A stretch of 64,000 bases of DNA from assembly GCF_020177265.1 (NCBI RefSeq), contig NZ_JAIVMC010000001.1, forward strand, positions 496,001 to 560,000. The letters are read 5' to 3'. A program made the translations under genes and the position numbers. A model generated the notes under the pieces. The model saw only the letters and a list, made by a program, of their open reading frames with translations, was not told where the DNA came from and made no database searches. The DNA is from Pseudooceanicola marinus. GTDB taxonomy: Bacteria; Pseudomonadota; Alphaproteobacteria; Rhodobacterales; Rhodobacteraceae. Below, piece by piece: positions 1 to 64,000 of the stretch; position 1 is the first letter of the stretch, and each line of letters starts with the position of its first letter.

Positions 1-1
1 G

Positions 2-1435
2 CGCCGCGCTTTCGATCACCTGCAGAAACTGTCGTTCTCCTATTTCGACCGGGTCCGCACGGGCAAGCTGGTGGCGCGGGTGACCCGCGACCTGGAGGAG
101 ATCGGCGAGGTCGCCCACCACGGGCCCGAGGATCTGTTCATCGCCGTGATGACCTTCGTCGGGGCCTTCCTGCTGATGCTGACGATCAACCTGGAACTGG
201 CGCTGATCACCGCCGCCGTGGTGCCCGCCTGCGTGGCCATCGTCGCGATCTACGGCGGGCGCATGACCCGGACCTGGCGCGATATCTATGCCCGCGTCGC
301 GGCCTTCAATGTGCGGCTGGAAGAGAACGTCGGCGGCATGCGTGTCGTTCAGGCCTTCGCCAACGAAGAGCATGAAAGCGCGCTCTTCGCCCGCGACAAC
401 GCCGCCTACCGCGATACCAAGCTGTCGGCCTACAAGGTGATGGCCGCCTCCAGCTCTCTCAACTACATGGGCATGCGCCTGATCCAGGTGATCGTGATGG
501 TGGCCGGGGCGATCTTCGTGCTGAACGGATCGCTTTCCACCGGGGGTTTCGTCGCCTTCCTGCTGCTGGTCGGGGTGTTCTTCCGCCCGCTGGACAAGAT
601 CGCGGCGGTGATCGAGGTCTATCCGCGCGGCATCGCCGGGTTCCGCCGTTACCTCGACCTGATGGGCACGCAGCCCGAGGTGGCCAATGCCCCTGACGCG
701 CGGCCCGCCGCGCCATTCCGGGGCGAGGTCAGCTTCGAGCGGGTCCACTTCGACTACGGCGACGAGCGGCCGGTGGTCCGCGACATCTCCCTGACGGTGC
801 CCGCCGGCCAGACGGTGGCCTTCGTCGGCCCCTCCGGCGCGGGCAAGACCACGCTTCTGTCCCTGCTGCCGCGGTTCTACGACGCGACCGAGGGGCGGAT
901 CCTGATCGACGGCACCGACATCCGCGACGTCACCCTGTCCTCGCTGCGCCGCCAGATCGGGCTGGTCAGCCAGGATGTCTTCCTTTTCGGCGGCACCCTG
1001 ATGGAAAACATCGCCTATGGCCGCCTGGACGCGAGCGAGGCGGAGATCCGCGAGGCCGCGGAGCGCGCCCAGTTGGGGGCGATGATCGACGCCATGCCCG
1101 AGGGGCTGCACACGGTGGTCGGGGAACGCGGCGTGATGCTGTCGGGCGGGCAGAAGCAACGGGTGGCGATTGCCCGCGCCTTCCTGAAGAACCCGCCGAT
1201 CCTGGTGCTGGACGAGGCGACCTCGGCGCTGGACACCGAGACGGAACGCCAGATCCAGGCCGCCCTGACCGAGCTGGCGCGACATCGCACGACCCTGGTC
1301 ATTGCGCACCGCCTGGACACGATCCGCGAGGCCGACCGCATCGTCGTGATGGACCACGGCCGGATCGTCGAGATGGGCACCGATGCCGAACTGCGCGCCC
1401 GCGCCGGGCGCTACGCCAGCCTGAACGGCGTCTGA
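2..1435 (+). CDS. ABC exporter, fused permease and ATPase (5' truncated by window)
   Basis: The reading frame is open from base 2, so the true start lies outside the window; 477 residues are visible. The first half is the end of a type-IV ABC exporter membrane domain with hydrophobic helices (LLMLTINLELALITAAVV and others). The second half is a full nucleotide-binding domain: Walker A GPSGAGKTT near 826-852, signature LSGGQ near 1138, Walker B ILVLDEATSALD near 1200 and the H-loop VIAHRL. This arrangement is typical of MsbA/lipid- or multidrug-exporting half-transporters that work as dimers in the inner membrane. The substrate cannot be told from the sequence. The next gene is convergent, so this one ends its transcription unit. 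Confidence 0.93.
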   Translation, partial: RRAFDHLQKLSFSYFDRVRTGKLVARVTRDLEEIGEVAHHGPEDLFIAVMTFVGAFLLMLTINLELALITAAVVPACVAIVAIYGGRMTRTWRDIYARVAAFNVRLEENVGGMRVVQAFANEEHESALFARDNAAYRDTKLSAYKVMAASSSLNYMGMRLIQVIVMVAGAIFVLNGSLSTGGFVAFLLLVGVFFRPLDKIAAVIEVYPRGIAGFRRYLDLMGTQPEVANAPDARPAAPFRGEVSFERVHFDYGDERPVVRDISLTVPAGQTVAFVGPSGAGKTTLLSLLPRFYDATEGRILIDGTDIRDVTLSSLRRQIGLVSQDVFLFGGTLMENIAYGRLDASEAEIREAAERAQLGAMIDAMPEGLHTVVGERGVMLSGGQKQRVAIARAFLKNPPILVLDEATSALDTETERQIQAALTELARHRTTLVIAHRLDTIREADRIVVMDHGRIVEMGTDAELRARAGRYASLNGV

Positions 1436-1482
1436 GGCGCCGGGGGCGAGGGCGCGTTGGCGCCGTCGCTCCGGGATCACGG

Positions 1483-2712
1483 TCAGGCGGCGGGGGCTGC
1501 GGCCTGCGGACGGCGGCGCAGGTGAAGAATGACCCAGCTCACCGCAAGGCCGGAGATCGCCACCGCCAGCCAGAACAGCACTGCGTAACCCGCCGCATCG
1601 GCGATCTGCCCGGCCAGCACCGCGCCCAGCTGATAGACCAGCAGCTGCGCGCTGGCGAGGATGGTGAAATCCGTCCCCGGCTGATCGGAACTGCAGGCCG
1701 CCATGAACAGGCTGTAGAGCGCCACGATCTCCATGTAGCGGATCAGGGTCTGCGCCACCGCCGCCGCCATGGCCGGTGCAGCCGCCGTCCCCAAGAGCCC
1801 GGTCGCATGGGCGGCAAAGAGCGCGAAGACCAGCGTCCGGGCGCAGCCCAGGGTGATCAGCAGCCCCCCGGCCCCCAGGCGACGCTGGGCCAGGGCAGCG
1901 ACGGCGGCCCCGATCAGCCCCGCCGTGGCGGCAGAGCCGCCGGACAGCAGGCCGATGGTGTCCAGGTCCAGGCCGATGTCCACCAGGTAGGGCCCTTCCA
2001 TCGCCTTCACCAGCCCTTCGGAGGCGCGATAGATCAGCGCGAGCGCGAGAATGCCGAACATGCCGGGCCGGGCGAAGAAAGCGCGCAGCGACGGCCGGCG
2101 GCGGGGTGCGGCGTCGCGTGCCACCGGCGCCTCGCCCATGAAGGGCAGCGCCAGCAGGGGCAGGCACATCACCCCGGCAGCAGCCAGCATCATCACCTGC
2201 CAGCCGGCCACGGAGTACAGAAGCAGCGAGGCCGAACCACCCGCCAGAACCCCAAGCGCGACGCTGCCGGCCTGGATCGCATTGCCGATCTCGCGCTGGC
2301 GCGGCGCCAGACGCAGCGTGGCATAGCCGTCGGTGGCGACATCCTGCGTCGCCAGGGCCAGGGCGACGGCAAGCCCGGTCAGAAAGATCGCCAGCAGGTT
2401 CTCCGGAGGGAAGAAGGCCAGCGATGCCACCGCCAGCACCGAGATGCCCTGGCACAGCAGGATCCAGCCGCTGCGTTGACCGAGACGCGCCAGCGGCGCG
2501 ATGCGGTCGACCAGCGGCGCCCAGAGGAACTTGAACACCAGCGGCAGGGCCAGCAGCGACAGCATGCCGATGGACGCGCGCGACACACCCTGCTCGCGCA
2601 GGATCGGCGGGATGGCGGCGGCAAAGAGATAGGTCGGCACGCCCTGCGCCAGGTAGAGGGCGGCCAGAACGCCATAGAGGCGCCAGGGATGCGCAGCGCG
2701 GGCAGCGGTCAT
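1483..2712 (-). CDS. MFS permease, RhtX/FptX-type siderophore transporter
   Basis: A 409-residue protein with about 12 hydrophobic segments. The N-terminal part (YLAQGVPTYLFAAAIPPILR) and the TQDVATDGYA motif resemble the AmpG-like RhtX/FptX group, single-component inner-membrane carriers that import ferric siderophores such as rhizobactin or pyochelin. It is last in an apparent operon with a TonB receptor and a small protein; its ATG overlaps the stop of the preceding gene by 4 bases (ATGA), which suggests translational coupling. Family knowledge plus context support siderophore import. An AmpG-like muropeptide permease is less likely because of the receptor neighbour. Confidence 0.8.
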   Translation of the reverse strand: MTAARAAHPWRLYGVLAALYLAQGVPTYLFAAAIPPILREQGVSRASIGMLSLLALPLVFKFLWAPLVDRIAPLARLGQRSGWILLCQGISVLAVASLAFFPPENLLAIFLTGLAVALALATQDVATDGYATLRLAPRQREIGNAIQAGSVALGVLAGGSASLLLYSVAGWQVMMLAAAGVMCLPLLALPFMGEAPVARDAAPRRRPSLRAFFARPGMFGILALALIYRASEGLVKAMEGPYLVDIGLDLDTIGLLSGGSAATAGLIGAAVAALAQRRLGAGGLLITLGCARTLVFALFAAHATGLLGTAAAPAMAAAVAQTLIRYMEIVALYSLFMAACSSDQPGTDFTILASAQLLVYQLGAVLAGQIADAAGYAVLFWLAVAISGLAVSWVILHLRRRPQAAAPAA

Positions 2713-3107
2713 GGGCGAGCCTCCGTTTCGACGGTCGGGGACAGCAGGAAGGACAGCGCCGCCGCGCGGCTGTCGCTCAGCAGGACGGGCGCATCGAACA
2801 GGCGCGCGAAGGACTGCTCGGCCCGCGGCGTCGGGCGGGACATCACCACCGCCGCGGCGCAGAGCCTGGCGCGCAATCCGTCGCGGTTCTTCTTCAGCCA
2901 GCGCGCCTCCTGCCGCCGCAGCTCCGGTGGGGCCATGCCGGCGCCGGCCAGGTCGAGCAGAAGCAGGAAGGGCGCCTCCTGGGCGCCGATCCGTTCCAGC
3001 GCGGCAAGGTAGCGCGCGGCGTCTTCGTCGACCCGTGGCGGGCGAAAGGCCAGGTGCATCAGCGCGAGGCCCGGCCGGGCGTCGGGTCGGATCTCCAGGG
3101 TGATCAT
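2709..3107 (-). CDS. small conserved-looking protein in siderophore operon
   Basis: A 132-residue protein whose ATG lies two bases after the receptor stop codon and whose stop overlaps the MFS start (ATGA), so it is tightly embedded in the operon. There is no signal peptide or membrane segment. The alternation of strands and helices (LLLLDLAG, then ARLCAAAVVMSR) and the overall length recall STAS/SEC14-like small domains, but this is only an impression. The ATG was chosen because upstream extension would run inside the receptor gene. Position argues for an accessory role in iron-siderophore uptake or release; no catalytic motif is recognised. Confidence 0.7.
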   Translation of the reverse strand: MITLEIRPDARPGLALMHLAFRPPRVDEDAARYLAALERIGAQEAPFLLLLDLAGAGMAPPELRRQEARWLKKNRDGLRARLCAAAVVMSRPTPRAEQSFARLFDAPVLLSDSRAAALSFLLSPTVETEARP

Positions 3108-3109
3108 CC

Positions 3110-5329
3110 TCAGAAGGTCATCGCGTAGCCGACGCTGACCGTGCGCCCGTCGCCGCGCACCGGCAGGTTGCGCGTCGCGGTGGCCGTGGGGTTGAGGTAA
3201 TCCTCGTCGAAGAGGTTCTCGACGGCCACCGAAAGATCGCCGCGCCCCAGGGGCATCGACGCCTGCAGGTTCACCAGCGTGACGTCCTCCAGCTCGGTGG
3301 TGGCCCCTGCGCGCTCTGCCTGCCTGTCGCGCCCGCCGAGGTAGACGGCCTCGCCACGCAGGCTCAGCCCGTTGTCGAACTGGTGGGCCAGCCCCAGCAC
3401 CGCGCGCAGCGGCGTGGCGATGCGGTTGTTGGGCAGCCATTCGTCGACCGAGCCGCTGTCGTCGCTGTCGAACTTGCCCTCGCGCCAGGCCAGAAGACCG
3501 TCGAAGGTCGTCGCGGCGCCCAGATCGACGGAGCCCGACAGTTCGACGCCCCAGATCTCCTCGCGCTGCTGCTGCACGCGGTTGCTCGCGAAATCATAGG
3601 TCACGCCATTTTCCGACACCGAGTAGAAGGCCGTGGCCTGCCCGCTCCAGCTGGCACCGCGGTGGCGCAGGCCAAGCTGGTAGGTGTCCACCAGCTGCGG
3701 TTCCGGCGCGATGTCGCCATAGGCCAGCGCGAAGGTCGGCGGCGTGCCGCAGGCCGGGCTGTAGAGCGTGCCGTAGGCCGCACAGGCCTCGGCCACGGAG
3801 TTCAGCCCCGCGCGCCGGGTGAAGCTGCCGATGTCGGTCAGCGAATAGCCCTGACTGAACCCGCCGAACAGCTGGGTTTCCTCGGTCAGATCAAAGGTCG
3901 CCCCGGCGTTGAACGTCCACTGGTCATAGTCAAAGTCGCCCCCGGTGACCGAGATTGCCGGGAAGACGCTGCCGGCCACATAGGCGTCGGGCCGGATGAA
4001 GTCGCGCACCGTCAGATCGAACCGCTCGTAGCGCGCGCCGCCCGACAGGGTCAGCCGCTCGCCAACCGGCAGGGTCAGCTGCGCGAAGGCGGCGCGGGTG
4101 GTCTGTTCCATCGGCGCGATGGCATCGGCGCCATTGACCAGGGTCTGGCCGGTTTCGTCATGGCTCCAGTCGATGCCCCAGCTCAGCGAGGCGCCATCCC
4201 GCGCGCCGAAGTTCAGCGGCGTGTCGATGGCCACCGTCAGCGCGGTGCGCTTGCTGGTCAACGTGGTCTGGTTGAAATCGGCGATGGGATCGGCAGGATC
4301 GCCCGAATAGTAGACTTGGCTGTTGTAGCTGCTGTAGGGCGTGAAGCCGAAGCCCTTCTCGATATCCGCAAAGCTGAGCGTTGCGCTGAGCGCGCCGATC
4401 GCCAGCGTGTCGTCGAAATAGCTCAGCCGGTGGTAGTCCGAGGTCTCGGTGATGTCCTCGCCCGTGTAGGGTGCGGAAGGATCCTGGGTCACCGCATCGG
4501 CCGAATAGCGGCTGAAGTAGTCCGGCGACTGGGTGTAGCGGACCGCCTCAAACCCGTATTCCAGGCGCCGCCCCTCGGCCAGGTCCCAGCCCAGCACGAG
4601 GCTGCCCGATAGGTTGTCCGCCCGATCGAGCCCGCCCTGTCCCAGCATCGGGTCCGACGGCAGCTCGGCCCCGTCCCCGCCATAGGTCCGGTTCGACCGC
4701 GATCCGCTGAGCGTGGCCGCATAATCGAAGGCGCCCAGGTCCTGCGAGATCCCCAGCGACAGTTCGCTGCGCAGCGAGCCGCCCGGATCCTCGGTATAGG
4801 CCTTCAGGCGGCTGTTCAGCGTGACGACAGGGGCGGTGCCCGCGTTGTGGCCGCTTTCGGTGATGATGTTGATCGTGCCGCCCGTAGCCCCGGGGCCGTA
4901 GAGGCTGGAGGCCCCGGACACCACTTCGATCCGGTCGACACTGTTCAGGTCGATCACCGACAGGATGCGCGAGACGTCCCGCAGCGGCGTGTTGCGCGGC
5001 ACCCCGTCGACCATCACCAGAAGGCCGCGTCCGCGGAAGGTTTCGGAGGCGCCGGACAGCGACTGGTTCGGGGCCGAGAACCCCGGCACCAGCCGCGCCA
5101 GCAGCGCCGTGGGGTCATTACCACGCGTCAGTTGCTCGCGGATCCGGTCGCCCTCGATCACCTGTACGGCGCCGGGGATGCTGCCGATCTCGCGCTCGCT
5201 GCGGGTGGCAGAGAAGATCGTGATCGGCTCCAGCTCGAAGGCCTGCGCCTCGGTCCGGTGAGGCAAGGCGGCAGCCGTCAGCAGCAGGGCAGCAAGAACG
5301 GGGCGGCGGGGACGCAGGGGCAAGGGCAC
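3110..5329 (-). CDS. TonB-dependent outer-membrane siderophore receptor
   Basis: A 739-residue outer-membrane receptor. It starts at GTG with a signal peptide ending near residue 29 (TEAQA), followed by a TonB-box-like stretch (LEPITIFSATRS) and a plug domain with MVDGVPR and VVSGASSLYGPGATGGTINIIT. A long beta-barrel follows, ending in the C-terminal aromatic residue (AMTF) expected for BAM-inserted proteins. The plug and barrel resemble hydroxamate/citrate-type siderophore receptors of the RhtA group. It is first in a three-gene operon with a small protein and an RhtX-like permease, and it is divergent from an AraC regulator, the usual layout of xenosiderophore uptake loci. The exact ligand is unknown. 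Confidence 0.9.
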   Translation of the reverse strand: MPLPLRPRRPVLAALLLTAAALPHRTEAQAFELEPITIFSATRSEREIGSIPGAVQVIEGDRIREQLTRGNDPTALLARLVPGFSAPNQSLSGASETFRGRGLLVMVDGVPRNTPLRDVSRILSVIDLNSVDRIEVVSGASSLYGPGATGGTINIITESGHNAGTAPVVTLNSRLKAYTEDPGGSLRSELSLGISQDLGAFDYAATLSGSRSNRTYGGDGAELPSDPMLGQGGLDRADNLSGSLVLGWDLAEGRRLEYGFEAVRYTQSPDYFSRYSADAVTQDPSAPYTGEDITETSDYHRLSYFDDTLAIGALSATLSFADIEKGFGFTPYSSYNSQVYYSGDPADPIADFNQTTLTSKRTALTVAIDTPLNFGARDGASLSWGIDWSHDETGQTLVNGADAIAPMEQTTRAAFAQLTLPVGERLTLSGGARYERFDLTVRDFIRPDAYVAGSVFPAISVTGGDFDYDQWTFNAGATFDLTEETQLFGGFSQGYSLTDIGSFTRRAGLNSVAEACAAYGTLYSPACGTPPTFALAYGDIAPEPQLVDTYQLGLRHRGASWSGQATAFYSVSENGVTYDFASNRVQQQREEIWGVELSGSVDLGAATTFDGLLAWREGKFDSDDSGSVDEWLPNNRIATPLRAVLGLAHQFDNGLSLRGEAVYLGGRDRQAERAGATTELEDVTLVNLQASMPLGRGDLSVAVENLFDEDYLNPTATATRNLPVRGDGRTVSVGYAMTF

Positions 5330-5478
5330 GGTCGGTCTCTCTCTTGATGGCGGCAGGAGGAAAGAATCCGCTGGCGACGGCGTGCGGAAATCAATTGCTA
5401 AGTAAAATTGTCGCCTTTATGCCGGAGCTGCAATTCACGCGACTGTAAATCTCGCGCATAAGACCGGAAGGACCGCGC
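5330..5478. promoter_or_regulatory. divergent promoter region, receptor operon / AraC gene
   Basis: This 149-base gap separates two divergent genes and must carry both promoters. It is clearly AT-richer than the flanks (around 5388-5460: AAATCAATTGCTAAGTAAAA and neighbours), as expected for promoters and an AraC operator. No convincing -35/-10 pair or repeated operator half-site could be fixed by eye. An SD-like GGAAGGA lies before the AraC start. Confidence 0.6.
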
Positions 5479-6441
5479 ATGCGCCAGGACGCGCCCCCGT
5501 TCGACCCTAGCGAAGACCTGCTGCACGCGACGCTTCTGCGGCGCCTCAAACCCGCGCGGCTGGCCGAGGTGTTGCGCGCGCAGGATCTTCCGCTGTGTGT
5601 CGAGGGCGCGGGCGAGGTTGATGCCACGACCCTTGACCTGGGGCGGCTGCAGCTGCTGTCGCTGCGGTTCCGCAGCCACCCGGTGCGCCTGACTGTCGAG
5701 CCGTCCACGGCTTCCGCCCTGCTGCTGCGCGCGCCCGCCAACGGCATGGCGCTGTCAGCGCAGAAGATCGCCCCGCAGAGCTTCACCGGCGGTGACATCG
5801 CCATGATCTCTCCGCGCGCGACGACCACGGTCCTGCTGGAGACCGGCGGACGGCTGGACGTTGTCCTGCTGAAAGGGCCCGGCCCACGGGCCGAGGCGCC
5901 TCTGGCCGTCCTGCCCCTGTCGCTGGCCTCGGTTAAGATGCTGATTTACTTCGGCGGCTACCTCCTGCGCGCCGCGCCGCACCGACGCTCCGATGCGCAG
6001 ATGCTGCAACGCCAGTTCATCGAGACCCTTCAGATGGCGATGGATCACCTCTCCCGTGACTGGGCCTTCCCCACAGAGATCGAGCGCCTCAGCTTCAGCA
6101 TGGAGGCCGCGCTTGGCGACCGGGACCTGACCCTGACCAGTTTCGCCCGCCAGGTCGGCATGAGCAGCCGGAAGGTGCAGGCGGTCTTCGCGGCCAGTGG
6201 ACTGACCTTCTCCGACGTGCTGCGGGACAAGCGGCTGGACCGGGCCCGCCGCGCGCTGTGTGACGGGGGCGCCGACCTCAAGGTGGCCCAGGTCGGGTTC
6301 GACAGCGGGTTCAAGGATGCGTCCTATTTCAGCAAGTGCTTCCGCGCCCGGTTCGGGATCAGCCCGACCGCCTGCCGTCGGGCGGCCCTTGCGCAGGCGA
6401 ACCCGGCAGAGGACGCGAAGAGCCGGAACGGCGAGGCCTGA
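5479..6441 (+). CDS. AraC-family transcriptional regulator of siderophore uptake
   Basis: A 320-residue protein. The C-terminal third (about residues 210-305) is an AraC/XylS double helix-turn-helix: a first HTH with LTLTSFARQVGMSSRKVQ, a linker with DKRLDRARR, and the second HTH ending in GFKDASYFSKCFRARFGISPTACRR. The N-terminal two thirds is an unassigned ligand-sensing domain. Divergent position next to a TonB receptor matches siderophore-responsive regulators such as RhrA or PchR, which activate receptor genes when the ferric siderophore is bound. The regulatory target is inferred from position. Confidence 0.9.
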   Translation: MRQDAPPFDPSEDLLHATLLRRLKPARLAEVLRAQDLPLCVEGAGEVDATTLDLGRLQLLSLRFRSHPVRLTVEPSTASALLLRAPANGMALSAQKIAPQSFTGGDIAMISPRATTTVLLETGGRLDVVLLKGPGPRAEAPLAVLPLSLASVKMLIYFGGYLLRAAPHRRSDAQMLQRQFIETLQMAMDHLSRDWAFPTEIERLSFSMEAALGDRDLTLTSFARQVGMSSRKVQAVFAASGLTFSDVLRDKRLDRARRALCDGGADLKVAQVGFDSGFKDASYFSKCFRARFGISPTACRRAALAQANPAEDAKSRNGEA

Positions 6442-6648
6442 ACCCGGGCCCGACCGCGCGACAGGCCCGCGCCCGCACACAGCGGCAGATCGTCGCGAAG
6501 GACTTCGCGAGGCCCCTGAGGCCGGCTGTCATCCTTGATGTCCGGCACGGCGCCCGGTATCGCCTGGACGTCGGGGAGCCCACTGTACGCCCGCCAGCTC
6601 GGCATCAGTGCGCCCCGAAAGATCAAGCGAATTCAAGGAACTCCGCAA

Positions 6649-6804
6649 ATGACCTGGGTCCCCATTCTCTTCGGTGTTTTCAAGGTCAGCATCGTCGCTG
6701 CCACCTTCGTGCTCTGCGTCAGATCGCAGCGGGAGGGGGAACGGGAAGACCGCCAAAGACGCGAGGCCAGCCGGTCCGCAGCCCAGCCGTCGGAACAACC
6801 CTGA
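6649..6804 (+). CDS. small single-pass membrane peptide
   Basis: A 51-codon ORF preceded by an AAGGAA Shine-Dalgarno sequence 8 bases before the ATG. Residues 4-21 (VPILFGVFKVSIVAATFV) form one membrane segment, followed by a strongly charged tail rich in Arg, Glu and Gln. The reading frame extends upstream without a good ribosome site, so this internal ATG was preferred. No family is recognised. The good ribosome site, hydrophobic segment and charged tail are what support it as a gene. Confidence 0.5.
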   Translation: MTWVPILFGVFKVSIVAATFVLCVRSQREGEREDRQRREASRSAAQPSEQP

Positions 6805-6958
6805 CCGCCTGGCACCTCGGGGCAGACCGCAGGTTCTGAGCAGCGTTGCCCCCCCGCGCAGGAGGTCCACGACGTCTCTGCCGGAGTTTCGAGGGAGCGA
6901 TTTGTGTCGGAGGTCGCATCTCCGGCTCGGAACGCGCGAGCTGCCGGGTCCCGAACGG

Positions 6959-6983
6959 CCCCCGCCGCGCTGTGCGGCGGGGG
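6959..6983 (-). terminator. hairpin downstream of SDR gene
   Basis: A perfect 10-bp inverted repeat (C5GCCGC arm, 5-base loop) lies just past the stop of the minus-strand SDR gene. There is no U tract, so it may be a weak terminator or a 3'-end stabilising hairpin. Confidence 0.5.
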
Positions 6984-6992
6984 TAACTCGGG

Positions 6993-7760
6993 TCAGTACT
7001 TGTAGGACTGCCCACCGTCGATGTTGATCACCGCGCCGTTGACGAAGACGGACTCGCCGGACAGCAGGAAGGCGGTCAGGGCGGCCACTTCTTCGACCTT
7101 GCCGAAACGCTTCATCGGGTTGACGGAAACGAACTCTTCCCCGACCTTTTCCCAGTCGTCGCCGCCCATCTGGCGCAGCGACCCTTCGACCATCGCGGTC
7201 ATGATCGCACCGGGGGCAATGGCGTTGATCTGGATCCCGTACTGGCCGTACTCCACCGCGCTGTTGCGGGTCAGCCCGACGACGCCGTGCTTGCTGGCCG
7301 CATAGCCCGACTGGTTGCCGACGCCACGGATCCCCCCGACGGAGGCCGTGTTCACGATCGAGCCGGAGCCCTGCGCGCGCATGACCTTCAGCACCTCGGC
7401 CATGCCGAAGAACACACCGTCGAGGTTGATCGACACGACCTTGTGGAATTCCTCCGCGCCGAAATCCTCGGTCAGGTTCTGCTTCCCCTCGATCCCGGCA
7501 TTGTTGAAGAAGCCGTCGATGCGACCGAATTTCTCCACCGTTTTGGCGACATAGGCCTTCACGTCATCCAGCGAGGCGACATTGGCCTTCACCGTCAGGA
7601 CCTCGCCGCCCAGCTTGCCGGCGACCTCGGCCAGGGCGTCCTCGTTCAGATCGACGAGGACCAGTTTCGCCCCCTCCTGCGACAGACGCTCGGCCGTGGC
7701 CGCGCCAAGGCCCGAGGCCGCACCCGTGATAATGACGACCTTGTTTTCAAAACGTTGCAT
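6993..7760 (-). CDS. SDR-family NAD(P)-dependent oxidoreductase
   Basis: A classical 255-residue short-chain dehydrogenase. The cofactor motif TGAASGLG is at 12-19, NNAG at 86-89, catalytic Ser near 140, and Tyr153 and Lys157 in YAASK. Asp37 after the second strand (LVLVDLN) points to NAD over NADP. It closely follows the pattern of bacterial glucose-1-dehydrogenase-like or 3-oxoacyl-reductase-like SDRs; the substrate cannot be assigned. It stands alone, with no operon partner, and a hairpin at its 3' end. Confidence 0.9.
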   Translation of the reverse strand: MQRFENKVVIITGAASGLGAATAERLSQEGAKLVLVDLNEDALAEVAGKLGGEVLTVKANVASLDDVKAYVAKTVEKFGRIDGFFNNAGIEGKQNLTEDFGAEEFHKVVSINLDGVFFGMAEVLKVMRAQGSGSIVNTASVGGIRGVGNQSGYAASKHGVVGLTRNSAVEYGQYGIQINAIAPGAIMTAMVEGSLRQMGGDDWEKVGEEFVSVNPMKRFGKVEEVAALTAFLLSGESVFVNGAVINIDGGQSYKY

Positions 7761-8190
7761 AGGACAGGCTCCTTGATCTACGTGTTGCGACTAATATGAG
7801 TTGATGCGTACCACAAAGGTGCGAAGGAACAAGCGTGCGCGGCGCGGATGACCGTGGCCTCTCCGAAAGGTGAAAGGGGATCAGCGGGTTGATCTGATTT
7901 GTGGCCGGTCGCGAATTCCCTGCGGGCCTCCCCCCGGTTTTCTGCCCACCCAGCCCGAGATTGCACGGTCGAGGGGGAAAATGCGCTGCGCGATCAATCT
8001 GCGCTCTCCGACGAGCCATTGCGTTTCAGGCATCCGCCTCTCGGAACACGCGGCCCGGTGTTGGCGACCCCGTTCATTCCGAGAACCTGTGCCGTGCGGG
8101 CCGAAACCGGACAGTTCTCGAAAGCCCCCGGTCCGCTCGAAAGCGTCTGCGCATTGACACCGCCACCAGCCGCCTGCACGGTGCGAGCAC
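7761..8190. other. 430-base intergenic region upstream of SDR and riboswitch
   Basis: No credible coding frame. It must contain the minus-strand SDR promoter (the AT-richer stretch near 7770-7830) and the plus-strand promoter for the riboswitch RNA. A TTGACA hexamer occurs at 8154-8159 without a good -10 partner at the usual distance. Confidence 0.4.
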
Positions 8191-8283
8191 AACCAGGGGT
8201 GCTCCGACACGGGGGCTGAGATGCGCGGCGCGGCGCGAACCCTTTCAAAGCTGATCCGGATAATGCCGGCGGAGCGAGGTCCC
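8191..8283 (+). promoter_or_regulatory. TPP riboswitch (THI-box aptamer)
   Basis: The conserved THI-box elements occur in order: GGGGTGC at 8196-8202, GGGGCTGAGATG at 8212-8223, ACCCTTT at 8239-8245, then CTGATCCGGATAATGCC at 8251-8267 followed by GGCGGAGCGAGG. These match the pyrimidine- and pyrophosphate-binding halves of thiamine pyrophosphate aptamers. The closing P1 helix can form between ACC at 8192-8194 and GGT at 8278-8280. The 3' part (GAGCGAGG) is also the only Shine-Dalgarno candidate for the ATG at 8284, so ligand binding would directly hide the ribosome site. Translational repression by TPP is the inferred mode; no U-rich terminator follows. Confidence 0.92.
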
Positions 8284-8439
8284 ATGTTTCACGACACTCT
8301 GATGTCGCATCCCTTAATGCTGTCGAGCGCGCTGGACGCCCTGGTGCGGGGCCCCGCGCCCCTGCCCCCGCAACCGGCGAAGGGCCAAACCCCATGGGTG
8401 CCGGGAGAGGTCCTCGTTCGCGGCGAGGTGGCGCAATGA
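8284..8439 (+). CDS. 51-codon ORF directly controlled by TPP riboswitch
   Basis: The ATG is immediately after the aptamer, 4-9 bases from the SD inside P1, and the stop codon overlaps the ATG of the LLM monooxygenase (ATGA). Third-position G+C is high, as in neighbouring genes. The product is short and proline-rich (RGPAPLPPQPAKGQ) with no membrane segment and no recognised domain. It could be a real small partner protein, or a leader ORF whose translation carries ribosomes to the monooxygenase start. The sequence alone does not decide between these. Confidence 0.55.
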   Translation: MFHDTLMSHPLMLSSALDALVRGPAPLPPQPAKGQTPWVPGEVLVRGEVAQ

Positions 8440-9656
8440 TCCTCAATGCCGTGGTCTTCGGTTACGGCAGCCATGAGGCCGCCTGGCGCCATCCTGACAT
8501 GGAGCCGACAGCGCCTCTGACCCTGCCTCACTGGATCCAGTGCGCCCAACAGGCAGAGGCCGCCGGGTTCGACGGGCTCTTCCTCGGGGACATCCTCTGC
8601 CTGCAGGACCGGCCCGAGGATCACCCCTCGGAAGCGCTCGACCCCTTCATGGTTCTGGCCGCAGTCGCTGGCGCAACCAGCCGGCTGAGGTTGACCGGCA
8701 CCGCCTCGACCAGCTTCAACCATCCCTGGCACCTGGCCCGGCGCATCCTGTCCCTGCATCACCTGAGCGCAGGTCGGGCGGGCTGGAACATCGTCACATC
8801 CTCCTATCCGCAGGAGGCGGAGAACTTCGGCTGGTCCGAGATGCCTGGCACCGAAGACCGCTACGCCCGCGCTGAGGAGGTGGTGGGGGCCGTCCGCGCC
8901 CTCTGGGGCGGCTGGGACGGGATCACCCGGCTTGCCGATCAGGCGGCGGGGCGCTGGCTTGACACGACGCCGCCGCGGGTGGACGCCACGGGCAGGTTCG
9001 GCGCCATCCATGGCGCGCTGAACCTCTCCCCCGCCCCCTGGGACCGGCCGCTGCTGGCGCAGGCCGGGTCATCGCCCGCTGGTCTGGCCTTCGCGGCGCG
9101 CCACGCCGACCAGGTGTTTACCGTGCAGTCCGACATGGCCGCAGCCAGGGCGTTCCGGGATCGCGCAAGGGCCCTGGCCGCAGCCGCCGGAAGAGACCCC
9201 GACGAGATCGCGGTGCTGCCCGGCCTCATTCCCTTCGTGGCCGAAACGGCGGAGGCCGCCGAGGCGGAATTGGCAACGCTCACGCAGCGCCTGAACCTTG
9301 ATCACGCCACGACCAAGCTGGAGCGGTTCCTGGGGCTGTCCCTGGCCGGTCTTACCCTCGACGCGCCGGTGCCTTTCGGGCCGGGCGACCTGGCGCCCAA
9401 TGCCTTCAGCAACTCCCGCGCCCACGTCCTGCTTGGCGAGGCACGGCAAAAGGCCCTGACGCTTCGCCAGTTGCTGGCCCGGTTCGCCGCCGGGCGCGGC
9501 CACCTCCTTGTCGTCGGGACGGGAGAGCAGGTCGCCGGAGTCATGCGACAGTGGGTCGAGGCCGGCGCGGCCGACGGTTTCAACGTGATGCCGCCCCTTC
9601 TCCCCCAAGGGATCGAGAGGTTTGGACAGCTGGTTCCCACCGTTGGCCGGATCTGA
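8436..9656 (+). CDS. LLM-class flavin-dependent monooxygenase (NtaA/SnaA/DszA type)
   Basis: A 406-residue luciferase-like TIM-barrel protein. Family-typical stretches include CAQQAEAAGFDGLFLGD near the N-terminus, GRAGWNIVTSS around residue 110, the DRYARAEEVV helix near 150 and PLLAQAGSSPAGLAFAARHAD near 210. These match the FMNH2-dependent NtaA/SnaA/DszA branch, which hydroxylates or cleaves small N- or S-containing molecules using FMN reduced by a partner reductase. No flavin reductase gene is adjacent. The gene overlaps a 51-codon ORF behind a TPP riboswitch, so its expression is probably thiamine-repressed. A role in thiamine or precursor salvage is inferred from this control only. The ATG at 8436 was chosen over one 42 bases upstream because conserved sequence begins here. 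Confidence 0.9.
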   Translation: MILNAVVFGYGSHEAAWRHPDMEPTAPLTLPHWIQCAQQAEAAGFDGLFLGDILCLQDRPEDHPSEALDPFMVLAAVAGATSRLRLTGTASTSFNHPWHLARRILSLHHLSAGRAGWNIVTSSYPQEAENFGWSEMPGTEDRYARAEEVVGAVRALWGGWDGITRLADQAAGRWLDTTPPRVDATGRFGAIHGALNLSPAPWDRPLLAQAGSSPAGLAFAARHADQVFTVQSDMAAARAFRDRARALAAAAGRDPDEIAVLPGLIPFVAETAEAAEAELATLTQRLNLDHATTKLERFLGLSLAGLTLDAPVPFGPGDLAPNAFSNSRAHVLLGEARQKALTLRQLLARFAAGRGHLLVVGTGEQVAGVMRQWVEAGAADGFNVMPPLLPQGIERFGQLVPTVGRI

Positions 9657-10013
9657 TCCCGCACGCGAAGGAAGAATGGCCCAGCCTGCCGGATGGTTTA
9701 GCATGCCATAGAAGACCTGTCCCCGCGCTGCATTACTGACAAGTCACTTCGCCCCTGCCTGCCCTCCCCGTTTCGCAGGCGAGCGACCCGATGCGCGCAA
9801 TCCAGGGCGCCGTGAAGCGAAAAAAGAGTCGGAAGGCACGACGAATTCGGTTCGAAATCAATTGCATCTTGGACTAAGCCTTGTGTAAGTCTTCCTGAGG
9901 CATACACGCTCTTGTGGCACATGATTTCGAAGATTGAGATCGTCGCTTCATTTTTCCGGAAGCGCGGCGGCGACGGGGCGTGGACGCCAAATAATAATCC
10001 ATGCGGGGAATTC
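9657..10013. other. intergenic, promoter region of autotransporter
   Basis: No gene is seen in these 357 bases. The last 150 bases are AT-richer and precede the autotransporter start; an SD-like GCGGGGA stands before the ATG at 10014. A short inverted repeat (GCCTGC/GCAGGC) near 9755-9780 has a weak stem and no U tract. Confidence 0.4.
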
Positions 10014-12440
10014 ATGAAAAAACTACTTGCAGGCGCTTCTACGCTGGCCATTCTCACCACGCCGGCGCTCGCTGATTGTACGCCGACTTCGCCTACCAGC
10101 GTTGAATGTGTGGCCCCCGGGACGGGCGGATTCAGCGATGCCGGTTTCAATGACGGTACGATCATCGTCCGGGACGGGGCAACCGTCTCCCCGCCGGGTG
10201 ACGCGATCCTCTTCGGCGACAACACCTCACTCACCGTCGAAGAGAACGGCGTCGTATTCTCGGGCGCCAATGGCGTCGCGGCCGGGGACGGCTTCGAGAT
10301 CGACAACGACGGATCGATCACCGGCGGCACCGGGATCATGGGCGGCAGCGGCACCGACGCCGATCGGGCCACCATCGACAACACCGGCAGCATCACCGGC
10401 ACGCCGGCCAATGCGATCGACGTCGACGATTACGTCACGATCACCAATGGCACCGCGGCCGACGGTGACGCAGCGGCCAGCATCACTGGCGGCGCGCATG
10501 GTATCCTGGCCGGCAGCAACCTGACCCTGACCAACCACGATGACATCGAGGGCACGATGGGCAGTGGTGTCTTCGCCACCGACGACGCCTCGATCGACAA
10601 CTTCGGCAGCATCACCGGCGGCATGGGCGACGGCCTCCACCTCGGCAACGGCTTCGACGTGGAAAACGACGGCAGCATCGAAGGCGGCAACGGCATCTTC
10701 GGCGGCAGCGGCACCGACGCCGATCGCGCCACCATCACCAACACCGGCAGCATCGACGGCACGATCAGCCACGGCATTTCCGTCGGCAATTTCGTCACCA
10801 TCACCAACGGCACCGCAGACGACAGCGATCCCGACGCGAGCGTCACCGGCGCCTCGATCGGCATCCTTGCCGGCGCCGACCTGACCCTCACCAACCACGA
10901 CGAAATCGAGGGTGAAAACGCAAGCGGTGTGCAGGCCACCGACGACGCCACGATCGACAACTTCGGCAGCATCACAGGGGCCAACGGCGACGGCCTGCAC
11001 CTGGGCAACAACGCCGTTGTCACCAACGGCAGCTCCGATGCGTCCGATCCGGCCGCGTCCATCACCGGCAGCGCGAACGGTATCTTCGCAGGCACCGGCC
11101 TTGATCTGACGAACTACGGCGAGATCGAGGGCACCACCGGGGTCACCACCACCGGCGCGAACGCCGACATCGAAAACTGGGGCAGCATCACCGGGACCGG
11201 TGGCACCGCGCTCAACCTCGGCAGCGGCAGCGACGAAGTGGTGAACCGCGGCACGATCACGGGCGACGTCAACATGGGCTCGGGCTCCGACAGCCTGCTG
11301 CTGGCGGCTGGGTCGACTGTCGATGGCAACATCGACATGGCCCAGGGCAGTGACACGCTGGAGCTCGAGTTCGGGTCCTCCGTCGATGGTGACATCGACA
11401 TGGGCGTGGCCACCGATACGTTGATCCTCAACTCGATCAACGTGTCCGGCACCGTGGACATGGGCTCCGGCGGCGCGACCGACACCCTGCGGGTGCTGGG
11501 CGACATCGGGCCGGGCGTCATCGCCTTCTCCGACAACGTCGAGGTCTATGATGACGACGAAGCGCCCGACACCGCGCTCTTCACCGGCGACTTCCTGATC
11601 GTCGCGGACCGGACGGTCTTTGCCGGCCAGGACGCCCTGGCCACGCGCCAGACCTACCAGCAGAGCACCAGCATCATGAGCGCCTCGGCGACCCCCGGCT
11701 GGTACGGCAGCGGCTCCATCTTCGGCGGCGATGCCGAGTTCAACGGTGGCGACGTGCTGATCGGCTACAACGCCGAGACCTTCGGTGGCTTCCTGTCCTT
11801 CTCGAAGGCAGACGCCGACGCGGACATCTCCGACAGCGACTTCGAACGTCACAACTTCCTGCTGGGCGTCAAGGGCTTCACCCCGATGGGCGCAGGCGTG
11901 GTCAGCGGCATCGCCTACATCGGCCGCGGCGATGGTGACATCAAGAGCGCCATGGACGTGACCGGCCAGGCCGCCGTCGATGACACCTCCTTCGGCATGG
12001 CGGCCCGCTATGACCTGAAGCCTGCAAGCGGCGAAGGTCTGGGCTTCTCCGCCGAAGCAGGCGCCAGCCGCATCACCTTCGACAGCTTCGACCCCTCGGG
12101 TCTGGCCGATGCGACCATCGAGGAACGCGACCTGACCGCCTCCTACGTGTCGCTGGAAACCGGCTACAGCCTTTCCCTGTCGGGCGGAAACACCATCCGT
12201 CCCTTCCTGGGGGCCGTGGCGCTGTTCTCCAACGGAGATGACGTGACCATGTCCGCACAGGGGACGAACAACTCGAATGCCCCCGGCTCGACGAGCTTCA
12301 GCACCAGCGGCGACGATCTGACCATGCTGCGCCTCGGCGCCGAACTGGGCGGGTCCGCCGGCTGGACCGCCAAGGTCGAAGGCCAGTTCGACGACAACGG
12401 CGACACCACCGGCATCGTCAGCTTCGGCATGGCCTTCTGA
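10014..12440 (+). CDS. autotransporter with repeat passenger and beta-barrel domain
   Basis: An 808-residue secreted/outer-membrane protein. Residues 1-20 are a signal peptide (MKK start, ALA cleavage site). The passenger (about 25-530) is Gly/Asp/Thr-rich and built of NxGSITG, DxxxITNxG and GIxAG units that should stack as a right-handed beta-helix. It contains 120-residue tandem repeats followed by DMGSGSD-type turns. From about residue 555 a beta-barrel domain begins (GSIFGG, LIGYNAETFGGF), ending in GIVSFGMAF with C-terminal Phe, as in type V secretion. The internal ATG at 10014 was chosen for its signal peptide and ribosome site. Likely a surface adhesin or structural protein; no protease triad is seen. 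Confidence 0.88.
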   Translation: MKKLLAGASTLAILTTPALADCTPTSPTSVECVAPGTGGFSDAGFNDGTIIVRDGATVSPPGDAILFGDNTSLTVEENGVVFSGANGVAAGDGFEIDNDGSITGGTGIMGGSGTDADRATIDNTGSITGTPANAIDVDDYVTITNGTAADGDAAASITGGAHGILAGSNLTLTNHDDIEGTMGSGVFATDDASIDNFGSITGGMGDGLHLGNGFDVENDGSIEGGNGIFGGSGTDADRATITNTGSIDGTISHGISVGNFVTITNGTADDSDPDASVTGASIGILAGADLTLTNHDEIEGENASGVQATDDATIDNFGSITGANGDGLHLGNNAVVTNGSSDASDPAASITGSANGIFAGTGLDLTNYGEIEGTTGVTTTGANADIENWGSITGTGGTALNLGSGSDEVVNRGTITGDVNMGSGSDSLLLAAGSTVDGNIDMAQGSDTLELEFGSSVDGDIDMGVATDTLILNSINVSGTVDMGSGGATDTLRVLGDIGPGVIAFSDNVEVYDDDEAPDTALFTGDFLIVADRTVFAGQDALATRQTYQQSTSIMSASATPGWYGSGSIFGGDAEFNGGDVLIGYNAETFGGFLSFSKADADADISDSDFERHNFLLGVKGFTPMGAGVVSGIAYIGRGDGDIKSAMDVTGQAAVDDTSFGMAARYDLKPASGEGLGFSAEAGASRITFDSFDPSGLADATIEERDLTASYVSLETGYSLSLSGGNTIRPFLGAVALFSNGDDVTMSAQGTNNSNAPGSTSFSTSGDDLTMLRLGAELGGSAGWTAKVEGQFDDNGDTTGIVSFGMAF
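10281..11200 (+). repeat. 360-bp coding repeats in autotransporter passenger
   Basis: Matching landmarks recur exactly 360 bases apart: GGCGGCAGCGGCACCGACGC at 10341 and 10701, and CTTCGGCAGCATCAC at 10601 and 10961. There are two full units and a diverged third. The period keeps frame (120 residues), so copy number can change by recombination without breaking the gene. Confidence 0.85.
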
Positions 12441-12467
12441 GGTCAGAAGACCACAAGACACAGGAAA

Positions 12468-12496
12468 GGGCGGCCCGCACAGGGCCGCCCTTTTTT
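12468..12496 (+). terminator. intrinsic terminator after autotransporter
   Basis: A perfect 9-bp GGGCGGCCC/GGGCCGCCC stem with a 5-base loop is followed by six T residues, 28 bases after the stop codon. Confidence 0.95.
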
Positions 12497-12603
12497 GCAT
12501 TCCGGTCGCCTTTCCGCAGATTTGTGAAGAGGCCCCGCTGGTCCCCCGGCACATTCTGCGTCACTACCAGATCCAAAGCCCTTCAACAGAGTAGGACCCT
12601 CCC

Positions 12604-14049
12604 ATCCGCTTCTCCGTCGCAATTGCCCTCACGCTGGTCATGTCCGCCGTCGGCCTGACCTACGAGATCGCCGCCGGGCGCGTCCTCGCCCCCTTCTTCG
12701 GCACGTCGCTGCTGACCTGGACCACGGTGATCGCCACCGTGCTGGGCGGGTTTTCCCTCGGCAGCGCCCTGGGCGGTATGGTGGCCGAACGGCCCCGGGA
12801 CCAGGCGCTTCGCAGGGTGCGCGGCGCGCTGGTGACGACGGCGGTCCTGATGACCGTCTCTCCGGCGGTGCTGGGCATGCTGCATTCCTGGGGCGCGCGG
12901 GGCACCGGCGGCATGGTCCTCAGCGTGATCGTCGTCTTCTTCCCCGCCTCGGTCTTCATCACCCTGCCCTCGCCGCTGCTGGCCAAGCTCGCGATCGAGG
13001 CACGCCCGGGCCACGAAGGATCGTCCCTCGGGTTCGTCATGGCCGCCGGGTCGATCGGGGCGATCTTCGGCTCGATCCTGTCCGGCTTCGTCGCGCTGCC
13101 GCTGATCGGGGCCACGGCCACCTTCGCCGCCTGCGGCGTGCTGGCGCTGCTGTGCCTGCCCTTCCTGCGCGGGGGCGTCGCTGGCCCCCCCCGTGGCACC
13201 ACCGTCGCCGCGGCCGGTTTCGTCGCCTTCGCCGGGTTGGCCGGCACCCCGGCCTGCGAGTTTGAATCCGGGCAATCCTGCCTCGATGTGGATCAGCGGG
13301 GCGCCCAGGTCCGGCTGTTCTCCGACGGGGTGCTGCAGGCGGCCGAGCCCAAGGCAGCAGCCGCGGAGGGCACGAACGACCTGGCACTGTCCTACACCAG
13401 CTGGCTGTGGGAGCGCCTCGACACGGACCTCGGCGCAGCGCCCGAGGTTCTCTTCGTCGGCGGCGGCGGTTACACCCTGCCCACGCAGCTTCTGGCCTCA
13501 CGCCCCGAGGCGAAGGCCGTCGCGGTGGAAATCGACCCGCTGGTGACGGACGTCGTGCGAGCGCACCTGCCGCGCGCGGCGGCGATGATCGCCCGGACGG
13601 GATATGACGCGGCCGCTCCGTCGGGCGCGACCGAGGGGCGCCTGGGGATCGTGCATGCCGATGGCCGCACCTACCTCAACGAAACCGATGCACGCTTCGA
13701 CGCGGCGGTGATGGATGCCTTTTCCTCAGGGTCGGTCCCGGCGCATCTGGTCACGGTCGAAACCTTCGAGCGACTGCGACAGATCGTCGACGGGCCCGTC
13801 TACGTGAACCTGATCGACCGCCCCGACGGCCCCCTGGCGCAGGGCGTTCACGCCATCCTGACGCAGCTTTACCCGGAGGTGCAGGCCGTCCTCGGCTCCC
13901 TCGGGGCCTCCGGACGGGGCAACATCCTGCTGGTCGCGTCAGAGGCGCCCCTGCCCCCGCTGGCGGCCATGCCCGAAGGCTACGCTCCGACACGGATCTC
14001 CGAGGCGCGCGCCTTCACGGACGACCGGGGCTGGGTCGGGCACCGCTAG
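12604..14049 (+). CDS. membrane-fused spermidine-synthase-like protein
   Basis: The N-terminal ~200 residues form several membrane helices (VIATVLGGFSLGSALGG and others). The C-terminal half is a Rossmann methyltransferase-like aminopropyltransferase fold (EVLFVGGGGYTLP, AVEIDPLV, HADGRTYL, DAAVMDAFSSG). This is the fused MFS/spermidine-synthase family, of unproven substrate. The first ATG is at 12640, but it would cut the first membrane helix. The frame is open upstream to a TAG at 12592, and an AGGA ribosome site sits 7 bases before an ATC at 12604. That gives 481 residues instead of 469 and restores the helix (IRFSVAIALTLV). I place the start at ATC with caution. The 3' end overlaps the convergent BCCT gene by CTAG. 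Confidence 0.8.
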   Translation: MRFSVAIALTLVMSAVGLTYEIAAGRVLAPFFGTSLLTWTTVIATVLGGFSLGSALGGMVAERPRDQALRRVRGALVTTAVLMTVSPAVLGMLHSWGARGTGGMVLSVIVVFFPASVFITLPSPLLAKLAIEARPGHEGSSLGFVMAAGSIGAIFGSILSGFVALPLIGATATFAACGVLALLCLPFLRGGVAGPPRGTTVAAAGFVAFAGLAGTPACEFESGQSCLDVDQRGAQVRLFSDGVLQAAEPKAAAAEGTNDLALSYTSWLWERLDTDLGAAPEVLFVGGGGYTLPTQLLASRPEAKAVAVEIDPLVTDVVRAHLPRAAAMIARTGYDAAAPSGATEGRLGIVHADGRTYLNETDARFDAAVMDAFSSGSVPAHLVTVETFERLRQIVDGPVYVNLIDRPDGPLAQGVHAILTQLYPEVQAVLGSLGASGRGNILLVASEAPLPPLAAMPEGYAPTRISEARAFTDDRGWVGHR

Positions 14050-15686
14050 GTCCCCGCATCGTCGGCCCCGGATCGTGCGAAGCTGTCTAGCTCGGGGCGC
14101 GTCCCGACGTTCACGTGGTCGATGTCTTCCTGCGCGAACCCGCGGATCAGCGAGGGGATCATCATGCTGCACAGGATGAAGATCGGCAGGCCGACCACCG
14201 TGATCACCTGTTGCAGGGCGGTCAGCCCCGCCTCTCCGGCCAGCACGATCAGCATCGCGGCGACCAGCCCTTCGGCCGCCCCCCAGAATACGCGCTGATG
14301 CGTCGGGCCGGGGGTTGGCGTGCCGGTGCAGAGCATGTCAACCACCAGCGAGGCCGAGTCCGACGAGGTAGCGAAGAAGATCGCGACGATCACCACCGCA
14401 AGGCCCTGGACGACCGGGGTGAAGGGGAAGTGTTCGAAGAAGGCGAACATGGCCAGCGGGATGCTGTCGGCCACCGCGGCGCTGATCTGGCCCGCGCTGT
14501 CGCCCAGGGCCTCGCGCGCGGCCAGGCCGATGCCGTCGAACTCCATCGCCTGCCAGCCGAAGATGGCAAACCAGACCAGGGTGAACAGCGACGGCGCGCC
14601 AAGGACACCGAAGACGAACTCCCGGATCGTGCGCCCGCGCGAGATGCGGGCAACGAACAGGCCGATGAAGGGCGACCAGGTCACCGTCCAGGCCCAGTAG
14701 AAGACCGTCCAGCTGCCCTGCCAGCCCCAGTCGTCATTGCCCGGGTTTTCATTGGCCAGCATGTCGTTCCAGAAGGCCAGCCGCGGGAGGTTTTCGAAGT
14801 AGAGGCCGAAGGTCTCCACCAGCCCGCGCAGGAGGAACAAGGTGGAGCCGGTCACCAGCACGAAGACCATCAGCGCCACGGCCATGCCGATATTGAGGTT
14901 CGACAGCAGCTTCACCCCCTTGTCGAGCCCCGCGACGATGGAGCCAATGGCGACAAGAGTCAGGACAGCGAGGATCGCAACCTGCACCACGGTCCCGTCC
15001 CCGGTGCCGAAAAGCGCGTCGAGCCCTGCCGCGATCTGGCTGGAGCCGAGGCCGAGCGACACTGCGACGCCGAACAGCGTGCCCAGGATCGCGACGATGT
15101 CGATGGCCTTGCCGATCGGACCATGGATGCCATCCCGCAGCAGCGGGTAGAAGACCGAGCTGACGCGGACCGGCAGGTCGTAGCGGTTGATGAAATAGGC
15201 AAAGGCCAGCCCCGGCAGGGTGAAGATCGCCCAAGTGTGCAGCCCGAGGTGATAGATCGCGATGGAAATCGCATCGCGCGCGGCCTCTTCCGTGTAGGCC
15301 TCCACCCCCGGCAGCGGCGGGGCGGAAAAATGGCTGATGGGTTCCGCAACGCCCCAGAACATCAGGACCGTGCCGATGCCCCCGGCAAACAGCATGGTGA
15401 ACCACGAGAGGTTGGAATACTCCGGCCGCTCGCCCTTGGGCCCGAGCCGGATATGCCCGTGCCGCGACGCCGCCGCCCAGATCAGGAAGCCCAGCCAGAC
15501 GTTGACCCCGAGGATGAAGAACCAGCCCAGGTTGGTCACGATCCAGGATCGCCCGGCGGCGAAGGCGTCTCCGATCCCCTCGGGGAACAGGACCAGCGCA
15601 ATCACGAAGACGATCGTGACCCCCGCTGAGATGAAGAAGATCGTGGGGTCCGTGCGGAGGCCGAGGCGGCGGGCCAGGTGTTCCAA
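14046..15686 (-). CDS. BCCT-family betaine/choline/carnitine transporter
   Basis: A 546-residue, 12-helix secondary transporter. The diagnostic BCCT stretch is present (WTVFYWAWTVTWSPFIGLF followed by ARISRGRTIREF), as is the MFAGGIGTVLMFWGVAEP segment after helix 2. These carriers bring in glycine betaine, choline or related quaternary amines, driven by Na+ or H+. The start is placed at TTG 15686 because an AGGAG sequence lies 8 bases upstream; a longer TTG start at 15722 lacks a ribosome site. It lies close to a ProXWV system, fitting osmolyte uptake. Whether it senses osmolarity is unknown; the C-terminal tail is short. Confidence 0.92.
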   Translation of the reverse strand: MEHLARRLGLRTDPTIFFISAGVTIVFVIALVLFPEGIGDAFAAGRSWIVTNLGWFFILGVNVWLGFLIWAAASRHGHIRLGPKGERPEYSNLSWFTMLFAGGIGTVLMFWGVAEPISHFSAPPLPGVEAYTEEAARDAISIAIYHLGLHTWAIFTLPGLAFAYFINRYDLPVRVSSVFYPLLRDGIHGPIGKAIDIVAILGTLFGVAVSLGLGSSQIAAGLDALFGTGDGTVVQVAILAVLTLVAIGSIVAGLDKGVKLLSNLNIGMAVALMVFVLVTGSTLFLLRGLVETFGLYFENLPRLAFWNDMLANENPGNDDWGWQGSWTVFYWAWTVTWSPFIGLFVARISRGRTIREFVFGVLGAPSLFTLVWFAIFGWQAMEFDGIGLAAREALGDSAGQISAAVADSIPLAMFAFFEHFPFTPVVQGLAVVIVAIFFATSSDSASLVVDMLCTGTPTPGPTHQRVFWGAAEGLVAAMLIVLAGEAGLTALQQVITVVGLPIFILCSMMIPSLIRGFAQEDIDHVNVGTRPELDSFARSGADDAGT

Positions 15687-16045
15687 TGGACAGGCTCCTG
15701 AGCGTGGGTCACTGTCACCCAACTGTGAACGGGGCGCGATGTTCCATCGGTGCGCGTTTCTCTTTGCGAAACACGTCCGCCTGCGCCGCGTGGCAGGGAC
15801 CGCGACCGTCTAATGCCTCGTCCATCACCGCGATAGGTTTGACCCAGACCCGCAGCTACGCCCTTGGCCAGCCTTTTCTGCCAGTGCGATTGGGAAATAG
15901 ATCGCGACGCCGAACAGAATAAAGATCGCCGTGCGTCAGAAAAGACGCACGGCGACCGGGGACGAAAGGTCGTACATTCTGAAAAATGTTTCTCCACTCA
16001 GGTAATGCGCAGAGCGTAGCGCAGAGCCAATGGGCCGCGCCTCCC
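15687..16045. terminator. intergenic region with strong terminator (hairpin 15926-15955)
   Basis: This 359-base gap holds no gene. A perfect 12-bp stem (TCGCCGTGCGTC/GACGCACGGCGA, 6-base loop) lies at 15926-15955. Read on the minus strand it is followed by TCTTTATTCT, so it terminates the response-regulator operon. The remainder must include the BCCT promoter. Confidence 0.85.
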
Positions 16046-17068
16046 CTATTCAGAGGAGGGAATGGCGGAAAGTGCCAGCAGCAATGCCACCAGATCGGTT
16101 TGACGATGGGTTTCCGTCTTGGCGAAGACGCTCTTGAGGTGGCTGGCCACGGTGGTCGGCGACACGCCCAGGGTTTCGGCGATGGCATCGCTGCGCAACC
16201 CGCTGGCCAGCAGGCTGGAGATGCGCGCCTCGGTCGGCGTCAGACCGAGGGCACGGCGCAACAGATCCGGATCGGGCACCGCGCGGCGGGCGGGATCGAC
16301 GATCAGCACCATCACCGCAGCTCCTTGCCCGGAGCTGCCGTCCAGTCGCGACAGCAGCAGGATCGGCCCCTGCCCCCGATCCGGCCGGACCAATGGCACC
16401 GGCGCCACGGCGGTCGATGCCCCGCCGGACAGCGCCTCCGCCAACGCCTCGCGCAGCCGCGCGGGCTCGACCTCGGCGCGCAACCCCTCGTCCAGCCGCA
16501 GCCCGGACCCTGGCTGACACAGCGCGCGGGCGATGGCGTTGGCGTGCAGCACATGGCCCGCCGGGTCGAGCAGGATGATCCCCTGCGACAGCCGGTCGAG
16601 CGCGGCCCAGGCGCCAGACTCGGCCTCGGCCAGCGCCGTTCGTGCCGCCTCCACCGCCTTCTCTGCCGGCCGGGCGGAGGCCACCCGCCGGACCTGACGC
16701 AGATGGGCCGCGATGGTGGCCAGCAGCACCTCGTAGTCCACCGGCTTGACGATATAGTCGTCCGCCCCGCGCATCTTGCCGTCGATGATATCGGCCCGGT
16801 CTCCGAAGGCCGTGAGGAAGAGGAAGGGCACCGCGTCGAGCGCGCTGTGCTCCGCCCGCAGGGTCTGCAACAGGGCCCGGCCGTCCATACGCGGCATCGC
16901 GATGTCGCACAGGATCAGGTCGGGCTGCGTGTCCTTCAGCATCTCCAGCGCCTGCAGCCCGTCCCCGGCACAGAGCGCGAGATAGCCGGCCTCGGACAAC
17001 TCCTCGCAGATATCGTTGCGCAGGTGGCGTTCGTCTTCGCAGACCAGGATCGTGGCGGGGTCGCTCAT
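16046..17068 (-). CDS. response regulator, receiver plus LuxR-type HTH
   Basis: A 340-residue regulator. The receiver domain is at 1-125, with acidic residues at E11/D12, phosphoacceptor Asp55 (LILCDIAMPRMDG) and the conserved Lys in YIVKP near 105. A middle region of about 130 residues resembles a degenerate PAS-like domain (WAALDRLSQGIILLDPAGHVLHAN). It ends in a LuxR/FixJ HTH (LTPTEARISSLLASGLRSD, then TTVASHLKSVFAKT). The start overlaps the kinase stop by ATGA, so it is the cognate partner of the upstream histidine kinase. The target genes are unknown. Confidence 0.92.
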   Translation of the reverse strand: MSDPATILVCEDERHLRNDICEELSEAGYLALCAGDGLQALEMLKDTQPDLILCDIAMPRMDGRALLQTLRAEHSALDAVPFLFLTAFGDRADIIDGKMRGADDYIVKPVDYEVLLATIAAHLRQVRRVASARPAEKAVEAARTALAEAESGAWAALDRLSQGIILLDPAGHVLHANAIARALCQPGSGLRLDEGLRAEVEPARLREALAEALSGGASTAVAPVPLVRPDRGQGPILLLSRLDGSSGQGAAVMVLIVDPARRAVPDPDLLRRALGLTPTEARISSLLASGLRSDAIAETLGVSPTTVASHLKSVFAKTETHRQTDLVALLLALSAIPSSE

Positions 17069-18417
17069 TCCGCGTCCTCCTTTTGATTGGGCGGCGTTTC
17101 CGGCATCCACAGGGTGAAGAGCGTCCCGCCGCCGGTCCGTGGCTGCACGGCGATCCGGCCCTGCAGCAGCAGCGCCAGCCGCTGCGCCAGCCACAGCCCG
17201 ATCCCGGTCCCCGCCGCCGGCGCATCCTCGCCACGCTGGAACCGGGCGAACAGCTTCTCGGCCTCCGCATCGCTGAGGCCGGGTCCTCGATCCGCGACGG
17301 TACAGGCCACCTGTTCATCCTGCCGGAAGAGGGTCAGGTCCACGGCCGTGTCGGGCGGCGAGTATTTGACCGCATTGTCGATGAGGTTCATCAGAGCGTG
17401 CTGCACCAGCTTGGCATCGCACCAGGCGTGCAGTTCCGGCTCCTCGACCGCCAGCGAGATCCGTCGCCCCGGGTGCCGCCGCCGCATCTCCTCGACGATG
17501 CTGCGCACCGGCGGCGCCAGGTCGACGATCACCTGCTGGGGGCGCACGATCTGATGGTCGATCCGGCCGATCAGCAGCGCCGCGTCCACCAGCCTGTCGA
17601 GCGAGCCGACCATCTCGCGGATCGTGGCCTGCTTGGCCTCCAGCACCTCCGGCGCGGCGGGCTGACCACGGCGGTACATGCGCTGCGCGGCGCTGTCGAT
17701 CACCGCCAGCGGCGTGCGGAACTGGTGCGAAACCACGGCGGCGAAGTCGCGCCAATGGGCGACGGTGGCTCGTTCACGGTCCAGGTCCTCTTCCAGCCGC
17801 TGGGAGCGTTCGCGCAGGATCTCCGCGTCAAGCCGCGCACGCCGGTCCGCCAGGATCCGCCAGCCCAGGTAGATGGCAAGAAGCACCCCGACGCCCAGCG
17901 AATAGGCCACCTGCGCCACCGCCGTTCGGTAGCTGCCTAACCGGTCGGACAAGACCCGCCATTCGCTGACCATTGCCCGGTTCGCGGCCCTGTTCAACTC
18001 GCGCACCAGCACGCCCATCTCACGGCTCAGCGCCTGCTCCTCATAGGGCGCCAACTGCCGCACGGCCGGGTCGAGCCGCTGCGCCGCGCGGGCTGCGCCA
18101 ACCACTGGCCCCGCCACCTCCAGCCGCTCCAGGAACCGCAACTGCGGCCCCTGGGTCAGCATGTCGATGCGGCTGCGGAAAAGGTCGTACTGCTCCCCGA
18201 TCCGGCCTGTATCCCCGGGGCTTTCGGCCAGGACCACCTGCAGCTCCAGCGCCTCCACCTGGGTCTGGCTGATGACCCAGACCATGTTGGTGGCATCGTC
18301 CAGCCGCATGGAATCCTCGATCGCCCGCAGGCGCAGGAAGCCGTAGACCAGAAGGCCCACGCAAAGCATCAGCAGCAGGACGGGCACCGTGGTGCGCCAG
18401 AAGGTGGCCTGGTTCAT
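17065..18417 (-). CDS. membrane sensor histidine kinase
   Basis: A 450-residue kinase. One membrane helix at about 10-28 and another at about 172-189 flank a ~140-residue periplasmic helical sensor. A coiled coil follows, then the dimerisation/phosphoacceptor domain with His231 (VVSHQFRTPL). The ATP-binding domain has N box LMNLIDNAVKYSPP, G1 DRGPGLS and G2 GTGIGLWLAQ. It sits between a periplasmic molybdopterin-fold protein and a LuxR-type regulator, all joined by ATGA overlaps, which implies one signalling unit. The signal is unknown; the periplasmic neighbour may bind or present it. Confidence 0.93.
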   Translation of the reverse strand: MNQATFWRTTVPVLLLMLCVGLLVYGFLRLRAIEDSMRLDDATNMVWVISQTQVEALELQVVLAESPGDTGRIGEQYDLFRSRIDMLTQGPQLRFLERLEVAGPVVGAARAAQRLDPAVRQLAPYEEQALSREMGVLVRELNRAANRAMVSEWRVLSDRLGSYRTAVAQVAYSLGVGVLLAIYLGWRILADRRARLDAEILRERSQRLEEDLDRERATVAHWRDFAAVVSHQFRTPLAVIDSAAQRMYRRGQPAAPEVLEAKQATIREMVGSLDRLVDAALLIGRIDHQIVRPQQVIVDLAPPVRSIVEEMRRRHPGRRISLAVEEPELHAWCDAKLVQHALMNLIDNAVKYSPPDTAVDLTLFRQDEQVACTVADRGPGLSDAEAEKLFARFQRGEDAPAAGTGIGLWLAQRLALLLQGRIAVQPRTGGGTLFTLWMPETPPNQKEDAE

Positions 18418-18887
18418 TTTGCCTCGATGCGCGTCAGCTGCCAGACCCAGCGGTAGTCGAAATTGATGTCCTGCAACTCGCGGTGCGCGTCACGCGGATA
18501 GACGATCCAGATCGGGCCCTTGTCGCGGGGGCTCATGGCCTCGCCGTTCATGGTCAGCGCGGCGATCACGTCATAGCGGGTGAAATCCTCCACCGGCAGG
18601 TCGATCTCGTAATCATTCAGCGCCAGGGCCAGCACCGTGTCGGAGGTGACCCCCGCATCCGCCAGCAGGTCGCGCATCAGCGGCCCGGTGAAATGCTGCG
18701 GCCCGTCGGTAACGGTGGTGTGGGTCGTCAGTTCGACCTGCGGCAGCGCCTCCAGTCGGGCGCGGTCATAGGTTTCGATGCCCTGCCCCGTTTCGATCGT
18801 CAGCAGAACCTCCTCGGCCCAAGCGAGGCCTGCGGAAAGAAACAGAAGTGCGGCGGTCAGAAAAATGCGTCTGGAAAATTGGGTCAT
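18414..18887 (-). CDS. periplasmic molybdopterin-oxidoreductase-fold protein, likely signalling partner
   Basis: A 157-residue exported protein with a signal peptide at 1-24 (AWA cleavage). The mature part carries the small sulfite-oxidase-type fold signature (HFTGPLMRDLLADAGV, then YDVIAALTMNGEAM and GPIWIVYPRD). It is far shorter than sulfite oxidases and lacks their N-terminal cofactor-Cys segment, so it may not be an enzyme. Its stop overlaps the histidine kinase start, so it leads a three-gene signalling operon. I infer a role as periplasmic ligand- or cofactor-binding accessory of the kinase. The start at 18887 was chosen because the signal peptide begins there. Confidence 0.75.
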   Translation of the reverse strand: MTQFSRRIFLTAALLFLSAGLAWAEEVLLTIETGQGIETYDRARLEALPQVELTTHTTVTDGPQHFTGPLMRDLLADAGVTSDTVLALALNDYEIDLPVEDFTRYDVIAALTMNGEAMSPRDKGPIWIVYPRDAHRELQDINFDYRWVWQLTRIEAK

Positions 18888-19063
18888 GACAGAAAAGCCC
18901 CCGATGATGGCCGCAGGATAATCCGCGCCCACGCCTGGATGCAATTGTCACCCACCGAAGGGCCCGCCCCGACAAGGTCTTGCGCAGGGAAAGACCGCGA
19001 ATTGGCCTTGCCCGGGATCTTCTCCGACCGCGACAATGCGCAGCTGCCGCGTAAACCGCCCGG

Positions 19064-19105
19064 CCAAAGAAAAGGCGCCCGCCGGTCACAAGACCCGCGG
19101 GCGCC
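19064..19105 (-). terminator. intrinsic terminator after ProV gene
   Basis: A 9-bp GC stem (GGCGCCCGC at 19074-19082 with GCGGGCGCC at 19097-19105) with further inner pairing. On the minus strand TTTTCTTT follows, 28 bases after the ATPase stop. The rest of the 18888-19132 gap shows no gene. Confidence 0.9.
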
Positions 19106-19132
19106 CCCGGTTTCCCCAACTGATGCCTGGGC

Positions 19133-20176
19133 TCAGGCCGCGGCGCCGGATTCACGCGGCACCAGGGCGCGCATGATCTCCGCCATGTCGACATAGCCCA
19201 GCGTTTCGCCGTTGCGGACGACGCGGTAGGCCCGGTCCACCGCGCCGCCCGCCCGGGCGATCACGCTTTCCAGGTTGTCCGCCGGATCCACATCGCCCGC
19301 GATCTCACCGGCAGGCGCCGCCTCGGTCATGATGGACCGGACCCGCAGGACCCGGGCGCGGTTGATGTCGGCCACGAAGTCCTCAATGTAGGGGTCCGCC
19401 GGGTTCAGCAGGATCTTCTGCGGCTCGCCCTGCTGCACCACCGCGCCATCCTTCAGGATCACCAGGTGATCAGCCAGCTTCAGCGCCTCGTCTAGGTCGT
19501 GGGTGATGAAGATGATGGTCTTGTGCAGCTCTTCCTGCAGCTCCAGCAACAGGTCCTGCATATCGGTGCGGATCAGCGGGTCGAGAGCGGAAAATGCCTC
19601 GTCCATCAGCATGATGTCCGAGTTCGACGCCAGCGCGCGCGCGATGCCCACACGCTGCTGCATCCCGCCCGACAGCTGGTGCGGATATTGCTCGTCCTGG
19701 CCGTCCAGCCCGACGCGTTCCAGCCACTTGCGGGCCTCGCCCTCGAACTCGTCCCGCTTCTTGCCGCGGGTGGCCAGCGCCATGCCGGCGTTTTCCAGCA
19801 CGGTCCGGTGCGGCAGCAGCGCGAACTTCTGGAACACCATCGACATCTTCTCGCGGCGCAGGGTGCGCATCTGGGCCTCGTTCCACGCCAGGATGTCCTC
19901 GCCGTTCACCAGGACCTCGCCCGCCGTCGGTTCGATCAGCCGGTTGAGGTGGCGGATCAGCGTCGACTTGCCGGAACCCGAAAGGCCCATGATGACGGTG
20001 ATCTCACCCTCCTTCATGTCGACGTTGATGTCCTGCAGGCCCAGGACATGGCCGGTCTGCTCCTGCAGCTCGGCCTTGCCCATGCCCGCCTTCACCTTTT
20101 CCAGCGCGCCCTGAGGGTCGGCACCGAAGATCTTGTAGAGGTGGCGGATGGAGACTTTCACGGTCTTGTCGGTCAT
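19133..20176 (-). CDS. proV: glycine betaine/proline ABC transporter ATPase
   Basis: A 347-residue quaternary-amine ABC ATPase. The ProV-type N-terminus (ALEKVKAGMGKAEL) precedes Walker A GLSGSGKST at 64-72. Next come the signature LSGGMQQRVGIARALA, Walker B IMLMDEAFSALDPL and H-loop FITHDLDEAL. The last ~65 residues form a CBS-like domain (RVRSIMTEAAP, ESVIARAGGAVDRAYRVV), which in OpuA/ProU proteins senses ionic strength or nucleotides. It is third in a minus-strand operon with permease and binding protein and has its own terminator. It powers import of betaine-type osmolytes. Confidence 0.93.
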   Translation of the reverse strand: MTDKTVKVSIRHLYKIFGADPQGALEKVKAGMGKAELQEQTGHVLGLQDINVDMKEGEITVIMGLSGSGKSTLIRHLNRLIEPTAGEVLVNGEDILAWNEAQMRTLRREKMSMVFQKFALLPHRTVLENAGMALATRGKKRDEFEGEARKWLERVGLDGQDEQYPHQLSGGMQQRVGIARALASNSDIMLMDEAFSALDPLIRTDMQDLLLELQEELHKTIIFITHDLDEALKLADHLVILKDGAVVQQGEPQKILLNPADPYIEDFVADINRARVLRVRSIMTEAAPAGEIAGDVDPADNLESVIARAGGAVDRAYRVVRNGETLGYVDMAEIMRALVPRESGAAA

Positions 20177-20189
20177 TCTCTCATCCTCC

Positions 20190-21224
20190 TCAGCGCGACG
20201 ACTGGCTGGCGTCGATACGGGCCAGCGATGCCTTGGTGACCCGGTCCAGCGCGATGGCCAGCACGACGATGCCCAGGCCCGCGATCATGCCCACGCCCAG
20301 TTCCAGGTTGCGGATGCCACGCAGCACCAGGATGCCCAGGCCGGGGGCCGAAACCATGGAGGCGATAACGACCATGGCGAGCGACATCATGATGGTCTGG
20401 TTCACACCGGCCATGATGTTGGGCAGCGCCAGCGGGATCTGCACGCCGAACAGCTTCTGCCGCTTGGTCATGCCGAAGGCATCGGCGGCCTCGATCACGT
20501 CGGGATCGACCAGGCGGATGCCGAGGTTGGTCAGACGCACCACGGGCACGATGGCATAAAGGATCACCGCGATGCCGTAGAGTTTCGGTTCGGTCACCGA
20601 GAACAGGAAGATCAGCGGGATCAGGTAGACGAAGGGCGGCAGCGTCTGCAGCAGGTCAAGAACCGGGGTCAGGATCCCCTGCAACTTGTCACTGCGCGAC
20701 ATGGCGATCCCTATGGGCACCCCGAACAGCACGCATATGAAGGCACAGACGAAGATGATCGCCAGGGTCTGCATCGCCACCTCGTAGTGGTCGACGAAGG
20801 CCAGCAGGCCGAGGATGATCGCGACGAAACCCACGACCTTCCAGTTGCGGGCCACGGCCCAGGTGATCAGCAGCAGAATGGGGATCATGATCCACCACGG
20901 GGTTTCCGTCATCACCCACAGCGCCTCGTTCAGCATCCAGCTGAGGGGTTGGGTGATCGGATCCACCACGACGCGCAGCACGTCCCGGGCGGACATGAAT
21001 GCGGCCTCGACGCCATTGGTCAGGTCCCGGGCCTGCGGGATCTTCGAGCAGGCCTCGTTCAGGGCATCGAGGGAAGGAAAGGGAAGTTCGGTCAGCGGGG
21101 TCTGCGCGCTGTCACCGGACGTCTGGGCCAGAAGATCGGCCATCGACATCGGGCCGTCACTGGCCCCCTCGTCGCACCACTCTCTCAGGCCGACGGTATC
21201 GAATACGCCGTCATAGGTTGCCAT
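20190..21224 (-). CDS. proW: glycine betaine/proline ABC transporter permease
   Basis: A 344-residue inner-membrane permease of the ProW type. A soluble N-terminal stretch precedes helices from about residue 85 (WWIMIPILLLITWAVA, VVGFVAIILGLLAFV). The EAA-like coupling loop is PDVIEAADAFGMTKRQKLFGVQIPLALPNIMAG. The ATG at 21224 was selected over an upstream ATG in the same frame because ProW-like sequence begins here. It is separated from the ATPase gene by 13 bases and from the binding-protein gene by a stem-loop, so it is probably made at a lower level than the binding protein. Confidence 0.92.
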   Translation of the reverse strand: MATYDGVFDTVGLREWCDEGASDGPMSMADLLAQTSGDSAQTPLTELPFPSLDALNEACSKIPQARDLTNGVEAAFMSARDVLRVVVDPITQPLSWMLNEALWVMTETPWWIMIPILLLITWAVARNWKVVGFVAIILGLLAFVDHYEVAMQTLAIIFVCAFICVLFGVPIGIAMSRSDKLQGILTPVLDLLQTLPPFVYLIPLIFLFSVTEPKLYGIAVILYAIVPVVRLTNLGIRLVDPDVIEAADAFGMTKRQKLFGVQIPLALPNIMAGVNQTIMMSLAMVVIASMVSAPGLGILVLRGIRNLELGVGMIAGLGIVVLAIALDRVTKASLARIDASQSSR

Positions 21225-21270
21225 CTGTTCTTTCGGACCGCTTCTCCGGGCCCGCCCTTGTTGTGAAACC

Positions 21271-21300
21271 AAAAGAACGGGACCGGTGACCGGCCCCGTT
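21271..21300 (-). terminator. intra-operon attenuator between ProX and ProW genes
   Basis: An inverted repeat of 10 pairs with one A-C mismatch (arms 21276-21286 and 21290-21300, 3-base loop). Read on the minus strand it is followed by CTTTTGG. It should partially stop transcription after the binding-protein gene, giving excess binding protein over membrane parts. Confidence 0.75.
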
Positions 21301-21337
21301 CAGAGGGAGACGCGCGGAGCGTCTCAGTTCGTTCGAC

Positions 21338-22324
21338 TTACTGCAGCAGCGCCGAGAGGTTCTCGGTCGCCGTGTCGTTGACCCAGTCGGCCCAGATGTC
21401 GGTGTTCTCCGTCAGGAAGTAGACGGCGGTTTCCTGGGCCGAGGCGTTGTTCTCTTCCGACCAGGCCAGCAGACCGCTCATGGTGTCGGTCGGGAAGGAC
21501 ATCTTGGTGAAGAACTCGGTCACCTCGGGGTTTTCATCCGCGAAGTCGGTGGTCACCGTGGTCAGGATCGGCGCGGTCGGGAATTCCGAGACCTGCGGAT
21601 CGGCAAAGTCGGGGGTGGAGAGGTCGATGATCGCCTCTTCGTCCACTTCGCCGATTTCCACGCGGGTCATGTCGTACATGCCCATGGGCACGGTCGGGCC
21701 CCAGTAGTAGCCGAACCAGGGCTCGCCATCGGTCACGGCGGCGCCCATGGAGGTGGCCAGCGTTTCACCCGAGCCGTGGTTGAAGATCTCGATGCCGTGG
21801 TCTTCCATGTCCAGGGCGCGGATCAGGTTGTCGGACACGACGCGGCAGCCCCAGCCGTCGGGGCAGTTGTTGAAGCGACCGCCGACCAGTTCGGGGTTTT
21901 CGAGAATGCCCTCGATGGTGGTCAGCTCCGGGTGTTCCTCGGCCAGCGAGGTCGGGATCCACCAGCCTTCGACGCCGCCGGGCGTCAGGACGGAGGTCAG
22001 CTCCTTCATGGTCCCCTGCTCTTTCAGCGTCTCGTAAGCGGAGCCGGCGGAGTTCGGCCAGAAGTTGGTCAGCACGTCCGGCTCACCGTTCTCGGCGACC
22101 GAGGTCACGGCGGGCACGGTGTCGGACTGAACCAGCGACACGTCGCAGCCATAGCCCTGTTCCAGCAGGAACTTGGCGATCTCGGTGGTCACCTCGGCGG
22201 CGGCCCAACCCATCTGGGCGATCGAGACCTCGCCGCACTGGCCCGCCTCGTCCTGGGCCTGGGCGGCCATGGGCAGGGAAAGCGTGGCAACAAGTGCGGT
22301 GGAAGCAAGCGCAATGGAACGCAT
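21338..22324 (-). CDS. proX: glycine betaine/proline ABC transporter substrate-binding protein
   Basis: A 328-residue periplasmic protein with a signal peptide at 1-23 (AQA cleavage). The body follows the OpuAC/ProX pattern: IAQMGWAAAEVTTEIAKFLLEQGYGCDV near the start, then DVLTNFWPN, GGRFNNCPDGWGC and GSGETLATSMGAA. The two Cys in the NCPDGWGC loop plus the Cys in the YGCDV stretch are typical of this group. Aromatic residues (W and Y) likely form the cation-binding cage. It is the first gene of the operon with permease and ATPase downstream. Confidence 0.92.
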   Translation of the reverse strand: MRSIALASTALVATLSLPMAAQAQDEAGQCGEVSIAQMGWAAAEVTTEIAKFLLEQGYGCDVSLVQSDTVPAVTSVAENGEPDVLTNFWPNSAGSAYETLKEQGTMKELTSVLTPGGVEGWWIPTSLAEEHPELTTIEGILENPELVGGRFNNCPDGWGCRVVSDNLIRALDMEDHGIEIFNHGSGETLATSMGAAVTDGEPWFGYYWGPTVPMGMYDMTRVEIGEVDEEAIIDLSTPDFADPQVSEFPTAPILTTVTTDFADENPEVTEFFTKMSFPTDTMSGLLAWSEENNASAQETAVYFLTENTDIWADWVNDTATENLSALLQ

Positions 22325-22771
22325 GGAGTTCTCCTTCGTATTGTGAAGTAAACTGGTGATGAAAGCAGACCTAGGCCGGAAATGGCCAATGTAAAATCAA
22401 AGCTCTACTGGAGGCTTCAGGATGTATTTTGCTTTCGACATCGAAGGGGTTCCTAACAAGGATGATCCGGGAACGCAAACGACCTTTTGATGACGGTCCG
22501 CGACATGCCCCCAAGGACAAGCCTGCAAGGGCGAAGCCGAGGCCCACGGCCCAAATTGCCTCCAAACCCTACGGCGCCGCCCGCCCCGGTGACCGCGCCA
22601 ACGGCCATGACCACGCGAAATGCAGAACAGGATTTCGCAAAAACAACGCTTGCGCCTCTTGACCTTCGCGCGCCGATCCGCCCCATTCAGGAACAGACGG
22701 GAGCCCGCCTCCCTGTCGGAACGAACAAATAGCCGGGACCGGAAAAACCGGATCCCTGGAGGGAGATCGCA
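22325..22771. other. 447-base divergent region proX / Liv operon
   Basis: No convincing gene. Short minus-strand frames with hydrophobic Gly-rich stretches exist around 22380-22620, but starts are TTG or GTG with poor ribosome sites. Both flanking operons start here, and the AT-rich segment at 22330-22460 is the likely promoter zone for proX. GGAGG precedes the plus-strand ATG at 22772. Confidence 0.4.
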
Positions 22772-23956
22772 ATGAAGAAAATCCTCATGACCACGGCCGC
22801 CATCGCGCTTGGCGCCTCGGCCGCCGGCGCCGAAGAGATCAAGATGGGCGTCCTGCTGGGCTTCACCGGCCCGCTGGAATCCCTCGCCGGGCCGATGGCC
22901 CAGGGCGCCGAGATGGCGATGAAGGAAGTCTCCGACAGCGGCATGCTGCTGGAAGGCGACACCGTGACGCCCGTGCGCGGCGACAGCACCTGCATCGATT
23001 CCGCCGCCGCCACTGCCGCCGCCGAAACCCTCGTCACCTCCGACGGGGTGAAGGGCATCATGGGCGCCATGTGCTCGGGCGCGACGACCGCCGTGCTGCA
23101 GAACGTCGGCATGCCGAACGGCGTGGTGATGATCTCGCCCTCCGCCACCTCGCCCGCGCTGTCCAGCATGGAAGACGGCGGGTTCTTCTTCCGCACCGCC
23201 CCCTCCGACGCCCGCCAGGGCGAGGTGATGGCGCAGGAGATCCTGGACAAGGACATCTCCTCGGTCGCGGTGACCTACACCAACAACGACTACGGCAAGG
23301 GTCTGGCCGATAGCTTCCAGTCCGCCTTCGAAGAGGCCGGCGGCACGGTGACCATCTCCGCCGCCCATGAGGACGGCAAAGGCGACTACTCCGCCGAGGT
23401 CGGCGCGCTGGCCTCCGCGGGCGGCGACGCGCTGGTGCTGATCGGCTATGTCGATCAGGGCGGCTCGGGCGTGCTGCGCGGCGCGCTGGACACCGGCGCC
23501 TTCTACACCTTCGTCTTCCCCGACGGCATGGTCAGCCAGGCGCTGGAAGACAACTTCGGCGCGGAGCTCGAAGGCTCCTTCGGCCAGCTGCCCGATTCCG
23601 AAGGCGAAGGCATGACCACCTACCTCGGCATGGCCGAAGAGGCCGGCTTCGACGGCTCCTCCGCCTACTCGGGCGGCGCCTACGACAGTGCCGCTCTGAT
23701 GCTGCTGGCCATGCAGGCCGCGGGCTCCACCGATCCCAAGGTCTACAAGGACATGATCATGGAGGTCGCCAACGGCCCCGGCGAGAAGATCTACCCCGGT
23801 GAACTGGCCAAAGGCCTGGAACTACTGAAGGCGGGTGAGGCCATCGACTACGACGGCGCCACCGCGGTCGAGCTGATCGGGGAAGGCGAAGCCGCCGGCA
23901 CCTTCCGCGAGATCCTCTTCGAGGACGGCAAGATCACCACGGTCGGCTACCGCTGA
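22772..23956 (+). CDS. branched-chain amino-acid-type ABC substrate-binding protein
   Basis: A 394-residue type I periplasmic binding protein with a signal peptide at 1-20 (AGA-EE). The family start IKMGVLLGFTGPLES is followed by the GIMGAMCSGATTAV ligand loop, FRTAPSDARQGEVMA and a central VAVTYTNNDYGKGLAD strand-helix. It heads a complete Liv-type operon (two ATPases, two permeases) and is followed by an attenuator hairpin. The exact ligand (branched-chain amino acid, amide, urea or other) cannot be read from the sequence. GGAGG ribosome site. Confidence 0.92.
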   Translation: MKKILMTTAAIALGASAAGAEEIKMGVLLGFTGPLESLAGPMAQGAEMAMKEVSDSGMLLEGDTVTPVRGDSTCIDSAAATAAAETLVTSDGVKGIMGAMCSGATTAVLQNVGMPNGVVMISPSATSPALSSMEDGGFFFRTAPSDARQGEVMAQEILDKDISSVAVTYTNNDYGKGLADSFQSAFEEAGGTVTISAAHEDGKGDYSAEVGALASAGGDALVLIGYVDQGGSGVLRGALDTGAFYTFVFPDGMVSQALEDNFGAELEGSFGQLPDSEGEGMTTYLGMAEEAGFDGSSAYSGGAYDSAALMLLAMQAAGSTDPKVYKDMIMEVANGPGEKIYPGELAKGLELLKAGEAIDYDGATAVELIGEGEAAGTFREILFEDGKITTVGYR

Positions 23957-23977
23957 TCTCGCGTCACGGCGAAGGTT

Positions 23978-24009
23978 CGGCCCGGGGCGCAGTGTCCCGG
24001 GCCGTCTTT
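23978..24009 (+). terminator. intra-operon attenuator after Liv binding-protein gene
   Basis: A stem CGGCCCGGG/CCCGGGCCG (arms 23978-23986 and 23996-24004, 9-base loop) followed by TCTTTCT, 22 bases after the stop. It probably reduces read-through into the transporter genes. Confidence 0.75.
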
Positions 24010-24061
24010 CTGTCGGAACGACACCTGCCGGCCCGCGCGGCCGGCCCAGTCGGAGAACCCC

Positions 24062-24922
24062 ATGATCCGGGTCGAGAACCTAGTCAAATCCTTCGGCGGC
24101 TTTCTGGCCGTCGACCATGCCAGCATCGAAATCGCCACGGGATCCATCACCGGTCTCGTCGGGCCGAACGGCGCCGGCAAATCCACCCTTTTCAACGTCA
24201 TCGCCGGTGTCCACGCGCCCACCTCGGGCCGCGTCACCATGGATGGCGAGGACATCACCGGCCTGACGCCGCACCAGCTGTTCCACAAGGGCCTGCTGCG
24301 CACCTTCCAGATCGCTCATGAGTTCCCCACCCTCTCGGTGCGCGAGAACCTGATGATGGTACCCGAAGGGCAGTCGGGCGAAACGCTGTGGAACACCTGG
24401 TTCGGCCGTGGCCGCATCCGCGCCGAAGAGGCCGCCCTGCGCGCCAAGGCCGACGACGTGCTGGACTTCCTCACCATCAGCCACCTGGCCGACGAGAAGG
24501 CCGGCAACCTCTCCGGCGGGCAGAAGAAGCTGCTGGAGCTGGGCCGCACGATGATGGTCGAGGCCAAGATCGTCTTCCTCGACGAGGTCGGCGCCGGCGT
24601 GAACCGCACCCTTCTGAACACCATCGGCGATGCCATCGTGCGCCTGAACAAGGAACGCGGCTATACCTTCTGTGTCATCGAGCATGACATGGATTTCATC
24701 GGCCGCCTCTGCGACCCGGTCATCGTCATGGCCGAGGGCAAGGTCCTGGCCGAAGGGCCCGCCGATCATATCATGGAGAACGAAGCCGTGATCGAGGCCT
24801 ACCTGGGCACCGGGCTGAAGAACAAGGTCGTGGCGGAGGACGCCGCCGAGGCCGCCGCCGGCGAGGACCTGGGCGCGCAGCCCGGTCTGGGCGACCGCGC
24901 CGGCAAGGGAGACGCGACATGA
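24062..24922 (+). CDS. livG: Liv-type ABC transporter ATPase (LivG)
   Basis: A 286-residue ATPase. Walker [11 protein letters not shown] is near residue 35, LTPHQLFHKGLLRTFQ is the LivG-type Q-loop region, the signature is LSGGQKKLLELGR, Walker B is IVFLDEVGAGVNR, and the H-loop is VIEHDMDFI. The C-terminal LivG hallmark (EAYLGTG) is present. About 30 further residues, Ala/Glu/Gly-rich, make it longer than usual. Preceded by GGAG; its end overlaps the next gene by ATGA. Confidence 0.92.
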   Translation: MIRVENLVKSFGGFLAVDHASIEIATGSITGLVGPNGAGKSTLFNVIAGVHAPTSGRVTMDGEDITGLTPHQLFHKGLLRTFQIAHEFPTLSVRENLMMVPEGQSGETLWNTWFGRGRIRAEEAALRAKADDVLDFLTISHLADEKAGNLSGGQKKLLELGRTMMVEAKIVFLDEVGAGVNRTLLNTIGDAIVRLNKERGYTFCVIEHDMDFIGRLCDPVIVMAEGKVLAEGPADHIMENEAVIEAYLGTGLKNKVVAEDAAEAAAGEDLGAQPGLGDRAGKGDAT

Positions 24923-25623
24923 GCTATCTCGACGCCTCGAACATGACCGGCGGCTACGGCAAGGCAGACATCCTGCATGGCTGCACCCTGACCGTGGAGA
25001 AGGGCCAGATCGCCGTGATCGTCGGCCCCAATGGCGCGGGCAAGTCCACCGCCATGAAGGCCGTCTTCGGCATGCTGCCCCTGCGCGGCGGATCGGTCAC
25101 GCTGGACGGCACCGACATCACCGCCCTGTCACCCCAGGACCGGGTGAAGAAGGGCATGGGTTTCGTGCCGCAGGTCAACAACGTCTTCCCCACCATGTCG
25201 GTGGAGGAAAACCTGGAGATGGGTGCCTTCATCCGCGACGACGACTTCCACGACACGATGGAACAGGTTTACACGCTCTTCCCGATCTTGAAGGACAAGC
25301 GCCACCAGAACGCGGGCGAGCTGTCGGGCGGGCAGCGTCAGCAGGTGGCCGTGGGCCGCGCGCTGATGACCCAGCCGAAGCTCCTGATGCTGGACGAACC
25401 CACGGCGGGCGTCTCTCCCATCGTGATGGATGAACTGTTCGACCGTATCATCGAGGTCGCCCGCACCGGGATCTCGATCCTGATGGTCGAACAGAACGCC
25501 CGTCAGGCGCTGGAGATCGCCGACCGCGGCTATGTCCTGGTGCAGGGCGCCAACCGCTACACCGACACCGGCAAGGCCCTTCTGGCCGACCCGGAGGTCC
25601 GCCGCACCTTCCTGGGGGGCTGA
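24919..25623 (+). CDS. livF: Liv-type ABC transporter ATPase (LivF)
   Basis: A 234-residue ATPase. Walker A is GPNGAGKSTAMKAV. The family segment GMGFVPQVNNVFPTMSVEENL is followed by signature ELSGGQRQQVAVGRALM and Walker B LLMLDEPTAGVSP. The His switch segment is replaced by the LivF-typical MVEQNARQAL, where Gln follows Glu; LivF proteins usually have this. Its ATG overlaps the LivG stop, and 6 bases separate it from the permease gene. Confidence 0.92.
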   Translation: MSYLDASNMTGGYGKADILHGCTLTVEKGQIAVIVGPNGAGKSTAMKAVFGMLPLRGGSVTLDGTDITALSPQDRVKKGMGFVPQVNNVFPTMSVEENLEMGAFIRDDDFHDTMEQVYTLFPILKDKRHQNAGELSGGQRQQVAVGRALMTQPKLLMLDEPTAGVSPIVMDELFDRIIEVARTGISILMVEQNARQALEIADRGYVLVQGANRYTDTGKALLADPEVRRTFLGG

Positions 25624-25629
25624 GAACAG

Positions 25630-26637
25630 ATGGAACTCATCAACGCATTGGTGGCGCTGACCAATTACGTCATCATCCCGGCCACGGCCTATGGGGCGCA
25701 GCTGGCGCTCGGGGCGCTCGGGGTGACGCTGATCTACTCGATCCTGCGCTTCTCCAACTTCGCCCATGGCGACACCATGGCCTTCGGTACCGCCGTGGTG
25801 ATCCTGATCACTTGGGGCCTTCAGGCCATGGGCATCTCCTTCGGGCCGCTGCCAACGGCGCTGATCGCCCTGCCCTTCGGCATTGCGGTGACGGCCCTGA
25901 TGATGCTGGGCACCGACCGGGTGGTCTATCGCTACTACCGTCGCATCCGCGCCCAGCCGGTGGTGCTGGTCATGGTTTCAGTCGGCGTGATGTTCGTGAT
26001 GAACGCCCTGACCCGCTTCCTGATCGGCGTCGACCAGATCAACTTCGCCGATGGCGAACGCTTCATCATCTCCGCCCGAACCTGGAACCAGATGACGGGC
26101 ATGCGCGAGCCGCTGACCCTGCGCACCACCCAGGCGATCACCGTCGTCACGGCGGCGATCACTGTGGTGGCGCTGTTCTGGTTCCTTAACCGCACCCGCA
26201 CGGGCAAGTCGATGCGGGCGTTTTCCGACAACGAGGATCTGGCGCTGCTGTCCGGCATCGATCCTGACCGCGTGGTCAAGGTGACCTGGGTTCTGACGGC
26301 GGCCCTGGCGACGATCGCCGGCACGCTCTACGGGCTCGACAAGTCGTTCAAGGCCTTCACCTACTTCCAGATCGTCCTGCCGATCTTCGCCTCCGCCATC
26401 GTCGGCGGCATCGGCAACCCGGTGGGCGCCATCGTCGGCGGGTTCATCATCTCCTTCTCGGAGGTCGGGCTGACCTACGCCTGGAAGAAGGTGGCGGGTT
26501 ACCTGGTCCCCGCGTGGGAGCCCGACGGCCTCGTCCAGCTCCTGTCGACCGACTACAAGTTCGCGGTCAGCTTCGTGATCCTCATCCTCGTGCTGATCTT
26601 CCGTCCCACCGGTATCTTCAGGGGGAAAGTGGTATGA
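25630..26637 (+). CDS. livH: Liv-type ABC permease (LivH)
   Basis: A 335-residue permease with about 8 membrane helices. The LivH signature near the N-terminus is ALGALGVTLIYSILRFSNFAHGD. The GIDPDRVVKVTWVLTAALATIAG coupling region and GGIGNPVGAIVGGFIIS follow toward the C-terminus. It is longer than E. coli LivH owing to extended loops around 110-160. The 3' end overlaps the LivM start by ATGA. Confidence 0.92.
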   Translation: MELINALVALTNYVIIPATAYGAQLALGALGVTLIYSILRFSNFAHGDTMAFGTAVVILITWGLQAMGISFGPLPTALIALPFGIAVTALMMLGTDRVVYRYYRRIRAQPVVLVMVSVGVMFVMNALTRFLIGVDQINFADGERFIISARTWNQMTGMREPLTLRTTQAITVVTAAITVVALFWFLNRTRTGKSMRAFSDNEDLALLSGIDPDRVVKVTWVLTAALATIAGTLYGLDKSFKAFTYFQIVLPIFASAIVGGIGNPVGAIVGGFIISFSEVGLTYAWKKVAGYLVPAWEPDGLVQLLSTDYKFAVSFVILILVLIFRPTGIFRGKVV

Positions 26638-27965
26638 GCCCAACTCGTCAACCGGGCGACACCAGCCCGCTGCGCGCACCGCTGTTCTTTGCCATCCTCG
26701 CCCTGCTGATCCTGCTGGAGGGGCTGACCACGGGCTGGAACTCCGCCCTAGGCATCCTCAACATGGGGCTGATCTCGGCCATCATGGCGCTTGGCATCAA
26801 CCTGCAATGGGGCACCGCCGGGTTGTTCAACGCCGGCGCCATGGGGTTCCTGGCGCTTGGCGGCCTGGCGCCCGTGCTGATCTCGATGCCACCGACGCCC
26901 GGAGCCTTTGCCGCGGGCGGCATGGGCATCCTCACCGCCTTCGTCGTGGCAACCATCGCCCTGGTGTTGTCGGTCGTCACCTGGCGCCGCATGCCCAAGG
27001 GCCGCGCACGGGGGCTGGCGGTCACGGGCATCCTGCTGGTCGGCTTCTTCGTCTATCGCGCCCTCTTCGACCCGGCCGTCACCGCGATCGAGGCGATCAA
27101 CCCTTCCGCCGCCGGCAACCTCGGCGGGCTGGGTCTGCCCACGCTGATCTCCTGGCCCGTGGGCGCCCTGCTGGCCGCCGGCGCGGCCTGGCTCGTCGGC
27201 AAGACAGCCCTCGGCCTGCGCTCGGACTATCTCGCCATCGCGACCCTGGGCATCGCCGAGATCATCGTCGCCGTGCTGAAGAACGAGCAATGGCTGGACC
27301 GGGGCGTGCTGAACGTCAACGGCATCCCGCGCCCCTGGCCGGTGCCCTACGAGATCGACCTGCAGGCGCGCCCGGGCTTTGCCGAGAAGGCCCAGGCCTG
27401 GGGGCTGGATCCGACGCTTGCCTCGACCCTGCTGGTGAAGCTGGCCTTCCTGGCGCTTTTCATCGTGGTCATCCTGCTGCTGATCTGGGCCTCGGAAATG
27501 GCGTTGAAATCGCCCTGGGGCCGAATGATGCACGCCATCCGCGACAATGAGATCTCGGCGGCTGCCATGGGCAAGAACATCACCCGCCGTCACCTTCAGG
27601 TCTTCGTGCTGGGCTCGGCGGTGATCGGGCTGGCGGGCGCGATGATGATCTCTCTCGATGGGCAGATGACACCCTCCTCCTACAATCCGCTGCGCTACAC
27701 CTTCCTGATCCTTGTCATGGTCGTGGTCGGCGGCTCGGGCAGCAACTGGGGCTCGGTGCTGGGCGGCGTGCTGATCTGGTATCTCTGGGTCAAGGCCGGC
27801 GACTGGGGGCCGGAGATCATGCAGGTGGTCATGGGTCCGGTGCCCGAGGGCGATTTCAAGACCCACATGATCAACTCCGCCGCCCATATGCGGATGCTGT
27901 TGATGGGGATCCTGCTGCTGCTCGTGCTGCGCTTCAGCCCGCGCGGTCTGCTGCCGGAGAAGTGA
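26634..27965 (+). CDS. livM: Liv-type ABC permease (LivM)
   Basis: A 443-residue permease with around 10 helices. NLQWGTAGLFNAGAMGFLALG near residue 55 is the LivM counterpart of the LivH signature. LRSDYLAIATLGIAEII, then RDNEISAAAMGKN as coupling loop and VVVGGSGSNWGSVLGG near the end complete the pattern. It is longer than the ~300-residue short LivM forms because of inserted segments around 90-140. The ATG was chosen by its ATGA overlap with the LivH stop. Last gene of the operon, followed by a bidirectional terminator. Confidence 0.92.
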   Translation: MSPTRQPGDTSPLRAPLFFAILALLILLEGLTTGWNSALGILNMGLISAIMALGINLQWGTAGLFNAGAMGFLALGGLAPVLISMPPTPGAFAAGGMGILTAFVVATIALVLSVVTWRRMPKGRARGLAVTGILLVGFFVYRALFDPAVTAIEAINPSAAGNLGGLGLPTLISWPVGALLAAGAAWLVGKTALGLRSDYLAIATLGIAEIIVAVLKNEQWLDRGVLNVNGIPRPWPVPYEIDLQARPGFAEKAQAWGLDPTLASTLLVKLAFLALFIVVILLLIWASEMALKSPWGRMMHAIRDNEISAAAMGKNITRRHLQVFVLGSAVIGLAGAMMISLDGQMTPSSYNPLRYTFLILVMVVVGGSGSNWGSVLGGVLIWYLWVKAGDWGPEIMQVVMGPVPEGDFKTHMINSAAHMRMLLMGILLLLVLRFSPRGLLPEK

Positions 27966-27985
27966 ACCGCGCCAGCGCATGAACA

Positions 27986-28025
27986 AGAAAGGGGCCTACC
28001 GGATCGGCGGGCCCCTTTCTCTTTT
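27986..28025. terminator. bidirectional intrinsic terminator
   Basis: Arms AGAAAGGGGCC (27986-27996) and GGCCCCTTTCT (28010-28020), each flanked by A or T runs on its outer side. It lies between convergent genes and can serve the Liv operon and the siderophore operon alike. Confidence 0.9.
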
Positions 28026-28040
28026 CCACGATTGCGGCTC

Positions 28041-29036
28041 TTACCAATAGGCGGCGGCATAGACCTCGCGCTTGCCCAGCCCAGCCTCGGTCAGCCCTTC
28101 GCGCAACCCGGCGATGGCCGCACGGGGACCGGCCGCGAAGACGAAGCGATCCTCGGCGGGCACCTCTGCCCCGGCCAGGGTCGCGGCGAAATCGGGCCCC
28201 TCGGTCACGACCCACTGGACCTCCAGCCCCGCCGGATGATCCAAGGCCTGACGATCACCTGCGTCGGGCACAAACAGCACCGCGCGCCCCCGCGTCTCCT
28301 CGGGCAGCAGCGCCAGAAGCCGCGCGATGACCGGCACGGCGGTCGCATCCCCCATGAACAGTTGCCAGCCTTCGGCCCGTCGGCCCTGATCGCCGCCCGG
28401 GCCGGCCAGGATGACCTCGGCTCCTGGTGCCAGCTGCGCCGACCACTCCGTCACCGTGCCGCCCTCGTGCAGCACGATGTCGAAATCGAGATGCGGCACG
28501 CCGCCTTCGGTCCACAGGTTGCGAACCGTGTAGACCGGACGATGCCAGGCGGCGGCCCCTCCGGGCCAGACTGTGACCCCGTTGTCGTCGACCCCAGGCC
28601 AGCCGGCGCCCTCGGGGCCGAACAGCAGGCGAAAATGGAACCCCTCCGCCTCATCGAAGCGCGCCAGCTCAGGTCCCGCCAGCGTCACCCGCCGGAAGGT
28701 GGGCGAGATCCGTTCGACCCGCGCGACCCGTGCCAGCGACTGGTTGGCCGGGCGCGACACGGGGCGCTCCCCTTCCCATTCCGGGTTCAGCCCGCGCTCC
28801 ATCAACTCCTCGGTCAGGTAGTCGCGCAGCGCCTGCAGGTCGGAGGCGGTATCCGATTCCACCCGCATCCGTGCCGCTTTCCCCTGCCCGCTGACACTGA
28901 GGACACCGCCGATCATCTGCACGCGCAGCCGGTTCTCCGTCTCGGTGAAGGCCATGTCCCACTCCTGCGCCTGGGCGCGGATCACCTTGCGCAGCGCCTG
29001 CGCCGGCACCTTCAGGTCGGTTTCCACATGGATCAT
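28041..29036 (-). CDS. siderophore-interacting protein, FAD-dependent ferric reductase type
   Basis: A 331-residue protein. A ~90-residue N-terminal DUF2218-like segment (HVETDLKVPAQALRKVIRAQ) is followed by the ViuB/YqjH SIP domain with RVERISPTFRRVTLAGPEL and the FAD-binding RPVYTVRNL motif. The NAD(P)H part has ILAGPGGDQGRR, FMGDATAVPVIARLLALLP, and the family-typical tail REVYAAAYW. SIPs reduce ferric siderophores in the cytoplasm to free iron. It is last in the operon, overlapping the ATPase stop, which fits a role after import. Confidence 0.92.
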   Translation of the reverse strand: MIHVETDLKVPAQALRKVIRAQAQEWDMAFTETENRLRVQMIGGVLSVSGQGKAARMRVESDTASDLQALRDYLTEELMERGLNPEWEGERPVSRPANQSLARVARVERISPTFRRVTLAGPELARFDEAEGFHFRLLFGPEGAGWPGVDDNGVTVWPGGAAAWHRPVYTVRNLWTEGGVPHLDFDIVLHEGGTVTEWSAQLAPGAEVILAGPGGDQGRRAEGWQLFMGDATAVPVIARLLALLPEETRGRAVLFVPDAGDRQALDHPAGLEVQWVVTEGPDFAATLAGAEVPAEDRFVFAAGPRAAIAGLREGLTEAGLGKREVYAAAYW

Positions 29037-29857
29037 CGGCGTGCCTCCTCTCGTTCGTTCGCGCGCAGGCCATGGCGGCCCAGCGGGATCATCAGCGGGC
29101 GCCCGCTGACCGGATCGTCCATCACCCGCGCCTCCAGGTCAAAGACGGCGCGCAGCATCGTTTCGGTCAGGACCTCCCCGGGGGCACCCTCGGCATGGAT
29201 CTCGCCCGCGCGCATCGCCACCAGCCGGTCGGCATAGCGGGCGGCCAGGTTCAGCTCGTGCAGGACCATCACGATGGTCGTGCCGCGACGGCGGTTGAGG
29301 TCGGTCAGCAGGTCCAGAACCTCGACCTGGTGATTGACGTCCAGGTAGGTCGTCGGCTCGTCCAGCAGCAGCACCTCGGTCTGCTGGGCCAGGGCCATGG
29401 CGATCCAGACCCGTTGGCGCTGACCGCCCGACAGGGCCGCGACCTCTCGCTCGGCCAGGGCATCGGTGCCCGTGAGTTCCAGCGCCTCGGCCACGGCGGC
29501 CTCGTCCTGGGCCGACCAGCCGCCAAAGATACCCTGGTGCGGATGGCGCCCCCGGCTGACCAGATCCAGCACGGTAATCGCCTCCGGCGCCTGGGGGGCC
29601 TGAGGCAGCAGACCGAGCCGGCGGGCCAGCGCGCGGGGGGCCGTGGCATGGACGGAGGTCCCGTCCAGCAGCACCTCGCCCGACTCCGGCGTCAACAGCC
29701 GAGACATGGCGCGCAAGAGCGTGGACTTGCCGCAGGCGTTGGCGCCGACGATGGCGGTGATCTGGCCCGGCGCGATCTCCAGGTCGATCCCCTTGAGGAT
29801 GCGCGCGCCGCCATAGCCTGCGGCCAAGGCGCGGATGGACAGGCTTTCGACGCTCAC
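29033..29857 (-). CDS. ferric-siderophore ABC transporter ATPase (FecE/FepC type)
   Basis: A 274-residue ATPase starting at GTG; the GTGA overlap with the permease stop and a GGAGG site 7 bases upstream fix the start. Walker A is GANACGKSTLL, the Q-loop region LGLLPQAPQAPEAITVLDLV, the signature LSGGQRQRVWIAMALAQ, Walker B LLLDEPTTYLDV and the H-loop VLHELNLAARYAD, all of the iron-siderophore subfamily. The frame stays open far upstream inside the permease gene but only in shadow sequence. It energises the FecCD-type permease pair. Confidence 0.92.
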   Translation of the reverse strand: MSVESLSIRALAAGYGGARILKGIDLEIAPGQITAIVGANACGKSTLLRAMSRLLTPESGEVLLDGTSVHATAPRALARRLGLLPQAPQAPEAITVLDLVSRGRHPHQGIFGGWSAQDEAAVAEALELTGTDALAEREVAALSGGQRQRVWIAMALAQQTEVLLLDEPTTYLDVNHQVEVLDLLTDLNRRRGTTIVMVLHELNLAARYADRLVAMRAGEIHAEGAPGEVLTETMLRAVFDLEARVMDDPVSGRPLMIPLGRHGLRANEREEARR

Positions 29858-30882
29858 AGGCCACCTCCGGTTCGATTGCTGCGGATGATGAGGAAAAGCA
29901 GGTAGGGCGCGCCCAGCACGCCCGTGACGATGCCGACGGGATAGCGCGCGGGCAGCCAGAACTGCCCGGCGTAATCCGCCGTCAGCACCAGAACCGCCCC
30001 GACCAGCGCGGCCGGCAGCAGCAGCGATCCGTCCCGCCCAGTCATCCGCGCCGCGATCGGCCCCGACAGGAAGGCGACGAAGGCCACCGGCCCGACCATG
30101 GCGGTGGCCACGGCCACCAGCCCCACGGCGGCCACCACCACGGCGGCACGGACCGCGCCGGTGCGCACGCCCAGCCCCGCGGCCGTTTCGTCGCCCATGC
30201 GCATGACCTCCAGCGCCGGCGCGGCGATCAGCAGCACGCCGCCGCAGATCGCCAGGGCCGCCAGCAGTGGCAGCGCCTGCTCCAGCTGGACGCCGTTCAG
30301 GCTGCCGGTCATCCAGCGCATGGCGGCCTGCAAGGTCCAGCTTTCGGCCTGGGACAGCATGTAGGCGGTCAGGCTTTGCATCATGCCCGACAGCCCGATC
30401 CCCACCAGGATCAGCCGCGCGCCCGCCACGCCCTGGCGCCAGGACAGCAGGTAGATCAGCAGGGCAATGCCCAGACCGGCGGTCACCGCGACCACGGCCA
30501 CGGGCAGCCCCGCAAGCCCCAGAACGGTGATGGCAAAAACCGCCGCGGCGGAGGCGCCGGCGCTGATACCGATAATGTCGGGGCTGGCCAGCGGGTTGCG
30601 CAGCAGGGTCTGGAAGGCGGCGCCCCCCATGCCGAAACTCAGCCCTGCCAGCGCGCCCACCACGGCCCGCGGCAGGCGCAGTTGCAGGACGGTGAAACCC
30701 GCACCGGGCACCGCCTCGCCTCCCAGCACCCGCAAGACCGTGGCGGGCGGGGTGAAGCTCTGCCCGAGCGACAGGATCAGCGCGCAAAGCGCCAGCACCA
30801 GCATCGCGCAGAGCCCGAGGAACCGCAGGCGCCGCGTCAGCCGCGCGCGGCGCTGCCGCTGGATACCCGCCGCCCCGCTCAC
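29854..30882 (-). CDS. FecCD-family siderophore ABC permease, second subunit
   Basis: A 342-residue FecCD/BtuC-type permease with 9-10 helices. It contains RLPRAVVGALAGLSFGMGGAAFQTLLRNPLASPDIIGISAGA, the signature of this family, and the coupling loop near residue 235 (GDETAAGLGVRTGAVRAAVV). The sequence ends in GAPYLLFLIIRSNR. It overlaps the preceding permease gene by 4 bases and the ATPase gene by 4. With its paralogue it should form the heterodimeric channel for a ferric siderophore. Confidence 0.92.
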   Translation of the reverse strand: MSGAAGIQRQRRARLTRRLRFLGLCAMLVLALCALILSLGQSFTPPATVLRVLGGEAVPGAGFTVLQLRLPRAVVGALAGLSFGMGGAAFQTLLRNPLASPDIIGISAGASAAAVFAITVLGLAGLPVAVVAVTAGLGIALLIYLLSWRQGVAGARLILVGIGLSGMMQSLTAYMLSQAESWTLQAAMRWMTGSLNGVQLEQALPLLAALAICGGVLLIAAPALEVMRMGDETAAGLGVRTGAVRAAVVVAAVGLVAVATAMVGPVAFVAFLSGPIAARMTGRDGSLLLPAALVGAVLVLTADYAGQFWLPARYPVGIVTGVLGAPYLLFLIIRSNRTGGGL

Positions 30883-31880
30883 AGCGCCGCCACCCGGCCG
30901 CGCCGCACGATCCAGATGAAGACCGGCCCGCCGATCAGCGCGGTGACGATGCCCACGTCGATCTCGGACGGGCGTGCGACGAGGCGGCCCAGCACGTCGG
31001 CGCCCGTCAGCAGCGCCGCGCCGGTCAGCGCGGAGGCAGGCAGAACGCGGCGATAGTCGCCGCCCAGGATAGCGCGGCAGGCGTGCGGCACGACGAGGCC
31101 CACGAAACCGATGGGTCCGCAGGCCGCCGTTGTAGCCCCGCAGAGCAGGATCGCGCCGCCCGCGGACATGGCCCGCGCAACCGCCACGCTTTCGCCGAGG
31201 CCCGTCGCCGCCTCCTCGCCCAGGGCCAGCAGGTTCAGCCGCCGGGGCGAGGCCAGCACGATCACCCCGCCCAGCACCAGCGCGGGCAGCACCGGGGTGA
31301 TCTGCGAAAAGGTCGCGCCGCCGACGCCGCCGACCAGCCAGGATTGCACCAGCCCGCCGATGTCGGCCCGCGGCAGGACGACGGCGGTGGTGAAGGACAC
31401 CAGCGCGGCGGTGACAGCCGCCCCCGACAGCGCCAGCTTCAGCGGTGTCGCGCCCCCGGCGCCAAGCGCCGCGATCAGGTAGACGATGATACCGGCGCCC
31501 CCCGCGCCCAACACGGCGGTCCCGATGTACAGCGCGGCACTGTCGATGTTGAACCAGGCGATGCCGATGACGATGGCCAGCGCCGCACCCGCATTGACCC
31601 CCAGAAGCCCCGGGTCGGCCAGCGGGTTGCGTGTCACGCCCTGCATCGCGGCCCCGGCCAGCCCAAGGGCTGCCCCGGCCAGCAGGGCCATCAGCGTGCG
31701 CGGAATACGGGCGGCGACGGCGGCCTGGCCGATGGTCTCAACCTGGCCTTGCAGCGCCGACAGGATATCGGCCAGTGCCACGCCACGCGCGCCCAGCCCC
31801 ACCGACAGCATCGCCGTCAGCAGGACCAGCGCGGCGATGCCCAGCATCGCCCTGCGGCTCTGCGTCCGCGTCCCTGTCAT
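30879..31880 (-). CDS. FecCD-family siderophore ABC permease, first subunit
   Basis: A 333-residue permease. Hallmarks are RIPRTLMALLAGAALGLAGAAMQGVTRNPLADPGLLGVNAGA, the loop LALGEEAATGLGESV, and the C-terminal GGPVFIWIVRRGRVA. It is the paralogue of the next gene and lies 24 bases after the binding-protein gene. The pair order binding protein, permease, permease, ATPase matches Fep/Fec-type siderophore importers. Confidence 0.92.
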   Translation of the reverse strand: MTGTRTQSRRAMLGIAALVLLTAMLSVGLGARGVALADILSALQGQVETIGQAAVAARIPRTLMALLAGAALGLAGAAMQGVTRNPLADPGLLGVNAGAALAIVIGIAWFNIDSAALYIGTAVLGAGGAGIIVYLIAALGAGGATPLKLALSGAAVTAALVSFTTAVVLPRADIGGLVQSWLVGGVGGATFSQITPVLPALVLGGVIVLASPRRLNLLALGEEAATGLGESVAVARAMSAGGAILLCGATTAACGPIGFVGLVVPHACRAILGGDYRRVLPASALTGAALLTGADVLGRLVARPSEIDVGIVTALIGGPVFIWIVRRGRVAAL

Positions 31881-31904
31881 CGCTGCACCCTCATGCCGGT
31901 CGGA

Positions 31905-32894
31905 TCACTCCGCCCCGGCCAGCGCCGCGGAAAGCTGCGCGGCGTAGTCGTCCAGCACCCAAGGCAGCGATAGCGGCGTGGGATTGGCCGCCGTGCCCAT
32001 GGCATCGTTGCCCAGAAGAACAAGCCCGCCCTTGGCCACCGCCGGCAGATGCGCCGTCAGCGCATTCTCCGCCAGTCCCGCGCGCAGATCCTCGCCGCCG
32101 TAGGTCACCAGCAGGTCCACGTCGTCCAGCAGGTCGATCCGCTCGGCGCTGATCTCGCCCGCGAAGGCGCCGCTTTCGGCGGTCTCGGCGATGAAGGCGG
32201 GCGACGTCAGCCCCAGGTCATGGAAGAAGCGCACGCGCGGGTCGTTGTCGGTGTAAAAGGAGATCCGGCTCAGGTCCGTCGGCGCGAGGTGGGTGACGAA
32301 CATCGCGGTCTTGCCCTCGAACTCGGGATGGGCGGCACGGGTCGCGGCGATCTCCCCCTCGATCCGGTCGATCAGCGCAGTGCCCTCCTCGGCCATCCCC
32401 ATGCCGGCGGCATTCAGCCGGATCATGTCGCGCCAGCCGGTGGCCCAGGGGCCTTCGGGAAAGGCGACCACCGGGGCGATCATCGACAGGGTGTCGTAGT
32501 CCTGCCGGCTGAGCCCGGAATAGGCCGCCAGGATCACGTCGGGCTGGGTCGCCGCCACGGCCTCGAAGTCGATCCCGTCGCCCTCATCGTAAAGGCGCGG
32601 CACCTCGGCGCCCAGTTCATCCAGCGCGGCCTTCACCCAGGGCAGCAACCCGTCGCCATCCGCATCGCCGAAATTGGCCGCCGCCATGCCCACGGGCACG
32701 ACGCCCAGGGCCAGGGGCACCTCGTGGTTGGCCCAGCTGACCGTCGCCACGCGCTGCGGCCTGGCCGGGATCACCGTCTCGCCGTAGGCATGGGCGACCC
32801 GCAGCGGAAACTCCTGCGCCATGGCGCCCGGCGCCAGGGCGGTCAGACCAAGGGCCAGTGAAGACAGGCAAAGGGCGCGGCGAGACAGGCGCAT
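31905..32894 (-). CDS. ferric-siderophore ABC transporter substrate-binding protein
   Basis: A 329-residue type III periplasmic binding protein. Signal peptide at 1-26 (AMA-QE); then VIPARPQRVATVSWANHEVPLALG, the family N-lobe, and EAVAATQPDVILAAYSGLS with the long linking helix. The C-lobe includes VDLLVTYGGEDLRAGL. The ATG at 32894 was chosen for its signal peptide and the GGAGG ribosome site 8 bases upstream. It is first in the siderophore ABC operon and divergent from a TonB receptor. It resembles the iron-siderophore FepB/FhuD-like group; the ligand is unknown. Confidence 0.92.
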   Translation of the reverse strand: MRLSRRALCLSSLALGLTALAPGAMAQEFPLRVAHAYGETVIPARPQRVATVSWANHEVPLALGVVPVGMAAANFGDADGDGLLPWVKAALDELGAEVPRLYDEGDGIDFEAVAATQPDVILAAYSGLSRQDYDTLSMIAPVVAFPEGPWATGWRDMIRLNAAGMGMAEEGTALIDRIEGEIAATRAAHPEFEGKTAMFVTHLAPTDLSRISFYTDNDPRVRFFHDLGLTSPAFIAETAESGAFAGEISAERIDLLDDVDLLVTYGGEDLRAGLAENALTAHLPAVAKGGLVLLGNDAMGTAANPTPLSLPWVLDDYAAQLSAALAGAE

Positions 32895-33163
32895 GAGGGG
32901 GCCTCCAATGTTTACTTTTTCGCTCAGATACGTGCCAAACCCCAGCATAGCAAGCATCTGGCGCGCCCCGGCCAAGGGTTTCCCGGCGCTTAGGCGGTAA
33001 TTCCGACAAAATGCGTAAGTTTCTTCTATACGGGCTGAGATCCAGTCGCTAGATCCCCGTGCCGTGACCGACGGCTTCACTCCCGCTTCGGCCCGCAGCC
33101 ATTCCGACGCCTCCGCCTCGGCCAGCCATCCTGCCCTCTCATGTCACGAAGGAGCTCCCCGAG
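32895..33163. promoter_or_regulatory. divergent promoter region of siderophore operons
   Basis: The 269 bases between the binding-protein gene and the TonB receptor gene carry AT-rich patches at 32906-32930 and 32997-33032 (including TATACG at 33027). I could not place a convincing iron-regulator operator (Fur, RirA or Irr type) by eye. Confidence 0.5.
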
Positions 33164-35272
33164 TTGACCCTGTTCCCCGTTTCCACAGCCCCGAGCCGCG
33201 CCACGCTGCTGCGCGCCGGCTGCGCCACCCTCGCCCTTCTGGCCGCCCATCCCGCGCTGGCCCAGCAGGCCGCCCAGGACGATGACGGCGCCTTCCGCCT
33301 CTCGCCCATCCACGTCGATGGCACCGCCGAGGCCGATGACGACGCCGACAACACCGTCGCCCGCGAAATGTCGGTGGGCGGCAAGGTCGCGACCAGCATC
33401 CAAGACACGCCCGCCTCCGTCTCGGTCATCACCGAGAAGGAGATCGAGATGCGCGATGCCGACACGCTGGAAGAGGTGCTGCAGTATTCGCCCGGCATCC
33501 ACACGGACTATTACGGCACCGACGACCGCAACGACTACGTGCAGATCCGCGGCTTCGCCGCCACGACCTATCGCGACGGCATGACCCTGGGCACGATGCG
33601 CGGCATGCGCGAAGACCCCTATGCCTACGAGCGGGTAGAGGTGCTGCGCGGCGCCAACTCCACCCTCTTCGGGCCGGCGGATCCGGGCGGGTCGATCAAC
33701 TTCGTCTCCAAGACGCCGAAATTCGAGAGCTTCGGCACCGGCTACCTGACCTTCGGTTCCTTCGATCACAAGGAGGTCGGCGTCGACTTCGGCAACGTGC
33801 TGAACGAGGCGGGCACGCTGGCCTACCGCGTCACCGCGCGGCGCCAGGACAGCGATCTGGAATACGATCACTCGCAGGACGACCAGACCCTGCTGATGGG
33901 GTCCATCGCCTGGGAGCCGACCGACTACACGCGCCTCAGCCTGGTGATCGACCACGTCGATCGCGACGGCACCCCGAACAGCGGTGGCTACCCGCTGGAC
34001 CGCGAGTACAGCCGTGACGACTTCTTCGGCGAGCCCAATTTCAACTTCCACGAAGTCGAGCGCACCAGCGGCACCCTGATGTTCGAACATGAGTTCATGA
34101 ACGGGCTGAAGCTGAACGCCAACCTGCGCTACAGCGACTACGACAACAACTTCGGCTACGTCTACCTGACCGATGAGGCCGGGCGCGTCGGCGACATGGT
34201 GGATCGTGATTTCTTCGGCACCGACAGCCATGCCGAGGAATGGATCGGCAACGTCATCGTGCAGTACGACGCCGCCTTCGGCCGTTTTGAAAGCAACACC
34301 CTGGCCGGCCTGGAATTCCGCGAGGCCGAAACCAGCTCCTCGTCGATCTACGGCGATGCCGGCGCCATCGACGTCACCGACCCGGTCTACACCGGCGGTC
34401 CGGTGAACCCCGTGCCCTATACCTCGGACGAGACCGAGCAGAGCACCCGGGCGCTCTTCGTGACGCAGAACCTGTCCTTCGATGATCGCATCATCGGCAC
34501 GATTGGCCTGCGCCGCGACTGGCTGGACCTGGAAAGCGCCACCGGCAGCGACGACTTCGACGAAACCTCGATGCGCGCGGCGCTGACCTACAAGTTCACC
34601 GATGAGGTCTCCGCCTACGCTTCCTACGTGGAATCCGTGGCACCGCCCTCGATCGGCACCACCCCGGAACGCGGCGAGCAGTACGAGATCGGCGTGAAAT
34701 ACGCCCCCCTCGGCTCCAACGCGCTGTTCTCCGCCTCGGTCTACGACCTGACGCGCAAGGACGTGACCATCGCCGTGGTCCAGCCCGGCGGCGGGATCGA
34801 ACGGGAAACCGTCGGCGAGAACCGCGTGCGCGGCCTCGACCTGGAAGCGCGGATGGAGATGACCGATCGCTTCACCCTGATGGCCTCCTATTCCTACCTC
34901 GACAGCAAGGTCACCGAAGGGACGCTGCGTGACGGCACGCCGCTGGATGGCAACCGTTTCACCCAGGTGCCGGAAACCATCGCCTCGATCTATGGTACCT
35001 ACACGATGCCCGGTGCGGGCCGTCGTGGCGACATGACCCTGGGACTGGGCGCGCGCTACATCGGGTCCTACTACTACGATGCGGCCAACACCGGCAAAAG
35101 CGATGACGCGCTGCTGTTTGATGCCTCGGTCAGCTACGAGGTGGCCGATCAGACCGATCTGCGCCTGAACGTGTCGAACCTCTTCGACGAACAGCACGTC
35201 GTGGGCTCGGGCACCGCGGACTACTACAACCCGGGCCGCGAGGTCGCGGTGACCCTGGCGAAGTCCTGGTAA
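33164..35272 (+). CDS. TonB-dependent siderophore receptor (FhuA/FoxA-like group)
   Basis: A 702-residue outer-membrane receptor. It starts at TTG; AAGGAG lies 9 bases upstream and the nearby ATG at 33141 is out of frame. The signal peptide ends at about residue 33 (ALAQQ). The plug has the siderophore-receptor pattern DTPASVSVITEKEIEMRDADTLEEVLQ, VQIRGF, YERVEVLRGANSTLFGPADPGGSINFVSKTP. The barrel ends in EVAVTLAKSW with C-terminal aromatic residue. This matches hydroxamate-type receptors. It is divergent from the matching ABC importer and next to an AraC regulator. Confidence 0.92.
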   Translation: MTLFPVSTAPSRATLLRAGCATLALLAAHPALAQQAAQDDDGAFRLSPIHVDGTAEADDDADNTVAREMSVGGKVATSIQDTPASVSVITEKEIEMRDADTLEEVLQYSPGIHTDYYGTDDRNDYVQIRGFAATTYRDGMTLGTMRGMREDPYAYERVEVLRGANSTLFGPADPGGSINFVSKTPKFESFGTGYLTFGSFDHKEVGVDFGNVLNEAGTLAYRVTARRQDSDLEYDHSQDDQTLLMGSIAWEPTDYTRLSLVIDHVDRDGTPNSGGYPLDREYSRDDFFGEPNFNFHEVERTSGTLMFEHEFMNGLKLNANLRYSDYDNNFGYVYLTDEAGRVGDMVDRDFFGTDSHAEEWIGNVIVQYDAAFGRFESNTLAGLEFREAETSSSSIYGDAGAIDVTDPVYTGGPVNPVPYTSDETEQSTRALFVTQNLSFDDRIIGTIGLRRDWLDLESATGSDDFDETSMRAALTYKFTDEVSAYASYVESVAPPSIGTTPERGEQYEIGVKYAPLGSNALFSASVYDLTRKDVTIAVVQPGGGIERETVGENRVRGLDLEARMEMTDRFTLMASYSYLDSKVTEGTLRDGTPLDGNRFTQVPETIASIYGTYTMPGAGRRGDMTLGLGARYIGSYYYDAANTGKSDDALLFDASVSYEVADQTDLRLNVSNLFDEQHVVGSGTADYYNPGREVAVTLAKSW

Positions 35273-35295
35273 CACGCCCCTGCGCCAACAGATCG

Positions 35296-35325
35296 GGCCC
35301 ATCCCTCCGGGGGTGGGCCTTTTTC
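35296..35325 (+). terminator. intrinsic terminator after TonB receptor
   Basis: A 10-pair stem with one T-G wobble (GGCCCATCCC and GGGGTGGGCC) and TTTTT, 24 bases past the stop. Confidence 0.9.
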
Positions 35326-35347
35326 GTTTCAGCGAAAGTAGGCGGGA

Positions 35348-36247
35348 TCAGCGGGCGCGCAGGTCGCGCAGCCAGGCGGCAGGGGTCGTGCCCTCATGCT
35401 GGCGGAAGACGCGGGTCAGATGCGCCTGATCGGAGAATCCGAAACGCGAGGCCACCTCGGTCAGCGAGCAATCCTCGATCAGCAGCGCTTCCTTGACGCG
35501 GCCTATCCGGTGTTCCTGCTGCCACTGCACGGGGGTCTTGCCGGTGGTCTTCTTGAAGGCCTGGCTGAACCAGTTGGGCGACAGGCCGACGGCATCGGCC
35601 AGGGTGGCATTGCTGATGCGCGCGCCGCCCTCGGCCTCGAACAGCTGGCGGATGCGGCGCATCTGTGCCGGCGTCAGGCCGCCTGCGTGCAGGACCTGGC
35701 GGTCTTCCTGTTCGGGCAGTTCCACCAGCCCGGTCAGCAGGGTCAGCGCCAGGTTCTCGGCAAAGACCGGGTGGCGTGACGGCGCGAAGACTTCGTCCCG
35801 CAACGCCTCACCAATGGCGGCAAGGGCGCCGATGTCCTGCACCTCGACCGGGTGGGACAGCACCGACAGGGTTTCCTCCGCGCCGATCAGCGGCGTCAGC
35901 CGTTCGATCAGCCAGCTGCGTTCCAGGTGCAGATCGAGGTGGGAGAAGTCATGGGCGGAGGTGAAACGGGTCCACATCGGCGTGCCGGCGGGGGCGAAAA
36001 CCGCGCGCAGCATGGGGCGCGACGCCTCTGCCTGCGTCCGCTTCCCCTCGCCCATGCGGATATGGCCGGAGACATCGTTGAAGAACAGGATGATGCGCGG
36101 ATCGGGCGAGGTGTAATAACCCGTCGCGCCCGCGTCGCCATGGGCCTCCCAGAAGACCGCACACATGCCGTCAAAGGCTCGCCACCGCACCGGCGCGGTG
36201 CTGTGGATGCCTTCGGTGCGACAGGTCATGGCATGCAGAAACGGCAT
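35348..36247 (-). CDS. AraC-family transcriptional regulator of siderophore locus
   Basis: A 299-residue protein. The C-terminal ~100 residues carry the two HTH motifs (ISNATLADAVGLSPNWFSQAFKKTTGKTPVQW and LTEVASRFGFSDQAHLTRVFRQHEGTTPAAW). The N-terminal part looks like a cupin-type sensing domain. The ATG at 36247 is preferred because AGGAC lies 8 bases upstream; an in-frame ATG at 36283 lacks a ribosome site. It is convergent to the TonB receptor gene and probably regulates the siderophore uptake genes, an inference from position. Confidence 0.88.
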   Translation of the reverse strand: MPFLHAMTCRTEGIHSTAPVRWRAFDGMCAVFWEAHGDAGATGYYTSPDPRIILFFNDVSGHIRMGEGKRTQAEASRPMLRAVFAPAGTPMWTRFTSAHDFSHLDLHLERSWLIERLTPLIGAEETLSVLSHPVEVQDIGALAAIGEALRDEVFAPSRHPVFAENLALTLLTGLVELPEQEDRQVLHAGGLTPAQMRRIRQLFEAEGGARISNATLADAVGLSPNWFSQAFKKTTGKTPVQWQQEHRIGRVKEALLIEDCSLTEVASRFGFSDQAHLTRVFRQHEGTTPAAWLRDLRAR

Positions 36248-36385
36248 CGGACGGGTCCTGGGGACAAGGCGGAGGGAGGACATCGGGGATGGCTGCCGGT
36301 GCGATCACGCCGCGCCCGGTGGCTGGGGACAGAGAGTTAGACCAATGCGGCGGGGCCCGCAAGCCATGCGGGCCGGACCGCCCCG

Positions 36386-37429
36386 TCAGAGAAGCGCGAT
36401 CAACCCGAGGGCCAGAAGGATCAGCCCCGACAGCGACAGCACGACGGCCGCCACCACGCGCGGCCCGGCGGCCAGCACGGCGCGGGCATCCACGCCCAGA
36501 CCCAGCCCCGCCATGGCCAGCAGCGTCAGGGCCGAGGCCCCCTGTTCGAGCGGTGGCAGTGCAGCCGCAGGGATCGCCCCCGCAGAGCGCAGGCCGGCCA
36601 TCGCCAGGAAGCCCAGGATGAAAAGCGGCGGGATCAGGCGAGACGCCATCGAACCGGCGGGCGCCGCGCCGCGCGTTCCGGGCAGCAGGGACAGGACCAG
36701 GCAGATCGGCCCCAGCATCACCACCCGCACCAGTTTCACCAGCGTGCCGACCTGCACCGCCGCCGCCCCCAGGGGCGCCGCCGCCGGCAGGACCTGCGGC
36801 ACGGCGTAGACCGTCAGGCCGGACAGGATCCCGTAGTCCACCGCGCCCAGGCCGGCCATGTGCCCGACCAGTGGCAGGCCCAGCACCACCGCCACCCCCA
36901 GCACCGCGGTGAAGGCGATGGCCGCGCTGACATCCTCGCGCCGGGCGCCGATCACCGGGGCGACGGCGGCGATGGCGGAATTCCCGCAGATGCCATTGCC
37001 GCAGGCGATCAGCAGCGCCATGCGCCAGGGCAGGCGCAGCATCCGACCCAGCAGGAAGGCCCCCGGCACCGCCAGCACGACCAGCGCCACGATCCCCGCC
37101 AGCAGGCCCGGCCCGACAGACAGCAGGGTCTGCGCGCTGACCGAGGCGCCCAGCAGGACGATTGCCAGCTCCAGCACCCGCCGCGCGGCGAAATCGCTGC
37201 CTGCCTGGGCCCGCGCGGGCAGTCCCCAGACGGCGCGAGCCAAGGCCCCCAGCAGGATCGCCAGCACCAGCGGGTCCAGCCATTGCATCCCGAACAGCGC
37301 CGCTTCGGCCCATCCGAGAAGCGCCGCGACCCCGGCCACGACCGCCGCCAGGCCCAGCCCCGGAAGCACGGCCCGCACCCGACAGGGCGCGGGTGCCTCG
37401 GGGACAAGGAAGGTCAGGGCATGGGACAA
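36386..37429 (-). CDS. YeiH-family putative sulfur-related membrane transporter
   Basis: A 347-residue, ~10-helix inner-membrane protein. Family-typical stretches are ILLGALARAVWGLPARAQAG, ELAIVLLGASVSAQTLLSVG, CGNGICGNSAIAAVAPVIGA with DVSAAIAFTAVLG, and VAVLAAG-like C-terminal GVDARAVLAAGPR. The YeiH/UPF0324 family is annotated as a putative sulfate exporter, without firm proof. It is divergent from a LysR regulator, the same arrangement as yeiH-yeiE in enterobacteria. That supports the family call and hints at regulation by sulfite or a related signal. Confidence 0.88.
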   Translation of the reverse strand: MSHALTFLVPEAPAPCRVRAVLPGLGLAAVVAGVAALLGWAEAALFGMQWLDPLVLAILLGALARAVWGLPARAQAGSDFAARRVLELAIVLLGASVSAQTLLSVGPGLLAGIVALVVLAVPGAFLLGRMLRLPWRMALLIACGNGICGNSAIAAVAPVIGARREDVSAAIAFTAVLGVAVVLGLPLVGHMAGLGAVDYGILSGLTVYAVPQVLPAAAPLGAAAVQVGTLVKLVRVVMLGPICLVLSLLPGTRGAAPAGSMASRLIPPLFILGFLAMAGLRSAGAIPAAALPPLEQGASALTLLAMAGLGLGVDARAVLAAGPRVVAAVVLSLSGLILLALGLIALL

Positions 37430-37540
37430 AGGGACGGCTCCTTGGCTGCGGACATGCCCAAGAATGGCGCCGGAAGATCAATCCTTCAAACGAAATGGTT
37501 TTGTGATAATGATCGGGCATTGCGATGAATGAGGCCCGAC

Positions 37541-38425
37541 ATGACCCCGGAACAGCTGCGCGTCTTCGTCACCGTGGCGGAGATGCAGCATGTCACCCGC
37601 GCCGCCCGCGCGCTGAACATGACGCAATCCACCGCCTCGGCGGCCATCGCCGCGCTGGAGGCGCGCCATGACGTGACCCTGTTCGACCGGATCGGGCGCG
37701 GCATCGTCCTGACCGAAGAGGGGCGCGCCTTCCTGCCGGAGGCCCGCGCCGTGCTCGCCCGCCTGGCGGAGGCCGAGGCGATGCTGGCGGACACCCGCGG
37801 CCTGGCGCGCGGCCACCTGCGGCTGGTGGCCAGCCAGACCATCGCGGGCTACTGGCTGCCGCCGCGCATCGCCGCCTTTCGCGCCCGCCATCCGGGGATC
37901 GAGATCAGCCTCGACCTCGGCAACACGCGCGAGGCGACGGCGGACGTGCTACAAGGCCGTCTCGACCTGGCGCTGGTGGAGGGAGAGGTTGACGACCCGC
38001 GCCTTGAAAAGCGCCGGATCGGCGAGGACCAGCTGCGGCTGGTCTGTGCCGCCGATCTGGCCGGGCAGATCACGCCCAAGACGCTGGACCGGGCCGACTG
38101 GGTGCTGCGCGAGCCTGGTTCCGGCACCCGTTCCAGCGCCGAGGCGGCACTGGCGGCGCTTGGCCTCGACCTGCCCCGGCGCAGCGCCGGGCTGGTGCTG
38201 CCCTCGAACGAGGCGGTGATGTCGGCGGTGGAGGCCGGCGCCGGGGTGACGATCCTGTCGGCGCTGGTGGTGGCGCGGTCCCTGGCGACCGGGGCGCTGC
38301 ACGACTGCGGCCTGGCGCTGCCGCCGCGCCCCTTCTTCGCCCTGCGCCACCGCGATCATCACCTCAGCCGGGCGGCGCAGGCCTTTCTGGACCAGCTGGA
38401 CGGGGCGCCGGGCGCCACGTCCTGA
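37541..38425 (+). CDS. LysR-type regulator, YeiE/CysB-like
   Basis: A 294-residue LysR regulator. The winged HTH is at about 4-60 (LRVFVTVAEMQHVTRAARALNMTQSTASAAIAALEARHDVTLFDR), followed by a type 2 periplasmic-binding-like effector domain (LRLVASQTIAGYWLPPRIAAFRARHPGIEI). The ATG at 37541 has GAGG 7 bases upstream; one 12 bases earlier does not. Divergence from a YeiH-type gene suggests it is the YeiE counterpart controlling that transporter. The effector is not shown by the sequence. Confidence 0.9.
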   Translation: MTPEQLRVFVTVAEMQHVTRAARALNMTQSTASAAIAALEARHDVTLFDRIGRGIVLTEEGRAFLPEARAVLARLAEAEAMLADTRGLARGHLRLVASQTIAGYWLPPRIAAFRARHPGIEISLDLGNTREATADVLQGRLDLALVEGEVDDPRLEKRRIGEDQLRLVCAADLAGQITPKTLDRADWVLREPGSGTRSSAEAALAALGLDLPRRSAGLVLPSNEAVMSAVEAGAGVTILSALVVARSLATGALHDCGLALPPRPFFALRHRDHHLSRAAQAFLDQLDGAPGATS

Positions 38426-38431
38426 GCCGGA

Positions 38432-39157
38432 TCAGACCGCCAGGAAGCCGCCATCGACGGGCAGGACCGCGCCGGTGACCATGCCTGCGTCGGAGGACAG
38501 CAGCATGGCGATGCTTTCAGCCACCTCTTCCGCCTCGGCGAAGCGGTTGACCGGATGGCGCACCATCATCGGTTCGGATTTCACCGGGTCCGCCCAGGCG
38601 GCGGCGGCCAGTTCGGTCAGGGTGATGGTGGGCGCGACGCAATTCACGCGGATGCCATGCGGGCCCAGCTCCTTCGCCATGACGCGGCTGGCGCCTTCCA
38701 GCCCGGCCTTGGAGGCCGCGTAGCACAGGTGATCCGGGAAACCGCGATGCCCGGCGATGGAGGTGATGTTGACGATGGCCCCGCCACCGCCGGCGGCAAC
38801 GCGGGCGCGTCCGAACTCCTGACAGGCGATCAGGGCGGCGCGCAGGTTGATCCCCATCACCGCCTCGTAGCCCGCATCCGACATTTCCAGCGTGCTTTCC
38901 AGGACGTTCACCCCGGCGCTGTTGATCAGGAAGTCCGCCGGCCCGGCCTCGGTCATGGCGGCGCGGGTCGCCTCCGGATCCTGCAGGTCGACCTGGACGG
39001 AGCGGCTGCCGACCTCCGCCTCAAGGCTGTCGAGGTCGGCCTGGGTGCGGGTCAGGGCGACGACTTGGGCGCCGCGAGCGGCCATCAGGGTGGCGCAAGC
39101 GCGGCCAATGCCCTTGCCGGCCCCGGTGATGATGACTGTCTTGCCGGAGAATTGCAT
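38432..39157 (-). CDS. SDR oxidoreductase, L-xylulose-reductase-like
   Basis: A 241-residue SDR with TGAGKGIG at 11-18, NSAGV after strand 4, a Ser in NITSIAGHRG and the YAASK catalytic pair. The second strand ends VVALTRTQADLDSL: Thr-Arg after the strand favours NADP(H), and this stretch strongly recalls dicarbonyl/L-xylulose reductases (DCXR). NPVNRFAEAEEV and MVTGAVLPVDGGF are also in that family style. It is the last gene of the minus-strand pentitol operon, 80 bases after the kinase gene, so interconversion of L-xylulose and xylitol or a similar pentulose/pentitol step is likely. Confidence 0.82.
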   Translation of the reverse strand: MQFSGKTVIITGAGKGIGRACATLMAARGAQVVALTRTQADLDSLEAEVGSRSVQVDLQDPEATRAAMTEAGPADFLINSAGVNVLESTLEMSDAGYEAVMGINLRAALIACQEFGRARVAAGGGGAIVNITSIAGHRGFPDHLCYAASKAGLEGASRVMAKELGPHGIRVNCVAPTITLTELAAAAWADPVKSEPMMVRHPVNRFAEAEEVAESIAMLLSSDAGMVTGAVLPVDGGFLAV

Positions 39158-39237
39158 GATCTCGGATCCTTGTGCTGTGGCGGACGCGGGCGAGGCGTCC
39201 CTTATGCGAAAACCTTGTGCGAAAGAGGCGCGGCGGG

Positions 39238-40857
39238 TCAGCCCGCCTCGGCCTGGCGGATTTCACGGGCGGTGCGTTGCAGGGTCAGAAAGGCGTCGTT
39301 GCGCGCGCCGTGCAGGGCCGCGATGGCGCCGCCCGCAGGCTGGCAGGTGGCGGCGATGCGTGACATGGCGGGCATGGCCGTCTGCAGATCCGGCTGCGCC
39401 CCGGCGGCCACGGCCCCCAGCATGGCCGAGCCCAGCAGAACCGGCTCGGCGCATTCGGTGACCTCCACCGGGCGGCCCGTGGCGTCGGCCAGGATCTGCC
39501 GGGTCAGCGGATGGGTGCCCGCCCCGCCAGAGACGGAAATCGTGTCGATCGGCGCGCCCTGCGCCGCCTGCGTCTCGATGATCTGGCGCAGGCCGTAGCC
39601 CAGCCCGCAGACACCCGCAACGTAGAGCGCAACGAGGCTGTCGACGCCCTGTTCCATTCCCTGCCCCGCGATCACCGCCCGGGCCTGCGGATCGGCGAAG
39701 GGCGCGCGGTTGCCGAGGAACTCGGGCACCACATGCAGCCCCTTGGCCAGGCGCACGGCCTCGGACGGGTCGCCCGCCAGTTCCAGCGCGCGGTCCGCGA
39801 GGTAGGGCACCAGCCCCTTGCCCGCGGCCTGCGCCAGCCGTTCGGCCTCCGCAGTGGCGGGGTGCAGGGTGACCAGCTGGGCGATGGCGGCGCCGGCGGC
39901 GCTCTGCCCGCCCTCGTTCAGCCACATGCCCGGCACCATGGCCGAATAGTACGGCCCCCAGACGCCGGGGACGAAGGCCGGATCGGCGGTGGTGGTCATG
40001 GTGCAGGAGGACGTGCCGAAGACATAGCCCAGGCAGCGGGTCGCATCCCCTGCCCCTCCGCTGGCCGCGACCGTGCCGATCCCGCCCGCGTGGGCGTCGA
40101 TCAGGCCGGCGGCCACGGCGGTGCCGGGCGCCAGGCCCAGGGCAGCGGCGGCCTCCTCGGTCAGCCCGGCGCCGAGCGCGGTGCCCGGATGGACGACGCT
40201 GGCACCGATGCGCGCGAAGTCCTCGTCGGCCAGGTCGCCGAGGCCGATGGCGCGGAAATAGTCGGGGTCCCAGCGATCCTCATGGGCCAGGTAGGTCCAC
40301 TTGCAGGTCACCGTACAGGCCGAACGGTCCAGCGCCCTGGTGGCGCGCCAGGTCAGGAAATCGGTCAGGTCAAAGAAATGCCGGGCCGCGTCGTAGACCT
40401 CGGCACGGTTCTCCTTCAGCCAGAGCAGCTTCGGCGTTTCCATCTCGGGGGAGATGCGGCCACCGACGTATTTCAGCACGTCATGCTGGCCCGCGTTGAT
40501 CCGCGCGGCCTGATCCAGCGCCCGGTGGTCCATCCAGACGATGATGTCGCGTTCCGGGTGATCGGGATCGCCCACGGGCAGCCCACCCTCGGGCCCCTGC
40601 ACCACCAGCGAACAGGTGGCGTCGAAGCCGATGCCACGCACTGCGGACGGCGCGGCCCCCGCCTGCCCCATGGCCTCGCGCACCGAGGCGCAGACGGCCT
40701 CCCAGACCTGGGTCGAGCTTTGCTCGACGTGGCCCGCATCGTTGCTGTGCATGTCGATGTCGCGTTTCGCGGTGGCCAGCAGTGCGCCCGCCGCGTCGAA
40801 GACCCCGGCCCGGGCGGAGCCGGTGCCCACGTCAACGCCGATGAACAGATCCGCCAT
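39238..40857 (-). CDS. FGGY-family pentulose kinase, D-ribulokinase-like
   Basis: A 539-residue sugar kinase. FIGVDVGTGSARAGVFD at the N-terminus is the phosphate-1 motif. IIVWMDHRALDQAARIN and SPEMETPKLLWLKEN follow, then GLIDAHAGGIGTV, and the adenosine motif ISVSGGAGTHPLTRQILADATGRPV. Length and motifs match the FGGY pentulose kinase subgroup (D-ribulose kinase of ribitol pathways) rather than xylulokinase or glycerol kinase. Preceded by GGAGGAAG. It follows the ribitol-dehydrogenase-like gene, so D-ribulose to D-ribulose-5-phosphate is the expected reaction. Confidence 0.87.
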   Translation of the reverse strand: MADLFIGVDVGTGSARAGVFDAAGALLATAKRDIDMHSNDAGHVEQSSTQVWEAVCASVREAMGQAGAAPSAVRGIGFDATCSLVVQGPEGGLPVGDPDHPERDIIVWMDHRALDQAARINAGQHDVLKYVGGRISPEMETPKLLWLKENRAEVYDAARHFFDLTDFLTWRATRALDRSACTVTCKWTYLAHEDRWDPDYFRAIGLGDLADEDFARIGASVVHPGTALGAGLTEEAAAALGLAPGTAVAAGLIDAHAGGIGTVAASGGAGDATRCLGYVFGTSSCTMTTTADPAFVPGVWGPYYSAMVPGMWLNEGGQSAAGAAIAQLVTLHPATAEAERLAQAAGKGLVPYLADRALELAGDPSEAVRLAKGLHVVPEFLGNRAPFADPQARAVIAGQGMEQGVDSLVALYVAGVCGLGYGLRQIIETQAAQGAPIDTISVSGGAGTHPLTRQILADATGRPVEVTECAEPVLLGSAMLGAVAAGAQPDLQTAMPAMSRIAATCQPAGGAIAALHGARNDAFLTLQRTAREIRQAEAG

Positions 40858-40879
40858 GGATCTTCCTCCTCAAGTTCAC

Positions 40880-40914
40880 GGGGCGGCGCGGGGGTGAGGC
40901 TCCCGCACCGCCCC
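40880..40914 (-). other. intercistronic hairpin, ribitol dehydrogenase / kinase genes
   Basis: A strong stem: 7 pairs (GGGGCGG/CCGCCCC), one mismatch, then 5 pairs, with a 9-base loop. There is no U run on the minus strand, so it may stabilise the upstream mRNA rather than terminate. Confidence 0.6.
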
Positions 40915-40954
40915 TATCCCGTCTGCCCGGGGGATGGACCCGGGCGCGGCAGGA

Positions 40955-41686
40955 TCACATCCGCTCGAAAGCGGTCGGCATGATGATGATGTCGCGCGCG
41001 GTCACCTGGCGCTTGCGCGTCAGCATGAACTCAAGCGCCTCGGCCACCTCTTCGGGATCCATCAGCGCGCCGGCCTCCTTGGCCTTGCGCAGGTTCTCCT
41101 CCGGCCAGTCGGCCAGCAGGGCGGAGACGACGGGACCGGGCGAGATCTGCGCGACCTTCACACCATAGGGGATCATCTGCCGGCGGATGCCCTGCAGGAA
41201 GCTGGTGATCGCCCATTTGGACCCGGAATAGACCGGTTCCCAGTAGGCCGGGTAGTGGCCGGCGATGGAGTTGGTCACGACGATGTCGCCGGTCTTGCGC
41301 TCCATCATGTGGGGCATGACCGCGTTGATGTTCTTCATCACCGCGTTGACGTTGAGGTTTAGCATCTTGTCGATGGCCGCGCTCTCCGCCTCCCAGAAAT
41401 CACCACCGAGGTAGGCCCCGGCGTTGCAGTAGAGGATATCGATGTGATCGACCTTCTGCAGGATCTCGGGGACCATGGCGTCGCAGCTGTCGGCGTCCAG
41501 CAGGTTGGTGACCTGGGGGATGGCCCGCTCGCCCAGGCGGGCGACCAGATCGTCCAGCGCCTGCTGGTTCCAGTCGACCATGACGACGGTGCAGCCGCGA
41601 CCCAGAAGCATTTCCACGGCAGCCAGCCCGATGCCGGAGGCCGCCCCGGTGACCACGGCGACCTTGCCGTCCAGAGATTCAGACAT
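40955..41686 (-). CDS. ribitol 2-dehydrogenase-like SDR
   Basis: A 243-residue SDR with TGAASGIG near residue 14 and Asp at the end of strand 2 (VVMVDWN), favouring NAD. It contains CNAGAY and the catalytic region GHYPAYWEPVYSGSKWAI, followed by GPVVSALLADWP and a C-terminal VTARDIIIMP. These last stretches match ribitol dehydrogenase of Klebsiella-type RbtD closely (WEPVY, GPVVTALLDDWP, VTVRDIVILP as I recall them). The reaction would be ribitol + NAD to D-ribulose. It stands between the sugar importer genes and the pentulose kinase gene; ribosome site AGGAG. Confidence 0.87.
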   Translation of the reverse strand: MSESLDGKVAVVTGAASGIGLAAVEMLLGRGCTVVMVDWNQQALDDLVARLGERAIPQVTNLLDADSCDAMVPEILQKVDHIDILYCNAGAYLGGDFWEAESAAIDKMLNLNVNAVMKNINAVMPHMMERKTGDIVVTNSIAGHYPAYWEPVYSGSKWAITSFLQGIRRQMIPYGVKVAQISPGPVVSALLADWPEENLRKAKEAGALMDPEEVAEALEFMLTRKRQVTARDIIIMPTAFERM

Positions 41687-41763
41687 TCGTTTTCTCCTAA
41701 GACAATGAGAAGCTCAGCGCGCGAGACGGCCGCCCCGTAGGCCAGGCCCCGGGGCGTGCCGCC

Positions 41764-42727
41764 TTACCATTCGCGGCCGATGTAGATGGCCAGCAGGATG
41801 ATCGCGCCCTTGATGACGTCCTGCATGTAGGGGTTGATGCCCATCAGGTTCAGGCCGTTGTTGAGGATCCCCAGAAGGATCGCGCCGATCAGCGTACCCA
41901 GGATCAGGCCGCGCCCGCCGGCGATGGCGGTGCCGCCTAGGACCACCGCGGCGATGGCATCCAACTCGAATCCCACGCCGGCATTCGGCTGGCCCGACAT
42001 CAGGCGGCCCGTCAGGATGATCGCGGCCAGGGCCGAGGTCAGCCCGGAGATGCCGTAGACGGCCAGTTTCACCCACTGGGTCTTCACGCCCGACAGCTTC
42101 GCCGCCAGTTCGTTGCCGCCGATGGCGTAGACATGGCGGCCGAAGGGCGTGCGTTGCAGCAGCACCCAGGCCAGGGCGTAGATCACCACCATGGCGATCA
42201 CCGGCACCGGCACGATGCCGACGCGACCGATGCCGAACCAGGAAATCCAAGACGGGATGCCCGAGATCGGGTAGCCGCCCGAGTACAGAAGGCCGAAGCC
42301 GCGGGCGATGCCCATGGTGGCCAGGGTCACGATGATCGCGGGCATCCGGCCCCAGGCGACCAGGGCCCCGTTGAACAGGCCAAGGCCCATCCCGACGCCC
42401 AGCCCGGCCAGCAGCGCGATCCACCCCGGCAGCCCGGTGTTGACCATCAGCCCTGCGGCGATCGTCCCCGACAGCGCCATCACGGCGCCCACAGAAAGGT
42501 CGATCCCGCCGGTCAGGATGACGAAGGTCATGCCGACGGCCAGGATCCCCACGATGGAGACCTGCCGCAGCACGTTCATGATGTTGGACACCGAGAAGAA
42601 GTTCTCGGAGGCGAAGCCCATCAGGATCGAGACGACGATCAGCCCGATCAGCGGCAGGGCCAGCGGAGAATGGAGGATCCAGCCGAAGCTGATCCCCCCC
42701 TTCTTGCCGCTGTCGGCGGTGTTTGCG

Positions 42728-42738
<11 letters not shown>
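41764..42738 (-). CDS. ribose-type sugar ABC permease (pentitol importer)
   Basis: A 324-residue RbsC-like permease with 8-10 helices. It carries the family signature [22 protein letters not shown] and, further on, [11 protein letters not shown] and [28 protein letters not shown], with [20 protein letters not shown] near the end. The ATG at 42738 is internal to the end of the ATPase gene, an 11-base overlap. It should form the channel dimer of a carbohydrate uptake (CUT2) importer; its substrate is inferred to be a pentitol from the catabolic genes downstream. Confidence 0.9.
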
Positions 42739-44230
<1,492 letters not shown>

Positions 44231-44260
44231 GACGCCTCTCCGCTTGGGTCTTTTTGGGGA

Positions 44261-44288
44261 AAGCCCCCGCGCCTGGGCACGGGGGCTT
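44261..44288 (-). other. intercistronic stem-loop after binding-protein gene
   Basis: A perfect 9-bp stem (AAGCCCCCG/CGGGGGCTT) with a 10-base loop, 14 bases past the binding-protein stop. Downstream on the minus strand is CCCCAAAAAG, not a U tract, so mRNA stabilisation of the binding-protein message is more likely than termination. Confidence 0.7.
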
Positions 44289-44302
44289 CCGGGAAGCTCA
44301 GC

Positions 44303-45217
44303 TTACCAGCTGAAGTCTTCGGCGTTGGAGGCGTCGACGACCCGCACGTCGATCGGCACTTCGGTGGGAACCACGCGGGCGCCCCATTTCTGGGCCAGCG
44401 CCATGGCCAGGCCGACGCGGACCTGGTCACGCGGGAACTGCGCGGTGGTCTCGATGAAGGGCGTGCCCTGGGCAATGGCGGCCACCGCTTCGGGGGCACC
44501 GTCGACCGACGTAAGCTTGATGTCGCGGCCCGAGCCCTGGATCGCGGCCAGCGCGCCCATGGCACCACCGTCGTTGACCGAGAAGATGCCGGCCAGGTTC
44601 GGGTTGGACTGGATCATGTTCTCGACCACGCCAAGCGCGACCGAGCGGTCCTGACGGCCGTTCTGGGTGGTGACCAGCTCGATCCCTTCATATTCCGCGA
44701 AGGCCGCTTCGCAGCCCTCGACGCGCTGCAGGATCGGCACGACGGGGATGCCGTCGAGGATCGCCACTTCGCCCTCGCCGCCCAGCTCTTCGGCCAGGTA
44801 CTTGCAGGACTGGTAGCCGGCGTCGCGGTTCTTGGAGCCGACGAAGGTGTCGACCGGGCCGTTGGCATTGGCGTCGACGGCCACAACGATCACGCCGGCG
44901 TCCTTGGCCATGCGCACCGCGGCTTCGATGCCGGCGCTGTCGGTCGGGTTCAGAAGCAGGATGTCGATGTCCTGCTGCAGCATGTCCTCGACGTCCGAGA
45001 TCTGCTTGGCCACGTCATGACCTGCGTCGGTCACCACGACCTCCGCGCCCAGGTCGTCGGCCGCTTCCATCAGGGCTTCCTGCATGGAAACGAAGTAGGG
45101 GTTGTTCATCTCCTGGAACGTCATGCCGATCTTCAGGCCATCGTCCTGCGCCATGGCGGGGGCGGCGGCGGTGAGGGCGAGTGCGGTTGCCGAAACAGCT
45201 CCGAGGTATTTTTGCAT
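44303..45217 (-). CDS. ribose-type sugar ABC substrate-binding protein
   Basis: A 304-residue periplasmic protein of the RbsB family. The signal peptide is at 1-22 (AMA-QD). LKIGMTFQEMNNPYFVSMQEALMEAA is the standard N-lobe start; DIDILLLNPTDSAGIEAAV, VVAVDANANGP and FSVNDGGAMGALAAI follow. The ATG at 45217 was chosen for the signal peptide and a GGAGG ribosome site. It lies directly upstream of the ATPase and permease genes and downstream of an AraC regulator gene. The ligand is presumably a pentitol or pentose. Confidence 0.92.
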   Translation of the reverse strand: MQKYLGAVSATALALTAAAPAMAQDDGLKIGMTFQEMNNPYFVSMQEALMEAADDLGAEVVVTDAGHDVAKQISDVEDMLQQDIDILLLNPTDSAGIEAAVRMAKDAGVIVVAVDANANGPVDTFVGSKNRDAGYQSCKYLAEELGGEGEVAILDGIPVVPILQRVEGCEAAFAEYEGIELVTTQNGRQDRSVALGVVENMIQSNPNLAGIFSVNDGGAMGALAAIQGSGRDIKLTSVDGAPEAVAAIAQGTPFIETTAQFPRDQVRVGLAMALAQKWGARVVPTEVPIDVRVVDASNAEDFSW

Positions 45218-45326
45218 CTGAGTTTCCTCCCAAGGTGGCGGCAGGGAAGACCTGCCTGTTTCCGGGCGGCACCTCGCCACCCGAATTCGTGAAAATCGTT
45301 TGTCGGACAGGCCCTGCCCGCGGCCC

Positions 45327-46211
45327 CTACTCCGTCGTCGAGAACACACCGTTCGCGGCGAAGGTGGTGCGGAATTGCGAGGGCGACATGCCTTTCAGTT
45401 TCAGGAAGTGACGGTTGAAGTTGGAGAGGTTGGAGAAGCCGACATCGTAGCAGATCTCGGCCACCTTGGCCTCCGGCTGGGTCAGGAGCATCTGGCAGGC
45501 CAGATCCACCCGAAGTTGGTTCTTGTAGCGCACCAGGGTCGATCCGGTGTGCCGCTTGAAGGCGCGGGAAAAGGCGCTCTGGCTCTGGTTGACCAGCGCC
45601 GCCAGGTCCCGTTCGTCGATGTTCTCGGTCAGGTTCTCGCGCAGGTAGGCGATGGCGCGATTGACGCCGCTTTCGTTCAACTCGGCCAGGTCGAGCTCGT
45701 AGCTCAGGCTGGCCAGCACCTCCGGCTCCGGCGCGCGCGCCAGGATGTCCAGCACCTGCCAGAAGAGGCTGAGGCGGCGCAGGCCGGTGGCTTCAATCAG
45801 GTCGACCATCAGCGGCTTGACCCGCGCGGCCGTCGCCTCGTCGAAGAGCAGGCCGCGGTGACTGCGGTCCAGCAGCGGGCGGATCGCCTCCATCTCGGCC
45901 ATGGCGTCCATCGCGGATTCGATGAAGGCCTCGGGAAACTGGATGACCAGCGAGCGTTCGGGCACCACCTGCCCCGGCTCGATGTCGGAAATCCAGTTCT
46001 GCGGCAGGTTGGGCCCCGTCATGATCAGCTGACCGGGGCCGAAGCTGCCGATGTGATCGCCGATGTAGAAGGTGCCGTGGGTGTCGACGACGAGATGAAT
46101 TTCGTATTCCGGATGGTAGTGCCAGCGCACCGTGCGGAACGGGTAGCCGTGCATCCACGCGGCGAAACTCTCGCCCTTGCGCACGTGCACCAGTTCCAGA
46201 TCGGGTTGCAT
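45327..46211 (-). CDS. AraC-family regulator of pentitol operon
   Basis: A 294-residue regulator. The N-terminal ~100 residues look like a cupin-type sugar-sensing domain (RWHYHPEYEIHLVVDTHGTFYIGDHIG). The C-terminal region contains the two HTHs (DLAALVNQSQSAFSRAFKRHTG and VAEICYDVGFSNLSNFNRHFLKLKGMSPSQFR). It lies on the same strand, between the xylitol-dehydrogenase/xylulokinase pair and the importer operon, so it likely activates one or both in response to the imported polyol. Its ribosome site region is tandemly duplicated. Confidence 0.9.
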   Translation of the reverse strand: MQPDLELVHVRKGESFAAWMHGYPFRTVRWHYHPEYEIHLVVDTHGTFYIGDHIGSFGPGQLIMTGPNLPQNWISDIEPGQVVPERSLVIQFPEAFIESAMDAMAEMEAIRPLLDRSHRGLLFDEATAARVKPLMVDLIEATGLRRLSLFWQVLDILARAPEPEVLASLSYELDLAELNESGVNRAIAYLRENLTENIDERDLAALVNQSQSAFSRAFKRHTGSTLVRYKNQLRVDLACQMLLTQPEAKVAEICYDVGFSNLSNFNRHFLKLKGMSPSQFRTTFAANGVFSTTE

Positions 46212-46214
46212 CCA

Positions 46215-46254
46215 GGTCTCCTCCGGGCGGCCTTCCGGTCTCCTCCGGGCGGCC
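46215..46254 (-). repeat. tandem 22-bp duplication carrying the AraC ribosome site
   Basis: The 18-base sequence GGTCTCCTCCGGGCGGCC occurs at 46215-46232 and again at 46237-46254. On the minus strand each copy contains GGAGGAGA, so the AraC gene has two Shine-Dalgarno copies, only the proximal one at normal distance from the ATG at 46211. Confidence 0.9.
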
Positions 46255-46376
46255 CTTTCGTACAGGACAGGGTAGCTGCCAGCAGACCCGGCCTCTACAT
46301 CAGTTTGAAACCTTCACCGATACTTTTTTGAGTCGCGGCACCGTGGTTTTGAGCAGACTGGCGGGCCAGACGCAAA

Positions 46377-46400
46377 GCGGCGTCACCGGAGTGACGCCGC
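46377..46400 (-). terminator. hairpin downstream of xylulokinase gene
   Basis: A perfect 10-bp stem (GCGGCGTCAC/GTGACGCCGC, CGGA loop), about 60 bases past the xylulokinase stop. On the minus strand TTTGCGTC follows, giving a weak U tract. The remaining gap to 46212 should hold the AraC promoter. Confidence 0.6.
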
Positions 46401-46457
46401 ATCGCAGCGGAAATCCGCCGCTTTTCAATAAAGAAGGAAATTCAATCCCTTGAGAAC

Positions 46458-47909
46458 TCAGGCGTTCAAGGCCTTCAACGCCGGGTAAGCGGCACGATAG
46501 ACCTCATACTTTTTCGCATAGGCCTCCGTCAGCCTGGCATCAGGCAGGATCTCCTCGCCGACCTCGGGCGGACCGAAGACCGTGGCGTCGTGACGGCCAA
46601 GCGCCGCAGCCGCCGCCAGTTTCGCCGCCCCGAAGGCCGCCCCGTAGTCGCCGTCCCGCGGCAGCAACAGGTGCAGCCCGGTGATCGAGGCCATCAGCTC
46701 CAGCCAGGCGCGGGACCGGGCGCCACCGCCGACGGCATAGGCCGCCTCCAGCCCGGTGCCGGCCTTGCCCAGCACGCGCACGCAGTCGGCAAAGGCCATG
46801 GCGACCCCTTCCATCACCGCCTGCACCATCTCGGCGCGATCCACGTCGCGGCGCAGCCCCAGGAAGGCACCGGAGGCCGACGGGTCATTCAGCGGAGTGC
46901 GTTCGCCCGACAGGTACGGCAGGAAGGTGACCCGCGCGGGCGCCTCGACCTTTTCCGGCACCAGGGCCGCCAACTCGGGCACCGGCGTGCCGGTGATCTC
47001 CGACAGCCAGGTCAGGGAATCGGTGGCCGACAGAAAGACCCCCATCTGGTGCCAGGTGTCGGGAATCGCATGGCAGAAGGTATGAACCGCGTCGCCCGTA
47101 TTGGGCTGGTAGCGGTCGGTCGCGGCGAACAGGACTCCGGAGGTGCCAAGCGACAGGAAGCCGGTGCCCGGCTCCATCACGCCCATGCCGCAGGCGGTGG
47201 CGGCATTGTCGCCGGCGCCACCGGCTACGGGCACCTGCCCCACGCCCCAGGCCTCGGCCAACTCTGAACGCAGGTGGCCCGACACGTCGGAGCCTTCGAC
47301 CAGCCCCGGCATTTGCGACCGCTCCAGCCCCGTCGCGGCCAGCAGCTCATCCGACCAGTCGCGCGCGGCGACATCCAGCCAGAGCGTCCCGGCGGCGTCG
47401 GACATCTCGCTCATGTATTCGCCGGTCAGCCACAGGCGAAGGTAGTCCTTGGGCAACAGGACCTTGGCGGTCTGCGCGAAGATCTCCGGCTCGTTCTCGG
47501 CCACCCAGAGGAGTTTCGGCGCGGTGAAGCCGGCCATCACCAGGTTGCCCGCGATGCCGTGGAAATCGGCCCGTTCGGTCAGCGTCTCGCATTGCGCGCC
47601 CGAACGGCCGTCGTTCCACAGGATGCAGGGACGCAGCACCTTGTCGGAGGCGTCCAGCAGGGTCGCCCCGTGCATGTGGCCCGACAGGCCGATGCCCTGC
47701 AGCTTCGCCAGGGCGCCGGGGTGATCGCTGCGCAGCTTGCCCAGCACGGCCTCGGTCGCCGCGATCCAGTCGGCCGGGTCCTGTTCGGACCAGCCCGAAT
47801 ACGGGCGCGAGACGGTCAGCGGCGCATGGGCCACGGCCACCATGTTGAATTCATCGTCCACCAGCATCGCCTTGATGCCGGAGGTGCCAAGATCAAGTCC
47901 CAGGTACAT
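46458..47909 (-). CDS. xylB: xylulokinase
   Basis: A 483-residue FGGY kinase. The N-terminal LGLDLGTSGIKAMLVDDE and the GWSEQDPADWIAATEAVL segment are XylB-typical. ILWNDGRSGAQCETL, TAPKLLWVAENEPEIFA, MSDAAGTLWLDVAARDWS and VAGGAGDNAATACGMG follow, with the adenosine motif AVGGGARSRAWLELMASI. The product would convert D-xylulose to D-xylulose-5-phosphate. It follows the xylitol/sorbitol-type dehydrogenase gene by 4 bases, making a dehydrogenase-kinase pair. Confidence 0.92.
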   Translation of the reverse strand: MYLGLDLGTSGIKAMLVDDEFNMVAVAHAPLTVSRPYSGWSEQDPADWIAATEAVLGKLRSDHPGALAKLQGIGLSGHMHGATLLDASDKVLRPCILWNDGRSGAQCETLTERADFHGIAGNLVMAGFTAPKLLWVAENEPEIFAQTAKVLLPKDYLRLWLTGEYMSEMSDAAGTLWLDVAARDWSDELLAATGLERSQMPGLVEGSDVSGHLRSELAEAWGVGQVPVAGGAGDNAATACGMGVMEPGTGFLSLGTSGVLFAATDRYQPNTGDAVHTFCHAIPDTWHQMGVFLSATDSLTWLSEITGTPVPELAALVPEKVEAPARVTFLPYLSGERTPLNDPSASGAFLGLRRDVDRAEMVQAVMEGVAMAFADCVRVLGKAGTGLEAAYAVGGGARSRAWLELMASITGLHLLLPRDGDYGAAFGAAKLAAAAALGRHDATVFGPPEVGEEILPDARLTEAYAKKYEVYRAAYPALKALNA

Positions 47910-47913
47910 GGCG

Positions 47914-48951
47914 TTACTCCGGCATCGCGATCTGAAGCTTCACGTCGGTGTCGCGCGCCTCGACCGCGCGGTCAAACCCGGCAATGCTGTCCTCGAAGGG
48001 GATCGTGCCTGAGATCAGCGGCGTCAGGTCGACCTTGCCCGAGGCCATCAGCGCGATCGCCCGGTCATAGACATTGGCATAGCGGAAGACCGTCTCGACC
48101 CGCAGCTCCTTGGCCTGCAGGGCCACGATATCGACGGGCACCGGATCGACCGGCATGCCGACCAGGACGATGGCGCCCCCGGGCCGGGCCAGGTCGGCCA
48201 CGCCCAGGATGGCCGGCGCCGCGCCCGAGCATTCGAAGACCACGTCGGCGCCCCAGCCGTCGGTGGCCTGCGCCACAGCCTCGGCCGCCGGCGTGTCGCG
48301 GATGTTCACCGTCTCGATCCCGTCATAGGCGCCGATGATGTCCAGCTTGGGCTGCGCCATGTCGGTGACAATCACCTTGGCACAGCCGCCGGCCAGCGCG
48401 GCCAGGGCCACCATCATCCCGATGGGCCCTGCCCCGGTGACCACCGCGACGTCCCCCGGCTGGATGCGCGCGCGCAGCGCCGCCTGCATGCCGATGGCAA
48501 AGGGTTCAACCATCGCCCCTTCGGCGAAGCTGACGCTCTCGGGCAGCTTGTAGGTGAAGGCGGCTGGGTGGATCACCTCGGGCGTCAGGCAGCCATGGAT
48601 CGGGGGCGTGGCCCAGAACCGCACCGCGGGGTCCACGTTGTAGATCCCCAGCTTCGACGCGCGGGAGGTCGGATCGGGAATGCCCGGCTCCATGCAGACG
48701 CGATCACCCGGCTTCAGATCGGTGACCTCGGCGCCACACTCCAGCACCACGCCGGAGGCCTCGTGTCCCAGCACCATGGGCGCGTTCACCACGAAGTGAC
48801 CGATCTTGCCATGGGTGTAGTAGTGCACGTCGGACCCGCAAATCCCCACCGTGTGGGTCTTGATCCGCACATCCTTCGGCCCGAGCGTGCCGGGAATGTC
48901 GAATTCACGCAGGGCCAGCTTGCCCTTCTCTTCAAGAACCAGAGCCTTCAT
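47914..48951 (-). CDS. zinc-dependent polyol dehydrogenase, xylitol/sorbitol type
   Basis: A 345-residue medium-chain dehydrogenase. [15 protein letters not shown] has the catalytic-zinc Cys, and GHEASG the zinc His-Glu. The structural-zinc region has [20 protein letters not shown], where the usual four Cys are absent, as in sorbitol/xylitol dehydrogenases. The coenzyme site is [20 protein letters not shown]. Likely reaction: xylitol (or D-arabitol or sorbitol) to the ketose with NAD, feeding the xylulokinase encoded 4 bases downstream. The ATG at 48951 was preferred over one 72 bases upstream because the family sequence starts MKALVLE. Confidence 0.88.
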
Positions 48952-49406
48952 TCTGGCCTCCTCCCTCTTGTCGTCCAGACGCGGGCGAGCCGCGCAGCCC
49001 CCCGCACCTGTGCTGAAGGCCATGGCGGGGGTTGTAAATCAAAACCCGACGACTGCGCCATCTTTTGCACTGCGGCGGAAAAATCCTATCAGCCAGCCCG
49101 CGGGATCCGCGCAGAACCGGCGATTTCCGGGGTTTGCCTGCGACCTTCGCCGCACAGCGGCTGGTACGATTCGCGCAAGGTGCCCGCCGGCAGCGCATAG
49201 ATCGAGCCGGGCGCCCTCGGTTGCCCGACGGGCCATCCGCGCCTGCGCGGCCCGCCAGCGCCCCGGCGGCCTTGCCCGAACGGGCATGCGCCCTATCCTA
49301 TTGCTCCACTGTGACAGCTGGCCGAGCGCGCCTTGCGCTTGATCTAGCCCCTCCGGACAGGTCATAATGACCGCCGAGACCAGACCTAGCCGTGGAGGCC
49401 TGACCG
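48952..49406. other. 455-base intergenic region
   Basis: No gene is supported. It should contain the promoter of the dehydrogenase-kinase pair (minus strand) and of the small membrane protein (plus strand). Open frames on both strands here are Arg/Pro/Ala-rich without ribosome sites or recognisable domains. Confidence 0.4.
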
Positions 49407-49631
49407 ATGCCAGCCCAGACCATGAAACGCCGCGTGCAATTCGTCTGCGCCGTGTTCCTGCATATCCCGCTGGTGGCCATTGCCGCCTATGCGCTGTCGC
49501 AGGACGTGATGGCGCATGTGCAGATCCTCGGTGTCGCACTCGTGGCCACCCTGATCGGCACCATGCTGATCGTGCCCTACATCGGTCGCGCCCTGGACGA
49601 GGGTGGCACCCCGGCCCGCAGCCAGGGCTGA
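49407..49631 (+). CDS. small two-helix membrane protein
   Basis: A 74-residue protein preceded by GGAGG at 8 bases from the ATG. It has two hydrophobic segments (about 12-30, VCAVFLHIPLVAIAAYAL, and 39-58, ILGVALVATLIGTMLIVPYI) around a short loop, with a basic N-terminus and a polar tail. No family recognised. The ribosome site and two clean membrane helices make it a credible gene. Neighbours give no functional hint. Confidence 0.65.
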   Translation: MPAQTMKRRVQFVCAVFLHIPLVAIAAYALSQDVMAHVQILGVALVATLIGTMLIVPYIGRALDEGGTPARSQG

Positions 49632-49807
49632 GCGCAGGTCCTTTGGGGTCTTTTCCGACAGAGTGACATACAGCGTCGGTGCCTGCAGGGGCCAGGCGGA
49701 TGATCCGTGGCGAGTGACCTGAGGGTTGCTCGGCGTGTCGCCCCGGTGCGTCCGGATCGGCCTGCCGGCAAAGCCTCCGACCGAAAGCGCAATCGTCACT
49801 GGATGCG

Positions 49808-49828
49808 CTCTAGGACGTCGTCCTAGAG
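49808..49828. repeat. 21-base near-perfect palindrome over gene end
   Basis: Arms CTCTAGGACG (49808-49817) and CGTCCTAGAG (49819-49828) surround a single T. It overlaps the stop codon of the anti-sigma-like gene. There is no U tract on either side, so it could be a protein-binding site or a compact cruciform rather than a terminator. Confidence 0.75.
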
Positions 49829-50182
49829 GAAGAGATATAGGATCCAGGCCAGCAACGCGACCTTGGCCGCGCCCACGGTCAAAACCAGCCCGCGGTTCTC
49901 GGGCGCCCGCAGCCAGTCCCACCAGCTGTGCCCCTGCGCCTCCGCCTCATCAGCGTCACCGAACAGCGTCGCCTCGATGCCCGCAAGAACCTGCGGCCCG
50001 GGCACGGGGTCCGGCCCCGGCTCACGCAGGACCAGGCCGGCGAAATGCTCCGTCCAGCGTCGGTGCGCCTCGCGCATCTCCGGATCGACCATCACGGCAG
50101 TTTCCACCTCGTCACGCTCGGCCCCCTGCAGGAGGCCGAGGGCAAGCTCGGCGGACAGAATGGTCTTCTCGTCAGAGGTCAC
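49823..50182 (-). CDS. short anti-sigma-factor-like membrane protein, orphan
   Basis: A 119-residue protein starting at GTG after a GGAGCGCAGG stretch. The N-terminal 45 residues (AELALGLLQGAERDEVETAVMVDPEMREAHRRWTEHFAGL) match the cytoplasmic sigma-binding helices of RskA-type anti-sigma factors. One membrane helix ends the protein at about 97-118 (LVLTVGAAKVALLAWILYLF). The usual ~100-residue periplasmic RskA domain is missing and no sigma factor gene is adjacent. It is either a shortened or decayed anti-sigma factor or a small membrane regulator built on that fold. Family call is by pattern only. Confidence 0.65.
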   Translation of the reverse strand: MTSDEKTILSAELALGLLQGAERDEVETAVMVDPEMREAHRRWTEHFAGLVLREPGPDPVPGPQVLAGIEATLFGDADEAEAQGHSWWDWLRAPENRGLVLTVGAAKVALLAWILYLFL

Positions 50183-50420
50183 GTGACCTGCGCTCCTTCC
50201 CCAGTTTGCCGATCCACGGCCCTTTTCTTCGCGGTCTCCGGCCCCAGTTTGATGGGGCCGGGCATGGTCGACGGATCCTCAGCGATACATCGCGCCGGAT
50301 CAACCCGGCCCTGAGGCCGTACGACCATCTGTACGCGCACATACGCAGCCCGCGCCAAGGGAGTTTCCTTTTTTCCGGAAAAATTCTTCACTTTCTCTCC
50401 AGCGGCGCGCCGACGGCGGG
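50183..50420. other. intergenic, 238 bases
   Basis: No gene. AT-rich patch near 50360-50395 (TTTCCTTTTTTCCGG) could be part of a promoter for the minus-strand anti-sigma-like gene or a terminator tract for the HerA-type gene; no clear stem was found. Confidence 0.35.
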
Positions 50421-51968
50421 TCATCGGGCGCGGAACAGGCTGCCCAGGATGCCCCGCACGATGCGCTTGCCGGTGGTGCCCGACAGTTCGCGGATCACCG
50501 CCTTCTGCAACGCCGCGCCCAGGTCCGCGCCCAGGCCCCGGTCGCGCGAGGACCGCGATGACCTGCGCGAGGTCGTGTAGCGGCGACGCTCTCGCTCTTC
50601 GCGCTCTCGCGCTTCCAGCTCCGCCTCGCGACGTTCGGCCGCCTCGGCCTCTTTCGCCGCGGCGGCGGCCCGGCGGGCCAGGATCTCATAGGCGCTTTCC
50701 CGGTCCACCGCGCGGTCGTATTGCGCCGCCACCGGCGAGACGGCCATCACATCGCGCCGCTCGGCCTCGGTGATGGGCCCAAGCTGCGAACTGGGCGGGC
50801 GGATCAGGGTCTTCTGCGCGATCCCCGGCACGCCCTTCTTTTCGAGGAAGGAGGTCACGGCCTCGCCCGTCCCCACCTGGGTGATCGCCTCTTCGATGTC
50901 GAACGCGGGGTTGTCGCGGTAGGTCTGGGCAGCCAGACGCAGCTCCTTGCGATCCTTGGCGGTGAAGGCGCGCAGAGCGTGCTGCACGCGGTTGCCCAGC
51001 TGGCCCAGCACGTCGTCAGGCACATCGGCCGGGTTCTGGGTGCAGAAATAGACGCCGACGCCCTTCGAGCGGATCAGCCGCGCCACCTGTTCCACCTTCT
51101 CCAGCAGCGCCTTAGGCGCATCGTCGAACAGCAGATGTGCCTCGTCGAAGAAGAAGACCAGCTTGGGCTTGTCGGGGTTGCCCACCTCGGGCAGCTCCTC
51201 GAAGAGCTCGGACAGCAGCCACAGCAGGAAAGTCGCGTAGAGGCGCGGGGTCTGCATCAACTTGTCGGCGGCTAGCACCGAAATCGCGCCGCGCCCGTCG
51301 GTGTCGCGGCGCATCAGGTCGCGCAGCTCCAGCGCGGGTTCGCCGAACATCTGCGCCGCGCCCTCCGTCTCCATCACCAGCAGCCGACGCTGGATCGCCC
51401 CGATCGACGCGGTGGAGATGTTGCCGTAGCGCAGCGACAGCTCCTTGCGGTTCTCCCCCAGCCAGACCAGTAGTGCCTGCAGGTCCTTCAGATCCAGCAG
51501 CGCCAGCCCTTCCTCATCGGCCACCCGGAAGGCAATGTTCAGGATCCCCTCCTGGGTGTCGTTCAGCTCCATCAGCCGCGCCAGCAGCAACGGCCCCATC
51601 TCGCTGACCGTGGTGCGGATCGGATGGCCCTGCGCGCCGAAAAGATCCCAGAAGATCACCGGGAAGGCGGCATAGTCGAAGTCGTCGAAGCCGATGGAGA
51701 TCGCCCGGCTCATAAAGGCATCGTGCAGCTTGCCCGCCGGATCTCCCGCCTTGGCGAGCCCCGACAGATCGCCCTTCACGTCCGCGAGGAAGACCGGCAC
51801 CCCCTGGGCGGAGAATTCCTCCGCCATGATCTGCAGCGTGACGGTCTTGCCCGTGCCCGTGGCGCCGGCGATCAGCCCGTGACGGTTGGCATAGTCCAGG
51901 CCCAGGTACTGCGGGTCACGCCGCTCCGGGCCCGCGCCCCCGATGAAAATGCCATTCAAGTCGTCCAT
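50421..51968 (-). CDS. HerA-type helicase/ATPase, DUF853 (YjgR-like)
   Basis: A 515-residue protein. [11 protein letters not shown] starts the family; Walker A GATGTGKT is at 35-42, with [22 protein letters not shown] next and [15 protein letters not shown]. Walker B is [17 protein letters not shown], and [36 protein letters not shown] gives sensor residues. The C-terminal ~70 residues form an Ala/Glu/Arg coiled coil and a basic tail ([15 protein letters not shown]). YjgR/DUF853 proteins are FtsK/HerA-superfamily ATPases of unproven role. The ATG at 51968 was chosen because conserved sequence begins there. Confidence 0.9.
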
Positions 51969-52042
51969 GCTTTTCCCCCGCATTTCCGGACAAAGGCGCC
52001 GACGGCGCACGGTTGAGAATATTCGCTTAACCAAATGATGCC

Positions 52043-52137
52043 AGCCTGTCCTCCTGTTCTTCGTCTCATGTCCTTTGGGCGAGGGACAGACTTCCTCCCT
52101 GTCAGACTGGCCGCGCTCCTCGGGGCGCGGCTTTTTT
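52043..52137 (+). ncRNA. candidate small RNA with UCCUC loops and terminator
   Basis: Plus-strand sequence ending in a strong terminator: GCCGCGC/GCGCGGC stem, loop TCCTCGGG, then six T (52110-52137). No gene on the plus strand precedes it, so the terminator implies a separate transcript. A weak upstream hairpin (GACAG/CTGTC) exposes ACTTCCTCC. Both loops carry anti-Shine-Dalgarno-like UCCUC, as in some alphaproteobacterial sRNAs. The 5' end is a guess from a TTGAGA hexamer near 52014. Confidence 0.4.
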
Positions 52138-52233
52138 CCCTCCCGCCGCCAAGCCGTGGCATCGCGTCCTGCCCGCAATTGAGGCACCGCACCGCGGGCT
52201 CACGGGCTGCCATCGGAGTGTCATATTTCCGTG

Positions 52234-52262
52234 TTGACTACCCCCCGCAAACCGCCTAGCGT
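52234..52262 (+). promoter_or_regulatory. promoter-like -35/-10 pair upstream of candidate RNA / ialB
   Basis: TTGACT at 52234-52239 and TAGCGT at 52257-52262 with an exact 17-base spacer; the surrounding 52221-52233 is AT-richer. Transcription would start near 52269. Confidence 0.5.
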
Positions 52263-52268
52263 GACTTC

Positions 52269-52338
52269 AAATACAAGTCGGCCAGTCCGACGGGGAGCAT
52301 AAAAATTGGGAAAAGGGGTCCATTTCGGGCCCCTTTTT
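52269..52338 (+). ncRNA. candidate ~70-nt RNA or terminated leader of ialB
   Basis: Starts just after the promoter-like pair and ends in a strong hairpin, AAAAGGGGTCC/GGGCCCCTTTT (52311-52337, 5-base loop) plus a T run. A small GTCGG/CCGAC stem lies at 52277-52291. Either a free small RNA or a leader with conditional read-through into the IalB gene 196 bases later. Confidence 0.4.
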
Positions 52339-52533
52339 CCGGCTCCCGCACCCTTTCCGCAAATGGACCGTTCCGGACGCCGCAGCCTGCGTCACGCCGC
52401 CCCTGCGTGCCAATACGCCGGCGCACCAGCCGGAGCGTGCCCAATTCCGCGGCACCGGCCCGGAGGGGGGACTGACAACCGGCCGCGCCCGTGCTAAGCG
52501 GGCGACGAAGCAATTATCGAAACAGGACCCGTC

Positions 52534-53136
52534 ATGCGTTCTATTACCAAATTCTCGACCGCCCTGCTGGCCGCGACCCTGCTCGCCGGCCCTGCCCTGT
52601 CCCAGGATGACCTCGACATGGGCGCCGAGACGGCCCCGGCGGAGCCGCAGGTCGGTCAGAGCTACGCGAAGGAAGAAGTCGGCGACTGGACCGTCGAGTG
52701 CATCAAGACCGAAACCGGCGAGGATGAGCCTTGCCAGATGACCCAGCTGATGACCCAGGAAGACGGCAACCCGATTGCCACGGCCTCCTTCTTCAAGACG
52801 CCCGAAGGGTCGCAGGCCGTGGCCGGCGCCAACATCATGGTGCCGCTGGAAACCCTGCTGCCCGCGGGTCTGCGCATCAATGTCGACGGCAACGAGGACA
52901 AGGTCTACAACTTCACCACCTGCAACCGCGCCGGTTGCGTGGCGCGCGTGGGCTTCAGCCAGGCCGATCTGGACGCCTTCAAGGCCGGCAGCACCGCGAA
53001 CCTGACCATCCGCCCCTTCGCCGCCCCTGACGTCGATGTGCCGATGAGCCTGTCCCTGACCGGTTTCACCGCCTCCTTCGAGCAGGTGACCGTGCCCACG
53101 GCCGCCGCCCAGGCCGCAGCGCCGTCCGAGAACTGA
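52534..53136 (+). CDS. invasion-associated locus B (IalB) family periplasmic protein
   Basis: A 200-residue exported protein. Signal peptide at 1-23 (ALS-QD); the mature part begins with a short acidic/Pro linker. The IalB domain follows: VGDWTVECIKTETGEDEPCQMTQLM, IMVPLETLLPAGLRINVDG, a Cys pair in TTCNRAGCVARVGF, and MSLSLTGFTASFEQV at the end. Such proteins are common in alphaproteobacteria; the name comes from Bartonella, but in free-living Rhodobacterales the role is unknown. It stands alone with its own terminator; an ACAGGAC ribosome site precedes the ATG. Confidence 0.9.
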   Translation: MRSITKFSTALLAATLLAGPALSQDDLDMGAETAPAEPQVGQSYAKEEVGDWTVECIKTETGEDEPCQMTQLMTQEDGNPIATASFFKTPEGSQAVAGANIMVPLETLLPAGLRINVDGNEDKVYNFTTCNRAGCVARVGFSQADLDAFKAGSTANLTIRPFAAPDVDVPMSLSLTGFTASFEQVTVPTAAAQAAAPSEN

Positions 53137-53162
53137 TCGGATCTCCGGACACCCGGACCCGG

Positions 53163-53195
53163 AAACGCCGCGCCTATATCGGGCGCGGCGTTTTT
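53163..53195 (+). terminator. intrinsic terminator after IalB gene
   Basis: A perfect 12-bp stem (AAACGCCGCGCC/GGCGCGGCGTTT), 7-base loop, T run, 26 bases after the stop. Confidence 0.95.
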
Positions 53196-53361
53196 CGTTC
53201 TGCGCCAGATGCAAGACACGGGGTCAGACCTGACGCCGGACCAGCCCGAAGCCTGATCGTCCCGGTGGCCTGCATGCCCTGCGGGCACGCTATCTGGATC
53301 ATAAATGTAGAGAAGATGCGCAGGCGCCGGGCGCAGGTGCTCCCTTGCGTGCGCGCCGCGC

Positions 53362-54570
53362 TCAGACCCGCTTCAGGGCCAGAACGGCGTTCAGACCGCC
53401 GAAGGCGAAGGCGTTCGACAGGGCCACGTCGACCTTGGCCTCGCGAGCCTCGTTCGGCACCACGTCCAGTGCGCATTCGGGGTCGGGTTCTTCGTAGTTG
53501 ATCGTCGGTGCCACGACGCCATCGCGCAGGGCCATGATACAGGCCAGCAGCTCCACCGCGCCGGTGCCGCCAATCAGGTGGCCGTGCATCGACTTGGTCG
53601 AGGACAGCATCACCGTATCCGCGTGACGCCCGAAGACATCGGCCACCGCCGCGCTTTCGGTCTTGTCGTTGGCCGCGGTGCCGGTGCCATGGGCGTTGAT
53701 GTACTGCACGTCTTCCGGATTCAGCCGCGCATCGCGCAGGGCCCCGGAAATCGCCCGTGCCGCGCCCTGTTTCGACGGCATCACGATGTCGGTCGCATCC
53801 GAGGACATGGCGAATCCCGCAACCTCTGCCAGGATCTCCGCGCCGCGCGCGCGGGCATGATCGTAATCCTCGAAAACGAAGACGCCTGCCCCCTCGCCCT
53901 GCACCATGCCGTTGCGATTGGCGCTGAACGGGCGGCAACCGGATTTCGACATGACCCGCATGCCTTCCCATGCCTTAACGCCCCCGAAACAGAGCATGGA
54001 TTCCGACCCGCCGGTGACCATCACCGGGCTCATGCCCGTGCGCACCATCTGGAAGGCCTGGGCCATGGCGTGGTTCGAGCTGGCACAGGCCGAGCTGACC
54101 GTGAAGGTCGGGCCCTTCAGGTTGAACTCCATCGACACATGGCTTGCTGCGGCGTTGTTCATCAGCTTCGGAACGACGAAGGGGTGAACGCGGTTCTTCC
54201 CCTCCTCGTAGACCGAGCGGTAGTTCTCGTCGATGGTCGTCATGCCACCACCCGAGTTGCCCAGGATCGCGCCCGTCTTGTGCGCCAGTTCCCCGGCAAA
54301 GCTGAGGCCCGACTGCGCGATGGCCTCGCGCGCGGCGACCAGGGCGAATTGGGTGAAACGGTCGTACAGCGCCATCTGCTGACGATTGAACAGCCCCTCG
54401 GAGGAAAAGCCCTTCACCTGGGCGCCGATGTTGACCAGCAGGCGGTCGGCGTCGCGCACGTCCAGCTCGGCAATGCCGCAGCGGCCCTCGCGCATCGCCT
54501 CGAGGGTTTCGGGCACGTCATGACCCAGGGCATTGATCGTGCCCGCGCCGGTAATGACGACCCGCTTCAC
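53362..54570 (-). CDS. beta-ketoacyl-ACP synthase, FabF type
   Basis: A 402-residue condensing enzyme. The triad is Cys162 (SSACASSNHAMAQ), His294 (NAHGTGTAANDKTE) and His331 (KSMHGHLIGGTGA). The FabF-like Lys in the KSMHGH motif and C-terminal NAFAFGGLNAVL are intact. It differs from housekeeping FabF in its Met-rich surroundings and its partner: it overlaps a dedicated acyl carrier protein gene (ATGA) and follows LpxD. This context suggests elongation of a special acyl chain for lipid A, as in the AcpXL systems of rhizobia; that function is inferred. Confidence 0.9.
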   Translation of the reverse strand: MKRVVITGAGTINALGHDVPETLEAMREGRCGIAELDVRDADRLLVNIGAQVKGFSSEGLFNRQQMALYDRFTQFALVAAREAIAQSGLSFAGELAHKTGAILGNSGGGMTTIDENYRSVYEEGKNRVHPFVVPKLMNNAAASHVSMEFNLKGPTFTVSSACASSNHAMAQAFQMVRTGMSPVMVTGGSESMLCFGGVKAWEGMRVMSKSGCRPFSANRNGMVQGEGAGVFVFEDYDHARARGAEILAEVAGFAMSSDATDIVMPSKQGAARAISGALRDARLNPEDVQYINAHGTGTAANDKTESAAVADVFGRHADTVMLSSTKSMHGHLIGGTGAVELLACIMALRDGVVAPTINYEEPDPECALDVVPNEAREAKVDVALSNAFAFGGLNAVLALKRV

Positions 54571-54830
54571 GCCTTCTGTTCCGCCACCAGCTTTTCAACG
54601 CCCGCGACGATGGCAGCGACATTGGAAATGTCGAAGTCGCTTTCCTCGGGTTCGTTGGCGTTGAAGGGCACCTGGATGTCGAAGGCTTCCTCGATGGCGA
54701 AGATGCTTTCCACCAGACCGAGGGAGTCGATCCCCAGATCTTCCAGCGTGCTGTCCATCTTGACGTCGGAGGGCTCCAGCACGGCCTGCTCCGCGATGAT
54801 CTCGATGACCTTCTGCCTGATGTCCGCCAT
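54567..54830 (-). CDS. acyl carrier protein, dedicated
   Basis: An 87-residue acidic protein with the phosphopantetheine site DLGIDSLGLVE, Ser36. It begins MADIRQKVIEIIAEQ as in ACPs. It is slightly longer than housekeeping AcpP, with an acidic insert between helices II and III (NANEPEESDFD). Located between LpxD (35 bases upstream) and a ketosynthase gene (ATGA overlap), it likely carries the acyl chain for that synthase. The AcpXL-type role in lipid A is an inference from context; sequence alone shows only an ACP. Confidence 0.93.
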   Translation of the reverse strand: MADIRQKVIEIIAEQAVLEPSDVKMDSTLEDLGIDSLGLVESIFAIEEAFDIQVPFNANEPEESDFDISNVAAIVAGVEKLVAEQKA

Positions 54831-54865
54831 GGACCCGATCCCCCTCTGGATGGCTTGCCGCTGAT

Positions 54866-55957
54866 CTAGTCGTTCTGACCCGGCTTGAAAACCGCTTTCT
54901 GCAACTCGGATACCTGTTTCAGCAGCCGTGGCAGGCGGCGCAGCGCCTTGTAAGTCTCGACGTGGGTATCCATTTTCACTGCCGGATAGCCCATGACCAC
55001 GCGACCTGCGGGCACGTTCGTCAGGATGATCGAGGCGCCGCCCGCAACCACCCCGTCTCCGATGAAGATGTTGTCCGACACGCCCACGCGTCCGGCCAGA
55101 ACGACGTTGTTGCCGATCCGGGTGGAGCCGGCGACCGCCACGCCGGAGGCCATCAGGCAATCGCGCCCCACGGTCACGTTGTGACCGATCTGGCAGAGGT
55201 TGTCGATCTTGCAGCCGTCGCCGATGCGCGTGGCGCGCACCGTGCCCGCGTCGATGCAGGCGTTGCAGCCGATTTCCACGTCGTCGCCCACCTCGACGGC
55301 CCCGAGGCTGTGGATGCGTTCCCAGGCCTGCGCCTTGGCATGGCTTTCGCCGCCAAGGGTGCCCCGCGCCTCTTCCACGGCGCCGGCTTCGGGCGTGACG
55401 AAGCTGAACCCGTCGCCGCCGATCACCGCGCCCTGGTGGGCGGTGAACCGCGCACCGATGCGGGCGCGCGGCCCGATCTTCACGCCGGCATGCAGCAGCG
55501 CCCCCGCGCCGATCCGGGCGTCCCAGCCCACGTAGACCTGCGGCCCGATGACCGATCCCGCGCCGATCTTCGCCCCGCGGGAGATCACCGCGAAGGGGCC
55601 GACGCTGACGTCCTCGCCCAGCTCGGCGCCCTCTTCGATATAGGCCATGGGGTGGATGCCAGAGCCGTACCCTGCACCCGGATCCAGCAGTCGGGTCACG
55701 GCGGCCAGCCCCATCCGGGGCCGCGCCACGAGGATGGCGGCGTCGAGGTCATGTTCGGTCCAGTCCGCGCCCTCCCACAACAGGGCGGCACGGGCCTGGC
55801 CCTTGGCCAGCCCTTCGGCAAATTCGGGTTTCATGGCGATCGCCAGATCGCGCGGGCCGGCCTCGGCGGGCTCTGCCACGCTGTCGATTTCGAGCGTGCC
55901 GTCGCCCAGGATCTCACCGCCCAGGGCGCGGGCGATCTCTTCCATTCGATAAGCCAT
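54866..55957 (-). CDS. lpxD: UDP-3-O-acylglucosamine N-acyltransferase
   Basis: A 363-residue left-handed beta-helix enzyme. The N-terminal uridine-binding domain (MEEIARALGGEILGDGTLEIDSVA) is followed by hexapeptide repeats from about residue 100 (GAELGEDVSVGPFAVI). GGDGFSF and the catalytic His in CQIGHNVTVG are present, and a C-terminal helix (ALRRLPRLLKQVSELQKAV) matches LpxD. It transfers a 3-hydroxyacyl chain from ACP to the lipid A precursor. It is next to a dedicated ACP and ketosynthase rather than bamA, fabZ and lpxA, the usual LpxD neighbours, so it may be a second, specialised copy. Ribosome site GGAAGGA. Confidence 0.9.
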   Translation of the reverse strand: MAYRMEEIARALGGEILGDGTLEIDSVAEPAEAGPRDLAIAMKPEFAEGLAKGQARAALLWEGADWTEHDLDAAILVARPRMGLAAVTRLLDPGAGYGSGIHPMAYIEEGAELGEDVSVGPFAVISRGAKIGAGSVIGPQVYVGWDARIGAGALLHAGVKIGPRARIGARFTAHQGAVIGGDGFSFVTPEAGAVEEARGTLGGESHAKAQAWERIHSLGAVEVGDDVEIGCNACIDAGTVRATRIGDGCKIDNLCQIGHNVTVGRDCLMASGVAVAGSTRIGNNVVLAGRVGVSDNIFIGDGVVAGGASIILTNVPAGRVVMGYPAVKMDTHVETYKALRRLPRLLKQVSELQKAVFKPGQND

Positions 55958-55986
55958 CAGGATCCTTCCCGCCTTTGCGGGCCGGT

Positions 55987-57621
55987 TTAGCTGTTCCCCT
56001 GATCCAGCACCACCCCTTCCGCGGCCAGCGCGGACCAGACCTTTGCGTCACGGCCATAGACATCGTCGCGGTAGTGGACCCGGCCCCGGGTGTCGGTGAA
56101 GGCGGTGCGATAGACCAGGTGCACCTGAAGCGGCTCGCGCAGGTCGACCTGCGTCTCGCGGCCCGTGCGCAGCTTCGACTGGAAGACGCCCTGCGGGTCG
56201 CTTTCCTGGTAGGACAGCAGGGTATAGGCGAAATCGAAGGGATCCTGCAGGCGAATGCAGCCGTGGCTGAAGGCGCGGACCGTGCGGTTGAACAGGCTCT
56301 TCGAGGGCGTGTCATGCAGGTAGATGTTGTTCGTGTTGGGGAACATGAACTTCACCAGGCCAAGCGCGTTGCGGTTCGACGGCGGCTGCTTGATGTCGAA
56401 GGGGAAATTGGCCCGGGTGAACTGGGTGAAATCCACCGCATCGCGCGGCACGACGCGGCCGCGTGCATCGATCAGGTTCAGGTGCCCGGCGGCATAGGGG
56501 TTCTGCTGCATCTGCGGCAGGTATTCGTTCACGGCGATGGACCGCGGCACGTTCCAGGTCGGGTTGATGATCATGTGTTCCATGACATCGCTGAACTCGG
56601 GGCTGCGGCGGCCATCCATGGCGCGACCAATGACCGAGCGGGTGCTGAACACCACTTCGCCGTGGTCGATCAGCTTGGCGTGCATGTCGGGCAGGTTCAC
56701 CCAGACGTGCCGCTCGCCCAGGGGGCGGTTGATCCAGCGCTCGCGCTCCATGGCGACGGTGATGGCGCGCAGGCGTTCTTCCTGGCTGACGTTGATCGCC
56801 TTCAGCGTGTTGGCGCCGACCACGCCGTCGGGCTCGATGCCCGCGTCACGCTGGAACTGCTGCACGGCGGCCTCCAGCACGGCGTCGTAGCGGGCCGAGG
56901 CGCGCGGCGCGAGGTAGCCCATGCGAACCAGCCGATCCCGCAGCGCGATCACGGCGCGGCCCTGATCGCCCGGCTCCAGCTTGCTGGCCTGCACTATGGG
57001 GCCGTAGCCCCCGGCGGCCATCTCTGCCTGCATCTTCAGGCGGGCGCGCAGCAGTCGACGGTATTCATCGCGCTGCGGCGGCAGGCCGGCGACGAAGCTC
57101 AGCGGCGCCGGGCCGGTGATCCCCTGCAGGTATTGCGAGGCATCGCGCAGCGGCACCTCGCGCACGATCTCGCTGTCGACCCGTGCCGGTGTCAGGATGC
57201 CGGTCTGCAGATCGGTGGCCACGTCCAGCCAGATCCGGCTCAACTCCACATCCAGAAGACCCCGGTCACGGTCGCTGACGGCAGCGGCCATGCGCGCCAT
57301 CAGGTCGTCGGGATCCACCTTGCCGCCCGGCAGCCCATGCAGCGGCATCATGCGGATCGCTTCCAGCAGGGCGGCGCGGCGGGCGGTGAACTCGGCCCCT
57401 GCCCCGGTCCAGATCGGGGTGAAATCGCGGGCGCGGTAGAAGGCCGCCAAGTCTCGATCACGGGCGGCCGCCTCGGCCACGGCGGTCTTGAACCCGGTCA
57501 GGGCGAACCCCTCCATCGCGGTGGCGGAGGGCGCCGGCAGAGACAGCGCAGCAGCACCGGCAATCAGCGCGGCCGCAGTGGTGCGGCGCAGGAAACGGGC
57601 AACGGTTTGCCGAGACGTCAT
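55987..57621 (-). CDS. L,D-transpeptidase, YcbB-type
   Basis: A 544-residue periplasmic peptidoglycan enzyme. It has a signal peptide at 1-35 (SATA-ME), an N-terminal scaffold, a peptidoglycan-binding domain at about 215-275 (LEPGDQGRAVIALRDRLVRMGYL, QRDAGIEPDGVVGANTLKAI), then the YkuD domain. The YkuD motif has His436 (YLHDTPSK) and SHGCIRLQD with His453 and Cys455. It makes 3-3 cross-links or attaches proteins to peptidoglycan. The stop lies 29 bases before the LpxD start, so it may share an operon with lpxD. The ATG at 57621 gives the signal peptide and a GGAGG site 9 bases upstream. Confidence 0.92.
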   Translation of the reverse strand: MTSRQTVARFLRRTTAAALIAGAAALSLPAPSATAMEGFALTGFKTAVAEAAARDRDLAAFYRARDFTPIWTGAGAEFTARRAALLEAIRMMPLHGLPGGKVDPDDLMARMAAAVSDRDRGLLDVELSRIWLDVATDLQTGILTPARVDSEIVREVPLRDASQYLQGITGPAPLSFVAGLPPQRDEYRRLLRARLKMQAEMAAGGYGPIVQASKLEPGDQGRAVIALRDRLVRMGYLAPRASARYDAVLEAAVQQFQRDAGIEPDGVVGANTLKAINVSQEERLRAITVAMERERWINRPLGERHVWVNLPDMHAKLIDHGEVVFSTRSVIGRAMDGRRSPEFSDVMEHMIINPTWNVPRSIAVNEYLPQMQQNPYAAGHLNLIDARGRVVPRDAVDFTQFTRANFPFDIKQPPSNRNALGLVKFMFPNTNNIYLHDTPSKSLFNRTVRAFSHGCIRLQDPFDFAYTLLSYQESDPQGVFQSKLRTGRETQVDLREPLQVHLVYRTAFTDTRGRVHYRDDVYGRDAKVWSALAAEGVVLDQGNS

Positions 57622-57938
57622 GAAAAGAACCCTCCGGGCCAGGCGAAAAATCTGTTTAAACAAAGCTGTGGCAGGCTCTGCCACCTGTCCATTCACTTTT
57701 CGGTCAGGCAGTTAATATACCTCTGCCGCGATGCATAGCGGAAACGCTTTGCGCCTGCCACTGCGGAAAACCTGACTCGAAACCGGCGGATTTGCGCCAA
57801 AATCCGCCGATTTTCCACAGGGATGGAACCGGCCGGGTTCCAGAAAAAATGGAACCGTGTCATAAAAATCGCGCATCTGGGGACGATGGCACATACCGCC
57901 AGCAAGGCGGAACAGACGAAGCGACGGGACAGCGCTAC
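57622..57938. promoter_or_regulatory. divergent region with hairpin (57784-57814)
   Basis: The 317 bases between the divergent envelope genes. A perfect 10-bp stem CGGCGGATTT/AAATCCGCCG (57784-57809, 6-base loop) is followed by ATTTT, a terminator-like element on the plus strand. A GGAACC/GGTTCC inverted repeat with 5-base loop follows at 57825-57841. Both lie in the expected leader of the DUF882 gene. Confidence 0.65.
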
Positions 57939-58505
57939 ATGACCAAAGGCAATGCGAGCATCTCGCGACGCGCCCTTCTGGGGGCCTTCGCGGCAACTGC
58001 AATCACCGCAGCACCGACTTTCTCGAAGGCTGCAGGGTTTCTCCGAAACGCCGGAGATATCCGGCGCATCAAGATGTATTCCGCCCGGACGGGCGAGCAT
58101 CTGGACATGATCTACTGGATCGAGGGCGAGTATCTTCGCGACAGCCTCGACGAGATCACCCACTTCTTCCGCGACTGGCGCGACGATCAGACGAAGACGG
58201 TCGACCTGCGCACCATCGACATCATGGCGGCGTCGCATTCGCTGATGGACTGCGATGAACCCTACCTGTTGCTGTCGGGCTACCGCACCCCGCACACCAA
58301 CGCGATGCTGCGCTCGAAATCGCGCGGCGTGGCGCGCAACTCGCTGCACATGGAAGCCAAGGCCGCCGACCTGCGCCTGGCGACCCGCTCGGTCAACCAG
58401 ATGGCCGCTGCCGCCGAAAGCTGCCGCGCGGGCGGTGTCGGGCGCTACTCCGGCTCGAACTTCGTGCACATGGATTGCGGCGCCCTGCGCCATTGGGGCG
58501 CCTGA
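57939..58505 (+). CDS. DUF882 (YcbK-like) putative peptidoglycan peptidase
   Basis: A 188-residue protein. The N-terminus (SISRRALLGAFAATAITAAP) is a twin-arginine-type signal. The body has the M15-like zinc pattern LHMEAKAADLRL (His and Asp) and VHMDCG (His) near the C-terminus, as in DUF882/YcbK proteins related to D,D-carboxypeptidases. It is divergent from an L,D-transpeptidase, an arrangement seen in many Rhodobacterales and consistent with peptidoglycan remodelling. Alternative upstream starts lack the signal peptide. Confidence 0.88.
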   Translation: MTKGNASISRRALLGAFAATAITAAPTFSKAAGFLRNAGDIRRIKMYSARTGEHLDMIYWIEGEYLRDSLDEITHFFRDWRDDQTKTVDLRTIDIMAASHSLMDCDEPYLLLSGYRTPHTNAMLRSKSRGVARNSLHMEAKAADLRLATRSVNQMAAAAESCRAGGVGRYSGSNFVHMDCGALRHWGA

Positions 58506-58585
58506 GCCCCGGCCCTACCGGCACCCTGCCGCGGGCGACCGCCTGTTCCGCACCCCCGCCTTCGGGCGGGGAACGCGGCCCGAAG

Positions 58586-58612
58586 AACCGCCCCGCCGAG
58601 GGCGGTTTTTTC
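58586..58612 (+). terminator. intrinsic terminator after DUF882 gene
   Basis: Stem AACCGCCC/GGGCGGTT (58586-58593, 58600-58607), 6-base loop, then TTTTC. A further GC hairpin precedes it. Confidence 0.9.
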
Positions 58613-58697
58613 TTGCCCTACCCCCGGTCCGGGCCGCGCATGAAAAAGGGGGCGATGCCGTGCACCACCCCCGATCTCTCTCACGCTGCTGCCTCGG

Positions 58698-60068
58698 TCA
58701 GCCCAGCACGTTCTTCACGGCCTTCGCGGTGGTGGCGACGATGGTGTCGGCCTCCTCGCGGGTCAGGCAAAGCGGCGGGGCAAAGCCCAGGATGTCGCCC
58801 TGCGGCATGGCCCGCCCGATGACGCCCATCGAGGCCAGCTCGGCCGCCACGGCGGCACCGACCTTCTTGGACGGATCGTAGAACTTGCGGCCTGCCTTCT
58901 CTTCCACGAACTCCACCGCGCAGAGCATGCCTTCGCCGCGCACGTCGCCCACGTGGGCGTGCCCGGCCAGCGCATCCCGCATGGCCCCTACGAAATAGGC
59001 TCCGGTTTCGCCGGCGTTCTTCACCAGGCCCAGCTCATCAATCAGGCGCAGGTTGGCGACACCGGCGGCGGCGCCGATCGGGTGGGCGGAGTAGGTCCAG
59101 CCGTGACCGATGGGCCCGTTCTCATCGGTGCCCTGCTCCAGTACCTTCCACATGCGGTCGCCCACGATGGAGCCCGACAGCGGCGCATAGGCGCTGGTCA
59201 GACCCTTAGCGATGGTGATCAGGTCGGGCTTCAGCCCGTAGTGATCCGACCCCATCATGGTGCCCAGGCGACCGAAGCCTGTGACGACCTCGTCCACCAC
59301 CAACAGGATGTCGTGCTTGGCCAGCACCTTCTGGATGGCGTCCCAGTAGCCTGCGGGCGGCGGCACGATGCCCCCGGTGCCCAGCACCGGTTCACCGATG
59401 AAGGCCGCGATGGTGTCGGCGCCCTCACGCTCGATCAGCGCCTCAAGCTCCGCCACGCAATGGGCGGTGAAATCTTCCTCGCTCATGTCCAGATCGTCGC
59501 GGCGGAAGTAATAGGGCGCTTCGGTATGGATGATGGGCGCGCGCGGCAGGTCGAACTTGTTGTGGAAGGTCTCCAGCCCGGTCAGCGAGCCGGTCATCAC
59601 GCCGGACCCGTGGTAGCCACGCCAGCGGCTGATGATCTTCTTCTTCTCCGGCAGGCCGCGGATGTTGTTGTAGTACCAGATCAGCTTGATGTTGGTCTCA
59701 TTGGCGTCGGACCCCGAGAGGCCGAAGTAGACCTTGCTCATGTTCGCGGGGGCGCGTTCCATGACCATATGCGCCAGTGTCACCGAGGCCTCGGTGCCGT
59801 GGCCGACATAGGCGTGGTAATAGGCCAGCTCCTTGGCCTGCTCGGCGATAGCCTCGGCGATCTCCTGGCGGCCGTAGCCGACGTTGACGCAGTAGAGGCC
59901 CGCGAAGGCGTCCAGCAGGCGGTTGCCGTCACGGTCCTGGATGTGGACGCCCTCGGCGGTCTTGATGATGCGGTTCGGGCTTTCGCCGCGCGCATGCTGC
60001 GCCAGATGGGTGGAGGGGTGGAAGAAGGACTCGCGGTCCCATTTGTCGAGCTGGTCGTTGGTCAGCAT
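58698..60068 (-). CDS. class III aminotransferase, diaminobutyrate type (DoeD-like)
   Basis: A 456-residue PLP enzyme. It begins MLTNDQLDKWDRESFFHPSTHLAQHARGE, a start typical of DoeD and related transaminases. AGLYCVNVGYGRQEIAEAI, YFGLSGSDANETNIK, GYHGSGVMTGSLTG, VDEVVTGFGRLG and the PLP Lys in TIAKGLTSAYAPL are present. The adjacent ectoine hydrolase supports transamination of 2,4-diaminobutyrate in ectoine breakdown; another omega-amine substrate is possible. AGGAG precedes the ATG at 60068; an ATG further upstream has no such site. Divergent from the ectoine hydrolase gene. Confidence 0.87.
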   Translation of the reverse strand: MLTNDQLDKWDRESFFHPSTHLAQHARGESPNRIIKTAEGVHIQDRDGNRLLDAFAGLYCVNVGYGRQEIAEAIAEQAKELAYYHAYVGHGTEASVTLAHMVMERAPANMSKVYFGLSGSDANETNIKLIWYYNNIRGLPEKKKIISRWRGYHGSGVMTGSLTGLETFHNKFDLPRAPIIHTEAPYYFRRDDLDMSEEDFTAHCVAELEALIEREGADTIAAFIGEPVLGTGGIVPPPAGYWDAIQKVLAKHDILLVVDEVVTGFGRLGTMMGSDHYGLKPDLITIAKGLTSAYAPLSGSIVGDRMWKVLEQGTDENGPIGHGWTYSAHPIGAAAGVANLRLIDELGLVKNAGETGAYFVGAMRDALAGHAHVGDVRGEGMLCAVEFVEEKAGRKFYDPSKKVGAAVAAELASMGVIGRAMPQGDILGFAPPLCLTREEADTIVATTAKAVKNVLG

Positions 60069-60519
60069 GTCAGGCTCCTGTATCGGATCAAAAGCGGCAC
60101 GTAATCCGCTGAAAATATGTATTCTTTCCTGGAATCTCCGGTGCATGCACCGGATTCCGGATCAGGTCGTGATGCCATGGGCGCGACTGCGCCCGGGGAC
60201 CTCCCGTGACCTGAACGCACCAGCGGATCGCCGAAAGGCACGCGTCTCTCTGCCCGCGCTCGGGCCGGTTTGCCCGGCCGGAGCGGCCATTCCGCCCAAG
60301 ACGCAGGCATGCGGATCAGCGGTGATGACGCTTTTCATATCTCTGCTCCTGATTCCGGATTGACGACTCGGGCGGGGTTCCGGCTTCTGTTGTGCACAAC
60401 ATGATCCGAGTCGCAAACAGGGATCCTGCAATCGGCGCGATTTTCGCGAAAGATGGCAGGGCGGACCAGGTGGCGGCGATCATGCTTGCCCATGATGTGT
60501 ACAAATCGGATGGAACCAG
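60069..60519. promoter_or_regulatory. divergent region, doeD-like / doeA, with paired TGTG[CT]ACAA sites
   Basis: 451 bases without a gene. A perfect 14-bp palindrome TGTTGTGCACAACA lies at 60388-60401, and GATGTGTACAAATC (one mismatch pair) at 60494-60507, just before the ectoine hydrolase start. They share TGTG[CT]ACAA and are 105 bases apart, about ten helical turns. They are candidate operators for the GntR regulator encoded downstream. Confidence 0.6.
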
Positions 60520-61704
60520 ATGTCCGCCAGCAAGGCCCCCTTCTCCGCCGCCGAATATGACCGTCGCATCCGCATCACCCGCCAGGCCATGGCGGAGGCC
60601 GGGATCGACGTCCTGTTCATCACCAACCCGTCCAACCAGAACTACCTGACCGGCTATGACGGCTGGTCTTTCTACGTGCATCAGGGCGTCATCCTGACGA
60701 TGGAGGGCGCCCCCTACTGGTGGGGCCGCCTGCAGGACGCCAACGGCGCCAAGCGCACGGTCTGGATGGAGCATGACCATATCCTTCACTACGCCGACCG
60801 CTACATCCAGAGCCCCGATGTGCACCCGATGGAGGACCTCGCCAGCCACCTGCGCATCATGGGCCTCGGCGACAAGCGCATCGGCGTGGAGATGGAGACC
60901 TACTTCTACACCGCCAAGGCCCATGCCGTCCTGCTGGACGGCCTGCCCGAGGCCGAAATCTTGGATGCCTCCACGCTGGTCAACTGGCAGCGTCTGATCA
61001 AGTCGGACGAGGAATTGGCGTTCATGCGCCGGGCCGCGCGGATCTCTGAACTGGTGATCTCCCGCGCCGTGGAACTGGCGGAACCGGGCATGCGCAAGCA
61101 CGACCTGGTGGGCGAGCTCTACAAGACCGCCGTGCAGGGCGAGGAAGACAGCTGGGGCGATTACCCGGCCATCGTGCCCCTGCTGCCCTCGGGCGAGGAT
61201 GCAAGTGCGCCGCACCTGACCTGGAACGGCGAGGCCCTGAAGAAGGGCGAGGCGACCTTCATCGAGCAATCGGGCTGCTACCGCCGCTACCACGCGCCGC
61301 TGTCGCGCACGCTGTTCCTGGGCAAGCCGCCGCAGTTCATGATCGACGCCTCCGAGGCGCTGACCGAAGGGCTGAACAATGGCATCGAGGTGGCCCGCGC
61401 CGGCAACCGCGCCTGCGACATCGCCCGCGCCCTGGATACCGCCCTGCTGAAGGTGGGCATCGAACGCCCGAACCGCGCGGGCTATGCCGTGGGCCTCAGC
61501 TACCCGCCGGACTGGGGCGAACACACCGTGTCGATCCGCGCCTTCGATGAAACCGTGCTGGAACCCGGCATGACCTTCCACTTCATGCCCGGCCTGTGGA
61601 TGGACGACTGGGGTCTGGAGACGACCGAAACGATCCTGATCACCGAGGACGGCCCGGCGGAAACCCTGTGCAACATCGAACGCAAGCTCTTCGTGAAGGA
61701 CTGA
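60520..61704 (+). CDS. doeA: ectoine hydrolase, M24-peptidase fold
   Basis: A 394-residue protein with a creatinase-like N-domain and pita-bread C-domain. NYLTGYDGWSFYVHQGVIL, RIGVEMETYFYTAKAHAVLLDGLP, GDYPAIVPLLPSGEDASAPHLTW, YRRYHAPLSRTLFLGKPPQFMIDA and SYPPDWGE are DoeA/EutD hallmarks. Family members hydrolyse the ectoine ring to N-acetyl-2,4-diaminobutyrate. The ATG at 60520 follows GGATGGA. Its stop overlaps the next gene (TGATG), and it is divergent from a DoeD-like transaminase. Ectoine degradation for carbon and nitrogen is the likely role, though no ectoine transporter is in this window. Confidence 0.9.
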   Translation: MSASKAPFSAAEYDRRIRITRQAMAEAGIDVLFITNPSNQNYLTGYDGWSFYVHQGVILTMEGAPYWWGRLQDANGAKRTVWMEHDHILHYADRYIQSPDVHPMEDLASHLRIMGLGDKRIGVEMETYFYTAKAHAVLLDGLPEAEILDASTLVNWQRLIKSDEELAFMRRAARISELVISRAVELAEPGMRKHDLVGELYKTAVQGEEDSWGDYPAIVPLLPSGEDASAPHLTWNGEALKKGEATFIEQSGCYRRYHAPLSRTLFLGKPPQFMIDASEALTEGLNNGIEVARAGNRACDIARALDTALLKVGIERPNRAGYAVGLSYPPDWGEHTVSIRAFDETVLEPGMTFHFMPGLWMDDWGLETTETILITEDGPAETLCNIERKLFVKD

Positions 61705-62864
61705 TGACCGACCTGACCACTGCCAAGCAGATGCTGGGAGAGCTGATCGGCTTTCCCACCATCTCCTCCGACAGCAACCTGGATGCCATCGCCTACATGG
61801 CCGAGGTGCTGGGCCGCGCCGGCGCGCGGGTCGAGATCCTGCGCGACGAGAGCGGGCAGAAGGCCAACCTCTGGGCCACCATCGGCCCTCAGGATCGCGA
61901 CGGCGGGCTGGTCTTTTCCGGCCATTCCGACGTGGTGCCGGTGCAGGGCCAGGACTGGTCGCGCGATCCCTTCGACATGTACGAACACGACGGCCGCCTC
62001 TACGGGCGCGGAAGTTGCGACATGAAGGGCTTCATCGCCTGCGTTCTGGCCATGGCCCCGCGCCTGTCCGAGACCGTGGGCGACCGGCCCTTCCATTTCG
62101 CCTTCACCCATGACGAGGAGGTCGGCTGCCTTGGCGGGCGGGCGCTGGTGGAGGAGTTGGCCAAGCGCCCCGTGCGCCCGGCGCTTGCGCTGATCGGCGA
62201 GCCGACGCTGATGCAGGTGGTCGATGGGCACAAGGGCTGCTGCGAATACACCGTGCGCTTCACCGGCACCGGCGGGCATGGATCCTCGCCGGAGGCCGGG
62301 GTGAACGCGGTGGAATATGCCACCCGCTACATCGGCAAGCTGATGCAGCTGCGGGCTGACCTGAAGGCCCGCGCGCCCGAAGGCTCCCCCTTCGACCCGC
62401 CGCATACGACCATCAACATCGGCGCCCTGCACGGCGGCACCACCCATAACGTGATCCCGTCGGCGGCCATGCTGGACTGGGAAATGCGGCCCATCAACGA
62501 TGCCGACCAGGCCTTCGTCAAGGACGCCGTGGCCCAGTTCATCGCCGCCGAGATCCTGCCGGAGATGCGTCGCCTCTCGCCCCAGGCCGACGTGGTGACC
62601 GAGGTGGTGGGCGAGGTCTGCGGGTTGCTGCCCATGCCGGAGAACGAGATCCGCGACATGGTCCAGCATCTGACCGGCGCCAACGGCGCCTCGGTCGTGC
62701 CGTTCAACACCGAGGCCGGGCTGTTCCAGCAACTCGGGATGCAGGCGATCATCTGCGGCCCCGGGTCGATCGAACAGGCACACAAGCCGGATGAATTCAT
62801 CGAGATCGACCAGATGGCCCAATGCCTCGACCTGATCGGCAAGCTGGCGGTCCATCATGGATGA
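61704..62864 (+). CDS. M20-family deacylase, ArgE-like
   Basis: A 386-residue metallohydrolase. The zinc/catalytic motifs are SGHSDVVPV, GRGSCDMKGFIA and THDEEVGCLGG; GTGGHGSSPEAGVNAVEYA starts the dimerisation lid, and IICGPGSIEQAHKPDEFIE is near the end, with the last zinc His. This is acetylornithine-deacetylase-like (M20A). In an ectoine cluster it could deacetylate N-acetyl-diaminobutyrate, a step usually done by the unrelated DoeB/EutE (AstE/AspA-type) enzyme. Position supports this; the sequence does not show substrate. It overlaps the hydrolase by one base and the regulator gene by 8. Confidence 0.9.
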   Translation: MTDLTTAKQMLGELIGFPTISSDSNLDAIAYMAEVLGRAGARVEILRDESGQKANLWATIGPQDRDGGLVFSGHSDVVPVQGQDWSRDPFDMYEHDGRLYGRGSCDMKGFIACVLAMAPRLSETVGDRPFHFAFTHDEEVGCLGGRALVEELAKRPVRPALALIGEPTLMQVVDGHKGCCEYTVRFTGTGGHGSSPEAGVNAVEYATRYIGKLMQLRADLKARAPEGSPFDPPHTTINIGALHGGTTHNVIPSAAMLDWEMRPINDADQAFVKDAVAQFIAAEILPEMRRLSPQADVVTEVVGEVCGLLPMPENEIRDMVQHLTGANGASVVPFNTEAGLFQQLGMQAIICGPGSIEQAHKPDEFIEIDQMAQCLDLIGKLAVHHG

Positions 62865-63540
62865 CATCAGCCAGCTTTCCGCACTGGACCGCGCCGATGC
62901 GCTGGAGGCGGAGCTGCGCGAGCGGATCTGCCTTCTGGACTACACCCCCGGCCAGCGCCTGTCGGAGACGGAGCTGGCCGAGGAATTCGGCATCTCCCGC
63001 ACGCCTCTGCGCAAGGTGCTGGCGAAGCTGGAGGGCGCCGGGCTGGTGTCCTCGCGCCACGGGGTCGGCACCTTCGTCACCGAGCTGGCGGACGAGGAGC
63101 TGGACCAGATTTATCGCCTGCGGCTGGAGCTGGCGCAGCTGGCGGCGAAGCTCGATCCGGTGGCGCCGGCGCCCGAAACCCTGTCGCGCTTTCGCCGCCT
63201 GGCCGAACGCGGGCGCGCCCTGCGTCCCGACCCTGACAGCCCCCGCCCACTGGCGCGGCTGATCTACGACTTCATCCAGGCCCAGGCCGAACTGTCGGCG
63301 AACCGACCCCTGATGGATTTCGCCACCCATCTCTATTCGCAGACCGCGCGGCTCTGGGTGCATTCCCTCTATGCCTCGGATCTGGACCTGGGCGAGGAAA
63401 TCGCCATCTTCGCCCGCGAGGTGGAGGACATCCTGCAGGCGTTGGAAACCGGCGACATGGAGGCGGCGGCGCTGATCCACCGGGCCCATGTGTCGATGTC
63501 CTGGCGCCGGCTGCGGGCGCGACGGCTGACCCGATCTTAA
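62857..63540 (+). CDS. GntR-family regulator, FCD type
   Basis: A 227-residue regulator. Winged HTH at about 15-75: RERICLLDYTPGQRLSETELAEEFGISRTPLRKVLAKLEGAGLVSSRHGVGTFV. An all-helical FCD-type C-terminal ligand domain follows (RLRLELAQLAAKLDP, ending REVEDILQALETGDMEAAALIHRAH). It overlaps the deacylase gene and ends the operon, so it probably controls this ectoine-type cluster. Most known ectoine loci use the MocR-type EnuR instead. Candidate operators lie upstream of the hydrolase gene. Confidence 0.9.
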   Translation: MDDISQLSALDRADALEAELRERICLLDYTPGQRLSETELAEEFGISRTPLRKVLAKLEGAGLVSSRHGVGTFVTELADEELDQIYRLRLELAQLAAKLDPVAPAPETLSRFRRLAERGRALRPDPDSPRPLARLIYDFIQAQAELSANRPLMDFATHLYSQTARLWVHSLYASDLDLGEEIAIFAREVEDILQALETGDMEAAALIHRAHVSMSWRRLRARRLTRS

Positions 63541-63595
63541 CGGCGGCGTAAGGCGCCGCTGCGATGCTGCGACGGCATCAGCAGCGGAGAGGCGC

Positions 63596-63982
63596 ATGGC
63601 GCAACACGATCTCAACGTCTTCGACATGGCGACGATCAGCACCAGCAACCCCTCGGGTTTCAACAGCGCCGGCGGAGAACAGTTCTGGCTGGGCTGGGAC
63701 ACGATCACCATCTCCGAGGGGGCTCGCTCGGACGTCGTGGTGATGGAGGATGATGGCGACTTCTTCGACGACGACGACATCGACCAGCGCGTTGCCTACG
63801 ACCAGGTCGTGCACGGCTATGACGTGCCCGGCGGCACCCTGCTGGAAGCGGAATACGAGCTTTTCGTGCGCGACAGCTGGGGACGGGTCTACACCATCCA
63901 GCTCATCTCGGTGAACGGCGATCCATCCACCATCTATGGCTATTCCATCGTCGGCGATCCGCCCCCTTCGGCGAGCCGCTGA
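63596..63982 (+). CDS. unrecognised protein, probably 5' part of a frameshifted gene at window edge
   Basis: A 128-residue frame after GGAGAGGCGC. It is acidic (DDGDFFDDDDID), with no signal peptide. EAEYELFVRDSWGRVYTIQLISVNGD resembles the region upstream of Hint domains in some Rhodobacterales secreted proteins, only by impression. The stop at 63980 follows a five-C run at 63962-63966. Adding one C would continue as PPPFGEPLIIVGRA to the end of the window, a more natural ending than SASR-stop. So the gene is either frameshifted in the sequence or truly interrupted, and its C-terminal part lies beyond the window. Confidence 0.6.
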   Translation: MAQHDLNVFDMATISTSNPSGFNSAGGEQFWLGWDTITISEGARSDVVVMEDDGDFFDDDDIDQRVAYDQVVHGYDVPGGTLLEAEYELFVRDSWGRVYTIQLISVNGDPSTIYGYSIVGDPPPSASR

Positions 63983-64000
63983 TCATCGTCGGGCGCGCCG

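Follow-up and report, generated by a model that had tools for sequence, protein, structure and literature searches.

We propose, with a probability of roughly 0.7, that a ykoF-type TPP riboswitch controls the translation of an FMNH2-dependent monooxygenase that would act in the salvage of thiamine vitamers, as a partner of the YkoF/ThiXZY importer. Riboswitch and enzyme gene lie in the window, as we call the whole 64-kb stretch of DNA that was analyzed. The enzyme, a luciferase-like (LLM) monooxygenase, probably carries out an uncharacterized step in the recovery of vitamin B1. We assign it to the salvage of thiamine or its vitamers on comparative grounds that we consider strong: in three other genomes, a riboswitch-ykoF-thiXZY operon ends with its ortholog.

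A cmscan search of the window against Rfam 15 returned a single match above the gathering score, RF00059 (TPP riboswitch), at positions 8185 to 8294 of the forward strand (61.4 bits for a cut-off of 54.3, E 1.3e-9), which covers the model at full length (positions 1 to 105). The covariance model thereby bears out the initial annotation, which had read a TPP riboswitch here with a start at 8191, 6 bases inside the Rfam match, and an end at the ATG of a 51-codon open reading frame (ORF); the match indeed spans this ATG (position 8284), and the 3' end of the aptamer reaches past it. The window aptamer has four nonstandard pairs (8 positions), of which P1 holds two and P3 and P4 one each, and its first P4 pair is swapped, being G-C for a consensus C-G. 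Like the known TPP riboswitches of RF00059, the window copy is full length and has a Shine-Dalgarno-like sequence in its 3' part, GGAGCGAGG (8271 to 8279, forward strand), which is located shortly before the ATG of the ORF. The duplex of GGAGCGAGG with a 16S rRNA tail has a predicted energy of -9.0 kcal/mol. No terminator-like site was found between 7760 and 9950, nor did a consensus search detect a sigma-70-like promoter over the same range. Whereas TPP riboswitches usually precede genes for synthesis or transport, this one precedes a monooxygenase gene (8436 to 9656, forward strand), with the 51-codon ORF (8284 to 8439, forward strand) in between. The ORF and the monooxygenase start share an ATGA, an overlap that had been pointed out from the letters alone and that our coordinates confirm.

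The same arrangement is present in Pseudooceanicola marinus LMG 23705 (genome G009; the window genome is G000), where the aptamer ahead of the LLM gene scores 63.5 bits for RF00059. Between the two genomes, 92 of the 99 bases from 8185 to 8283 are identical, compared with 17 of the 100 bases upstream of the aptamer in an ungapped comparison. Since the block of riboswitch, tiny ORF, and enzyme gene recurs in G009 with its aptamer kept and its upstream flank not, we consider it to be beyond chance.

We aligned the window aptamer with the other TPP riboswitches of five genomes (G000, G009, G021, G204, and G378; 17 riboswitches altogether). It is 93% identical to the aptamer of the LLM gene in G009 and 70 to 78% identical to five aptamers that precede ykoF, as against 39 to 55% for ten other TPP aptamers. 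In the tree, an ultrafast bootstrap value of 98 supports the split between these ten and the ykoF and LLM aptamers, and the ten also differ at two places of the sequence: the LLM and ykoF aptamers read AGCUGAU and GAGCGAGG, whereas the others have CCUGAU (nine of ten; CCUGAA in one) at the first place and AGGGA (nine of ten; AGGAA in one) at the second. On the cmscan alignment, this difference corresponds to the swapped first pair of P4. By alignment and tree, the window riboswitch is of the ykoF type.

We then analyzed the product of the monooxygenase gene, a protein of 406 aa. It matches TIGR03860 (FMN_nitrolo) with 383.3 bits, well over the curated cut-off of 279.7, and PF00296 with 165.3 bits, and it is an FMN-dependent LLM monooxygenase of the NtaA/DmoA (FMN_nitrolo) family, as the initial annotation had recognized in calling it NtaA/SnaA type. 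Members of this family (NtaA, DmoA, DszA, and YtnJ) oxidize C-N and C-S bonds, and YtnJ frees a thiol from an S-succinyl adduct. The closest solved chains by sequence are those of Bacillus subtilis YtnJ/MoxC (1yw1 and 6ask), which belong to the same family; at ∼248 bits, YtnJ is a distant relative, and a similar substrate is not implied. None of the five neighboring proteins of the window that were scanned is a flavin reductase. Between G000 and G009, the enzyme is 92% identical, with a dN of 0.041 and a dS of 0.292 (dN/dS 0.14), and it is, as far as this pair of sequences tells, intact and under purifying selection.

Orthologs of the enzyme are rare and sporadic, being found in 4 of the 394 genomes sampled from the family, the window genome included. 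At an E value of ≤1e-90, these four are G000, G204 (72% identity), G378 (70%), and G293 (67%, partial). In the genus sample (22 genomes), there were five genomes with a match at ≤1e-40, three of which hold orthologs (G000; G009, 92%; and G021, 71%). Two matches were obtained at ≤1e-110 in the order sample (G000 and G204, from 390 genomes), and only G000 matched at ≤1e-95 in the class sample of 385 genomes; the four samples overlap. A scan of genome contigs for the LLM enzyme returned P. marinus LMG 23705 (92%) and one partial locus of a MAG. The six orthologs, five full length and one partial, form one clade with a support of 1.0, apart from distant homologs of 34 to 45% identity (12 rows of the tree, which represent 11 distinct genes, since one gene appears twice, as L015 and L016).

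Evaluation of the genetic context of the five full-length orthologs revealed a complete riboswitch-ykoF-thiX-thiZ-thiY-LLM operon in three genomes (G021, G204, and G378), in which the monooxygenase start overlaps the thiY stop by 4 bp. The YkoF, ThiX, ThiZ, and ThiY proteins of these operons are 65 to 85% identical to their counterparts in G000. In G000 and G009, the LLM gene stands alone behind a riboswitch of its own and the ykoF operon is elsewhere, on another contig in the window genome (locus L004), with no LLM match in the stretch around the ykoF operon of either genome. The window copy and that of G009 are consequently not contiguous with ykoF-thiXZY, with which they share the riboswitch subtype, and the window copy is an ortholog of the operon gene and not a member of the operon. 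The riboswitch-ORF-LLM order, which had been suggested as something to look for in other genomes, therefore recurs in G009, but G021, G204, and G378 have the LLM gene at the operon end instead. In G378 (L023), the operon is divergent from a lumazine synthase gene (2671 to 3135) that is preceded by an FMN riboswitch (3204 to 3336; 118.8 bits).

The distant homologs gave a different picture. No TPP riboswitch above cut-off was found at twelve of their loci (L011 to L017, with flanks of 1.5 kb, and L082 to L086, five plasmid regions with 5-kb flanks taken from 30 of 106 matching records). For L011 to L017, this absence is a weak control, because the same flanks miss the operon riboswitch, which lies further upstream, at the ortholog locus L010. 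The search for neighboring genes had a positive control in L010, where ThiY and ThiZ were detected with the 1.5-kb flank; at the twelve loci, it found no relative of YkoF, ThiX, or ThiY and only generic ABC ATPases, in three of them. As far as seen, the link to thiamine is a property of the ortholog clade, given that the distant homologs showed no thiamine context within these flanks.

The tiny ORF between riboswitch and enzyme gene has the same length (156 bases) and an intact frame in G000 and G009. Its peptide is identical at only 29 of 51 residues, with a dN of 0.290 and a dS of 0.296 (dN/dS ∼1, one pair of genomes), and matches nothing in Pfam or NCBIfam at E values of ≤1, so we rejected a conserved leader peptide. 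Since dN is close to dS in the ORF while the dN of the enzyme is far lower, the peptide is without visible constraint. We infer that the natural role of the ORF is that of a leader coupled to the enzyme through the ATGA. A Shine-Dalgarno-like GAGG for the monooxygenase (8425 to 8428, forward strand) is located inside the ORF and could pair with CCUCG at 8412 to 8416. The letters of this stem are also present in G009, where the Shine-Dalgarno sequence is predicted to be paired; in contrast, the minimum-energy fold of the window lacks the stem and leaves the monooxygenase Shine-Dalgarno sequence about half unpaired. A conserved hairpin over this site is thus partly supported by the folding predictions.

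The ORF may be a remnant of the ykoF start. Directly behind the aptamer, both share ATGTT(T/C), and the in-register offset was the best in seven of eight comparisons between them, an offset that the shared ATGTT favors. When the ATG was left out, codon shuffling gave p values from 0.0004 to 0.16, uncorrected, and an unbiased local alignment of the ORF with the operon gave p values of 0.16 to 1.00 over 16 comparisons, none of them significant. Because of the biased offset, the wide range of p values, and the nonsignificant local alignment, the origin from the ykoF start stays a suggestion, weakly supported by these comparisons. We also considered an origin of the 3' end of the ORF from the end of thiY, which local alignment did not support.

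We propose that the region works as follows. At low TPP, the Shine-Dalgarno sequence within the aptamer would be free, allowing translation of the 51-codon leader and then, through the ATGA overlap, of the monooxygenase. At high TPP, the aptamer would fold and hide the start, and leader and enzyme would both be off. The simplest mode would be for the TPP-bound aptamer to mask the start directly, and switching off at high TPP, which had been suggested earlier, fits the anatomy of the region, as the Shine-Dalgarno sequence is inside the aptamer and a terminator would not fit between the aptamer and the ATG. The leader would relay the decision of the riboswitch to the enzyme, its amino acids being irrelevant. 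The enzyme, in turn, would oxidatively open or dealkylate a thiamine-derived compound imported by ThiXZY or ThiBPQ.

We then looked into the thiamine genes of the window genome (4.55 Mb in 28 contigs), which has three TPP riboswitches. One of the other two precedes YkoF (PF07615), an ABC permease, an ABC ATPase, and an NMT1/THI5-type binding protein (L004), and the second precedes ThiB (TIGR01276, 326.1 bits; L005). Thiamine pyrophosphokinase (TPK) is present (96.5 bits, cut-off 76.4). Profile searches of G000 gave no match for thiC or tenA and none above cut-off for thiD (best 26 bits, cut-off 205) or thiE (best a relative of 81 bits, cut-off 145.1). All five genomes searched contain a ThiE-like relative of 76 to 83 bits (L052; cut-off 145.1). 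In G009, thiD, thiE, and thiC form a cluster (L056, G009:C29:78000-94000, 16 kb with flanks) to which G000 shows nothing beyond short weak matches. An assembly gap is possible, the assembly being 98.8% complete, but it would have to contain the whole thi cluster. From these gene contents, G000 seems to be auxotrophic for thiamine and unable to couple the free pyrimidine and thiazole halves with the known enzymes. This bears on the initial proposal of an oxidation step in the salvage of thiamine or a precursor: salvage as such gains support from the ykoF-thiXZY operon context, but the precursor part has to be treated with caution for a genome without thiC, thiD, thiE, and tenA above cut-offs.

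Two readings of the enzyme's function remain, the release of a pyrimidine vitamer and the repair of a whole-thiamine derivative. In the first, the enzyme would act on pyrimidines with N or S substituents, FAMP for example, to free HMP, HMP aldehyde, or AmMP and would stand in for Bacillus YlmB in marine bacteria that lack it. We regard this as a real possibility that falls somewhat short of an even chance. The gene content of G204 and G378, with thiD and thiE but no thiC above cut-off, is in its favor, as are the tabulation of ThiY and YkoF as importer parts binding pyrimidine vitamers (or B1) in the accessible text of PMC10881298 and the failure of two Roseobacters without a clear YlmB to grow on FAMP, as given in the accessible part of PMC10470507. 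The product would, however, be unusable by the known route in G000, which is devoid of thiD, thiE, and tenA above cut-off. The comparison with TenA/YlmB pyrimidine salvage also has two sides. Although TenA is of a different family from the LLM enzyme, the TenA relative of G378 (PF03070, 147.6 bits; L060) is found directly behind a second NMT1-type binding protein, just as the LLM gene follows thiY. G204 and G378 each carry such a relative, at 121 bits below the TIGR04306 cut-off of 130, and there is no TenA match in G000, G009, or G021 (21 genomes were searched, leaving out G014, G015, G017, and G293). As the TenA relative and the LLM gene coexist in G204 and G378, we rejected the LLM enzyme as a simple replacement of TenA, which counts against pyrimidine release in that form.

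In the second reading, the enzyme would remove an adduct from thiamine or its ring-opened thiol form by S- or N-dealkylation and return thiamine for pyrophosphorylation. Such a repair is conceivable because G000 has TPK, along with ThiB and a riboswitch-controlled enzyme, but not thiC, thiD, thiE, or tenA above cut-off, and the closest solved relatives, YtnJ/MoxC, include an enzyme that frees a thiol from an adduct. Yet the relationship to YtnJ is distant (∼248 bits), and G000 may have lost its thi genes recently, as G009 has them, or may seem to lack them through an assembly gap; we judge this reading rather improbable. A bolder version, unlikely in our estimation, would have a riboswitch-controlled flavin monooxygenase repair damaged or adducted thiamine in a genome devoid of the genes for joining the two halves, the decision being carried over ∼150 bases by a throw-away, leftover leader ORF.

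In G000, ThiC, ThiD, ThiE, and TenA are all missing above cut-off, which seems to bar the known route for using a salvaged pyrimidine, and the LLM gene could then be a leftover, useful within the ykoF operon of its relatives and here a mere passenger under an inherited riboswitch. The short weak matches to the 16-kb thi stretch of G009, the sporadic occurrence of the LLM gene, and the near-neutral tiny ORF agree with this view. On the other hand, the enzyme is intact, its dN/dS for the G000-G009 pair is 0.14, and 92 of 99 aptamer bases are conserved, although the thi cluster may have been lost recently, after this selection had acted. We find it quite unlikely that the gene is such a relic. 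Still less likely, to the point of being a long shot, is the detoxification of thiamine antivitamins (such as bacimethrin or methoxythiamin) by an enzyme induced at low TPP, as the diphosphates of antivitamins are themselves able to bind TPP riboswitches, even if starvation caused by antivitamins could lift the switch. Microcystis releases such antivitamins, according to the accessible text of PMC12345177.

Our proposal that the enzyme works with the YkoF/ThiXZY importer gives an uncharacterized oxygenase a vitamin B1 assignment, riboswitch control being strong evidence for the pathway of a gene, and ties it to a vitamer importer. No publication that we found connects a thiamine-salvage monooxygenase of the LLM or flavin-dependent kind with either a TPP riboswitch or ykoF/thiXYZ; the search left subscription journals mostly uncovered, and an earlier mention is possible. 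The survey of the TPP regulon in PMC3766115 deals with synthesis and transport genes, and the word monooxygenase is absent from the accessible main text (supplementary gene lists aside). It is likewise absent from the accessible part of PMC5627462, in which ykoF and thiXYZ are present. In the accessible portions of PMC10881298, PMC12236431, PMC10470507, PMC9870897, PMC10269752, and PMC8839250, the monooxygenases, where there are any, are others (ammonia, dimethylamine, tetrahydrofuran, and COQ6). As far as searched, the LLM enzyme is thus an unreported target of a TPP riboswitch, and a real and sensible one. The setting is that of marine bacteria living amid circulating degradation products of B1, and the strains of PMC10470507 showed no clear YlmB, as far as its accessible text goes. 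The two Roseobacters without a clear YlmB in the accessible part of that study did not grow on FAMP, which leaves a real gap that an unrecognized enzyme for vitamers could fill elsewhere. To ask what oxidizes or repairs B1 vitamers, a single purified enzyme and a small panel of compounds would now suffice.

Two further observations concern the surroundings of the riboswitch. Downstream of the monooxygenase gene, positions 10014 to 12440 encode a long, repetitive, acidic protein with the look of an autotransporter and no Pfam match; the ORF map of G009 (L024) has no counterpart of it in the interval from the monooxygenase gene to the one that follows. Upstream, a TonB-dependent receptor gene is located beside a divergent AraC-type regulator (3110 to 6441), a pairing that is typical of siderophore uptake.
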